From Victivallales bacterium (GTDB lineage Bacteria > Verrucomicrobiota > Lentisphaeria > Victivallales > SZUA-371): a stretch of 43,052 nucleotides of DNA. The notes below the pieces were generated by a model. The model searched no databases. It saw nothing but the letters and a program-made list of their open reading frames with translations, and was not told the DNA's origin. Location: contig JAFGXT010000192.1 in assembly GCA_016936495.1 (NCBI GenBank), positions 1-43,052 on the forward strand. The letters are read 5' to 3'. The translations under genes were made by a program, and so were the position numbers. Below, piece by piece: positions 1 through 43,052 of this stretch (its first letter is position 1; each line of letters opens with the position of its first letter).

Positions 1-1
1 A

Positions 2-3000
2 ATGCACAAAGGAAATCAACACTTGAAGTACAGCCACAGGTATATGGGAGTAAAAGGGATAATCGCTTTTTTATGTATTTTGGCAGGGTTCTGTTCGGAT
101 GCGTTTGGGCAAAACGATTCAGCGGAAAAGGAATACAAGGAAATAGTTGTCTATGACGCGGATAAGGATGGGCTCAAACCGCTACGTAATATAACCGCGG
201 GATGGATGAAAAACAGTGATTACACACCGGAAGTCAGGATTGTAGAAACTCCTGATGGCAAATTGGCGCAATATGAATTCAAAGGCACACAAGGACTTGC
301 TATTTCGCGCATTTACTGTGATAAGATTGTGGAAGAGCAAGTAGCATCCGGAATGATAATAGAGGGAATTAAGGTTTCTATTGACTATTCTCATGATGAC
401 GCTGGGAAAATTGTTTTCATGTGCTATTCCAAATCAGGCAGACTGGCTCCTACTATCGGTTTGAAACAAGGAACGCATGATTACATTCTGCGAAGAACTC
501 AAAGTCATAAGACGTCTTTTGAATGGAATCTGTTGCAAAATATATCTTTATGGAGCTATCCACGGGAAGGTTTCGCCAAGGAGTTCAGGCTAAAAAGCAT
601 ATCCATACTTGTAGCTCCGGAGGCAAAAGATGAAAAGGTACTGAAGGTGGATTTTATCAGACCGGTTCAGGAGGTGCTTTCCATGTCCTCGCCGCTTGAT
701 GATAATGGCGATTTTATGAGAAAGTCATGGAACGACACTTCTGTATTGAAGTTGTCCGATGGTAAAAATTCCGGTCTGGTAACTGCCCGCGTCGGATATG
801 ACAATAAAGACCTTTTTTTTTACATTGACGCCATATTTCCAGGCAATCCCCGTTCCACAGTAAAAGAAAAAGACCGTGAAATATGGCAGGACGAGGCGCT
901 GGAACTATGGTTCACCGGGCGTAACACACAATATGACACTACCCGCAGAATACAATTCGCCACCAATTCAGATGGTTATATTTTTGACTATCTTGTAGAC
1001 TTTGACGCTACCGCCGCCAGAGTGGTGAAGCAGCAAAGCTGGGATTTAGTGTGTAAAAAAAAACTCTCGTACGCCGATGGGAAAATGTCATATGAATTTG
1101 CTTTTCCCTTGAGTCTGATTAAAACAGATACCGAAAGCCTGCCGTTCATAGGTTTCAACATCATGCAGAACTATGACAAGAGCAATTCTCTGGGAGTAAG
1201 AGCGCAACGCTGGGCGATTCATCCCACCATCACGTTTAAGTCATTTCCGAATATATTTACTTGCGGCTTTCTGGTGCTGAACAAAAAACCTTTCGGAAGC
1301 GGAGAGATGAACTTGGGGAAGATCAGAAGAACTCAGGCGCACTCTCCGGATAAATGCCATATACATGTTCAGTTGGACATGAACGGATTTGCCCCTGGAG
1401 ATTATGAATACTCATCCTGGTTGATTGCTCCCGATGACTCCATGCTCACGCAAAACAGCAAGCTTTCCATCACGCAAAACATGACGACAACATTTTTTAT
1501 TCCTAACGCGAAAAATCTTAATGGGACATATACATGGATTCTCGGAGTAAAGAACCGGGCACAGGACACAAAACTTTTCGCGGTCAATTTTATAAATGAA
1601 ACGGAAATAATTGACCTGACGGGGGAAACGTTTATCTGGCCCCGCCCTAAAAAAGCGCAATGGCATAATAATCGATTCTTTAACGCCGGAGAAAAAAGTA
1701 CAATCGCGATTCCTGAAAACGCCAGTGAACGCACTACACTCACCGCTGAAATGTTTAAAGGGAAATTACTGGATTTCGCCGGTCGTGATTTTACGATAAC
1801 AAAGGGAGTTGACGCGGATATTATCCTGAAAACAGCGGAATATGTAAATATCAAAGGAGAAAACGAGAAACTCAAACCCGAGGGCTATCACCTGAAAATA
1901 ACTCCGGATAAAGTAGAGATAACCGGTGCAGACGAGGCCGGTCTGTTTTATGGAACAATATCTTTTATGCAAATACTGAAATCCCCAATGCAACGGCGGG
2001 ATAAAGCTCCGGTTAAATGCGGAGAAATACTCGATTGGCCAGACCTTGAGCATCGCCTGGCGAATACGTCCTTCCTTCCCGATCAGATCGGAGGCAGAGT
2101 GGAGGAAAAAACTGAACTTGCCTTCTTCCTTGACTGGATAGAACGTTTTGTTGTGGGAAATAAATTCAATGTATTCGGCATACACGCCGATACTATGACT
2201 GTTTTTAAACGCCGCCCCGAAGTAAATTACAACTTAGAGAACAGACATTTCACTCTGGAAGACTGGAAAACCATTGCGGATTTCTGCCGTGAACGCTTTG
2301 TGAAAATGAAAATAGCCCTTCCTGCTGGAGGACATGATAATTTTATCGGCAGAGTAAGACCGGAATTTCGTGAAAAAGGCTGGCACGATCAGGGCAATGT
2401 GTCTCACCCCGATTACTTCCCCATGTACAGCGACTGCGTACTGGATATTATCGAAGCGACAAATTGTGAATTCTTTTCCCCAAAACTTGATGAATGGTGG
2501 CATAAAAGGATAGAAAATGAAGTGCCGGATGAACTTGTATATGGTAAAACCAGAGATCAGGTCATGCTTGAGTTTGTCGTGAAACTGCATGAGTTTTTGA
2601 AAAAACATAATGTTAAAATGATGATTTCCGAAGACATGCTCAATCCTTTCCATAATGGTAAAAGATATGACGCGTATACAATTATTGATAAAATTCCCAA
2701 AGACGTCATAATCGCTCCGTGGATATGGTATGGCGGCGTGGCGCAAACCTCAGATTACTTCAATAAAAGAGGGTTCAAACTATGGGGGCACGGTACTGCC
2801 TTTATGACCATTCCGGATGTGAACACAAAAAAAATGTATAGTGGATTCGGCAACAGCATCTTCGGTTGGTGGGGCGGCGGTATTCACCCTTCAGCGGGGG
2901 AACAAGCCATGTTCCAATGGATGGCGTCGTGGTTTCGCGGAGCGGACTACTCCTGGAACTTCTTTCAGGGCAATGAATCCAGTGTAAATGACGAAATAAA

Positions 3001-3679
3001 TTCAGGAGTAATTCCGGCTTTAAGCAGCATTTTCGCGTTAAATTCCAACCGCCATGCGTCAGAAAAAATCATCCCTCTGGATATAAAACATGCCCTCACT
3101 GAATCTTTGAACAAATTCATGAAGTCATACTGGTCGGAAGATTATCGCAACTGCGATGCTCCGGTGGACTTGCCCCAGGGAGAAACCCGGATCGCCAATA
3201 TTCCTGTCCAACTGTATGCAGGGAATAATTGTGTCATTATCGACAACGGTCAAAGTGTTGATTTTCCTGTTTCGGGAAAATTTTCATCTTTTATCTTCAT
3301 GCATTCAGTGATAGATGTCAAAAATCCCCGAAAGGAATTTGCCGGTATTCGCGGTTATAGAACATGGCATCACGGCTGGCCGCTCGGAACTTATATCATA
3401 AAATATGCCGATGGAACTAAGGCTTCATTCAGAGTTAATTTGGGATTGCACATCTATTGGCTGAGATCACGTCCGCTCGGCGGCTCTACGCTCTTGAACC
3501 GTTATGTATATCATCCACTTGACGCCAACGGTAAAAATATATTTATATATCAATCCGAATGGACTAATCCTTTCCCCGAAAAGCAAGTCGTCGGCATCTC
3601 TTTTGTCGATGAAAAAAGAATCCCGTTAAAGACCGCCATATTCTCAATATCAGGTCGATTGCCAAAGATAGAAAAATAA
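2..3679 (+). CDS. Large exported GH20-like protein with CBM9-like module
   Basis: This is a 1225-aa protein, probably an exported glycosidase of the beta-N-acetylhexosaminidase (GH20) type. A hydrophobic stretch at about residues 18-36 (GVKGIIAFLCILAGFCSDAFG) ending in an Ala-Phe-Gly-Gln region looks like a signal peptide. Residues about 225-430 resemble a CBM9/DOMON-like sugar-binding beta-sandwich (WQDEALELWF). Residues about 546-680 look like the GH20 N-terminal domain (ADEAGLFYGTISFMQIL, then DWPDLEHRL). The catalytic barrel follows, with an Asp-Glu pair at D830-E831 (SPKLDEWWHK), the place of the GH20 catalytic pair. The ATG at position 2 is the first one in the window; the ATG at 44 gives a cleaner signal peptide, and the true start could also lie upstream of the window. 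The exact substrate cannot be read from the sequence. Confidence 0.75.
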   Translation: MHKGNQHLKYSHRYMGVKGIIAFLCILAGFCSDAFGQNDSAEKEYKEIVVYDADKDGLKPLRNITAGWMKNSDYTPEVRIVETPDGKLAQYEFKGTQGLAISRIYCDKIVEEQVASGMIIEGIKVSIDYSHDDAGKIVFMCYSKSGRLAPTIGLKQGTHDYILRRTQSHKTSFEWNLLQNISLWSYPREGFAKEFRLKSISILVAPEAKDEKVLKVDFIRPVQEVLSMSSPLDDNGDFMRKSWNDTSVLKLSDGKNSGLVTARVGYDNKDLFFYIDAIFPGNPRSTVKEKDREIWQDEALELWFTGRNTQYDTTRRIQFATNSDGYIFDYLVDFDATAARVVKQQSWDLVCKKKLSYADGKMSYEFAFPLSLIKTDTESLPFIGFNIMQNYDKSNSLGVRAQRWAIHPTITFKSFPNIFTCGFLVLNKKPFGSGEMNLGKIRRTQAHSPDKCHIHVQLDMNGFAPGDYEYSSWLIAPDDSMLTQNSKLSITQNMTTTFFIPNAKNLNGTYTWILGVKNRAQDTKLFAVNFINETEIIDLTGETFIWPRPKKAQWHNNRFFNAGEKSTIAIPENASERTTLTAEMFKGKLLDFAGRDFTITKGVDADIILKTAEYVNIKGENEKLKPEGYHLKITPDKVEITGADEAGLFYGTISFMQILKSPMQRRDKAPVKCGEILDWPDLEHRLANTSFLPDQIGGRVEEKTELAFFLDWIERFVVGNKFNVFGIHADTMTVFKRRPEVNYNLENRHFTLEDWKTIADFCRERFVKMKIALPAGGHDNFIGRVRPEFREKGWHDQGNVSHPDYFPMYSDCVLDIIEATNCEFFSPKLDEWWHKRIENEVPDELVYGKTRDQVMLEFVVKLHEFLKKHNVKMMISEDMLNPFHNGKRYDAYTIIDKIPKDVIIAPWIWYGGVAQTSDYFNKRGFKLWGHGTAFMTIPDVNTKKMYSGFGNSIFGWWGGGIHPSAGEQAMFQWMASWFRGADYSWNFFQGNESSVNDEINSGVIPALSSIFALNSNRHASEKIIPLDIKHALTESLNKFMKSYWSEDYRNCDAPVDLPQGETRIANIPVQLYAGNNCVIIDNGQSVDFPVSGKFSSFIFMHSVIDVKNPRKEFAGIRGYRTWHHGWPLGTYIIKYADGTKASFRVNLGLHIYWLRSRPLGGSTLLNRYVYHPLDANGKNIFIYQSEWTNPFPEKQVVGISFVDEKRIPLKTAIFSISGRLPKIEK

Positions 3680-3701
3680 GCCATGTAAAGCTTGTACTCA
3701 G

Positions 3702-3737
3702 AAAGAAAACTGTTCAGTTTCCGAACAGTTTTCTTTT
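3702..3737 (+). terminator. Strong, probably bidirectional intrinsic terminator
   Basis: A perfect 14-bp stem (AAAGAAAACTGTTC at 3702-3715 with GAACAGTTTTCTTT at 3723-3736) closes a 7-nt loop. It is A-rich on the left and T-rich on the right. It lies 22 nt after the stop codon of the GH20-like gene. Confidence 0.85.
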
Positions 3738-3864
3738 GGTGTCTGCCTGGAACATGTTGTTGATATATCAAACTTTAGTAAATTACAATGTGTTGCGGAT
3801 AAGTGTTTTTCACTGATGGCGTTGTTGCCGCTCGACAGATTTCCCCCTTTATTAAAAATAAAAA

Positions 3865-3910
3865 TATCAACATATAGTGTTTGCGATGCTTGAAAGATGC
3901 TATATGGTGT
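3865..3910 (+). promoter_or_regulatory. Candidate tandem NrdR boxes upstream of nrdJ
   Basis: Two 16-bp sites resemble the NrdR box consensus ACACWATATATWGTGT. Site 1 is TATCAACATATAGTGT at 3865-3880 (12 of 16 match) and site 2 is AGATGCTATATGGTGT at 3895-3910 (11 of 16 match). Their centres are 30 bp apart, close to three helical turns, which is the usual arrangement of NrdR box pairs. Their position directly before a ribonucleotide reductase gene supports the reading. The nrdR gene itself is not in the window. Confidence 0.6.
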
Positions 3911-3917
3911 GTATTTT
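3890..3917 (+). promoter_or_regulatory. Candidate nrdJ promoter
   Basis: TTGAAA at 3890-3895 and TATTTT at 3912-3917 are separated by 16 bp. The second NrdR-like box lies between these elements, so NrdR binding would block polymerase. The rest of the 310-bp gap (3738-3864) shows no gene. Confidence 0.45.
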
Positions 3918-3935
3918 AACAGTCCTTATGAGCTG

Positions 3936-3967
3936 CCACCATGGAATTATGGCGGAGTATTTTTTTA
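3936..3967 (+). promoter_or_regulatory. Leader hairpin with U-tract before nrdJ (possible attenuator)
   Basis: CCACCAT (3936-3942) pairs with ATGGCGG (3949-3955) with one mismatch around a 6-nt loop. It is followed by AGTATTTTTTTAA, a terminator-like U-run that ends about 22 nt before the start codon. The stem is short, so a role in premature termination is only a possibility. Confidence 0.3.
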
Positions 3968-3989
3968 ATCAGGAAAGCAGGGACACTAC

Positions 3990-6275
3990 ATGAGTACGGA
4001 ACAGATCAATGATATAAGTGAAGAAATATGGAAACGCAAATACCGCTATTCAGGCGGCGGAAATATACCCGCGGACAAAACTTACGAAGATACCTGGAAA
4101 CGCGTGGCTAAAGCCGCTTCCGCCAGTGAAAAGGATCCGCTTCATTGGGAAAATGAATTTTATAATGTTCTGAAGGATTTCCGTTTTCTGCCCGGTGGAC
4201 GTATCATCGCCAACGCCGGAACCGCACGCACGGAAGCGACGATGTTCAACTGTTACGTCATGAATAAAATAGCCGATTCCATCGAAGGCATATTTGACAC
4301 CGTCAAGGAATCGGCGTTGACCCAGAAGCAGGGTGGCGGCGTAGGCTTTGACTTTTCCACTCTGCGCCCGAAAGGTTCGATGATCCTCGGCTGTGAGGCT
4401 GAGTCATCCGGTCCGGTGAGCTTCATGCAGGTACTTGATTCCACCTGCCGGACGATTATGAGCGCCGGTCAGCGGCGCGGCGCGCAGATGGGTATTATGC
4501 GTTGCGATCACCCGGATATCGAGGAGTTTATATCCGCCAAGCGCGAAAACGCTCAGTTAAAGATGTTCAATCTATCCGTTGCGATCACCGATAAGTTCAT
4601 GCAGGCGGTAAAAAATCATGAGCCCTGGGAACTGGTGTTTGGCGGTAAGGTTTATAAAACCGTTCACGCCGAAGCACTCTGGGATCAGATAATGAAATCC
4701 ACATACGATTTTGCCGAGCCGGGTTTTATCCTGATCGATAAGATCAACGAGATGAATAACCTGTGGTATTGTGAAGACATCCGCGCCACCAACCCCTGCG
4801 GCGAACAGCCGTTGCCGCCTTATGGCGCTTGCCTGCTGGGTTCAATCAATCTCACCCGCTTTGTGTCCAATGCCTTTAAGGACAATGCGGAGATTGATTT
4901 CGCGGGAATTGCCAATACCGTCAAGGTAGCGGTGAGGATGCTGGATAATGTCATTGATATGAGTAATTATCCGCTTGAAGCCCAGCGCAAGGAAGCGGAA
5001 TCCAAACGGCGTATGGGTATCGGGTTGACTGGTCTGGCTGACTTATTTATTTTTATGAAAATTCCTTATGGCTCCAGTCAGGCGGTGGATATTACCGGCA
5101 AGATCATGCAGACAATCACTTATTCCGCTTATGAAGCAAGTATCGAACTGGGTAAGGAAAAAGGCGTGTTTGAGAAATTCGACGCCGAGAAGTACTGTCA
5201 AGGGCGCTTTATCCAGTCTCTGCCCGAGGAGCTTCAGCAGAAAATCCGCGAATACGGTTTGAGAAACTCTCATTTAACTTCGATCGCCCCCACCGGGACT
5301 ATCAGTTTGTTCGCCGAAAACGTATCCAGCGGGCTCGAACCGGTTTTCGCCTATACCTATACGCGCAAAATCAGAAACACCACCGAAACTGACGTCTCTG
5401 AAATGCGGATCAATGATTATGCCTATAAAAAATATTGTGAATACATGGGCGGAGAACTCATCGCGGTGGACAAGCTGCCCGATTATTTCAGTTCGGTCGA
5501 TAAAGTTACCCCAGAAGAACACATCGCAATCCAGGCTGAACTTCAGAAGTATGTGGACAGTTCCATTTCAAAAACTATAAACATTCCCGCCGATTATCCC
5601 TTTGAAAAGTTCAAGGATGTTTATGTCAAGGCATATGAAAGCGGTTTGAAAGGCTGCACTACATTCCGTCCTTCCGAGTTTATCACCGGCGTGCTTATCA
5701 AGGATGACGATAAGAAAAAACAACACAAGCAGGACAAAAACAAAGAAGTACTGAACCTGAACAACCGTCCCCTGGAACTTGAAGGTACTACTTACAAGAT
5801 AAAAACTCCGCTGGCGGCGGACGCGCTCTATGTAACCATCAATGACCTGATAAATGCCGATGGCTCAAGACGCCCTTACGAGTTATTCATCAATACCAAG
5901 AACCTCCAGCATTTCAGTTGGATCGTGGCTATGACCCGTCTGATCTCAGCGGTGTTCCGCCATGATGCCGACCCCTGCTTCCTGGTGAATGAACTGAAGA
6001 GCATTTATGATCCCAACGGCGGATATTTCACCGAAGGTGTGTATGTGCCTTCGCTGGCGGCGGATATTGGGCGGATTATCGAAAAGCATCTTAGCAAAAT
6101 AGGTATGATCGCCAAGCTTGAGCATGATAAATCGGTTTCCCCGGATAACGCATCACCCATAAGCAACGGGCATAGCAGTAATCTTATGTTTTGTCCGCAA
6201 TGCAATGAAAAAGCGTTGCTGTCTCAGGAAAATTGTTTAAAATGCTTGAGCTGCGGTTACAGTAAATGCGGATAG
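3990..6275 (+). CDS. nrdJ: Adenosylcobalamin-dependent (class II) ribonucleotide reductase
   Basis: NrdJ reduces ribonucleotides to deoxyribonucleotides using adenosylcobalamin to generate the thiyl radical, so it works with or without oxygen. The 761-aa protein has the redox Cys at C88 (FNCYVM), the catalytic loop NPCGEQPLPPYGACLLGSIN at about 268-287 (with the radical Cys and acid Glu), and SIAPTGTISLFAENVSSGLE near 428. A TSCPD-type domain spans about 600-705, and a C-terminal CPxC...CxxC zinc-ribbon tail (FCPQCN, CLSCGYSKC) carries the usual shuttle cysteines. No N-terminal ATP-cone is obvious. The ATG at 3990 follows AGGAAAGCAGGGA. It is a single-gene unit, with candidate NrdR control in its upstream region. 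Confidence 0.95.
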   Translation: MSTEQINDISEEIWKRKYRYSGGGNIPADKTYEDTWKRVAKAASASEKDPLHWENEFYNVLKDFRFLPGGRIIANAGTARTEATMFNCYVMNKIADSIEGIFDTVKESALTQKQGGGVGFDFSTLRPKGSMILGCEAESSGPVSFMQVLDSTCRTIMSAGQRRGAQMGIMRCDHPDIEEFISAKRENAQLKMFNLSVAITDKFMQAVKNHEPWELVFGGKVYKTVHAEALWDQIMKSTYDFAEPGFILIDKINEMNNLWYCEDIRATNPCGEQPLPPYGACLLGSINLTRFVSNAFKDNAEIDFAGIANTVKVAVRMLDNVIDMSNYPLEAQRKEAESKRRMGIGLTGLADLFIFMKIPYGSSQAVDITGKIMQTITYSAYEASIELGKEKGVFEKFDAEKYCQGRFIQSLPEELQQKIREYGLRNSHLTSIAPTGTISLFAENVSSGLEPVFAYTYTRKIRNTTETDVSEMRINDYAYKKYCEYMGGELIAVDKLPDYFSSVDKVTPEEHIAIQAELQKYVDSSISKTINIPADYPFEKFKDVYVKAYESGLKGCTTFRPSEFITGVLIKDDDKKKQHKQDKNKEVLNLNNRPLELEGTTYKIKTPLAADALYVTINDLINADGSRRPYELFINTKNLQHFSWIVAMTRLISAVFRHDADPCFLVNELKSIYDPNGGYFTEGVYVPSLAADIGRIIEKHLSKIGMIAKLEHDKSVSPDNASPISNGHSSNLMFCPQCNEKALLSQENCLKCLSCGYSKCG

Positions 6276-6300
6276 ACGGCGGTTATTAAAACCACCATCG

Positions 6301-6345
6301 GCGGTATCCCTTTCAAGGACGTTTCAGTCCTTTAAGGGGAGCCGC
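6301..6345. terminator. Hairpin between convergent nrdJ and STAS genes
   Basis: A long imperfect stem: AAGGAC/GTCCTT around loop GTTTCA, extended by CCCTT/AAGGGG pairing and an outer GCGG/CCGC (6301-6304 with 6342-6345). There is no clear U-run on either side. It sits between two convergent stop codons and probably serves both. Confidence 0.55.
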
Positions 6346-6358
6346 TTCGGAAATAAAA

Positions 6359-6862
6359 TCATTTCTCATCTTTTTTGAGGCGGTCGAGATCCTTCTTGGC
6401 AAATTCCACGACCTTCTCAAATTTGGCTTTATTGCCATCGAAAACACGCACTAGAGTATCATGAGCGCTATAAACGGTTTCCGCCTGATCGACCTGAGAG
6501 CTTTTCTCTTCAGGGCGTACCCACTTGCGGTCTTTATCTGATTCATTGTTGTCTTTATTGACAAAGTCGAACAATTCCTCAATCCCCAAACCTTCGAGCA
6601 GGTGCCGGTTTTCCTTGTCGGCGTTGACGATCTCCACCTTGCCGCTTTCACGGACATGGAGACCGATCATGGCAAGGACACCCATAAAGGTGCTGTCCAT
6701 GCCGGAACAGCCGGTCAGGTCGATGGAGATACGTTTAAAACCCTTGTCCAGATTGTTGGCAAGGTTGCGCAGCGGCGGGGCGCATTCGAAATTTGCCCTA
6801 CCCTGAACCTTTATATTGTATACTCCCTGAGTGTGTGCTATGAGCAAATCTGCTTTTTTCAT
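6359..6862 (-). CDS. STAS-domain protein (anti-sigma factor antagonist-like)
   Basis: This is a single STAS domain with a charged C-terminal extension, about 167 aa from the ATG at 6862. The segment ISIDLTGCSGMDSTFMGVL is the SpoIIAA/RsbV-type loop. The Ser in MDST is the residue phosphorylated by partner anti-sigma kinases in this family. Residues after about 105 (NKDNNESDKDRK onwards) form a hydrophilic tail of unknown role. The ATG at 6862 is preferred because GGAAC lies about 9 nt upstream; a GTG at 6877 would add five residues. No anti-sigma kinase or phosphatase is nearby, so its partner is unknown. It lies downstream of alaS on the same strand but behind a terminator. Confidence 0.8.
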   Translation of the reverse strand: MKKADLLIAHTQGVYNIKVQGRANFECAPPLRNLANNLDKGFKRISIDLTGCSGMDSTFMGVLAMIGLHVRESGKVEIVNADKENRHLLEGLGIEELFDFVNKDNNESDKDRKWVRPEEKSSQVDQAETVYSAHDTLVRVFDGNKAKFEKVVEFAKKDLDRLKKDEK

Positions 6863-6917
6863 AGAGCACCGTTCCACATTAGTTGATTCTTTTTTCTGAA
6901 AAATCAGAAAAGTTATA

Positions 6918-6957
6918 CTATAAAAAATAAGGACAGTTGACGTAATGTCAACCGTCC
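6918..6957 (-). terminator. Intrinsic terminator of alaS
   Basis: Read on the minus strand, GGACGGTTGAC and GTCAACTGTCC form an 11-bp stem with one G-U pair around ATTAC. It is followed by TTATTTTTTATAG, a classical U-tract. It starts 12 nt after the alaS stop codon. Confidence 0.85.
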
Positions 6958-6968
6958 CGAATAATAAA

Positions 6969-8744
6969 TTAACGTTTTAATACCGCTTTTATGCGTCTGA
7001 CGCCCCGGCTTGAGCTTTCTTCCTTCTTTATCTGGAAGCCGCCGAGATCCGCAGAGTTCTCCGCATGAGGTCCGCCGCATATCTCTTTACTGAAATCACC
7101 AACGGAATATACTCTGACTTTTTCGCCGTAGCGGTCACCGAACAGACCTATCGCGCCTTGAGCTTTGGCTTCCTCAACGGTCATCTCTTCGCAGTTCACG
7201 GGAAGTTTACGTTCAATCGCCTCGTTAACGATCTTTTCAACTTCGGCGATCTGTTCCGGGGTCATTTTATCAGGATGAGAAAAGTCGAAACGCAAACGAT
7301 CCGCGGTGATGTTCGAGCCTTTCTGTTCCACGTGATCGCCAAGCACCTGACGCAACGCCTGATGCAGCAGATGAGTGGCGGTATGCAGCGCGGCGGTGGC
7401 TTCGGAATTGTCCGCGAGACCGCCCTTGAATTTCTGCTCCGCGCCCTTACGGGACAGCTCCTGGTGGCGTTCAAAAGCCTTCTGAAAGCCTTCTTCATCC
7501 ACTTCAAAGCCGTTTTCAGCCGCCATTTCCACGGTCAGTTCCAGCGGAAACGCGTAAGTTTCATACAGATAGAAGGCATTTTTACCGCTGATGACTTTTT
7601 TCTTCACGTGCTCAGGAACTTTGGCGATGAGTTTTTCAAATTCGCGTGTGCCTTTTTCCAAAGCCTTGGCGAACTGCTCTTCCTCCTGATCCATTCCGGC
7701 TATGATATTGGCGGCGTTGAGCCCCAGTTCCGGATATACTTCCTTAAAATTGGCTATTACCACTTCGGCGATCGCGGAAATGAATTTGCAATCCAATCCC
7801 AGCTTGCGGCCTTCGCGGATCGAGCGGCGGATCAGACGGCGCAGTACATAACCCTGATCGACGTTGCCAGGCATTACGCCATCGGCCATGATGAATACAG
7901 AGGCGCGCAGGTGATCAGCGATGATACGTTCTGAATCGCAACGTGTCGCGGGGGCTTCTATCTTGCGGAGTTCGTCGAGTTTATCGAACAGCGGCTGGAA
8001 TATTTCGGTATCGTAACAACTGGCTTTGCCCTGGAGAATCGCGGTTACGCGTTCCAGACCCATGCCGGTATCGACGTTCTTCTGTTCCAATGGTACGTAA
8101 TCGCCGTCAGCGGTCTTATTATATTGCATAAAGACGTCGTTCCATATTTCCACCCACAGCTTGTTTGACGGGTCAAATACTTCAGGAGCGTCGCCTTCGC
8201 CTGTCCAGTAAAACATCTCAGTATCCGGACCGCAAGGACCGGTCTGTCCGGCCGGTCCCCCCCAGTTGTCTTTTTTGCCGAGCCTGGCGATGCGGTTTTC
8301 ATTTACACCGAGACGAGACCAGATATTGAAAGCTTCCTGATCGAAAGGCGCGTCGGCGTCACCGGAAAATACCGATACCGCGAGATTTTTCAGTGGTATG
8401 TTCAGCCATTCCGGGCTGGTGAGAAATTCGAAACTGAATTCAATGGCTTCTTCCTTGAAATAATCTCCAAGTGACCAGTTGCCGAGCATCTCAAAAAAAG
8501 TCAGGTGAACCGCATCGCCCACTTCATCAATATCCCCGGTCCTGATGCACTTCTGAAAGTCGGTAAGCCTTTTACCGTCAGGGTGTTTACTGCCTAGCAA
8601 ATAAGGAACCAGCGGATGCATTCCAGCAGTGGTAAAAAGACAGGTCGGATCGTTTTCCGGAACCAGCGATGCGCTTTTTATGGCTTTATGCCCTTTGCTC
8701 TCAAAAAAACGTATATATTTCTTTCTTAATTCGTCGGCCTTCAT
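6969..8744 (-). CDS. alaS: Alanyl-tRNA synthetase, short form without C-Ala domain
   Basis: AlaS charges tRNA-Ala with alanine and edits mischarged Ser and Gly. The 591-aa protein starts with the class II catalytic core (KYIRFFESKGHK, PTCLFTTAGMHPLVPYLLG, TFFEMLGNWSLGDYF, GPAGQTGPCGPDTEMFYW). The editing domain follows, with HTATHLLHQAL near 455 and CGGPHAENSADLGG near 557. It ends directly after the editing domain (RRIKAVLKR). Typical bacterial AlaRS has about 870 residues with a further linker and C-Ala/DHHA1 domain; that region is absent here. The stop is followed at once by a terminator, so this is a genuine short form and not a frameshift. The start at 8744 has only a weak upstream GGAA. 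Confidence 0.93.
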   Translation of the reverse strand: MKADELRKKYIRFFESKGHKAIKSASLVPENDPTCLFTTAGMHPLVPYLLGSKHPDGKRLTDFQKCIRTGDIDEVGDAVHLTFFEMLGNWSLGDYFKEEAIEFSFEFLTSPEWLNIPLKNLAVSVFSGDADAPFDQEAFNIWSRLGVNENRIARLGKKDNWGGPAGQTGPCGPDTEMFYWTGEGDAPEVFDPSNKLWVEIWNDVFMQYNKTADGDYVPLEQKNVDTGMGLERVTAILQGKASCYDTEIFQPLFDKLDELRKIEAPATRCDSERIIADHLRASVFIMADGVMPGNVDQGYVLRRLIRRSIREGRKLGLDCKFISAIAEVVIANFKEVYPELGLNAANIIAGMDQEEEQFAKALEKGTREFEKLIAKVPEHVKKKVISGKNAFYLYETYAFPLELTVEMAAENGFEVDEEGFQKAFERHQELSRKGAEQKFKGGLADNSEATAALHTATHLLHQALRQVLGDHVEQKGSNITADRLRFDFSHPDKMTPEQIAEVEKIVNEAIERKLPVNCEEMTVEEAKAQGAIGLFGDRYGEKVRVYSVGDFSKEICGGPHAENSADLGGFQIKKEESSSRGVRRIKAVLKR

Positions 8745-8953
8745 GTGAATATTATATTCCTGTTATCCTGTTATATTAATAAGTTGCTTAACATAACACT
8801 TTAACACGCAGTGCGCAATGGTATGATATCCGAAAATAAAAGAAAAACCATCATAGTCCATATTTTTTTACTTATTGCAGTGAGGCAGAGGGGGCACGCG
8901 TTTACTTTTTCAATTCACAGAAAAGGTCTTTTGGAATTTTTTTCATTTGGCTA

Positions 8954-8982
8954 TTGACTTTTATGCGCAGCCAAAATATAAT
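8954..8982 (+). promoter_or_regulatory. Consensus-like promoter of module A regulator
   Basis: TTGACT (8954-8959), a 17-bp spacer, and a perfect TATAAT (8977-8982) lie 45 bp before the start codon of the regulator gene at 9027. Confidence 0.8.
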
Positions 8983-9009
8983 ATAGCTATAAGCGTAATA
9001 CAGCTATAA
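8982..9009 (+). promoter_or_regulatory. Candidate operator for module A regulator
   Basis: The palindrome TATAGCTATA (8982-8991) is followed by a second AGCTATAA at 9002-9009, so AGCTATAA occurs twice with a 17-bp period. The sites cover the predicted transcription start just after the -10 box, the place for autorepression by the product of 9027. Confidence 0.5.
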
Positions 9010-9026
9010 ATGATTTGGAGTAAAAA

Positions 9027-10076
9027 ATGTCATCTGTAAATGCACCGGAAAGCCTCAAGCTGGAGAAGAAATATCCTCAGATAGTCAATCATCTCAGGAA
9101 GAGGATCAACAACGGCAAACTCAGCGGAGCTCTGCCCGGGGTAAAACAGCTTGCAAAAGAATATGACGCCAATTTCATGACTGTCAACAAGGCGGTGAAG
9201 GTGCTGGAGGCGGAAGGTTTGGTATATCGCGTACCGCGCAAAGGCACTTACGTCAAACGTATAAAAAATATTGCTTTTTGTTTTCAAGGCAGCGATCTGG
9301 AATTGCGTATAGATTCGGTGTTTGCGGGAATGTTCATCGCCGCGCAACGTTATCTGAGCGGGCAGAACTGCCCTATGTTCCTTGAAAGCAGCATGTCCAT
9401 AAGAAAACAAAGTATGCAGATGTTGAAAAATCGTATCGACGGTATGATTTTCAGTGGCGATCCTGCTGACGTCATTTCCGGGGATATGCAATCGCTTCCG
9501 CTGGTAAGAGTACTGGGAGAAGTCAACCCCGAAGACCATTATGACCATGTGGGTTATTCCAATCGAGATATCGGCGTACTTGCCGCCAGATTCATTTTGA
9601 AGCACGGACACAGGCATATAGCTTATATCGGCGACCAGATACCACCGCGTTTTGTGGAACGGCGCGATACTTTTATTCAGACGGCGGAGCAAAGGGGCGC
9701 CAGAGTTGAGTTTTCTCCTTACGAAGCGTCTACCTGGGAGCCACGCTGTAAAAACATTGCTTTACAGATGAAACATATTTTCGGCAAAGACATTAAAGAC
9801 AGACCTACCGCGATATTCTGTCCCTCTGATAACGAAATCGGCATGATTTACGACAATTTATATAAATCCGGGCTCAGCCCCATGCGTGACATACTTATAG
9901 TAAGTTGCAATTATGACATCATGATGCTTGGCTACTGTGATCCAGCTCCCGTCAGCATTGATATACGCATGGAAGACATAGGCACTATGGCGGCACAACG
10001 GATGCTTGAGCGTATTAACGACCCGGAACTCGAACGTCGGATCGACATTCTCAAACCAGTAATAATAAACAGATAA
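9027..10076 (+). CDS. GntR-type HTH / LacI-type sensor transcriptional regulator (module A)
   Basis: This is a 349-aa DNA-binding regulator. Residues about 12-80 are a GntR-type winged helix ([50 protein letters not shown]). Residues about 85-349 resemble the periplasmic-binding-protein fold of LacI/PurR sensors ([28 protein letters not shown]). This pairing is the AraR/CytR-like layout that binds a sugar or oligosaccharide. TTTGGAG precedes the ATG by 7 nt. It heads a three-gene unit with a pseudopilin-like gene and a secreted protein, which it presumably controls together with itself through the repeats at 8982-9009. The inducer is unknown. Confidence 0.88.
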
Positions 10077-10095
10077 TAAAAGAGAGGGAAAAAAA

Positions 10096-10776
10096 ATGAA
10101 ACAGCGTCAAAAATTTACACTTATCGAGCTCCTCGTAGTGATAGCCATCATAGCTATCCTTGCATCCATGCTGCTCCCGGCACTGAGCCAGGCGCGGGAC
10201 AGAGCAAAAATGATTAAATGTACCGGCAACATGAAACAACTTGCTTCCGCAATGAATATGTACATGGATGATTACAATTGGTGGTCACCTGGAATAGGCG
10301 CGGTCGTAGATGAACATAGTGATTACTCAATATTTCTTTATGTTCATTATATGGGAATGAAACGTTGGGTCAATGGTCAGACTTTTCTTCCGGCTGTGAT
10401 GACCTGTCCTGCAAATATCAATAAAACCTCTGATGGTTCAACGCCGATAGGATATGCGAGTATAATAAGAACAATAACAGAACCAGACGGAACGAAAAGG
10501 AGTATGCGCATGTCCGAATTCCGACATCCCTCGGCAGTGCCCGTGTTTTTGGATAATGATTTCTTCGCTAATGACGGTTCCGGTCTGGGAACTCTGACAT
10601 ATTGGTGGAGTCGTCCGCTTTATGTACAGAGGCGGCATCTCAACAAGTATTTGACATACGGCTGTCTTGACGGGCACGTGGAGGTCAGGGACTATAATGA
10701 GGCAAGAATGACCTCGCCCGCACCTAAGGACAGACTGTGGAGAATATGGACTTATCCGACAAGAAAAGAATGGTAA
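10096..10776 (+). CDS. Pseudopilin-like protein with type IV prepilin N-terminus (module A)
   Basis: This is a 226-aa membrane-anchored protein. It starts with a short basic leader (MKQRQK) and then [20 protein letters not shown], the hydrophobic helix of type IV pilins and type II secretion pseudopilins, with the conserved Glu at position 5 after the Phe. The residue before Phe is Lys, not the Gly normally needed by prepilin peptidase. The C-terminus carries a His...Asp-Gly motif ([17 protein letters not shown]) like the H-X9-DG domain common in Planctomycetes and Lentisphaerota, here with ten residues between His and Asp. The gene follows the regulator by 19 nt, with GAGAGGG as ribosome-binding site. 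It may help display or export the 917-aa protein encoded next; that is inference. Confidence 0.85.
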
Positions 10777-10802
10777 TTTAAATAAAATAAAGGGAATAGA
10801 AC

Positions 10803-13556
10803 ATGGCACAAAAAATTCATATCGGTATGCGTCCACTTCTAGCACTGACGCTTTTATTATTGATTTTAAGCTTTCTGTCAAACACGGCAAAAGCGGCAAA
10901 GACCGTTATCGAGGGCTTGCATCCAGCCCCGGCTCTGACCGTGTATTACGTGAATCAGGAGCCTAATGCCGTTGGACGTATAAGTATCCGGCGCGGTAGC
11001 GGCAGGCAGGGTGATCGCCTGATGATACGAATGTTCGACCCGGACGAGAAGCTTGCGCTATGGCAGTATGTCGAGCCGGGCAGAGTGTTTAACGCCGGAG
11101 TCATGGGCGAAGATGAAATGAAGGATATTCTTACATCGATCAAGCCGCAAACCCGGCCCGGCGACCTTATGCTGGACATGAAGCTTCAATTTCCCCGCAA
11201 AGGAATTTATCAGATACGCGTTACCGCCGGTGAATCTAATTCTGACGTGAATATTGAACTTCCGGGTAAAGATTACGGCATCTCGTTTCAGAACGGGTAT
11301 TTCAGTTCATGGAAGAATCAGCCGGAAAATCTGTATATGTATATTCCTCCTCGCGCCGAAGAGTTGGTGGTCGAACGTGGAACATTGGAAATAAACGGCA
11401 AAGAGACAAAAGGCAAGCTTGCCATTTCTTCCGCCAATCATAGAAAAATCTGGCAAGTCAAACTGCCATCAAATACCAGCCGTATGTTAATATATGGTTT
11501 CCCGGTGATATTGTGCAATTCCGCCACTGCCGCCGGAGAAATTAAAGCTTCAGTAATCGAATCCGCCGATGGCACTGTTTTCAGCTGGAAGTTCCAGGAG
11601 GATATCCATAATTTGCTTAAAGAAATACTACAGGAGAAATATGTAGGTAAAACCGAAGATCTTATTGCTGATTGGAGCAAAGTAAAAAACTCACTTACAA
11701 GTGACCCGGTACGCGAATCCATTTTATTCTCCTCCTTTGACGCACTTATGCCTGCGATAAATCCCTTGCTCAGAAGTCAAAATATTGATCCGCAATCTCA
11801 TTGGAGCGGAGCTATGTGCGGGTGGCAGGACAAAATCAATGCGCCCGCCCCCGGTAATCGCTGGGACAGACTGCGCAATATCCCCGAAGTGTCAGGCGGA
11901 GTAACCCCTAAAAGCTGCCCGGGAGGAGCTGAAAAACTGGCGCTCGCCGCTACTTTTGATTTTCCCGGCAATCCGTACTTTAATAAGAAAGAGTTGTTTT
12001 TCCGTGCTGCCGCGTCTGCTTTGCGCGACCTTACCGCTCTGGGCGAAGATGAGGTCTGGCGTGGGACTGGACATGGTAACAGAGTAGAAGATCCATACCC
12101 GGGATTTATGGGTTTTGTAATGGGACAGCAGACTATGCCGGTGTTCGCTTTGGTCGCTCCGCACATGCCGGAAAATATCCGTAAGCCGTGGACAAATGCT
12201 TTACGTCATCTCATCGACCGGGCTTATCCCGATGGATTAGTGTCCTGTCGCAATCAATCGTCGCATTATCTGGTAGCGTTTCAGGCATTCGCCACAGGTT
12301 CCGGTGAACCACGTTACGCCGAACTGGCAAAACATTACGCCCGAAGGTTTACCGAAGGTACTCATCCGGCAGGTTTTCAGGTGGAGCAATTAGGTCCGGA
12401 TTCGGGTTATTCCGGTATGAGCAATTGGCATATGGCGGTGTATTACCGCATGAGCGGAGATAAGGATTTGCTGGAAACTATCCGTCGCGGTTATTACTTT
12501 TTTAATCACACCGTGACGCCAGAACCGGATGGCGGAATTATTGGCAGCAACAACTTCAGTCATCGTACCAGAGACAGTTTTGATAACGAGCAGTGGAATG
12601 GCGCGAGAGGCATCCTTGATGATGTATTGCCGGAAGTCGGAGTATGGGCAATGGCAAAGCAAGCCCCGGATCAAGCTCGCGCAAATATAGTTAAAATCAT
12701 AGACAACATGCCGGAGACTATAGAAAAGTCAAGCAATAAAAATATTTTCCGCTATTGCATCTCACCGGTGCGTTATGAATATTTCACGCATGCGCCTAAA
12801 CATGGCGAGTGGCCGGCGCTGACGAAAAAGAGCTTCATTAGAAACATCGCCAATGAGTTGATCGCGGTGAAACGTCCCGGCTACTATGCCGCGATATATG
12901 TCGGCAAGCCCGCGCCTGTTTCGCATTATATTAAAAATAAAGAGAATTTCCGCGATGAATCGACCGATCGTAACCATTCCAGACATGTTACTCCATTTCT
13001 TGGTGGTGGACTTTCTTTGCTCTCCTCTCCGGATTACGGCGCACTGGTGGTCGGCTCCAACTGGTCGCCATTGTGCCATAACGGATTGCTTGCCTATGAC
13101 AAGGGCAAACGTTATTGGGAGGATTATTTTGCCTCCTCGTTCAAGCTGAATGAAAAATCAGGCACTCTGAGTGTATCGGGCAAATTGGAAAAAGTTCCAG
13201 TGCGATATACCCGTACCTACACTTTTGCCGATGACGCACTACACATAAAAGTGGAATTGCAGGCGGAAAAAGAGCTTAAGCTAGACCGTTTCGTGGAAGT
13301 GATACCGCTGGCTCAAGGCGAAGCCAAATCCGGTGGTTTCAGTATGAAAAAAGCCAAAGGTCTGGTAAAAGTCCGCAATCGCGCGGGTAAGGGGTTCGAT
13401 CTCAGTCTCCCCCCGGATATGCCATTGTCCGACAAGCAAGGCAAGCTTCATGTCAGGTCATTGCGTATTGACCGGTTGGAGTTGGAATTGCCCTGTAATT
13501 TATCCCGTGGACAGAAAGTGTCATTCTCCTACTCGATTAGACCAGTGTCCAAATAA
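10803..13556 (+). CDS. Secreted 917-aa protein, possible alpha-toroid polysaccharide lyase or hydrolase (module A)
   Basis: I do not recognise a named family with certainty. The first 34 residues form a clear signal peptide (RPLLALTLLLLILSFLS, then an AKAA cleavage region). Residues about 30-270 look like a beta-rich region. The middle (about 300-680) is helix-rich with repeated Trp/Tyr/His-containing segments (QSSHYLVAFQAFATGSG, GMSNWHMAVYYRMSG, SFDNEQWNGARGILDDVLPE), as in (alpha/alpha)-toroid polysaccharide lyases and heparinase-like enzymes. The C-terminal 200 residues are again beta-rich, as in the sandwich domains that follow such toroids. The ATG at 10803 has AAAGGGA upstream. It is the last gene of module A and is followed by a hairpin. 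Confidence 0.6.
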   Translation: MAQKIHIGMRPLLALTLLLLILSFLSNTAKAAKTVIEGLHPAPALTVYYVNQEPNAVGRISIRRGSGRQGDRLMIRMFDPDEKLALWQYVEPGRVFNAGVMGEDEMKDILTSIKPQTRPGDLMLDMKLQFPRKGIYQIRVTAGESNSDVNIELPGKDYGISFQNGYFSSWKNQPENLYMYIPPRAEELVVERGTLEINGKETKGKLAISSANHRKIWQVKLPSNTSRMLIYGFPVILCNSATAAGEIKASVIESADGTVFSWKFQEDIHNLLKEILQEKYVGKTEDLIADWSKVKNSLTSDPVRESILFSSFDALMPAINPLLRSQNIDPQSHWSGAMCGWQDKINAPAPGNRWDRLRNIPEVSGGVTPKSCPGGAEKLALAATFDFPGNPYFNKKELFFRAAASALRDLTALGEDEVWRGTGHGNRVEDPYPGFMGFVMGQQTMPVFALVAPHMPENIRKPWTNALRHLIDRAYPDGLVSCRNQSSHYLVAFQAFATGSGEPRYAELAKHYARRFTEGTHPAGFQVEQLGPDSGYSGMSNWHMAVYYRMSGDKDLLETIRRGYYFFNHTVTPEPDGGIIGSNNFSHRTRDSFDNEQWNGARGILDDVLPEVGVWAMAKQAPDQARANIVKIIDNMPETIEKSSNKNIFRYCISPVRYEYFTHAPKHGEWPALTKKSFIRNIANELIAVKRPGYYAAIYVGKPAPVSHYIKNKENFRDESTDRNHSRHVTPFLGGGLSLLSSPDYGALVVGSNWSPLCHNGLLAYDKGKRYWEDYFASSFKLNEKSGTLSVSGKLEKVPVRYTRTYTFADDALHIKVELQAEKELKLDRFVEVIPLAQGEAKSGGFSMKKAKGLVKVRNRAGKGFDLSLPPDMPLSDKQGKLHVRSLRIDRLELELPCNLSRGQKVSFSYSIRPVSK

Positions 13557-13565
13557 GCCGTTCAC

Positions 13566-13595
13566 TGAATCCGCTCCTGCGCCGGAGCGGATTCA
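13566..13595 (+). terminator. Hairpin ending module A
   Basis: A perfect 12-bp stem (TGAATCCGCTCC with GGAGCGGATTCA) with a 6-nt loop starts 10 nt after the stop codon of the 917-aa gene. There is no U-run behind it, so it may be a weak terminator or an mRNA-stabilising end. Confidence 0.65.
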
Positions 13596-13687
13596 ATGTA
13601 TAGAGATAAACATCTTACACTTTTGTACTTTTTACCGTCATAAAAACGGATAATCGATAAAAAATTATTAAATTTGCGAAGAAAGGC

Positions 13688-13717
13688 TTGACAACTACCC
13701 TGTATATGATTTAAAAT
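13688..13717 (+). promoter_or_regulatory. Promoter of the hybrid sensor kinase gene
   Basis: A perfect TTGACA (13688-13693) is followed after 18 bp by TAAAAT (13712-13717). The start codon lies 66 bp downstream. Confidence 0.65.
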
Positions 13718-13782
13718 AGTATATTCGGTATGCATTTATAAGTGATTCCGATAATTTAATCATATATTATGGCGATGTTTTT

Positions 13783-16700
13783 ATGGAGCTGATCGACGAA
13801 AATAGTAATATCGGGGATTTGCCATTTGGAACAGATTTCATAAGTCTGCTGCAAAACCTTCCTTGCCCACTGGCTCTATGCAGGACACTCGAGGATAAAT
13901 CCGGGATAGTTGTGCTCGAAGGCAATCATGGTCTTGCGGCGATGGCTCAATGTGAAGTCGATGAACTCCCCGGAAAACTCGTCCATGAGGTGTTGCCGGA
14001 TTTTCCGGTGCAATACTTTCATGCGATATATCAGGCGGCGAAATCCGGGCAGACCACCATCAGTGAGGCGGTGTATCTTCAGAACCGGCTTATGACGCTT
14101 TCCGCTATTCCATGTCGCAATAATATCATATGTCTAAGCTTTAATGAGCTCTATACTGTCGCCTCAGCCGAAGCCGCCGAGCGCAAACTTAATCGTAAAC
14201 AGAGCCTTAGCAGTATAGCTAAGTCCGGTTGCTGGGAAGTGGATTATCAGAACGGTCATATATATTGCGATAAAGAACTGCATGACCTTTTCGGTTTTCC
14301 CCGCGATATGCGTATCGACATGGATTTTATACGCAGCCGCATTCACCCCGATGATATGTTCAAGACAGAAAGAAACTATATCAAAGCTATAAAAAACAAT
14401 ACCGATTTCAGTATTGTCCACCGCTTTCTGGATAATGAAGACAAGGTCAAGCATATCGTACAGCGCGGAGCTACCGAATACGATCAGGATATGAACCCCC
14501 GCCGTACCGTCGGAATTGCATACGATGTAACCGAACTAAAAGAAGTGGAGCAGGATCTGGAGAAAAGCAACCGCATTCTTCACGCCGTCATAGATAGTAC
14601 GCATAAGCTCCTGGCTGGAAATGATGTGGATGCTGCGATAACTCACTCGCTCGAATCCCTTTGTTATGCCACTGGTGTGACCCGGGCATATATCTACAAT
14701 ATAAAGGATAGTTCCGCAGGACACTATAAATGCTATTTGGCGCATGAATGGACGCGTCCCGGTTATCCTGTTCTTGCTGATATTCCGGGGAGCAAAAACT
14801 TTGCTCTCAAAACCCAGTCCATTATCAGTAATTTGCTCAATAATCAGGTAACGCTGTTGCATACGCACGTCGCCCCGGGTGATTGCAAACCCATGATGGA
14901 GAGTGCCGAAACTATAAGTTTAGCCGGGTTTCCCATAATCATTGATAGTGCCCTGCGCGGGTTTATTGGTATCGATGATTGTGAAAATCAGCGCGAATGG
15001 AGTACGGCGGAAATAGATGTCCTAAAACTCTTCGCCGAAACCAGCGGTCTTATCCTCGAACGCCGCGAACATGAAAGTGAACTCGAGAAAGCCGTCAGAA
15101 GAGCCGAAAACAACGAAGCGTTACTGCTTAAAAGCGAAAGCCGTCAGCGCAGTTTGCTCAAAGCGCTACCGGATATGATATTCATTTACAGCAGCAAAGG
15201 CTACTTCCTTGACTACAGTGTAACAGACTGCAATGAGATAAAAATGGCGCCGGAAGAGTTTATCGGCCGTCATGTTGCCGATGTCCTGCCCGAAGCCGTA
15301 GCCTTAAAAAAACTCGACAGTATCAGCAAAGTCCTCGACGATGGCTTGCCTGAATTTTATCAGTACGAAATGGTCATAGACGGTGAACTCATCATATTCG
15401 ATGCCAGAATGGTACCCTATGGCAATGATGCCACTATGGAGATCATCAGGAATATTACCGAACAGAAACGCCTGCAGTATGCTCTCGAATCCAGTGAAAA
15501 TAAATTTAAACTGCTTTTTGACCGTATGATCAGCGGCGCCGCGCTTTTTGAACCGGAATTTGACAAAAAAGCCAATAAATGGCGCTACCGCTTCATTGAC
15601 GCCAATTCCTCTTACGGCAAAATGAATAGTCTTACCCGCCAGCAACTCATGGGACGTTATATTGACGAGGTCTTTCCTGATATGGAATCCTCCTGGCTTG
15701 ACGTCCTTCACGAAGTGGCGCATAACGGCAGTTCCAAAGTTTTTGAACTGTTTCATTCCGATAACGGTAAACATTACCATTGTAGCGCGTTCAGACCGGA
15801 GAATGACAAAAATTATTTTTGCGTGATATTCAGCGACCTCACTGCCCAGAAACAGTTTGAGACGGAACTGATAAAAGCCAAGGAGAAAGCAGAGGAGAGC
15901 GACAGACTTAAATCCTCCTTCCTGTCCAATATGTCGCACGAAATCAGAACCCCGCTGAATACAATCGTCGGACTCGCCAACCTCATGTCCGAAAACGACC
16001 TTACGCGGAAAGAGAAAAAAGAGTACGCCGCGCTTATCAATCAGAGCTCCAACCAGTTGCTTAATCTCATCTCCGATATCATCGACATCGCCAAGATCGA
16101 AAGCGGACAACTCACCCTTAATAAAAATAATGTCTACATCAACAGTGTGATGGAAAAACTTTATGATATTTTCAGCTCCAAGCTGAAGCGCATAAATAAG
16201 TCAAAAATCAACTTCAATTATATCCGTACCATAAAAAATGAAGATGCCTGCATCTATACCGATGAAACCCGGCTTACGCAAATATTGACCAATCTGCTTG
16301 ACAACGCGGTGAAATTCACTCGTGAAGGCACTATCGAATTCGGTTGCGAACTGGATATCAAAGCCAATGAACTGGTGTTTTTCGTAAAAGACACCGGCTC
16401 CGGCATCGCGCCCGAAAAACAGAAGATTATTTTTGAACGTTTCCGCCAGGCCGACGATTCTTTCACACGGAATCATAACGGCAACGGGCTCGGGCTGGCG
16501 ATATGCAAAAACCTGACCGACATCATGGGGGGCAGAATATGGCTTTCCTCCGAACCCGGATCAGGATCGTGTTTCTTTTTTACTCTCCCTTATGTAAAAA
16601 AAGACGAAACTCCCTCGCAGAAGATCAAACGCCTTGCGGTTTATACTGCCGATGTGCATTATTCCTGGCCAGGCAAAACTGTGCTTATAGTAGAAGATAC

Positions 16701-17067
16701 CCCCACGGTGCAGTTCTATCTTAAACGTATTCTTGAGATAGCCAATATAAAATGTCTGATTGCCGCCAATGGCAAAGAAGCCATTGAGTTATGTAATGAC
16801 AATCAACATATAGACTTGGTACTAATGGATATACAAATGCCGGTAATGAACGGTTTCGATGCCACTAGACAGCTTAAGGATCTTGACCCACATCTCCCGA
16901 TCATAGCCCAGACTGCTTACGCCTTCACCTCCGAGATGGAAAAAATAGCCAGTTGCGGCTGTGATGATTGCATCGTCAAACCCATCAAAAAAGATATCCT
17001 TATGGCAAAACTGGTCAAATATTTCGGTCCCTCAGCTCCGCGAATCGACTATAAATTCAAATCTTGA
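13783..17067 (+). CDS. Hybrid sensor histidine kinase with PAS, GAF and receiver domains
   Basis: This is a 1094-aa phosphorelay protein without obvious membrane segments, so probably cytoplasmic. In order: a PAS-like region (about 15-115), a second PAS (about 140-260), a GAF domain (about 265-430), two more PAS-like domains (about 450-570 and 570-700), HisKA with the phospho-acceptor H719 (MSHEIRTPLN), an ATPase domain (NLLDNAVKFT, DTGSGIAPEKQ, GNGLGLAI) and a C-terminal receiver with D1016 (LVLMDIQMPVMNG) and a late Lys (CIVKPIKK). No DNA-binding output or partner regulator is adjacent, so the phosphate must pass to an unlinked histidine phosphotransfer protein or regulator. The ribosome-binding site is weak. 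The signal is unknown. Confidence 0.93.
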   Translation: MELIDENSNIGDLPFGTDFISLLQNLPCPLALCRTLEDKSGIVVLEGNHGLAAMAQCEVDELPGKLVHEVLPDFPVQYFHAIYQAAKSGQTTISEAVYLQNRLMTLSAIPCRNNIICLSFNELYTVASAEAAERKLNRKQSLSSIAKSGCWEVDYQNGHIYCDKELHDLFGFPRDMRIDMDFIRSRIHPDDMFKTERNYIKAIKNNTDFSIVHRFLDNEDKVKHIVQRGATEYDQDMNPRRTVGIAYDVTELKEVEQDLEKSNRILHAVIDSTHKLLAGNDVDAAITHSLESLCYATGVTRAYIYNIKDSSAGHYKCYLAHEWTRPGYPVLADIPGSKNFALKTQSIISNLLNNQVTLLHTHVAPGDCKPMMESAETISLAGFPIIIDSALRGFIGIDDCENQREWSTAEIDVLKLFAETSGLILERREHESELEKAVRRAENNEALLLKSESRQRSLLKALPDMIFIYSSKGYFLDYSVTDCNEIKMAPEEFIGRHVADVLPEAVALKKLDSISKVLDDGLPEFYQYEMVIDGELIIFDARMVPYGNDATMEIIRNITEQKRLQYALESSENKFKLLFDRMISGAALFEPEFDKKANKWRYRFIDANSSYGKMNSLTRQQLMGRYIDEVFPDMESSWLDVLHEVAHNGSSKVFELFHSDNGKHYHCSAFRPENDKNYFCVIFSDLTAQKQFETELIKAKEKAEESDRLKSSFLSNMSHEIRTPLNTIVGLANLMSENDLTRKEKKEYAALINQSSNQLLNLISDIIDIAKIESGQLTLNKNNVYINSVMEKLYDIFSSKLKRINKSKINFNYIRTIKNEDACIYTDETRLTQILTNLLDNAVKFTREGTIEFGCELDIKANELVFFVKDTGSGIAPEKQKIIFERFRQADDSFTRNHNGNGLGLAICKNLTDIMGGRIWLSSEPGSGSCFFFTLPYVKKDETPSQKIKRLAVYTADVHYSWPGKTVLIVEDTPTVQFYLKRILEIANIKCLIAANGKEAIELCNDNQHIDLVLMDIQMPVMNGFDATRQLKDLDPHLPIIAQTAYAFTSEMEKIASCGCDDCIVKPIKKDILMAKLVKYFGPSAPRIDYKFKS

Positions 17068-17325
17068 CACACAGAACTTTATAATCCATAGACGGAAGTG
17101 CCATTAATCGGACTTATTCCGACAGCGGATTCAAAAGGCGTTATACGGGTATGAACACCGGTAACGTAAAATATCTCAACCGTAAAAAATAGCTCTAAAG
17201 TGCTTGGTGTTACAATTGCATATTACGTAACGTCCCATAGAATCCGTTATTTATATATACCCTCAATCTTCTCAGAAGTCAGATGAGTGGCTTTTCTCTT
17301 TTTATCAGGGTGACGAATTACTCCT

Positions 17326-18180
17326 TCAGTATTTTTCCGAGATAAAGTTCTGTTTATTGATCGGCGGTCTCAGGTAGTGCCCGGATATTTTACGTTTCGG
17401 GAGTTTTACCGGTTCAGGAGTCAAATCTTTATATTCGATCATACTCAACAGATGGTTGATACAATTTAACCGTGCCCGCTTTTTGTCATCGGCGTTTACC
17501 ACATACCACGGAGATACTCTGGTGTCGGTGTATTCAAACATCTCATCTTTGGCACGGGAATAATCTTCCCATTTTTCAATGGAGTCTACATCCATCGGGC
17601 TGAGCTTCCAGCGTTTGATGGGGTCATCATTACGGGCTTCGAAACGGCGTTCCTGTTCTTTGTCATTCACAGAAAACCAGTATTTTATCAGAATAATGCC
17701 TGAACGGATAAGCATTTCCTCAAACAGAGGGCAGGCGCGCAGAAACTCCTTGTATTCATCATCAGTGCAAAAGCCCATTACACGTTCGACGCCGCTGCGG
17801 TTGTACCAGCTGCGGTCAAACAATACCATTTCACCGGCAGCAGGCAGGTGAGCCGCATAACGCTGAAAGTACCATTGAGTTTTTTCTTTTTCGGTAGGTA
17901 CGCCAAGAGCCGTAATTCGGCAAATACGAGGATTCAGCGCCTCGGTGATGCGTGTGATGACGCCCCCTTTTCCTGCGGCGTCCCTGCCTTCAAAAATAAC
18001 CGCGACACGTAAACCTTTATCTTTGATCCATTCCTGAAGTTTGACCAGTTCGATTTGAAGTTTCCGGAGTTCTTTTTCATATAAGGATTTTTTCAGTTTC
18101 GGTTTCGGTTCCGCTTCTCTGTCTTCATGGTAAAACCCGTTTGCAGAAGAGATTGCTTTTGAATGTTTCTTTCCCGCCAT
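17326..18180 (-). CDS. ppk2: Polyphosphate kinase 2 family protein
   Basis: PPK2 enzymes move phosphate between polyphosphate and nucleotides. The protein has the Walker A motif FEGRDAAGKGG, the lid segment with RITALGVPTEKEKTQWYFQRY, and Walker B with VLFDRSWYNRSGVERVMGFC, all in the order and spacing of single-domain PPK2. Starting at the ATG at 18180 gives 284 aa. This start is chosen because AGGGGAAG stands about 8 nt upstream. A longer frame to 18273 would run through the predicted promoter and add an unlikely hydrophobic leader. Whether it makes ATP, GTP or AMP-derived products cannot be told from sequence alone. It is a single-gene unit, divergent from the epimerase operon. Confidence 0.92.
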   Translation of the reverse strand: MAGKKHSKAISSANGFYHEDREAEPKPKLKKSLYEKELRKLQIELVKLQEWIKDKGLRVAVIFEGRDAAGKGGVITRITEALNPRICRITALGVPTEKEKTQWYFQRYAAHLPAAGEMVLFDRSWYNRSGVERVMGFCTDDEYKEFLRACPLFEEMLIRSGIILIKYWFSVNDKEQERRFEARNDDPIKRWKLSPMDVDSIEKWEDYSRAKDEMFEYTDTRVSPWYVVNADDKKRARLNCINHLLSMIEYKDLTPEPVKLPKRKISGHYLRPPINKQNFISEKY

Positions 18181-18244
18181 GACTAATCTTCCCCTATTAA
18201 TTTTAAGCGATATGTTCAGTAAGTTAAACTTAACAGTCAATGAT

Positions 18245-18273
18245 AGAATAGGTCTGATAGCGTAAAAAGTCAA
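18245..18273 (-). promoter_or_regulatory. ppk2 promoter
   Basis: On the minus strand TTGACT (18268-18273) and TATTCT (18245-18250) are separated by 17 bp. They lie 65 bp before the chosen ATG and overlap the longer reading frame, which supports the shorter start. Confidence 0.55.
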
Positions 18274-18377
18274 TAAAAGTTTTAATTTACTAATAAGAAG
18301 CTGACAGCTTTTTTCGTTGAAACACCGTGGTTTAAGAAAAACTCACGCAATAAACGTATGGGTCCATTATATTTTTC

Positions 18378-18405
18378 TTGAAAAAACCGATAAAAGCCTT
18401 ACAGT
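18378..18405 (+). promoter_or_regulatory. Possible promoter of the epimerase-gmk operon
   Basis: TTGAAA (18378-18383) and TACAGT (18400-18405), 16 bp apart, lie about 50 bp before the epimerase start. The -10 match is only four of six. Confidence 0.3.
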
Positions 18406-18455
18406 AAACAACCCTTAAAGATTATGTTTTTATAACACGAGAGTTTGAAGATAAT

Positions 18456-19457
18456 ATGGTAAACGGAATTATACTGGTAACCGGTTCCGCCGGATTTATA
18501 GGATTTAATTTATGCCGGGAACTGCTGCGACGCGGATACGAAGTAATCGGAGTCGATAATTTCAACGATTACTACTACACCGGGCTAAAAGAAATGAGAT
18601 CGGCGGAACTGCATAAATCCAAGAGTTTTATCGAAAAACGTATTAATCTTTGCGATATGGATGCGCTGAAAAAGATATTCAGTTCCCATAAAATCGGATT
18701 GGTGTGCAATCTTGCGGCTCAAGCTGGTGTACGTCATTCGCTGACTCATCCGGAAGTATACGAACAAAGCAATCTGGCGGCATTCCTTAATATCCTGGAA
18801 GTGGTCAGGCATAATAACATAAAACGTCTGGTCTACGCTTCAAGTTCAAGTGTTTATGGCGGCAATCCGAATATTCCTTTTTCTGAAGATGAAGATGTGA
18901 ACAAGCCTCTGAGTCTTTACGCCGCCACCAAACGCGCCAATGAATTGATGGCGCATTGTTATACTCATTTGTACGGTATTCAGTCAATTGGGCTGCGTTT
19001 CTTTTCGGCATACGGTCCCTGGGGGCGCCCGGACATGGCACTGTGGATATTCGCCGAATCAATTAAGACCGGCAAGCCCATAAATGTTTATAACAATGGC
19101 GACATGCGCCGCGATTTCACCTATATCGATGACATTATCAGCGGGGTCTGCGCGTCTTTATTCAACGAAAATCTGGAGCAGTACGAAATTTTCAATCTGG
19201 GCAATCACCGCAGCGAACAACTGCTGCACATGATAAGCCTGATCGAACAGGAAATGGGACAGGAAGCGGAAAAAATAATGTTGCCGCTCCAGCCGGGAGA
19301 CGTTCCCGAAAGCTTCGCGAACATCGACCGCGCCAAAAACAAACTCGGTTTCGAGCCTAAGACTTCAATAGCCGCAGGCATTCCCGCTTTCATTGACTGG
19401 TATAAGGCTAATGACAAACTTGCGCGCGAAGTCATTGAATGGCGGAGAACGCAATAG
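18456..19457 (+). CDS. NAD-dependent sugar epimerase, UDP-glucuronate 4-epimerase-like
   Basis: This is a 333-aa extended short-chain dehydrogenase. It shows the NAD-binding TGSAGFIG near the N-terminus, VGVD-like strand ending GVDNFNDYY, LAAQAGVRHSL, the catalytic Ser cluster SSSSVYG, and YAATK with the active Tyr and Lys. NFNDYY, QAGVRHSL and SAYGPWGRPDMALW are typical of UDP-glucuronate 4-epimerases, which make UDP-galacturonate for capsule or lipopolysaccharide. UDP-glucose 4-epimerase activity is the main alternative. GAAG stands about 8 nt before the ATG. It is the first gene of a five-gene run whose next gene, gmk, starts 26 nt after it or slightly inside it. Confidence 0.85.
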   Translation: MVNGIILVTGSAGFIGFNLCRELLRRGYEVIGVDNFNDYYYTGLKEMRSAELHKSKSFIEKRINLCDMDALKKIFSSHKIGLVCNLAAQAGVRHSLTHPEVYEQSNLAAFLNILEVVRHNNIKRLVYASSSSVYGGNPNIPFSEDEDVNKPLSLYAATKRANELMAHCYTHLYGIQSIGLRFFSAYGPWGRPDMALWIFAESIKTGKPINVYNNGDMRRDFTYIDDIISGVCASLFNENLEQYEIFNLGNHRSEQLLHMISLIEQEMGQEAEKIMLPLQPGDVPESFANIDRAKNKLGFEPKTSIAAGIPAFIDWYKANDKLAREVIEWRRTQ

Positions 19458-19483
19458 ATAACATTTATAGGGACGTTACTGTT

Positions 19484-20125
19484 ATGTCTGATAAAATAAA
19501 AAAAGCAGGTACTTTACTGGTGGTCTCCGGCCCCAGCGGTTCGGGTAAATCCACCTTGTGCGGAGAATTGCGCAAACGCCTGCCGGAACTATATTTCTCT
19601 GTTTCCTGCACCACCAGAAATCCGCGTCCGGGTGAAGCGCATGGCGTTCATTATTACTACATCAGCAAAGATGAATTCGAGCGCAGAATCGCCGATGGGG
19701 AGTTCATAGAATACGCCCGGGTATTTGACAATTATTACGGCACGCTGTATTCTGAAGTGGCGGAACGGATAAAAAACGGACAAGACGTGTTTCTTGATAT
19801 AGACGTGCAGGGAGCTATGCAGATACGCAAGCGCGCCGATGAAGATGAGTTTCTGAAACGCTGTGTCGAATTCATCTTCATCGCCCCGCCCAGCTATGAC
19901 GTGTTGGAACACAGATTGCGCAAACGCGGCACGGAAAATGAGGACGTCATCAAAAAACGTCTGGCGGAATCCTCAAAAGAAATGGAATATTGGGATAAGT
20001 ACGATTATCTTATTCTTAATGATAAACTGGAAGAGGCGGCGGATGAGTTTTTCAATCTGGTCAGCTCTTTCAAAAACAGTACCCGCAGAATCCCGGATAT
20101 AGGATTTTATTATGGCAGAGATTAA
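19484..20125 (+). CDS. gmk: Guanylate kinase
   Basis: Gmk phosphorylates GMP to GDP with ATP, an essential step of purine nucleotide metabolism. The P-loop SGPSGSGKST, the GMP-binding SCTTRNPRPGEAHGVHYYY and the segment FIEYARVFDNYYGT are canonical, followed by DVFLDIDVQGAMQIRKR. The ATG at 19484 gives about 213 aa, the usual family length, with AGGGA 10 nt upstream. An in-frame ATG at 19439 would add 15 residues and overlap the epimerase gene. It overlaps coaC by 14 nt, which indicates translational coupling. gmk next to a coaC/coaBC gene is a common bacterial arrangement, often with rpoZ between them; rpoZ is absent here. Confidence 0.95.
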   Translation: MSDKIKKAGTLLVVSGPSGSGKSTLCGELRKRLPELYFSVSCTTRNPRPGEAHGVHYYYISKDEFERRIADGEFIEYARVFDNYYGTLYSEVAERIKNGQDVFLDIDVQGAMQIRKRADEDEFLKRCVEFIFIAPPSYDVLEHRLRKRGTENEDVIKKRLAESSKEMEYWDKYDYLILNDKLEEAADEFFNLVSSFKNSTRRIPDIGFYYGRD

Positions 20126-20654
20126 ACATACGGTGGTACTTGGAATCACCGGCTCAATCGCGGCATACAAAGGCGCGGATTTGTGCAGCAAGCTCACCCA
20201 GGCGGGCTTTGACGTCAATGTCATCATGACCGCTTCGGCACAGGAGCTGGTGCGCCCCAGAACTTTTCTCACGCTGTCGCGCAACCCGGTCATGACGGAT
20301 CTGTGGTCAGTTCCCGACTGGCGTCCGGGACATATCGAATTGAGCGAACGCGCCAGTATACTGGTGATAGCCCCGGCGACCGCGAACATTATCGGCAAAC
20401 TCGCCTGTGGAATTGCCGACGACGCCCTGAGTACCTTTGCTTTGTCTCATCAAGGAGCTTTACTTATCGCGCCTGGCATGAACCCCAGAATGTGGGCGAA
20501 TCCGGCAGTACAGGAAAATGTGGAAAAACTCAAGCGGCGTGGTGCAGTTTTTGCGGGTCCCGCAAGCGGACGCGTAGCCTGCGGCGCCGATGGCGACGGC
20601 AGAATGGCGGAAGTCGATGTTATTATGCAGCAGGTCATGAAAATACTCAACTGA
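20112..20654 (+). CDS. coaC: Phosphopantothenoylcysteine decarboxylase, standalone flavoprotein
   Basis: The 180-aa protein matches the N-terminal decarboxylase half of CoaBC (Dfp), which converts 4'-phosphopantothenoylcysteine to 4'-phosphopantetheine with FMN. It has GITGSIAAYKGADL, the catalytic His in RPGHIELS, the PATANIIGKLA FMN site, APGMNPRMW with the key Asn, and a substrate-clamp region GRVACGADGDGRM with its Cys. The synthetase half (CoaB) is missing: the frame closes after QQVMKILN and the next gene is unrelated. CoaB must be encoded elsewhere. AGGA stands 9 nt before the ATG. Confidence 0.9.
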   Translation: MAEIKHTVVLGITGSIAAYKGADLCSKLTQAGFDVNVIMTASAQELVRPRTFLTLSRNPVMTDLWSVPDWRPGHIELSERASILVIAPATANIIGKLACGIADDALSTFALSHQGALLIAPGMNPRMWANPAVQENVEKLKRRGAVFAGPASGRVACGADGDGRMAEVDVIMQQVMKILN

Positions 20655-20679
20655 AACCTTAATATGGGAGGGGTGAAGG

Positions 20680-21627
20680 ATGAAAAAGATCAGACTGGGA
20701 GTAAGTACCTGTCTTTTGGGCGAAAAGGTTCGCTATGACGGACAACACAAAAATGATCGCTATATAAGCGGTACTCTAAGTAAGTTTTTTGATTATGTCC
20801 CGGTATGCCCTGAGGTGGAATGCGGTCTGGGAGTTCCGCGTGAAGCCATGCATCTGGAAGGTGACGCCGATTCTCCCCGCCTGGTTACTATCCACTCGCA
20901 TATTGACCTGACTGACCGGATGCAGTCCTGGATCCGTACCCGGCTTGACCAGTTGGAGCATGAAGCGCTGTGCGGCTATATCTTCAAAAGCCAGTCTCCG
21001 AGTTCCGGGATGAAAAATGTAAAAGTATTCAATCCCAAAACCGGTATTCCGGTAAAGAACGGCGTGGGAATGTTCGCCCGGGCGTTTATGGAGCGTTTTC
21101 CGCTGCTTCCTGTGGAAGAGGAAGGCAGGCTTAATGATCCAGGCCTCAAAGAAAATTTTCTCGAACGCGTATTCGCTTACGGACGCTGGCAGGAACTGAA
21201 TAAAAATCTCACTAAACACAATTTTATTGAATTTCATACCCGGCACAAGCTTCAGCTCATGGCTCACAGTCCGGAATATTACCGTAAACTGGGACAGCTC
21301 GCGGCGGCGGTCAGCGAAAAAGGTCTGGCGGCGACGTGCGGGGAATACCTGCCGATATTTATGAAAACACTTGGACTTCATTCCACTATCAAAAAAAATA
21401 TAAATGTGCTTCAGCATATCATGGGGTATTTTAAGAAACAGCTCAGTGCCGATGAAAAAAGCGAACTGTTGGAAATATTCGACTCCTATCGCCAGGAACT
21501 TATCCCTTTGATAGTGCCGATTACACTACTTAACCATTTTATCCGTAAATACAAACAGGATTATCTCAAAGAGCAGTATTTTTTGAATCCCGGCCCCTTT
21601 GAATTGTGCCTGAGGAATTATACTTAA
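20680..21627 (+). CDS. DUF523-DUF1722 protein (YbgA/TudS-like)
   Basis: This 315-aa protein joins an N-terminal DUF523 domain (about 1-150) and a C-terminal DUF1722 domain (about 190-310). DUF523 carries conserved cysteines in VSTCLLGEKVRYDG and CPEVECGLGVPRE and a third in LCGYIFKSQSPSSG. In the DUF523 protein TudS, cysteines of this kind hold an iron-sulfur cluster that desulfurises thiouracil. The same role here is inference. DUF1722 (HNFIEFHTRHKLQLMAHSPE) is known mainly from YbgA, with no firm function. The ATG follows GGGAGGGGTGAAGG. It lies 25 nt after coaC in the same operon. Confidence 0.85.
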   Translation: MKKIRLGVSTCLLGEKVRYDGQHKNDRYISGTLSKFFDYVPVCPEVECGLGVPREAMHLEGDADSPRLVTIHSHIDLTDRMQSWIRTRLDQLEHEALCGYIFKSQSPSSGMKNVKVFNPKTGIPVKNGVGMFARAFMERFPLLPVEEEGRLNDPGLKENFLERVFAYGRWQELNKNLTKHNFIEFHTRHKLQLMAHSPEYYRKLGQLAAAVSEKGLAATCGEYLPIFMKTLGLHSTIKKNINVLQHIMGYFKKQLSADEKSELLEIFDSYRQELIPLIVPITLLNHFIRKYKQDYLKEQYFLNPGPFELCLRNYT

Positions 21628-21649
21628 ACATATTCAGGGAAAAAGAAGT

Positions 21650-22279
21650 ATGAAAACCGTGGAAAACAGATTTGACATCGCCGCCGCCACTTGGGACAAA
21701 CATACCGAGCGGGCGGAACGCACCCGGCATTTTGCAAAAAGCATAAGGTCGGCATTGCCGCTTAATAAAGGTGTTCGCGCGCTGGAACTGGGTTGCGGAA
21801 CCGGAAATCTGGCGATAGAGCTGGAGGATTCTCTCGGGTATATCCTCGGGCTTGATTCTTCCAAAGAAATGATCAAAGAGTTTCTTTTAAAAATAAGCCG
21901 TCTGGGACTGGATGACCTCGATGCGGTTTGCGCTGATATTATGTCGAACGACCTGCAAGGCGATTTTGACCTGATCTATTCGGCTATGGCGCTTCACCAC
22001 ATGGATGACATCGATGGTGTATTGACGCGTTTGTACTCGCTCATCGCGCCGGGCGGACGCTTGCTTATCATAGACCTTTTCTGTGAAGACGGCTCATTCC
22101 ACGGTAGTAATCCCGTGCCGCATAATGGCTTTAATCCGGATACCTTGGAGGGCTGGCTCCATGGAAAAGGTTTTTCAGGGATTGAGTTCACTGCCATAAA
22201 TAGTATCGAAAAAGAACTTGAAAGCGGAGAGAAACGCTCTTTCCCGTTGTTCATGTGCACTGCGACAAAGACGCAATAA
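21650..22279 (+). CDS. Class I SAM-dependent methyltransferase
   Basis: This is a 209-aa Rossmann-fold methyltransferase. Motif I is ALELGCGTGN (about 43-52), followed by an acidic end of strand 2 (ILGLDSSKEMI) and a DAVCADIM motif; motif IV-like FDLIYSAMALHHMDD and the post-motif RLYSLIAPGGRLLIIDL are also present. The layout is that of the Methyltransf_11/UbiE-like group. The substrate cannot be inferred. It is the last gene of the operon, 22 nt after the DUF523 gene, with GGAAAAAGAAG as ribosome-binding site. Confidence 0.85.
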   Translation: MKTVENRFDIAAATWDKHTERAERTRHFAKSIRSALPLNKGVRALELGCGTGNLAIELEDSLGYILGLDSSKEMIKEFLLKISRLGLDDLDAVCADIMSNDLQGDFDLIYSAMALHHMDDIDGVLTRLYSLIAPGGRLLIIDLFCEDGSFHGSNPVPHNGFNPDTLEGWLHGKGFSGIEFTAINSIEKELESGEKRSFPLFMCTATKTQ

Positions 22280-22280
22280 A

Positions 22281-22320
22281 CGCATTCATCCCCGGCACCG
22301 TCGGCCGGGGACAAAATGCG
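22281..22320. terminator. Shared hairpin between convergent methyltransferase gene and uxaA
   Basis: The core CCCCGGC/GCCGGGG (22290-22296 with 22304-22310) and the outer arm CGCATT/AATGCG (22281-22286 with 22315-22320) form a long interrupted stem just after both stop codons. There is no strong U-run. Confidence 0.65.
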
Positions 22321-22336
22321 TGGAGAGAGATTAGAA

Positions 22337-23833
22337 TCAGAGCGTTACGCCATCTTTGAATATGGCGATTTCTTCATACCCGTAAGTCTCGTTTTTAGCC
22401 TCGATTCGACCTGACGCCAGCTCGCGGACATAGTCAAGTAATTCATCGGCAAGCGTATCTATCGGGACGCCGTCAAGTATGGAGCCGGCATCAAAATCGA
22501 TCCATTTACTTTTGCGTCCGGCAATATCGCTGTTGGTGGATATCTTCACCGTCGGCACCGGTCCGCCGAAAGGCGTGCCGCGTCCGGTAGTGAACAATAC
22601 CATATGCGCTCCAGCTGCCGCCAGAACGGTGGTCGCCACCATGTCATTGCCGGGTCCGGTCAGAAGATTCAAGCCCGGCTTGCATAATGTATCGCCATAA
22701 CCGAGCACATCCACAACCGGACTGCTTCCGCCTTTCTGGGTACAGCCCAGAGATTTGTCTTCAAGCGTGGAAATACCGCCGTCTTTGTTACCCGGCGAAG
22801 GATTTTCATAAACCACCTGATTGTGACTGATAAAATATTCCTTGAAATCATTGATCATATTGACGCATTTGTCAAAGACTTCGCGGGAAACACAGCGTTG
22901 CATAAGCAATGTTTCCGCTCCGAACATCTCCGGCACCTCAGTCAACACCGTAGTGCCGCCGCGTGCTACGAGCTTGTCGGAAAACACACCGACCAACGGG
23001 TTGGCGGTAATACCGGAAAAACCGTCTGACGCGCCGCATTTCAAGCCCACTTTCAACTTGCTCATCGGCACCCGGCTGCGCTGTTGCTTTGAGGCATAAG
23101 CTGACAACTCACGCAGCAGCTCCAGTCCGGTCTCAAATTCATCTTCCACCTTCTGGGTTATCATAGTCCGAACCCGGTCACGATCGTAATCGCCAAGCAC
23201 TTCCAGGAAGCTTTCCATGGTATTGTTTTCACAACCGAGACCGATAATTAATACGCCTCCGGCGTTGGGGTGTTTAACCAGTCCCGCCAGCAGTTTCTGC
23301 GTAGTCTTATGGTCATCTCCAAGCTGGGAACAGCCATAAGGGTGAGTAAACGCCAATGCTTTGTTAACCGTCCCGAAAGGTAATTCACGGTTTATGGCTT
23401 TTGCCAGATTCTCGGCGGTCTTGTTGACACAGCCGACCGTCGGGATTATCCAGAGATCGTTTCTGACGCCGACCGAACCATCGGCACGGACAAAACCATC
23501 GAAACACATACCATCGTTCACCGGGACGACCGGCTTGAAATCCGGTTGATATACGTATTCCAGCGTACCGGACAATGCGGTTTTCAAATTATGAGTATGG
23601 ACCTTCTGTCCGGGCGCTATGTCGGCAACGGCAAAGCCAAGACGCATGCCGTATTTAATAACAGACTCCCCTTTGGCAATAGGGGAAAGAGCGACCTTAT
23701 GACCTTTACCGATGTCTTCACGCAGGGTCAGTTTTATATTACCCGCGGATATTTCCTGTCCAGATTTAAGGTCGCCGACTGCGACCGCCACATTGTCGCC
23801 GGGATTTATTTTTATAATCATCGGAGCACTCAT
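22337..23833 (-). CDS. uxaA: Altronate dehydratase
   Basis: UxaA removes water from D-altronate to give 2-keto-3-deoxygluconate in the galacturonate branch of hexuronate catabolism. The 498-aa protein has the N-terminal SAF-type domain (about 1-100) and the catalytic UxaA domain (GFVRADGSVGVRNDLWIIPT, FTHPYGCSQLGDD, IIGLGCENN, LKCGASDGFSGITANPLVG, FTTGRGTPFGGPVPTVKIST). Length and order match full-length UxaA. The ATG at 23833 overlaps the uxaB stop (ATGA), so the two are translationally coupled. The product would be passed to KDG kinase and aldolase, which are not in the window. Confidence 0.95.
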   Translation of the reverse strand: MSAPMIIKINPGDNVAVAVGDLKSGQEISAGNIKLTLREDIGKGHKVALSPIAKGESVIKYGMRLGFAVADIAPGQKVHTHNLKTALSGTLEYVYQPDFKPVVPVNDGMCFDGFVRADGSVGVRNDLWIIPTVGCVNKTAENLAKAINRELPFGTVNKALAFTHPYGCSQLGDDHKTTQKLLAGLVKHPNAGGVLIIGLGCENNTMESFLEVLGDYDRDRVRTMITQKVEDEFETGLELLRELSAYASKQQRSRVPMSKLKVGLKCGASDGFSGITANPLVGVFSDKLVARGGTTVLTEVPEMFGAETLLMQRCVSREVFDKCVNMINDFKEYFISHNQVVYENPSPGNKDGGISTLEDKSLGCTQKGGSSPVVDVLGYGDTLCKPGLNLLTGPGNDMVATTVLAAAGAHMVLFTTGRGTPFGGPVPTVKISTNSDIAGRKSKWIDFDAGSILDGVPIDTLADELLDYVRELASGRIEAKNETYGYEEIAIFKDGVTL

Positions 23834-25344
23834 ACCGCCCCCATAGTTTTAATTGCGGCTCTTATGCCGGAGATTTTTATCGCGTCGATAGATGCGGCGA
23901 CAAAATCCGTCATGCCTGGAACCGTATTCAGATCCATATCCCAGAAATCTTTACGGGCAAGTATCGCGTCAGCTAGTTTACGAGTATCTTTGTCCGCCTT
24001 CCAGCTTTTCCAGACGGAGGCGAAGAACTCGACGCGATCGGCGTCATCGCTGACCTGATAGGGGTTACTGCGGCAATAACCGTAATATTTGCCATCGGCA
24101 GCTTGTTCCGCATCGTAGAAACATATCAGCGCCGCCAGAGAGAACGTCAAAGCCTTAGGTAATTCTTTTTTCAACGTCACATAGTCGAGGAGGGACGGCA
24201 ACACCCGCACCTGCCATTTCGAGGTCGAGTTGAGGGAAATGGAAATAAGCTGATGTCCGGCAAAAGGATTACGAAAACGTTCGATAATCGAATTGGCGAA
24301 AAAACTTTTTTCCTGTTCCGGCAGATTTACGGTATGATACACTTCATGATGAATGGCGTTTTCAACAAAACGTCCGTATACTTTATCTTCCATCATTTCA
24401 TCAACGTAATCAAGTCCGCCGAGATATGCCGCCAGCACGCTGGAGGTGTGCGCACCGTTAAGAAAGCGTACTTTACGGGTACGATATGGGCTCTGGTCAT
24501 CAGTCCACACCACATTGAGTCCTGCCTTGTGAAAAGGAATTTCTTCGCCCAGCGCGGCATCGCCTTCAATCACGAAAAAGTGGAATATCTCGCCGCAGTT
24601 GACCAGATTATCCTGGTATCCGAGCTTCGCCAGTATTTGGTCTATCTCATTGCGCGGATATCCCGCCACGATGCGATCCACCAGAGTACAAACAAAATGA
24701 TTAGCACTGTCAAGCCACTGGATGAATTCACTACCGAAATTCCAATTTTCCGCATGACGGCGAATGTATTCGTGCAATTTTTTACCGTTTTTGTCTATGA
24801 GCTCACAAGGAATGACGATCAGCCCTTTGTCAGACGCGCCTTTGAACTTCTTAAAGCGTTCGTACAGCAGTACCGCGAGTTTGGCGGGAAAAGATTTCGG
24901 GCATACCCCGGCGTTATACTCCTCTTCAAGCCAGGCGATGCCTGCTTCAGTAGTATTGGAGAACACAAAACGCAGGTCTTCACCGCAAGCGCAATCAATG
25001 GTCTCCTGCCATGCTGTATAAGGATTCAGACAGTCTTTGACACAAGTTATAACCTGCTGTTGCTCCACCACTTTGCCATCCTGCACTCCACGCAGTAGTA
25101 AAGTATAAAGACCATCCTGAGCGTTAATCATATCCGCCATGCCGTTCTCAATCGGCTGAACCATGCGTACCATCCCCTTGAACAGACCCTGCTGATTCAT
25201 CTCATCGATCATCCAGTCGATAAACGCGCGCATAAAGTTTCCTTCTCCAAACTGCATCACTTTTACCGGAAACTCTTCCACTGAACCACTTTTAATCCCG
25301 CCCGGGAGACCCTCTTTCAACATTGTACGGTTGAGCTGTTTCAT
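23830..25344 (-). CDS. uxaB: Tagaturonate reductase (altronate oxidoreductase)
   Basis: UxaB reduces D-tagaturonate to D-altronate with NADH. This 504-aa protein is a long-chain mannitol-dehydrogenase family member: N-terminal nucleotide-binding region with VMQFGEGNFMRAFIDWMIDE, FVFSNTTEAGI, and the catalytic C-terminal domain with KVRFLNGAHTSSVLAAYLGG and ERFRNPFAGHQLISISLNSTSKW. The ATG at 25344 is chosen because AAGGA stands 7 nt upstream; a TTG two codons earlier is less likely. It is the first gene of uxaB-uxaA. The uronate isomerase uxaC, needed to make tagaturonate from galacturonate, is not in the window. Confidence 0.95.
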   Translation of the reverse strand: MKQLNRTMLKEGLPGGIKSGSVEEFPVKVMQFGEGNFMRAFIDWMIDEMNQQGLFKGMVRMVQPIENGMADMINAQDGLYTLLLRGVQDGKVVEQQQVITCVKDCLNPYTAWQETIDCACGEDLRFVFSNTTEAGIAWLEEEYNAGVCPKSFPAKLAVLLYERFKKFKGASDKGLIVIPCELIDKNGKKLHEYIRRHAENWNFGSEFIQWLDSANHFVCTLVDRIVAGYPRNEIDQILAKLGYQDNLVNCGEIFHFFVIEGDAALGEEIPFHKAGLNVVWTDDQSPYRTRKVRFLNGAHTSSVLAAYLGGLDYVDEMMEDKVYGRFVENAIHHEVYHTVNLPEQEKSFFANSIIERFRNPFAGHQLISISLNSTSKWQVRVLPSLLDYVTLKKELPKALTFSLAALICFYDAEQAADGKYYGYCRSNPYQVSDDADRVEFFASVWKSWKADKDTRKLADAILARKDFWDMDLNTVPGMTDFVAASIDAIKISGIRAAIKTMGAV

Positions 25345-25382
25345 AATCAATCCTTATATCCTGTTTTTGTTAAACTTTATAA

Positions 25383-25398
25383 AGTTAATCGTTTAGCT
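25383..25398. promoter_or_regulatory. Second operator O2 of uxaBA
   Basis: AGTTAATCGTTTAGCT matches 14 of 16 positions of O1. Start-to-start distance is 70 bp, between six and seven helical turns, as in repression loops. It lies in the uxaB leader. Confidence 0.65.
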
Positions 25399-25452
25399 TT
25401 GGCATCACAAAAAACATCTGTCCCAGCTGGATTTATATACAGCTAAAATCAG

Positions 25453-25468
25453 AGCTAAACGTTTAGCT
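25453..25468. promoter_or_regulatory. Palindromic operator O1 of uxaBA
   Basis: AGCTAAACGTTTAGCT is a perfect 16-bp palindrome with a central CG, the style of LacI-family operators. It lies 3 bp downstream of the -10 box, over the transcription start. An overlapping partial copy, AGCTAAAATCAGAGCT (25441-25456), shares seven left and four right positions. Confidence 0.8.
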
Positions 25469-25471
25469 ATA

Positions 25472-25500
25472 ATTATAATCGTTACCCATGTAATTGTCAA
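25472..25500 (-). promoter_or_regulatory. Full-consensus sigma-70 promoter of uxaBA
   Basis: On the minus strand a perfect TTGACA (25495-25500), a 17-bp spacer and a perfect TATAAT (25472-25477) lie about 130 bp before uxaB. A promoter this strong is usually held by a repressor, and palindromes lie directly downstream of it. Confidence 0.9.
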
Positions 25501-25537
25501 TCACTGAAAGTGTAAAAAACGCGAAAGCACCTGAAAC

Positions 25538-26119
25538 TCAGTTCAATCTTTGCATGAATTCTTTGCGGAAGTCTTCAACTCCGGAGAATAGTACACTGTC
25601 CCAGCCGTTGCGGATGCCCCCGGCGATATTTTGCGGCAGGTCATCGACATATAGACAGGGCTTGCCATATTGCTGTTCAAAAGCCTGATACATAGCGTCC
25701 TCAGGCTTTTTAGCTCCAGCCTCGTAACTGAAGATCGCGCCACTAACCAACCGGGCAAAAGGCGCGTGCCGGTACATGTGCATAATATGTGATTCAGAGG
25801 TGTCGGAAAAAAATATCAGCCGGAACCCCATATCGCATATTTCTTTCAACAATTCCGGCATACCGGGCATTTCATCGCCAATGATAATATTCCAGCCGTG
25901 AAGCATCTGTTCATCGGAAAACCTGTTGCCGGTAACAATCCGGAACACATCGAGAAATTCAGTTTCAGTTATAATCCCCCGTTCCATGCGCTCTGCGGCG
26001 TACAAAAATTCATCCGGCAGCGCCTGATCCGGGGGGAAACCGAAATACCGAAACGCGTCGGCATGCCGGAGCTGTATGCAAACATTACCGATATCCAAAG
26101 CTATAAATCTTTCTTTCAT
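25538..26119 (-). CDS. HAD-superfamily hydrolase (YihX-like subfamily)
   Basis: This is a 193-aa haloacid-dehalogenase-like protein, probably a small-molecule phosphatase. Motif I is ALDIGNVC with the nucleophile D9. The Asp usually found two residues later is Gly here, as in several YihX-like members. Motif II is the Ser in FFSDTSESH, motif III the Lys in GAKKPEDAMY, and motif IV VDDLPQN. A helical cap lies between motifs I and II. Substrate unknown. It lies 11 nt after the M24 peptidase gene and is probably cotranscribed with it. Confidence 0.85.
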   Translation of the reverse strand: MKERFIALDIGNVCIQLRHADAFRYFGFPPDQALPDEFLYAAERMERGIITETEFLDVFRIVTGNRFSDEQMLHGWNIIIGDEMPGMPELLKEICDMGFRLIFFSDTSESHIMHMYRHAPFARLVSGAIFSYEAGAKKPEDAMYQAFEQQYGKPCLYVDDLPQNIAGGIRNGWDSVLFSGVEDFRKEFMQRLN

Positions 26120-26130
26120 AATATTATCTT

Positions 26131-27255
26131 CTAAGTTATTTCAAGAAAAGTGTCTATGGAATTGATACAGCGGCAGCCGTTATCGGTAACCACCACCATG
26201 TCTTCGAGCCTGATGCCTCCCCATTGCGGATAATACAATCCCGGTTCGACGGTAACGACTTCACCCGCCTGCAAAGGCTCCGTGCTGGAAGCATTGAGGC
26301 GCGGCAATTCATGAATATCCAGACCGACTCCATGACCTAGACCGTGAATGAAACCATAATTGCCATTTTCATCCGCGCCGTTTTCAAATCCGTATTCAAG
26401 CATAATATCGCGTGCCCGAAAATGTACATCACAGGCGCGAACGCCTGGAGCTATCATTTTTTTCGCCTCATCACGGGCTTCCTTCACCGCGTCATAAGCG
26501 CGTCTGACAATATTCGGGACAATGCCTTTTACATAAGTACGGGTAACATCTCCCCAGTAACCGGTAGCTGAGATACGAGGAAAAATATCCACAACTATCG
26601 GCAGATGAGCAAAAATAACGCCGCTGCCGATATTATGGGGTTCGGCTCCATGCCTGCCGCAGGCGACGATGGTTGAATCGGCGCGCGCGCCATATTTCAT
26701 AAATACCAGATCTATTTCATAACGCAATGTTTCCGAAGTAAGCGCACCGCCGCGCCATATCAGAGTATGATCGGGAGCAATACCTGCTTCGCTGAGGATT
26801 TCCACAACGCGTTCCTCCGCCGCCTCCGCCGCCCTCAGTCCCTCAGTGATGTAATCGACCTCAAGCTGGCTTTTATAACGGCGTTTAGTAAAAAACGCCC
26901 CGCTGCACGCACGGACTTCCACACCTTCTCCACGAAGTACGTCGGCATAATACAAAGGAAAATTACGCGGTGTCTCAAAGCTACCTATATTGAATTTCCG
27001 CGCCAGCGCGGGCAGAAGCTTTTCCATCGAACGGTCATTATCATCTTCCGCGAAAAACGTGTCTAAACTCAGTACCTTCACATCCTTACGCGCTTCATTA
27101 AGTCCCCGCCCGTATTCCAGCGTTGAAAGAACAATACCTTGTTGTCCATCCCCGCATTCAAACCATACAAAAGGATCCGGCGCTCGAAATCCGGAAGCGT
27201 AAAGCATATCCGAATCGACTTCACTGGCGGCAAGCATAAGCCGTCCATTTTTCAT
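26131..27255 (-). CDS. M24-family aminopeptidase (Xaa-Pro peptidase-like)
   Basis: This is a 374-aa metallopeptidase of the pita-bread fold, which removes N-terminal residues, often before proline. The N-terminal half (about 1-140) is the creatinase/prolidase N-domain. The catalytic half shows the five metal ligands in order: Asp in VVDIFPRIS, Asp in GDVTRTY, His in HGLGHGVGLDIHELPRL, Glu in VTVEPGLYYP and Glu in GGIRLEDMVVV. It could be an Xaa-Pro aminopeptidase (PepP-like) or a dipeptidase (PepQ-like). The length fits PepQ-like proteins better, but I leave the symbol open. Confidence 0.9.
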   Translation of the reverse strand: MKNGRLMLAASEVDSDMLYASGFRAPDPFVWFECGDGQQGIVLSTLEYGRGLNEARKDVKVLSLDTFFAEDDNDRSMEKLLPALARKFNIGSFETPRNFPLYYADVLRGEGVEVRACSGAFFTKRRYKSQLEVDYITEGLRAAEAAEERVVEILSEAGIAPDHTLIWRGGALTSETLRYEIDLVFMKYGARADSTIVACGRHGAEPHNIGSGVIFAHLPIVVDIFPRISATGYWGDVTRTYVKGIVPNIVRRAYDAVKEARDEAKKMIAPGVRACDVHFRARDIMLEYGFENGADENGNYGFIHGLGHGVGLDIHELPRLNASSTEPLQAGEVVTVEPGLYYPQWGGIRLEDMVVVTDNGCRCINSIDTFLEIT

Positions 27256-27291
27256 ATAATCAACCTTGAATTAAATTTGCTTTGTTGCAGT

Positions 27292-27320
27292 ATTATAAGC
27301 CCGGAACCTGACAAAAACAA
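27292..27320 (-). promoter_or_regulatory. Candidate promoter of the M24 peptidase-HAD operon
   Basis: On the minus strand a perfect TATAAT (27292-27297) has TTGTTT 17 bp upstream (27315-27320). It lies 37 bp before the start codon. The -35 match is poor. Confidence 0.5.
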
Positions 27321-27492
27321 TATTCCCTTGCCAATGCACAGCAGAAAAAACACAAAAAGTCCAGCAACAAAACACATTGCTACATTTTGATCGAGGACGC
27401 CTCCCCTCTACATACCTAGCTTCTCCAAGCCAGGAGCTAAGCGCAGTATCTGAACTTGACAAACGGGCTCATCGAAGGTTTGACCAAGAGCT

Positions 27493-27882
27493 TTAGATAT
27501 AACTGGAATAGGTCATATCCGTTTTAATGATGTGCTCGCTAACCCAGTCCTTGAGGAAATTAAAAGTGGATGTGCTTACCGCGCTTTGTCCGCTTTCCAT
27601 TTTCGCGCGGATGCTTTTTACCTGATCGACGAGAACGGTGTGTTTTTGTTTATGAAGTTCTGAGTGCGGGTAGCGGGACGCGCTGAAAATGCTCTCTTCA
27701 TAGCGAAAATGTTTGATAGTGTAATCGGTGAGCTCAGACAACACCTCGTTCATGACATCGTTGCCGCGCCCCTGCTGCATAGCCTCGCCGAGTTTGTTGA
27801 TCAATGCGATAAGCTGTTTATGCTGATTGTCAATGGTTATACTGCCCACGGACATAGCTTGAGTCCATTCCATCATATTCAT
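27493..27882 (-). CDS. Bacteriohemerythrin
   Basis: This is a 129-aa single-domain hemerythrin, an oxygen-binding four-helix bundle with a di-iron centre. All seven usual ligands can be seen: H21 (IDNQHKQL), H58 and E62 (KHFRYEE), H77 and H81 (HKQKH), H117 and D122 (HIIKTD). In anaerobes or microaerophiles such proteins are thought to sense, store or scavenge O2. The ATG at 27882 has GAGGAG 10 nt upstream. It stands alone, with no chemotaxis or signalling domain fused. Confidence 0.95.
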   Translation of the reverse strand: MNMMEWTQAMSVGSITIDNQHKQLIALINKLGEAMQQGRGNDVMNEVLSELTDYTIKHFRYEESIFSASRYPHSELHKQKHTVLVDQVKSIRAKMESGQSAVSTSTFNFLKDWVSEHIIKTDMTYSSYI

Positions 27883-27994
27883 TTTAAATTAACTCCTCTT
27901 TTATGCTCAAAATAACACTATACTTGTGGCGAACAAGATAACCTTCTGGCTTGAAAAATCAAGTAAGTTTTTGGGAAATTCAACATTGCGTAAT

Positions 27995-28022
27995 TTGACA
28001 AAACAAATAAATACATTATAGT
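27995..28022 (+). promoter_or_regulatory. Promoter of the coiled-coil gene and ribosomal protein cluster
   Basis: A perfect TTGACA (27995-28000) is followed after 16 bp by TATAGT (28017-28022). It lies about 105 bp before the gene at 28128. No other strong promoter was seen between here and rplV, so it may drive the whole cluster. Confidence 0.65.
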
Positions 28023-28127
28023 TAAGTACTTTTAATAATGAATCACATACCGGACACCACTCAAGGGGATGCTTTAAAAATCCTCTGTATCTTATTGTGC
28101 CTTAATCAATTGCGCTAAAACAAACCA

Positions 28128-29000
28128 TTGGATGATTTTGCTTTGGCAAAAAAAACACGAAAAAACATAATTTTTTACTGGACAGGCACGAAAGAAGTGT
28201 GTATTTTAAGTGTTCTGTTTGCCCTCATTGTGCTTTCGCACACGGCGGCAAGTGGAGCGGAGACGCCGTTTCAGGACGGGAAGACCGGGATTCGAGCAAA
28301 GGTGCTTGTGAAAGAATCACGTGTCCTGAACAAACTCACTCTGGTAGAGGATGAGCTGGAAGCGCTCCGGAAAGAAAAATTTGCGCTGGAATATCGCCTG
28401 GCTTCGCTTGAAGCGGAACGGGAGGTGTTGCGTAAAGAGTTGATTGAGAATATAAAACGGTATAAGTTGCAGGAAGACGGCTATCGGAGATTGCAGTTGG
28501 GAATCGCCGCGAAAATCGGTGATTCAGGGAAGGTTCAGGCTACGGTCAATGAACAACAACTGCTCGGTGCACTCCGTGAATTGTCTGATGACTGTGTGAC
28601 CCTTACGCTCGCGGTCAATGAATACTGTGATTTCATGGAAGGTGAATTGGAGAAATCCGGTTTAACTGACACAGATGCCATAAAGCTCCGGCTTGCGGCT
28701 CTGCGAAAGAAAGCCTCCATGATAAATACCGTTGCGAAACCTTATCCCCTGAGCGGTCCGGTAAGCCGATGCAGAATACTGGCCGTGAACGATAAGCTTC
28801 GTGTTGTGATCCTCTCCGCCGGACTGGCGCATGGCGTCAGAAACGGATTGAACTGGTTCGGTGGTGAAGGAAATAACTGCCGTTTGCAGGTGGTGGCCAC
28901 AAGGTCAGAACTGTCCGCGGCGGTGTTGGTCGATGGAAACCTGAAGGAATTAGCTCCCGGCATGGAATTGTCCACCGGAAGCGAAAAAGAAAAAAATTGA
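28128..29000 (+). CDS. Unrecognised exported coiled-coil protein upstream of rplV
   Basis: I do not recognise this 290-aa protein. Residues about 24-44 (VCILSVLFALIVLSHTAASG) are a hydrophobic segment followed by AET, a likely signal peptide or membrane anchor. Residues about 65-120 are a strong heptad-patterned coiled coil (LEALRKEKFALEYRLASLEA). A C-terminal region from about 210 has a beta-rich look (VSRCRILAVNDKLRVVILSAG), with a Gly-rich segment NWFGGEGNNC. The start is uncertain: TTG at 28128 has no clear ribosome-binding site, and the TTG at 28143 or the GTG in KEVCIL would give a shorter, more typical signal peptide. It ends 12 nt before rplV, where rpsS normally lies. Confidence 0.65.
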   Translation: MDDFALAKKTRKNIIFYWTGTKEVCILSVLFALIVLSHTAASGAETPFQDGKTGIRAKVLVKESRVLNKLTLVEDELEALRKEKFALEYRLASLEAEREVLRKELIENIKRYKLQEDGYRRLQLGIAAKIGDSGKVQATVNEQQLLGALRELSDDCVTLTLAVNEYCDFMEGELEKSGLTDTDAIKLRLAALRKKASMINTVAKPYPLSGPVSRCRILAVNDKLRVVILSAGLAHGVRNGLNWFGGEGNNCRLQVVATRSELSAAVLVDGNLKELAPGMELSTGSEKEKN

Positions 29001-29012
29001 GAGAACGGAACT

Positions 29013-29345
29013 ATGGAAGTTCGAGCTATAACAAAACACGTTAGAATTTCGCCCGAGAAAGCCCGGCACGTGTCCAGGCTTATCCAGGGCAAGTCAGCGC
29101 TGGAAGCCTTGGCTATTGTAGACCTCAGCCCGCGCAAAGGCGCACGGCTGCTCGGGGAAACTCTTCGTTCTGCGATTGCGAATGCCGAAAACAATTTCGA
29201 CTTGAATCGCGACTCCCTGGTGGTGAAAACCGCTATGATCGGTCCGGGACCGACCATGAAGCGTTGGCAGCCCAAGGCTCGCGGTTCAGCAGGCAGGATC
29301 CGTAAAAGAACAAGTAATTTCACAATTGTCCTCACGGACAAGTAA
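29013..29345 (+). CDS. rplV: Ribosomal protein uL22
   Basis: L22 (110 aa) lines the peptide exit tunnel of the 50S subunit. It shows the conserved ITKHVRISPEKARHVSRLI start and the PTMKRWQPKARGSAGRIRKR extended loop that reaches into the tunnel. It is the first ribosomal gene of the cluster; rpsJ, rplC, rplD, rplW, rplB and rpsS, which precede it in most bacteria, are absent here. Confidence 0.97.
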   Translation: MEVRAITKHVRISPEKARHVSRLIQGKSALEALAIVDLSPRKGARLLGETLRSAIANAENNFDLNRDSLVVKTAMIGPGPTMKRWQPKARGSAGRIRKRTSNFTIVLTDK

Positions 29346-29363
29346 CTAAAGAGGATTTTAGTT

Positions 29364-30056
29364 GTGGGACAGAAAGTAAATCCAATCGGATTGAGAACTG
29401 CGATCAATAAGAACTGGGAATCCCGCTGGTTTGCAAAGAAAGCTGCTTTCGGTGACTGGCTGCATGAGGATCTTAAGATTCGCAGACACATCAAAAAAGA
29501 ATTCTATAACGCGGCCATTGCAAGAATCCAGATCGAAAGATTCGCAAGTCGTATTCGTATTACTGTCTTCGCGGCGCGTCCGGGACTCCTTATCGGTAAA
29601 AAAGGTGCTGAACTCGAAGGTTTGAGAAACAAACTGAGCAAATTTGCTCCGGGTAAAGAGATCATTATCGATATAGCAGAGATCAAACGCGCGGAAATCA
29701 ACGCACAGCTCGTTGCCGAAAATATCGGCATGCAGATGGAAAGACGTATCGGTTTCAGAAGGGCAATGAAAAAAGCCATTCAGACCGCTATGGAAATGGG
29801 CGTTGAGGGCATCAAAATCAACTGCGCCGGACGTCTCGGCGGAGCTGAACTTGCCAGAAGCGAGCAGTACAAAGAAGGAAAGATTCCGCTGCATACCCTG
29901 AGAGCGAACATTGATTATGGTTTCGCCGAAGGTAATACTACAGCAGGAAAGATCGGTGTTAAAGTATGGATATGCCATAAAGAGCCTACGGAGGATCAGC
30001 AATATGCCACTAATGCCAAAAAGGGTAAAGCACAGAAAGGTTCAGCGCGGAAGTAA
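29364..30056 (+). CDS. rpsC: Ribosomal protein uS3
   Basis: S3 (230 aa) sits at the mRNA entry of the 30S subunit. It has the N-terminal [10 protein letters not shown], the KH-domain [17 protein letters not shown], and the C-terminal [20 protein letters not shown]. It starts with GTG at 29364 behind AGAGGA. Its last 53 nt overlap the start of rplP. Confidence 0.97.
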
Positions 30057-30411
30057 CGCCGGCCTTGCGAATAGCAATAATAAACTTGATTTCGGTGATT
30101 TCGGGTTGCAGGCATTGACCCGCGGTTTCATCACTAATAACCAGATTGAAGCCGCACGTATCGCGATCAACCGTCACCTGAAAAGACGCGGAAAAGTATG
30201 GATAAGGTTGTTCCCCTACAAACCTGTTACCAAAAAGCCGCTGGAAGTTCGAATGGGTAAAGGAAAAGGTAACGTTGACGCATGGGTCGCACCGGTAAAA
30301 CCCGGCCGTGTACTCTTTGAGATCACCGGTTGTACCGAAGTCGTAGCCCGTGAAGCTATGTCAAGAGCCGCGAATAAACTTGCACTTCGTTGCAAGTTCC
30401 TCGCTCGATAA
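30004..30411 (+). CDS. rplP: Ribosomal protein uL16
   Basis: L16 (135 aa) helps place the aminoacyl end of A-site tRNA on the 50S subunit. It begins [20 protein letters not shown] and contains the [17 protein letters not shown] motif. The start at 30004 is chosen from family alignment and a GGAGG 9 nt upstream inside rpsC; the frame is open further upstream, but that part is not L16. This gives an unusual 53-nt overlap with rpsC. Confidence 0.95.
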
Positions 30412-30446
30412 GCCGGACTCAACTGATAAATTAAGGTTGACTTAAG

Positions 30447-30638
30447 ATGAAGGTTAAAGAATTAAGAGAAATGACTGTCGCCGAAAGAACCGGACGTCTT
30501 GAAGAACTCAAGAAAGAAAAGTTCAACATGGCGATTCAGTCTAAGACAGGACAGCTTGAGAATACAGCCAGAGTCAGACAGGTCCGTCGTGAGATCGCAA
30601 GATTGAAGACCGTCATGGCTGAAAGCCTCGAAGGCTGA
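30447..30638 (+). CDS. rpmC: Ribosomal protein uL29
   Basis: L29 (63 aa) binds near the tunnel exit of the 50S subunit, where signal recognition particle and trigger factor dock. The sequence (VKELREMTVAERTGRLEELK, then ARVRQVRREIARLKTV) is the normal two-helix form. It follows rplP by 35 nt, with AAGG upstream of its ATG. Confidence 0.95.
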   Translation: MKVKELREMTVAERTGRLEELKKEKFNMAIQSKTGQLENTARVRQVRREIARLKTVMAESLEG

Positions 30639-30660
30639 ACCGTTATAAGGAATGACGAAA

Positions 30661-30945
30661 ATGGCTACAGTTGAAAATAATAGCACAGTACGCGGTAATC
30701 GTAAAGAGCGTACCGGCCTCGTGGTCGGCGACGCTTGCAACAAGACGATTACCGTTGAAGTTAACCGACGTGTAGCACACAAGCTATACAAAAAGGTAGT
30801 TAAGGTCAAAAAACGTTTTGCCGCGCACGATGAAGAGAATCAGGCAAGGAAAGGCGATTTCGTTAGAATCGTCGAAACCAGACCCCTGAGCAAAACCAAA
30901 AGATGGCGCCTGCTCGACATCATCAGTCGCGCAGAGACTGAGTAA
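30661..30945 (+). CDS. rpsQ: Ribosomal protein uS17
   Basis: S17 (94 aa) is a primary 16S rRNA-binding protein. It has RKERTGLVVGDACNKTITVE and the OB-fold segment KGDFVRIVETRPLSKTKRW. The ATG at 30661 is preferred because AAGGA is 9 nt upstream; the ATG at 30652 is too close to that site. Confidence 0.95.
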   Translation: MATVENNSTVRGNRKERTGLVVGDACNKTITVEVNRRVAHKLYKKVVKVKKRFAAHDEENQARKGDFVRIVETRPLSKTKRWRLLDIISRAETE

Positions 30946-30964
30946 GACCGGGAGATAAATAACT

Positions 30965-31327
30965 ATGATTCAGATGCAGACAAGTTTGGAAGTTGCCGAC
31001 AACTCCGGTGCAAAACGGATTGTCGCAATTACTGTTCTCGGGCAGAGAAGAAAAGTTGCCCGTGTCGGTGATATCATCACTGCGACTGTCAAGGAAGCCA
31101 TCCCGGGCGGCAACGTTAAAAAAGGTGATGTTGTAAAGGCAGTGGTCGTAAGAACCGCTTTCCGTATTCGTCGTCTTGATGGCTCGTCGCTCAGATTTGA
31201 CAAGAACTCCGCGGTTATCATTGACGGGCAGAAAAACCCGGTCGGCACCCGTATTTTCGGGCCGGTCGCCAGGGAACTGCGCGAAAACTTCATGAAAATC
31301 GTATCGCTGGCACCGGAGGTGTTATAA
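30965..31327 (+). CDS. rplN: Ribosomal protein uL14
   Basis: L14 (120 aa) lies at the subunit interface. It has the typical start [18 protein letters not shown] and the core motif [15 protein letters not shown], and ends [16 protein letters not shown] precedes the ATG by about 11 nt. Its stop codon overlaps the rplX start codon by one base (TAATG), a sign of coupled translation. Confidence 0.97.
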
Positions 31328-31584
31328 TGAGCAATAAGTATCATGTAAAAAAAGGCGATAAGGTTGTTGTCAATACCGGTGAATGGAAGAACAGGGAAGC
31401 GAAAATCCTTGCCATTCTGCCTAAAAAAGACAGGGTTGTCCTCGATATCGATGGTCTGACTGACGAAGACAGACGCAGGCTTGGCAAAAGAACCATTAAG
31501 AAAACTCAGCAGAACCCTAACGGGGGAATGGTTGAGCGTAATGTTTCTTGCCATGTCTCTAATGTCACTAAAAAGGAAGACTAG
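31327..31584 (+). CDS. rplX: Ribosomal protein uL24
   Basis: L24 (85 aa) starts assembly of the 50S subunit and later sits at the tunnel exit. It has the KOW motif KKGDKVVVNTGEWKNREAKI and the end NGGMVERNVSCHVSNV. It is somewhat shorter than the common 100-105 aa form. Confidence 0.93.
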   Translation: MSNKYHVKKGDKVVVNTGEWKNREAKILAILPKKDRVVLDIDGLTDEDRRRLGKRTIKKTQQNPNGGMVERNVSCHVSNVTKKED

Positions 31585-31601
31585 GCGCAGGAGAATAGCA
31601 A

Positions 31602-32138
31602 ATGCCGGATATGTACAAAAAATACAAAGATGAAGTAGTTGCGGCTTTGACCGAAAAGCACAACTATAAAAATGTTATGCAAGTGCCGAAACTGAAGAAG
31701 ATCGTTCTCAGTTGCGGTATTAATTCAAGTGCGGAGCGTGACACCTTCCAGGAAGCCAGAAAGCAGCTTGCCCAGATCACCGGTCAGATGCCGGTAATCA
31801 CCAAGGCCAAGAAGAACGTGGCCAATTTCAAGTTGCGTATAGGTCAGCTTAACGGTGTCATGGTAACTCTGCGTCAGTCCCGTATGTATGAATTTCTCGA
31901 CCGCTATGTACACATCGCGCTGCCGCGCGTTCGTGACTTCCGCGGTATTCCGAGAAAAGGATTCGACGGTTCTGGAAATTATAACGTTGGTTGCCCGGAT
32001 ATTTCCGTATTTACGGAAGTCGATCCTGACAAACTGAAATACCCGCTGGGCTTCAATATCACTCTGGTAACTTCTGCCAATACTGATGAAGAAGCGTTCG
32101 ATCTGTTAAAGCTGATGGAACTGCCGTTCGCGGAATAA
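31602..32138 (+). CDS. rplE: Ribosomal protein uL5
   Basis: L5 (178 aa) binds 5S rRNA in the central protuberance. Recognisable parts are VPKLKKIVLSCGIN, the ITGQMPVITKAKKNVANFKL segment, RQSRMYEFLDRYVHIALPRV and RDFRGIPRKGFDGSGNYNVG. AGGAG stands 8 nt before the ATG at 31602. Confidence 0.97.
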   Translation: MPDMYKKYKDEVVAALTEKHNYKNVMQVPKLKKIVLSCGINSSAERDTFQEARKQLAQITGQMPVITKAKKNVANFKLRIGQLNGVMVTLRQSRMYEFLDRYVHIALPRVRDFRGIPRKGFDGSGNYNVGCPDISVFTEVDPDKLKYPLGFNITLVTSANTDEEAFDLLKLMELPFAE

Positions 32139-32156
32139 ACACAGGAGACAGGCTAA

Positions 32157-32342
32157 ATGGCCAAGAAAAGTATGATCGCAAAGTGCGCCAGGGGCAGCAA
32201 GTTCAAGGCTCGCAACTATAATCGTTGCGAAAACTGTGGCAGACCTCGTGCTTTCATCCGTAAATATAAGCTTTGCCGTATCTGCTTCAGGGAACTTGCC
32301 TCCAATGGTAAGATCCCCGGCGTAATTAAAGCAAGCTGGTAG
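32157..32342 (+). CDS. rpsZ: Ribosomal protein uS14, zinc-binding type Z
   Basis: This is the short 61-aa S14 with four zinc-ligand cysteines, C24, C27, C40 and C43 ([21 protein letters not shown]), and the end [10 protein letters not shown]. It is the C+ form, as opposed to the longer zinc-free S14 that some bacteria carry as a zinc-starvation replacement. Confidence 0.97.
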
Positions 32343-32355
32343 GAGATTTTACATA

Positions 32356-32751
32356 ATGAGTATGCAGGATCCAATTTCAGATATGTTGACACGCTTGAGA
32401 AATGCCGGTATGGCAGGACTCAAAGTTGTGGAGATGCCTTCATCTAAAATGAAAGCCGCGGTCGCGGAAGTATTCAAGAAAGAAGGCTATATACAGGATT
32501 ACACAGTAGAAGGTGAAGGTCCCAAAAAGACTCTTCAAATCACCATGAAGTTCTTCCAGAACAAACCGGTGATCGAAGGTCTTAAACGGGTAAGCAAGTG
32601 CTCATGCCGTATTTATTGCGGTGGTAAGGATATCCCGAAAGTGAGAAATGGTCTCGGTACCGTTGTCCTTTCCACTCCTCAGGGTATTCTTGACGGCACT
32701 ACCGCAAGACAACAGAATGTCGGCGGCGAAGTCCTTTGCTACATCTGGTAA
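32356..32751 (+). CDS. rpsH: Ribosomal protein uS8
   Basis: S8 (131 aa) binds the central domain of 16S rRNA. It has DPISDMLTRLRNAG, a middle region KPVIEGLKRVSKCSCRIYCG and the conserved end STPQGILDGTTARQQNVGGE followed by CYIW. In many bacteria S8 represses the spc operon by binding an mRNA site in rplE; I did not identify such a site here. Confidence 0.97.
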   Translation: MSMQDPISDMLTRLRNAGMAGLKVVEMPSSKMKAAVAEVFKKEGYIQDYTVEGEGPKKTLQITMKFFQNKPVIEGLKRVSKCSCRIYCGGKDIPKVRNGLGTVVLSTPQGILDGTTARQQNVGGEVLCYIW

Positions 32752-32785
32752 TTTTGATTACTAAAAAAAGAGGGTTTGTTTAAAA

Positions 32786-33322
32786 ATGTCACGCATTGGA
32801 AATATACCGGTCCAGATTCCTTCCGGCGTAAAAGTACAGGTCGCAAACGGCACTGTAACCGTCGAAGGTAAGGCCAAATTAGAGATGCAGATTCCTCCGA
32901 GGGTGAGCGTCAACGTTAACGACAATGTTGTTACGATTGCCCGCAATGATGAATCAAGAGAGTCCAACGCCATGCAGGGACTTGCAAGAAGTCTCGTAAA
33001 TAACATGGTTATTGGTGTAACAGAGGGTTTCAAAAAAGATCTCACTATTATCGGTGTTGGTTACAGAGCTCAGATACAGGGTCAGAAGTTGAACCTGAGT
33101 CTGGGATATTCGCATCCGGTGGAATATGATGTTCCCGCTGGTGTGAAAGTAACAGTTACTGATAATACCAAACTGTCTGTGGAAGGCGCTGACAAGCAGC
33201 TTGTCGGTGAAGTCGCCGCCACCATCCGCCGCTATCGTAAACCTGAGCCTTACAAGGGCAAAGGTGTGCGTTATGCCGACGAGCGTGTGGTTCTGAAAGA
33301 AGGCAAGAAGGTTGGTAAATGA
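32786..33322 (+). CDS. rplF: Ribosomal protein uL6
   Basis: L6 (178 aa) supports the sarcin-ricin region of the 50S subunit. It starts MSRIGNIPVQIPSGVKV and carries IIGVGYRAQIQGQKLNLSLG and the C-terminal RRYRKPEPYKGKGVRYADE. GAGGG is about 12 nt before the ATG. Confidence 0.97.
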   Translation: MSRIGNIPVQIPSGVKVQVANGTVTVEGKAKLEMQIPPRVSVNVNDNVVTIARNDESRESNAMQGLARSLVNNMVIGVTEGFKKDLTIIGVGYRAQIQGQKLNLSLGYSHPVEYDVPAGVKVTVTDNTKLSVEGADKQLVGEVAATIRRYRKPEPYKGKGVRYADERVVLKEGKKVGK

Positions 33323-33343
33323 TGATAGTGGAGACTATATAAA

Positions 33344-33709
33344 ATGCCTGTTTATAAATCAAATAAAGATAAACGTCAGCGTAGACACATGCGTATTCGC
33401 CAGAGAATTTCTGGTACCGCGGAGTGTCCGCGTCTGTCTGTATGTTTTACTGCAAAAAATATTTACGCGCAAATCATTGATGATGACAAGGGGCACACAG
33501 TCGCTTCCGCTTCTTCTCTGGAGAAGGCTTTCAGCGAAGCTGCCGCCAAGCCCAATGTCGAAGGCGCGAAACTCATTGGCAAATTAGTTGGTGAGAAAGC
33601 AGTAGAAGCCGGCGTCACGACTGTTGTATTCGACCGTGGCGGTTTTAGTTATCATGGCCGTGTTAAAGCACTTGCTGATGCCGCCAGAGAATCCGGACTC
33701 AAGTTTTAG
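33344..33709 (+). CDS. rplR: Ribosomal protein uL18
   Basis: L18 (121 aa) brings 5S rRNA into the 50S subunit together with L5. It has [20 protein letters not shown], a [13 protein letters not shown] segment and the end [24 protein letters not shown] stands upstream of the ATG. Confidence 0.97.
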
Positions 33710-33720
33710 GAGCTTGCAAA

Positions 33721-34224
33721 ATGGCGAAAAATAACGCAGAAAACAACAACGTAGGTGTGAGTGAGTTCGAAGAGAATGTCATCAGCATCAATCGTTGCGC
33801 TAAAGTGGTAAAGGGCGGCCGTAACTTCAGTTTCGGCGCGCTGGTCGTGGTCGGCAACCGCGAGGGCAAAGTCGGCTATGGCTACGGCAAGGCCAATGAA
33901 GTCTCCGACGCTATCAGAAAAGGCGGGGAAATGGCCAGAAAGAACGTAGTTACAGTTCCGATCAATGGCACTACTCTGCCTCATGAAGTTGAAGCCAGAC
34001 ACAGCGGCGCGAAAGTGCTGATGCGTCCTGCAAGCCAGGGAACAGGCCTCATTGCCGGTGGTTCCATGCGTGCGGTGCTCGAACTTGCCGGTATCCATGA
34101 TGTGCTCGCAAAGTCACTTGGCGCCAACAATCCTGTCAACGTGGTGAAAGCTACGATGAAAGCTATTGATATGCTTTCTTCACAGGCGGATGTACTGGCC
34201 AAGCGTGGAATTGAAAAAGTCTAA
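33721..34224 (+). CDS. rpsE: Ribosomal protein uS5
   Basis: S5 (167 aa) shapes the mRNA entry and decoding fidelity. It shows [39 protein letters not shown] and [20 protein letters not shown]. It follows rplR by 11 nt with AGGAG upstream. The next gene is rplO; rpmD (L30), which usually lies between the two, is absent. Confidence 0.97.
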
Positions 34225-34241
34225 TTGGAGATTGAATCAGT

Positions 34242-34685
34242 ATGAAATTACATGAGTTAAAGCCAACTGAAGGCTCCAGGAAGGCTCGCAAGCGAGTAGG
34301 ACGTGGAGATGGTTCAGGCATGGGTGGCACCGCTACCCGCGGTGAGAAAGGTGCGAAATCACGTACTGGCTACACCCATCGTCCGCACTTTGAAGGCGGA
34401 CAGATTCCCTTGTTCAGACGTCTGCCGAAACGCGGATTCAAATGTCCGAGTTCAGTAGACTACAATATTATCAACGTTGCGCAGCTCGAAGCCGGGTTTG
34501 AAGCCGGGGACGTAGTTGATTCAGAGATTTTGAAGGGCAAAGGTATTGTCGGTAAGAAAGACTACATGCTCAAGATTCTCGGAAACGGTGATATAAGTAA
34601 AGCATTGACAGTGAAAGCCAGCAAATTCTCAGCCGTGGCGAAGGCCAAGATCGAGGCTGCCGGCGGAACTTGCGAAGAATTGTAA
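34242..34685 (+). CDS. rplO: Ribosomal protein uL15
   Basis: L15 (147 aa) is a late-assembly 50S protein. It has the flexible N-terminal arm LKPTEGSRKARKRVGRGDGS, the GGQIPLFRRLPKRGF motif and an end with SAVAKAKIEAAGGTCEEL. TTGGAG precedes the ATG. A stable hairpin follows it, before secY. Confidence 0.97.
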   Translation: MKLHELKPTEGSRKARKRVGRGDGSGMGGTATRGEKGAKSRTGYTHRPHFEGGQIPLFRRLPKRGFKCPSSVDYNIINVAQLEAGFEAGDVVDSEILKGKGIVGKKDYMLKILGNGDISKALTVKASKFSAVAKAKIEAAGGTCEEL

Positions 34686-34695
34686 TTATGAATTA

Positions 34696-34724
34696 CCGGG
34701 AACCGGACTTGATCCGGTTCCCGG
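34696..34724 (+). other. Perfect 12-bp hairpin between rplO and secY
   Basis: CCGGGAACCGGA (34696-34707) pairs perfectly with TCCGGTTCCCGG (34713-34724) around CTTGA. There is no U-run, and the secY ribosome-binding site (GGTAGGG) lies 12 nt downstream. It may be a partial terminator or a processing or stability element that sets the secY level relative to ribosomal proteins. Confidence 0.65.
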
Positions 34725-34746
34725 ACACTTTAACGGGTAGGGATAG

Positions 34747-36099
34747 ATGTTTACTGCATTTTACAATAGTATAAAAATAAAAGACATCCGGTCGAGGATC
34801 CTGTTTACTGCGGGAATCATTGTGCTGGTGCGTGTAGCGGCCAACATTCCGTGCCCCGGGATTAATCCGCAAGCCTTGAATGAATACTTTACTTCACTCA
34901 GTCATAACGCTGCGTCAGGATCATTTGTTGATATGTTCGACCTGTTCAGCGGCGGAGCCTTGCAAAATTTTGCGTTGGCTACACTGGGGATAATGCCTTA
35001 TATTTCGGCGTCCATTATTATGCAGTTGATGGTGCCGGTGGTACCTACTCTTGAAAAGATTTCCCGTGAAGGCGACGCGGGCAGACAGAAGATCAATCAG
35101 TACACCCGTTATCTGACTGTTCTTATATGTATTGTCCAAGGCGCAGTCGCTGCCATGACCATGATCAATCCTTCCCGTATCGGACTTCCCAGCCCTGATT
35201 CTGATCTGGTATTCAATAAAGGAATACTTTTTATCGCGATGACGGTTATCGTACTGACAGCCACCACTATGATTATGATGTGGCTGGGCGAGCAGATCAC
35301 CGAGCGCGGCATCGGTAATGGTGTTTCATTGATCATCACCATTAATATTATCGCGAGAATGCCTGACGCCATAGTTCAATTGTGGGATCTTGCATTTCAC
35401 GGCGGCGGCCTTTCAGGCGCCATGTTCAAACCGGTACATCTGTTGATATTATTCATCGTTTTTGCTCTGGTTACCGCGGGCACTATTATGCTCACCCAGG
35501 GACAGCGCCGGGTTCCGGTTCAAATTGTCCGCAAGGGTTATGGCAATGCTCAGGCGCAGGCAGGAACAACCTATATGCCATTGAAAGTAAATTTTGCCGG
35601 TGTAATGCCGATCATTTTTGCCGGAGCCATCACTCAGGTATTCGGTATGATAACGCCTTTTCTGCCCTGGGGACTGGGTACATATTTCCAGTACGGCAGT
35701 GGAACGTATATCGTTATTGAGGGTATACTGATATTATTATTCTCATTCTTCTGGGTGGCCAATCAGTTCAATCCGATTCAGATAGCGGACAATCTCAAGA
35801 AAGAGGGCGCTTACATCCCCGGCGTCAAACCGGGTGTGGCTACGGCTGATTTCCTTGACACTACCATGAGCAAGATCACCTTTTGCGGATCGATTTTTCT
35901 GGTGGCGCTGGCATTGTTCCCGATGATGCTGTCCAGCAGTTTCAAGGTACCGTTCCTGATCGCGTCTTTCTTCGGCGGGACAAGTCTGCTGATTATGGTC
36001 GGAGTGGTTCTTGATACGCTTACTCAGTTGGAATCTCATCTTACCATGAGAAACTATGAGGGTTTCCTTAAAAAAGGAAAACTGCGCGGTCGTCGCTGA
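34747..36099 (+). CDS. secY: Protein translocase subunit SecY
   Basis: SecY (450 aa) is the membrane channel of the Sec pathway, with SecE and SecG as partners outside the window. It has ten predicted membrane segments. Family motifs include the first-segment region ILFTAGIIVLVRVAANIPCP, the plug-region NAASGSFVDMFDLFSGGALQ, SREGDAGRQKINQYTRYLTV, GEQITERGIGNGVSLII and the cytosolic loop KEGAYIPGVKPG. It follows rplO as in the classical spc operon, but adk, map, infA and rpsM do not follow it; cmk does. Confidence 0.97.
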   Translation: MFTAFYNSIKIKDIRSRILFTAGIIVLVRVAANIPCPGINPQALNEYFTSLSHNAASGSFVDMFDLFSGGALQNFALATLGIMPYISASIIMQLMVPVVPTLEKISREGDAGRQKINQYTRYLTVLICIVQGAVAAMTMINPSRIGLPSPDSDLVFNKGILFIAMTVIVLTATTMIMMWLGEQITERGIGNGVSLIITINIIARMPDAIVQLWDLAFHGGGLSGAMFKPVHLLILFIVFALVTAGTIMLTQGQRRVPVQIVRKGYGNAQAQAGTTYMPLKVNFAGVMPIIFAGAITQVFGMITPFLPWGLGTYFQYGSGTYIVIEGILILLFSFFWVANQFNPIQIADNLKKEGAYIPGVKPGVATADFLDTTMSKITFCGSIFLVALALFPMMLSSSFKVPFLIASFFGGTSLLIMVGVVLDTLTQLESHLTMRNYEGFLKKGKLRGRR

Positions 36100-36123
36100 T
36101 AAATTCATCCGGGAGAAAGTCAC

Positions 36124-36804
36124 ATGGCTCAAGTCATTGCGATTGATGGACCTGCCGCTTCCGGAAAAAGCACGGTAGCCGGCGGAATTTCCAGAAAACT
36201 GGGCATTCCTTACATCAATACCGGCAACATGTACCGTTCTGTAACCTGGCATTTCCTGCGTAACGGCATAGACCCGCTTCATGCAGATATGCATGACATG
36301 CTGGATTTGTTGCAACAGCTGAAGCTGGAATATCTCAGAAACCCAAACGGTGATTTTCAAATATATCTTAATGGTGATGCTGTATGTGAAGCGGATATCC
36401 GTTCTCCTGAAGTTACTGCCTGCGTCAGCCAGGTCTCAGCCATGCCTGAGATCCGCCAGTGGTTGCTGGATAAACAGCGCCATTTCGCCGGCATGGGTCT
36501 GGTGGTCATGGAGGGACGCGACATCGGCACCGTAGTTTTCCCTGACGCCGACTACAAATTTTTCGTAACCGCCACCCCTTATGCCCGGGCTTTACGCCGT
36601 CTTAATCAGGATGGGGAAACACCGGACAATTCTACGGTTCAGTCGGTGGCGGATCAGATCGCCGAGCGTGACCGTCTTGACTCGACCCGTGCAGTGGCGC
36701 CGTTACGTCAGGCTGACGATGCAAAATACATTGACACTACCGATATGAGCATCACTGAAGTAGTGGAACTCATCGCCGGACAGGTGAACAATGCGCGTAA
36801 CTGA
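36124..36804 (+). CDS. cmk: Cytidylate kinase
   Basis: Cmk phosphorylates CMP and dCMP. The 226-aa protein has the P-loop DGPAASGKSTVAG (about 8-20), YINTGNMYRSVTW, the NMP-binding segment VCEADIRSPEVTACVSQVSA, and MEGRDIGTVVFPDADYKFFV, with Arg residues of the lid in AERDRLDSTR. GGGAGAAAG precedes the ATG. It overlaps the thioesterase gene by 14 nt. Cmk downstream of secY is not the common arrangement. Confidence 0.95.
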   Translation: MAQVIAIDGPAASGKSTVAGGISRKLGIPYINTGNMYRSVTWHFLRNGIDPLHADMHDMLDLLQQLKLEYLRNPNGDFQIYLNGDAVCEADIRSPEVTACVSQVSAMPEIRQWLLDKQRHFAGMGLVVMEGRDIGTVVFPDADYKFFVTATPYARALRRLNQDGETPDNSTVQSVADQIAERDRLDSTRAVAPLRQADDAKYIDTTDMSITEVVELIAGQVNNARN

Positions 36805-37186
36805 GCTTGAATATCGTGTTCCCTATGCCGACACCGACCGTATGGGCATTGTTTACTACGCCAATTATCTGATTTATTTTGAGCGGATAAGAAACGAAAT
36901 ACTGCGGGAAGCGGGTCTACCATATCGCATACTTGAGGAACAAGGATTGATGTTGCCGGTGGTGGAAGCGGTTTGCCGTTATAAAGCGCCGGCGCGTTAT
37001 GACGATATGCTTAGTTTAAAAGGCTGGGTCTCCGAGGCAAAAGGGGCACGCACCCGGATTGAATGTGAAGTTTACAAAGATAATGAATTGCTGGTAAACG
37101 GTTATACCATCCACGCGGCTGTAAATGCGGCAGGTCGTCCGGCAAGGCTTCCTGAAACGCTGATTGCGCTCAAGCCGGAAGCGTGA
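36791..37186 (+). CDS. Acyl-CoA thioesterase of the 4HBT (YbgC) family
   Basis: This is a 131-aa hotdog-fold thioesterase. It has the YbgC-type signature VPYADTDRMGIVYYANYLIYFE with the catalytic Asp followed by the GxVyyaNYl stretch. Such enzymes release CoA from short or aromatic acyl-CoAs, and YbgC itself is tied to the Tol-Pal system in proteobacteria. No tol or pal gene is here, so the substrate is open. Its start lies inside the end of cmk, so the two are probably translated together. Confidence 0.88.
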   Translation: MRVTELEYRVPYADTDRMGIVYYANYLIYFERIRNEILREAGLPYRILEEQGLMLPVVEAVCRYKAPARYDDMLSLKGWVSEAKGARTRIECEVYKDNELLVNGYTIHAAVNAAGRPARLPETLIALKPEA

Positions 37187-37213
37187 TATTCATGCTCCAG
37201 AGAGTTTTATTTT
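37180..37213 (+). terminator. Possible terminator after the thioesterase gene
   Basis: AGCGTGA (37180-37186, including the stop codon) pairs with TCATGCT (37190-37196) with one G-U pair and a 3-nt loop. A T-rich run (TTTTATTTTTT) starts eight bases later. The loop is tight and the U-run is offset, so this is weak. Confidence 0.3.
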
Positions 37214-37240
37214 TTCTTTCCGATTTTTTTATTTTCTGAT

Positions 37241-37365
37241 TTGCTTTTAAATCAAGAGCCTGTATCTTACTTGCCATCGCAACAATTGAGATTGTGGCGT
37301 ACATGGTATCAATGCCATGATTATATATTTAGAAGCCGGAAAACCGCAAGGTTTTCCGGTTTCGC
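37241..37365 (+). repeat. 125-bp element, copy 1 (candidate small RNA gene)
   Basis: This element and that at 39937-40061 align over 125 bp without a gap, with 17 differences (about 86% identity). In the last 107 bp, 12 of 13 differences are transitions. Each copy starts with a promoter-like TTGCTT-16 bp-TATCTT or TATTTT, and the four leftmost differences fall in the spacer. Each ends in a 14-bp terminator hairpin. Between them lies a conserved block with CTTGCCAT, AATTGAGA, TGTGGC and ATCAATGCCAT. A transcript from it would be about 95 nt. No protein is encoded consistently. Both copies point the same way and bracket the iclR-GH10 pair. Confidence 0.75.
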
Positions 37366-37370
37366 TTTTT
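37332..37370 (+). terminator. Terminator hairpin of repeat copy 1
   Basis: GAAGCCGGAAAACC (37332-37345) pairs with GGTTTTCCGGTTTC (37350-37363) around GCAA, with one G-U pair, then GCTTTTTAT. In copy 2 the G-U pair is G-C, so the change keeps the structure. It also lies just past the iclR stop codon on the other strand and may end that transcript. Confidence 0.85.
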
Positions 37371-37374
37371 ATAT

Positions 37375-38139
37375 CTATGCTTGTCCGAGTTTTTCCTCTA
37401 TGTGCCTGGCACAGTCGTGCAGCATGGACAATATTCCCGCGCGACGCGGCTTATCCGTTCGCGACAGCGGCGCGTAGCAACCTAGAGCGGCAACGACCTC
37501 ATTGCCGCCGGTGAGTATTGGCGCCGCGATTGCTACAAAGCGACCATGTTCATCCATGCAACCTCCGTCTCTACGTATGCGCCGCAATTCCTGCTTCAAT
37601 CCCTCAATCGTATTGCCGCACTCCGGCCAGTCCTCCTCAAGAGGAAAGCCGTTGACTTCGATAAAATTATTCAACTGTTCCTGAGAAAACCATGCAAGAA
37701 CAACCCGGGTGGTCCGCATCCGGTAAAAATTGGCGTTTGCCGCCCAATGCGGTTCCACCATGTTATCCCCTGTCGCCTGTCGCCGCAATATCTCCACCCG
37801 GCGTCCCTTTACGATGGAAGACAATAGCACGCTCTCGCCCAGATCCTCAACCGTTTTATCTATCAGCGGCGCCGCCACTTCACGCAATCTTCTCAGAATG
37901 CCTTCAGCGCGGAACAAACGACAGCACTTATCTCCTTCCTCGTATTTTCCGTGCCCACTGCGACGCACATAACCGCATTCCTCCAGAGTCCGCAGCAGAT
38001 TACGTGCCGTCACCGGCAGAATACCGGTGCGAGCCGCCACCTCCGCCAACGTAAGATGTTTGTTTTCCAATGCTTGATCCATCAGCAATTCCAATATCGC
38101 CATTGCCTTGCTCACCGATTTCACCAATTGATACGCCAT
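37375..38139 (-). CDS. IclR-family transcriptional regulator
   Basis: This is a 254-aa regulator with an N-terminal winged helix (about 1-65; LVKSVSKAMAILELLMD, LTLAEVAARTGILPVTARNL, LRTLEECGYVRR) and a C-terminal effector-binding IclR domain (about 80-250; SVLLSSIVKGRRVEILRR, GGCMDEHGRFVAIAAPILTG). The start at 38139 is chosen because AAGGAA stands upstream, and because a longer frame to 38187 would run through the predicted promoter and operator. It is divergent from the GH10 gene, its probable target. Family members usually sense small aromatic or sugar-acid metabolites; the ligand here is unknown. Confidence 0.9.
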   Translation of the reverse strand: MAYQLVKSVSKAMAILELLMDQALENKHLTLAEVAARTGILPVTARNLLRTLEECGYVRRSGHGKYEEGDKCCRLFRAEGILRRLREVAAPLIDKTVEDLGESVLLSSIVKGRRVEILRRQATGDNMVEPHWAANANFYRMRTTRVVLAWFSQEQLNNFIEVNGFPLEEDWPECGNTIEGLKQELRRIRRDGGCMDEHGRFVAIAAPILTGGNEVVAALGCYAPLSRTDKPRRAGILSMLHDCARHIEEKLGQA

Positions 38140-38157
38140 TATTCCATTTCCTTGTTG

Positions 38158-38203
38158 TATATTCAGCATTACTGAATATATCACCAATTAATCATCTTGT
38201 CAA
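38158..38203 (-). promoter_or_regulatory. iclR promoter with overlapping inverted-repeat operator
   Basis: On the minus strand TTGACA (38198-38203), a 17-bp spacer and TATATT (38175-38180) form a near-consensus promoter. A perfect inverted repeat TATATTCAG-CATTA-CTGAATATA (38158-38180) covers the -10 box and the transcription start, consistent with autorepression by the IclR protein. Confidence 0.75.
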
Positions 38204-38244
38204 GTCTTAAAAACACTTTATTTTGAGTTTATTAAAGAAAACTG

Positions 38245-38272
38245 TTGCAAAAACCACCGCCATCACTATATT
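38245..38272 (+). promoter_or_regulatory. Promoter of the GH10 gene
   Basis: TTGCAA (38245-38250) and TATATT (38267-38272) are 16 bp apart and lie 73 bp before the GH10 start. A CTGAAT half-site like that in the iclR operator follows at 38281-38286. Confidence 0.55.
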
Positions 38273-38344
38273 AATAATAGCTGAATGTCAAACAAGTAAA
38301 TGGCATTCGTTGTATATTAAAACAAACACAGGATCAGTAAAAAA

Positions 38345-39817
38345 ATGACTGCGAAAAACTGGGCGGAACAGGACAAAGTAATGAGTGAAGCTTACTGGAA
38401 ACTCTGGAATCCGGAAGTACAGGCACGCATTGATCGGGACATCGAAGCCAACCGCAAGGCAGACGCATGTGTGGAATTGCCGGGTTTGCCACATGACACG
38501 GAAGTACAGGTCGAACAATTGACGCATGACTTTGTTTTCGGAGCGCATCTTTTCAATTTTAACCAGTTGGGTACAGATGAACGCAACCGCAAGCATCAGG
38601 AGCTTTTCGGCACGCTGTTCAACTCCGGAACCGTGGCTTTCTACTGGAAAAAGTTTGAGCTGGAAGAAGGCAAACCCCGCTTTAAAGAAGAATTTCGCGA
38701 TACCGCCGAATACTGGAACAAAGCTGCCGACCCCAAAAATGAGACTCACTGGCGCCGTCCGGCAACCGACCCTGTAGTGGAATTCTGCGAACGTAAAGGC
38801 ATCCGCATTCACGGGCATACTCTGACCTGGGGTAACCGGCGCTGGCAAATGCCGGACTGGATGATTAAAAAACTGCCCGCGCAGTTTATAGAAGGGTATA
38901 TGCAGGAAAGCCCAAGGGGACATAGTTATTTTAACAATATATTTGCGGATTTCACCCCGGAACAAGTTGAAAAGCTTTTGCCGGAATTTACCCGTGAGCT
39001 CAATTGCAAAATGACAGAGCGCATAATCGAGATCGCGTTGTACTATAAAGACCGTATTCACAGCTGGGACGTCGCCAATGAAAGCGCAACCGATTTTGGT
39101 CTGGGCGTGATGAAGCCAGGCAGTGGCATATGTCAAAGTCATTACGGTTTAATGCCCGGAGATTACACCTATCGTTCATTTAAAACCGCCGAAAGCGTAT
39201 TTAACGAAAATATCAAATTGAATATCAATGATTATAATTTACAGCAATGCTACGTGGATCAGACTTTGGACTTGCTCAAACGCAATTGCAAAGTCGATAT
39301 TATGGGCGCACAAATGCATTTATTCAACCCGGAGACATGTCTTAACATTGCGGCTGGTATAGCTGATGGCAGGTCAGAGACCCAGTTCCCGGAAGCCGTA
39401 TGGGAAACAATGAACAGACTGGCTTCGGCTGGATTGCCTATTCACTTAAGCGAGATCACGATAACCGCGCCGGATAACGACGCACGTGGACAGGCGATCC
39501 AGGCGGTCATCACTCGCAATCTATACCGCTTATGGTTCAGCGTCAAAGCCATGATGGGCATAACCTGGTGGAATACGGTTGATGACTGCGGGGCTCCCGG
39601 CGAGCCCTCGGTTTCCGGTATATTCTCGCGCGATATGGAACCCAAACCAGCTTATTTCACCCTGAATAAGCTTATCAACGAGGACTGGAAAACCAGGACA
39701 ACGGTTAAAGCTGACAAAGACGGACGCATAGAGTTCCGCGGTTTTCGCGGCAATTACCATCTGAGCTGGAAAGATGCCAAAGGTGTCGAACAGACACAGG
39801 AATTTTATCTAAAATAG
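38345..39817 (+). CDS. GH10 endo-1,4-beta-xylanase-like protein, no signal peptide
   Basis: This is a 490-aa glycoside hydrolase family 10 protein, which cuts beta-1,4-xylan or xylo-oligosaccharides by a retaining mechanism. It shows IRIHGHTLTWGNRRWQMPDW, the acid/base E246 in HSWDVANES, the VDIMGAQMHLF strand and the nucleophile E370 in IHLSEITIT, then WWNTVDDCGAPGEPSVSGIF. The N-terminus (MTAKNWAEQDKVMSEAYW) has no signal peptide. An in-frame stop at 38318 with no start between excludes a longer export form. It is thus probably cytoplasmic, like xylanases that trim imported oligosaccharides. AGGATC precedes the ATG. It is divergent from iclR. Confidence 0.9.
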   Translation: MTAKNWAEQDKVMSEAYWKLWNPEVQARIDRDIEANRKADACVELPGLPHDTEVQVEQLTHDFVFGAHLFNFNQLGTDERNRKHQELFGTLFNSGTVAFYWKKFELEEGKPRFKEEFRDTAEYWNKAADPKNETHWRRPATDPVVEFCERKGIRIHGHTLTWGNRRWQMPDWMIKKLPAQFIEGYMQESPRGHSYFNNIFADFTPEQVEKLLPEFTRELNCKMTERIIEIALYYKDRIHSWDVANESATDFGLGVMKPGSGICQSHYGLMPGDYTYRSFKTAESVFNENIKLNINDYNLQQCYVDQTLDLLKRNCKVDIMGAQMHLFNPETCLNIAAGIADGRSETQFPEAVWETMNRLASAGLPIHLSEITITAPDNDARGQAIQAVITRNLYRLWFSVKAMMGITWWNTVDDCGAPGEPSVSGIFSRDMEPKPAYFTLNKLINEDWKTRTTVKADKDGRIEFRGFRGNYHLSWKDAKGVEQTQEFYLK

Positions 39818-39836
39818 ACTAACCTTAGACTCAATA

Positions 39837-39876
39837 ACTCCGGTCTGCGATGTACAAATCCAGACTGGAGTTTTAT
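39837..39876 (+). terminator. Terminator of the GH10 gene
   Basis: ACTCCGGTCTG (39837-39847) pairs with CAGACTGGAGT (39861-39871) with one G-U pair, followed by TTTATT. It is 20 nt after the GH10 stop codon. The GH10 gene thus has its own terminator, separate from the repeat copy 60 bp further on. Confidence 0.8.
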
Positions 39877-39936
39877 TGAATGCATAGGCTCTAAACATAC
39901 AAATGACACGTCGGATTAAGTAGTTTTTCACTTTTT

Positions 39937-40061
39937 TTGCTTTTCAAACAACACCCTGTATTTTACTTGCCATTGAGATAATTGAGACTGTGGCATACAT
40001 AACATCAATGCCATAATTATATATTTAGAAGCCGGAAAACCACAAGGTTTTCCGGCTTCGC
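39937..40061 (+). repeat. 125-bp element, copy 2 (candidate small RNA gene)
   Basis: This is the partner of 37241-37365: same orientation and no gaps. The promoter-like pair is TTGCTT (39937-39942) and TATTTT (39959-39964), 16 bp apart. The element sits between the GH10 terminator and the module B regulator, so it is not needed to end GH10 transcription. This supports an independent transcript. The rest of the 485-bp gap around it holds the GH10 terminator, the module B regulator promoter region and no gene. Confidence 0.75.
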
Positions 40062-40065
40062 TTTT
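40028..40065 (+). terminator. Terminator hairpin of repeat copy 2
   Basis: GAAGCCGGAAAACC (40028-40041) pairs perfectly with GGTTTTCCGGCTTC (40046-40059) around ACAA, followed by GCTTTTATATA. Confidence 0.85.
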
Positions 40066-40201
40066 ATATACCCGGCGTAACCGATTTAATGATATAATAT
40101 TCAAGCTTAAGATTAAAAACCATACGCATCCAATCCCACTACACATAGAAAATTAAGCTTTTTATTCATTGCATTAATATGATTACAATATTTTATTCTT
40201 C

Positions 40202-40261
40202 TGTAAACTAAAAATAAATTTGTTTACAATATATTTACTTATGCCAATAAAGTGCTATAAT
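40202..40261 (+). promoter_or_regulatory. Promoter region of module B regulator
   Basis: A perfect TATAAT (40256-40261) has TTTACT (40234-40239) 16 bp upstream. Further upstream an inverted repeat TGTAAAC (40202-40208) / GTTTACA (40222-40228) with a 13-bp spacer could bind a regulator. A second inverted pair, ATAAAGTGC (40247-40255) and GCACTTTAT (40295-40303), brackets the leader and runs into the start codon. Confidence 0.5.
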
Positions 40262-40302
40262 ATCATTAGTGAATTAATAATATTAATTAAGAATGGCACT
40301 TT

Positions 40303-41517
40303 ATGATAAACTCCATCCAGATGATTGAATTGAAAGAAGCAATCAAGGATTGTCCGCGTAATGACCTTCTTGATTTGATCCATAGTAAAATATTAAGCTG
40401 GATTCAGAGTATTCCACCCAATAAGGCTGACGCAAGGTTTCCCGCTGTTTCAGTTCTAGCCGGAAACCTGGGGGTAGCCAGGCAGACCGCACAGAAAGTT
40501 TATGACCGACTGGAGCAGGAAAAAGTCATCTTTCGTTTGCCCAATGAACGGATATGGAGGTTAAGGAAATTCAAACAGAATTCTTTGAAATGCATCGCAC
40601 TGCTTTTACCGATGACATTTTCAGAATATTACCAGCTTTCGGTAGAATATGGACAGCGTCATTTCGATATTTACTGTGGAATGACGGATCGTGCAATGGA
40701 GCTGGGAGCTGTTCTAACTCCAGTTCCGTTACTCCATATTGATGCTTCTGAAGAAGAAATAGATGAATGGCTTGAGTTCCTGAAGAGTGATTTTGTCGGA
40801 GTAATTCATCTCGGCAACCGTTTGATTTATCCTGATATTCCGTTGCGCCGCTTGTGTGAGTGTGCGGATATACCTCAAATTGCGATAGACTGGGAACATG
40901 ATATGCCGTGGGGCGGGACGGTTTCAGTTGACGCAAAAGCTATCGCCCGAACTGTACTTACACATTTACGTGAACATGGACACAAAAATATTTGTCTGAC
41001 TCCATTTTACCCGATGAATGAGACTGAAGGAAAGTATACATACAGCATGCGTATATTCCATGAGTTTGTGGAAGAGGATTATGAGTTCTTTACATTTTGC
41101 CGGATAAACGCAAACCACCGGATGTTTAATGATTTGTTTGAAAATGAACTCGACCGTGTGTTAAACAAACCATCTCCGCCAACAGCTTTTTGGTGTATTG
41201 ATGATACAACCGCCATGGAAGTTATAAATTATCTAAATGCAAGAGGGAAACAGGTTCCGAGGGATTTTTCTGTTATTGGTTTTGACAACCTGCCTGAAAG
41301 CCAAACCTTTAATCCTCCTGTAACTACTATTCAGGCTCCGCGTTATGAGATGGGATATATTGCAATATCAAAACTTTTCGAATGCATAGAGAATCAACTG
41401 GAGCCGGAACTGAAGATGACTTATGTCCCATGCACTTTATATGCACGCCAGAGCGTAGGACCATGCAGCAGTTCCATTGACAGAAAAATTATGGCTTTTA
41501 ATTCTCTCAAAAGGTAA
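40303..41517 (+). CDS. GntR-type HTH / LacI-type sensor transcriptional regulator (module B)
   Basis: This is a 404-aa regulator of the same architecture as the one at 9027. Residues about 15-90 form a winged helix (FPAVSVLAGNLGVARQTAQK, then VYDRLEQEKVIFRLPNERIW). Residues about 95-385 form a LacI/PurR-type ligand domain (HGHKNICLTPFYP, PTAFWCIDDTTAMEVINYL, VPRDFSVIGFDNLPESQTFN, PPVTTIQAPRYEMGYIAISK). The last two motifs are characteristic of LacI-type sensors. The ribosome-binding site is weak. The gene is AT-rich compared with the core genes before it. It probably controls the pseudopilin-like and secreted-protein genes that follow. The effector is unknown. Confidence 0.88.
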   Translation: MINSIQMIELKEAIKDCPRNDLLDLIHSKILSWIQSIPPNKADARFPAVSVLAGNLGVARQTAQKVYDRLEQEKVIFRLPNERIWRLRKFKQNSLKCIALLLPMTFSEYYQLSVEYGQRHFDIYCGMTDRAMELGAVLTPVPLLHIDASEEEIDEWLEFLKSDFVGVIHLGNRLIYPDIPLRRLCECADIPQIAIDWEHDMPWGGTVSVDAKAIARTVLTHLREHGHKNICLTPFYPMNETEGKYTYSMRIFHEFVEEDYEFFTFCRINANHRMFNDLFENELDRVLNKPSPPTAFWCIDDTTAMEVINYLNARGKQVPRDFSVIGFDNLPESQTFNPPVTTIQAPRYEMGYIAISKLFECIENQLEPELKMTYVPCTLYARQSVGPCSSSIDRKIMAFNSLKR

Positions 41518-41565
41518 GTAGAACAATATTGTATTTTCAGTAGTTATATTTATATATTTACACTA

Positions 41566-41592
41566 AAACAAATAGTGTAAATAAAATGCAAT
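41566..41592. other. Perfect 10-bp inverted repeat after module B regulator
   Basis: ATTTACACTA (41566-41575) and TAGTGTAAAT (41583-41592) flank AAACAAA. It could be a hairpin ending the regulator mRNA, although no U-run follows, or an operator upstream of the promoter at 41609. Confidence 0.55.
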
Positions 41593-41608
41593 AAATAGAT
41601 TAAAGTTG

Positions 41609-41637
41609 TTGACAATTGCCTTTTATTGGTCAATAAT
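41609..41637 (+). promoter_or_regulatory. Promoter of module B pseudopilin-like gene
   Basis: A perfect TTGACA (41609-41614), a 17-bp spacer and AATAAT (41632-41637). An inverted pair TTGAC/GTCAA (41609-41613 with 41629-41633) overlaps both boxes. The pseudopilin and the secreted-protein gene can thus be expressed apart from the regulator. Confidence 0.65.
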
Positions 41638-41716
41638 ATATAAAAAGCAAATTAATTTTTTAAGAAACATATAGGCAATTGGCAGGATTCTTCAAACCTA
41701 TGCAAAGGAATTAGTA

Positions 41717-42439
41717 ATGAGAAAGATAACAGAAAGAAATTTTACACTAATCGAACTCCTCGTCGTGATAGCCATAATCGCTATTTTGGCGGCCATGCTT
41801 CTACCGGCACTGAATATGGCAAGGGAGAAAGCCCATGCTATATCATGTTCAAATAACCTCAAGCAGGTGATGCTGGGTCAGACTATGTATGCCAACGATA
41901 ACAATGAATTTATGGTAATGACAATAAAAAAGACCTCTTTTATTCCATGGACACATATCTTAAGGTTTGATAAATACTTGACCGTGGAAAGTCTTAACTG
42001 CCCTGGAGTGAAGAAGCAGATAACTAAAGACAACTGGGACGGTATTACGCAGTATATGGTATCTTACGGCTTTCCGAATGAATGGAATTATCTTGGTTCA
42101 TGGAGTTATTCATGGAGCCAGTATGGCAATTTTTTCATCTACAGGGATGGATGTGTCTACTATAATATGAAGCAGATGAAGCGAACTTCAAATATCTTTC
42201 TAGGGATGGATACTATAAAAGGTGACCCAAGTAATTCATGGTATGGATATGGTTATATGAAATGGGCTCAGGGAACCTCTGTTGAGGGAGCCCGTATTCA
42301 CCTACGTCATTCCGGGATGGCAAACGCCGGAGCGGCTGATGGTCATGTGGCTTCATTTAGAGGGGCTCCGCTTTTTCAGGATACAGCACTTAAGCCCAGA
42401 TACTTTTTCACTCAGGACATACTTCCTTTAAACTACTAA
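41717..42439 (+). CDS. Pseudopilin-like protein with type IV prepilin N-terminus and H-X9-DG motif (module B)
   Basis: This is a 240-aa membrane-anchored protein. A short leader (MRKITERN) is followed by [20 protein letters not shown], with the Glu at position 5. As in the module A protein, the residue before Phe is not Gly; here it is Asn. The C-terminus has [14 protein letters not shown], an exact H-X9-DG motif. The middle is rich in Trp and Tyr ([13 protein letters not shown]), which suggests a surface-exposed fold. AAAGGAA stands upstream of the ATG. The next gene encodes an exported protein, the same order as in module A. It may act in the export or surface attachment of that partner. 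Confidence 0.87.
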
Positions 42440-42530
42440 TATCTAGTTTGACTGTGGCTAATAGTTAACTGCAAAGGGATTCTACTGCTTGTATTTATAA
42501 TAATAAGACAAAATTAATCGAGGATTTTTT

Positions 42531-43052
42531 ATGAAAAAGTATTTTGCCGGAGCCATATTGCTGGGAAGTATCACGGTACTGGCTGGTCAACGTTTGAGTT
42601 TTTCAGATTGCGGGATGAGGTTAGTAGGTTCAGCTGACATGAAAAAAGACTTATCGCTTTCCACTACTGATATTCCCAATGTTTTGGAAGACATTCCGGG
42701 CAAAGGACATAAAGGTATTAAGTTGACATGGAAACAGGATTGTTTTATAAACGGGGAAACACGTTTAAATAAAAATATAATGACGCCGTTTGATTCTTTT
42801 CAAAAAGCAAAATTTACTTTAAGGATGCGTGTCCCTGAAACAATAAATCCTCCCCATATATTACTTCGATTTGAAGACGCGGAATCAGAAATATTCCAGA
42901 TTCTGCCAGCAGGAAAGCCAACAAAGAGTGAAGTGCCTGGGCTGCAACAGATGACTTATTATATTGAAAGTTCAAAGTTGGAGTCAAGCTGGGGTAAAAA
43001 GGTTAACAGGGAGATAGACTGGCCATTAAATTTCATAGGGTTGTTTTTTGTA
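42531..43052 (+). CDS. Secreted protein, partial (module B), cut by the window end
   Basis: This is an open frame of 174 codons from the ATG at 42531 to the last base, without a stop. It begins MKKYFAGAILLGSITVLAGQ, a short signal peptide with possible cleavage after Ala-Gly. The visible part is rich in beta-forming segments (FQKAKFTLRMRVPE, HILLRFEDAESEIFQILPAG, QMTYYIESSKLESSWGKKVN), compatible with an N-terminal beta-sandwich such as those seen at the front of large carbohydrate-active proteins like the 1225-aa protein at the window start. GAGG lies about 9 nt before the ATG. I cannot name a family from this part. Confidence 0.75.
   Translation, partial: MKKYFAGAILLGSITVLAGQRLSFSDCGMRLVGSADMKKDLSLSTTDIPNVLEDIPGKGHKGIKLTWKQDCFINGETRLNKNIMTPFDSFQKAKFTLRMRVPETINPPHILLRFEDAESEIFQILPAGKPTKSEVPGLQQMTYYIESSKLESSWGKKVNREIDWPLNFIGLFFV

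Follow-up and report, generated by a model that had tools for sequence, protein, structure and literature searches.

The window, that is, the whole 43,052-nucleotide stretch of Victivallales DNA analysed here, contains two copies of a short non-coding element, with a start-to-start spacing of about 2.7 kb and a module of two genes, encoding an IclR-family regulator and a GH10 glycoside hydrolase, between them. The core gene run secY-cmk-ybgC lies upstream of copy 1, which starts 54 nt past ybgC (stop at 37186), where there is no other terminator, and ends about 2 nt short of the stop of the convergent iclR gene (37375). Copy 2 is placed in the 485-base intergenic region between GH10 and gntR; the gene downstream of it encodes a GntR/LacI-hybrid regulator and has its own TG-TATAAT promoter-like site at 40234–40261. 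The features of the locus, in window positions, are the following.

37240–37373, plus strand: copy 1, candidate sRNA gene (self-BLAST and repeat finder; predicted RNA about 37273–37371)
37241–37268, plus strand: TTGCTT-16-TATCTT, a weak promoter-like box pair in copy 1 (read from sequence)
37293–37319, plus strand: hairpin in the body of copy 1, UGUGGCGU / AUGCCAUG, 8 bp of which three are G-U; a different fold has the minimum energy (pair count)
37332–37371, plus strand: copy 1 intrinsic terminator with a 14-bp stem, a GCAA loop and a T-run
37375–38187, minus strand: IclR-family regulator, divergent from GH10 (Pfam; pair conserved in genome G131)
38300–38307, plus strand: GH10 leader segment AUGGCAUU, with complementarity to the AAUGCCAU present in each copy (a lead only)
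38345–39817, plus strand: GH10 glycoside hydrolase, between the two copies (Pfam)
about 39837–39876, plus strand: terminator of the GH10 gene itself, 11-bp stem, 13-nt loop, TTTTATT (read from sequence)
39936–40069, plus strand: copy 2, candidate sRNA gene (self-BLAST and repeat finder; predicted RNA about 39969–40067)
39937–39964, plus strand: TTGCTT-16-TATTTT, a weak promoter-like box pair in copy 2 (read from sequence)
39989–40015, plus strand: hairpin in the body of copy 2, UGUGGCAU / AUGCCAUA, 8 bp; here it is the fold of minimum energy
40028–40067, plus strand: copy 2 intrinsic terminator with a 14-bp stem, an ACAA loop and a T-run

As a sequence-only reading of this DNA had claimed, copy 2 lies beyond a separate GH10 terminator, the 11-bp-stem hairpin listed above. 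Flanked by this terminator on one side and the separate gntR promoter-like site on the other, copy 2 looks like a stand-alone unit. The divergent iclR–GH10 pair recurs in G131, a genome from a distant family of the order (57% and 63% identity), and neither gene was found in three other genomes of the family, a distribution that suggests horizontal acquisition of the pair as a module. Beside the predicted iclR promoter, the dyad ATTCAG-N5-CTGAAT (38161–38179), read from the sequence, is a plausible IclR operator. Elsewhere in the window, two paralogous genes (10096–10776 and 41717–42439) encode pseudopilin-like proteins with prepilin-type N-termini, and their 5′ ends match at 83% over 77 bp; the second of them also matches DUF1559.

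Extent and copy number of the repeat

BLAST aligns 37240–37373 with 39936–40069 free of gaps, at 86–87% identity over 130–135 nt (E about 1e-39), and the resemblance between the two copies is not due to chance. The slightly shorter pair delimited in the sequence-only reading (37241–37365 and 39937–40061) has 108 of 125 positions identical (86.4%) and 17 changes, and its count for the last 107 bases (37259–37365), 12 transitions among 13 changes, was right. We do not use this bias as evidence, since it is usual at modest divergence and is expected from pairs that tolerate G-U. The element is the longest direct repeat that the repeat finder returned in the window, and its edges are sharp: in 20-nt bins, identity between the copies is 0.2–0.35 up to 37239 and 0.75–1.0 inside the element, falls to 0.55 in both of the bins that span the right edge, and is 0.15–0.3 from 37400 onward; the values outside are at chance level. 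The left edge of similarity coincides with the TTGCTT box and the right edge with the T-run of the intrinsic terminator. Changes are concentrated toward the 5′ end, with 14 in the 5′ 67 nt and three in the 3′ 62 nt (37308–37369); these three are all structure-neutral (a loop position, U-G/U-A and G-U/G-C). The segment AAUGCCAU is identical in copy 1 and copy 2, and the AU-rich linker AUUAUAUAUUUA, which precedes the terminator hairpin, is invariant between them.

The organism's own genome (4.5 Mb, 88.8% complete) contains exactly two copies, with no third found by DNA search, instead of the decayed fragments scattered genome-wide that the sequence-only reading had named as the outcome that would speak against it. 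This copy number does not fit a dispersed repeat of the MITE or REP-like kind, and the other repeat families are unrelated. DNA searches of the genus, family, order (137 genomes) and class (198 genomes) gave no convincing relative, nor did blastn against phages and plasmids or a search of genome and viral contig collections with the exact core pattern; the element was likewise not found in the genomes that carry iclR–GH10. Apparent homologues (L026–L031) are short chance matches, mostly of 20–33 nt, in unrelated sequence. A covariance model built from both copies finds only generic terminators elsewhere, and its one further match in the own genome (L079, 40.5 bits) is a gene-end terminator that does not keep the body hairpin. 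Rfam gave no match above the gathering threshold in the window; two chance matches (E up to 5) lie outside the copies, one of them being the GH10 terminator hairpin.

A self-comparison of 0.77 Mb of the own genome revealed other multi-copy non-coding repeats, unrelated to the element. One is a dispersed mosaic intergenic family with several GC-rich hairpins, often ending in a terminator-like stem and T-run, at seven places (L109:9964-10186, L141:5208-5380, L144:3882-4087, L138:8160-8292, L126:1-113, L127:14910-15015 and L130:4662-4787). A second non-coding family is 89–95% identical over 170–270 bp (L124:6583-6854, L132:17259-17520 and L108:16910-17087). In addition, an internal GH10 fragment (39019–39248; 230 bp) recurs with 93% identity at G000:C275:4422-4651 (locus L092), in an intergenic region between alpha-L-rhamnosidase and acetolactate synthase small-subunit genes, upstream of which an apparent fragment of a glycyl-radical enzyme gene is seen by eye on the minus strand.

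Promoter-like boxes, terminator and RNA folding

The promoter-like boxes that the sequence-only reading had pointed out are present in both copies, but they are weak, with 7 of 12 consensus matches, and the promoter scan did not list them. Upstream of genes in the own genome, boxes of the TTGCT type are not enriched (8 sense versus 7 antisense), whereas those of the TTGAC type are (43 versus 10). The putative promoter of the element is, by these counts, weak and atypical for the genome. On the reverse strand, both copies have TTGYGG-18-TATAAT, after which neither a terminator nor an ORF with a ribosome site was seen.

The 14-bp terminator stem is formed in both copies, and a G-U pair of copy 1 is G-C in copy 2, exactly as had been described. 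For the body of the predicted RNA, the earlier description stood in part: copy 2 indeed lacks the stems that copy 1 forms in its minimum-energy fold, but an 8-bp stem, UGUGGCRU/AUGCCAUR, had been missed and can form in both, with the exchanges between copies being U-G/U-A and G-U/A-U. Each of the 22 drawn pairs is standard in copy 1 and in copy 2, a result that 7.8% of random placements of the changes equal; none of the 22 has changes on both sides, and paired columns are not significantly more conserved than the rest (p 0.21). The whole-RNA fold has z-scores of −5.6 (copy 1) and −7.3 (copy 2), mostly from the terminator, and the body without the terminator has marginal values of −1.6 and −1.4. 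The preservation of pairs in the body hairpin is therefore suggestive only, and the structural evidence apart from the terminator is not significant.

Candidate sibling small RNAs and competing explanations

We favour the reading as a short transcription unit that stands alone, because it best explains the start and end points of both copies, the terminator of copy 2 that GH10 does not need, and the lack of a coding frame. In our judgement there is about an even chance that the element is a duplicated, lineage-restricted pair of sibling sRNA genes; the duplication, sharp edges, terminator and non-coding character are observed, and promoter use, a transcript and base-pairing are predicted. The "small RNA family" of the sequence-only reading fares less well than its short unit: the unit is the best-fitting reading, but two copies and no relatives do not establish a family.

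The main rival, possible though clearly less probable, is a duplicated gene end. In this reading the last part of a transcript, terminator included, was copied by segmental duplication; the element would have no RNA of its own and would serve at most as the ybgC terminator in copy 1. Copy 1 is indeed placed where ybgC has no other terminator, conservation is clear only in the terminator and the linker before it, and short duplications do happen in the own genome, as the GH10 fragment at C275 and the other non-coding repeats indicate. However, the terminator of copy 2 is intact past GH10's own terminator, where no gene needs it; the similarity begins at a plausible −35 box and not at a random point; and the stretch after ybgC in relatives contains nothing similar, a comparison informative for plus-strand loci only.

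An unlikely alternative would make the element a relic of the arrival of the module, being the homology or target site of iclR–GH10 recombination, with the copies as left and right junctions and the second derived from a related donor. Such a donor would explain the 14% divergence, the copies flank iclR–GH10 with the iclR end 2 bp from copy 1, and the patchy occurrence of the pair described above fits an arrival; against this, no integrase or inverted ends were seen, the genomes with iclR–GH10 do not have the element, and for an att site a length of 130 bp, at 86% identity, would be large. Very unlikely is that the inverted repeat TGGCRT-N11-ATGCCA acts as a protein-binding operator rather than an RNA hairpin: the imperfect dyad is kept in both copies and regulator genes adjoin on both sides, but one dyad change (G/A at 37299) breaks the DNA symmetry in copy 1 while keeping the RNA G-U pair, the 8-mer half-site occurs only once more nearby (at 38300), and the dyad alone leaves the conserved terminator unexplained. 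Barely credible is a small peptide encoded by each copy, for although the frame at 37240–37317 is open in both with the same stop (FAFKSRACILLAIATIEIVAYMVSMP / FAFQTTPCILLAIEIIETVAYITSMP) and short minus-strand ORFs begin at an ATG common to both, the plus frame has neither a start codon at its head in either copy nor a ribosome-binding site, the changes are spread evenly over codon positions (12 nonsynonymous versus 4 synonymous codons), and 137 genomes hold no homologue; a coding reading was rejected in all six frames, which have no codon-position bias or third-position excess.

If the element is a pair of sibling sRNA genes, each copy would be transcribed from its own weak promoter at the left edge into an RNA of about 95–100 nt, with a variable 5′ part, the short hairpin UGUGGCRU/AUGCCAUR, the invariant linker and the terminator hairpin. 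The sibling RNAs may base-pair with mRNAs as antisense regulators, and would do so without Hfq: no PF17209 match was found in the own genome (88.8% complete), the control genomes matched, and a chaperone-independent mode, or one with another chaperone, would be needed. One possible target, which the invariant AAUGCCAU would contact, is the leader of GH10, the gene flanked by the copies. The predicted duplexes with this leader, of −27.1 and −26.6 kcal/mol for the two copies, are stronger than those of 989 and 999 among 1000 mononucleotide shuffles (11/1000 and 1/1000 at least as good), uncorrected for the neighbours tested. With both copies combined, the GH10 leader comes only 18th among 572 start regions, and we regard this pairing as a lead and not a finding.

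Among known systems, PrrF1/PrrF2, OmrA/OmrB and AbcR1/AbcR2 resemble the element in being non-coding units of about 100 nt in two related intergenic copies, each with an intrinsic terminator (PMC4211561). Known sibling sRNAs have identities from about 65% upward (AbcR, >65–80%; RyhB1/2, 69%), a range within which the 86% of the element falls, and AbcR of S. meliloti shares with it a location between regulator genes (PMC4211561). The known siblings (PrrF, OmrA/B, AbcR) differ in being proven transcripts with known regulators and targets and with relatives in other species (PMC4211561); the transcripts of the element are predicted, and its copies are 2.7 kb apart around the GH10 module. Pxr of myxobacteria is, similarly, a recent sRNA restricted to one clade, with duplicate copies that have diverged in structure, but its function has been tested and homologues occur in several species (PMC5568312), whereas the element has only two copies in one genome. 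Ordinary intrinsic terminators with CCGGAAAA-type stems occur in the same order; the terminator stem of the element is of this common local type, and the covariance-model matches elsewhere are just such terminators. The terminator alone, however, does not explain 75–100% identity over the 90 nt before it. The closest kinds are sibling sRNAs and clade-restricted duplicated sRNAs such as Pxr, with which copy number, size, terminator and non-coding character agree.

A bolder proposal, which we consider quite improbable, is that a young pair of sibling sRNAs, in a lineage with no detectable Hfq, flanks and controls the horizontally acquired iclR–GH10 module through pairing of AAUGCCAU with the GH10 leader, placing a foreign gene under the RNA control of its recipient. 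A search of the literature on sRNAs of Lentisphaerae-like bacteria found no such work. If it is not transcribed, the element is a duplicated terminator fragment of an ordinary kind. If it is, it would amount to a young sibling sRNA pair specific to its lineage, from a bacterial order in which small RNAs seem to have been studied little, and would offer a compact case of how sRNA genes duplicate and gain targets beside a horizontally acquired gene.
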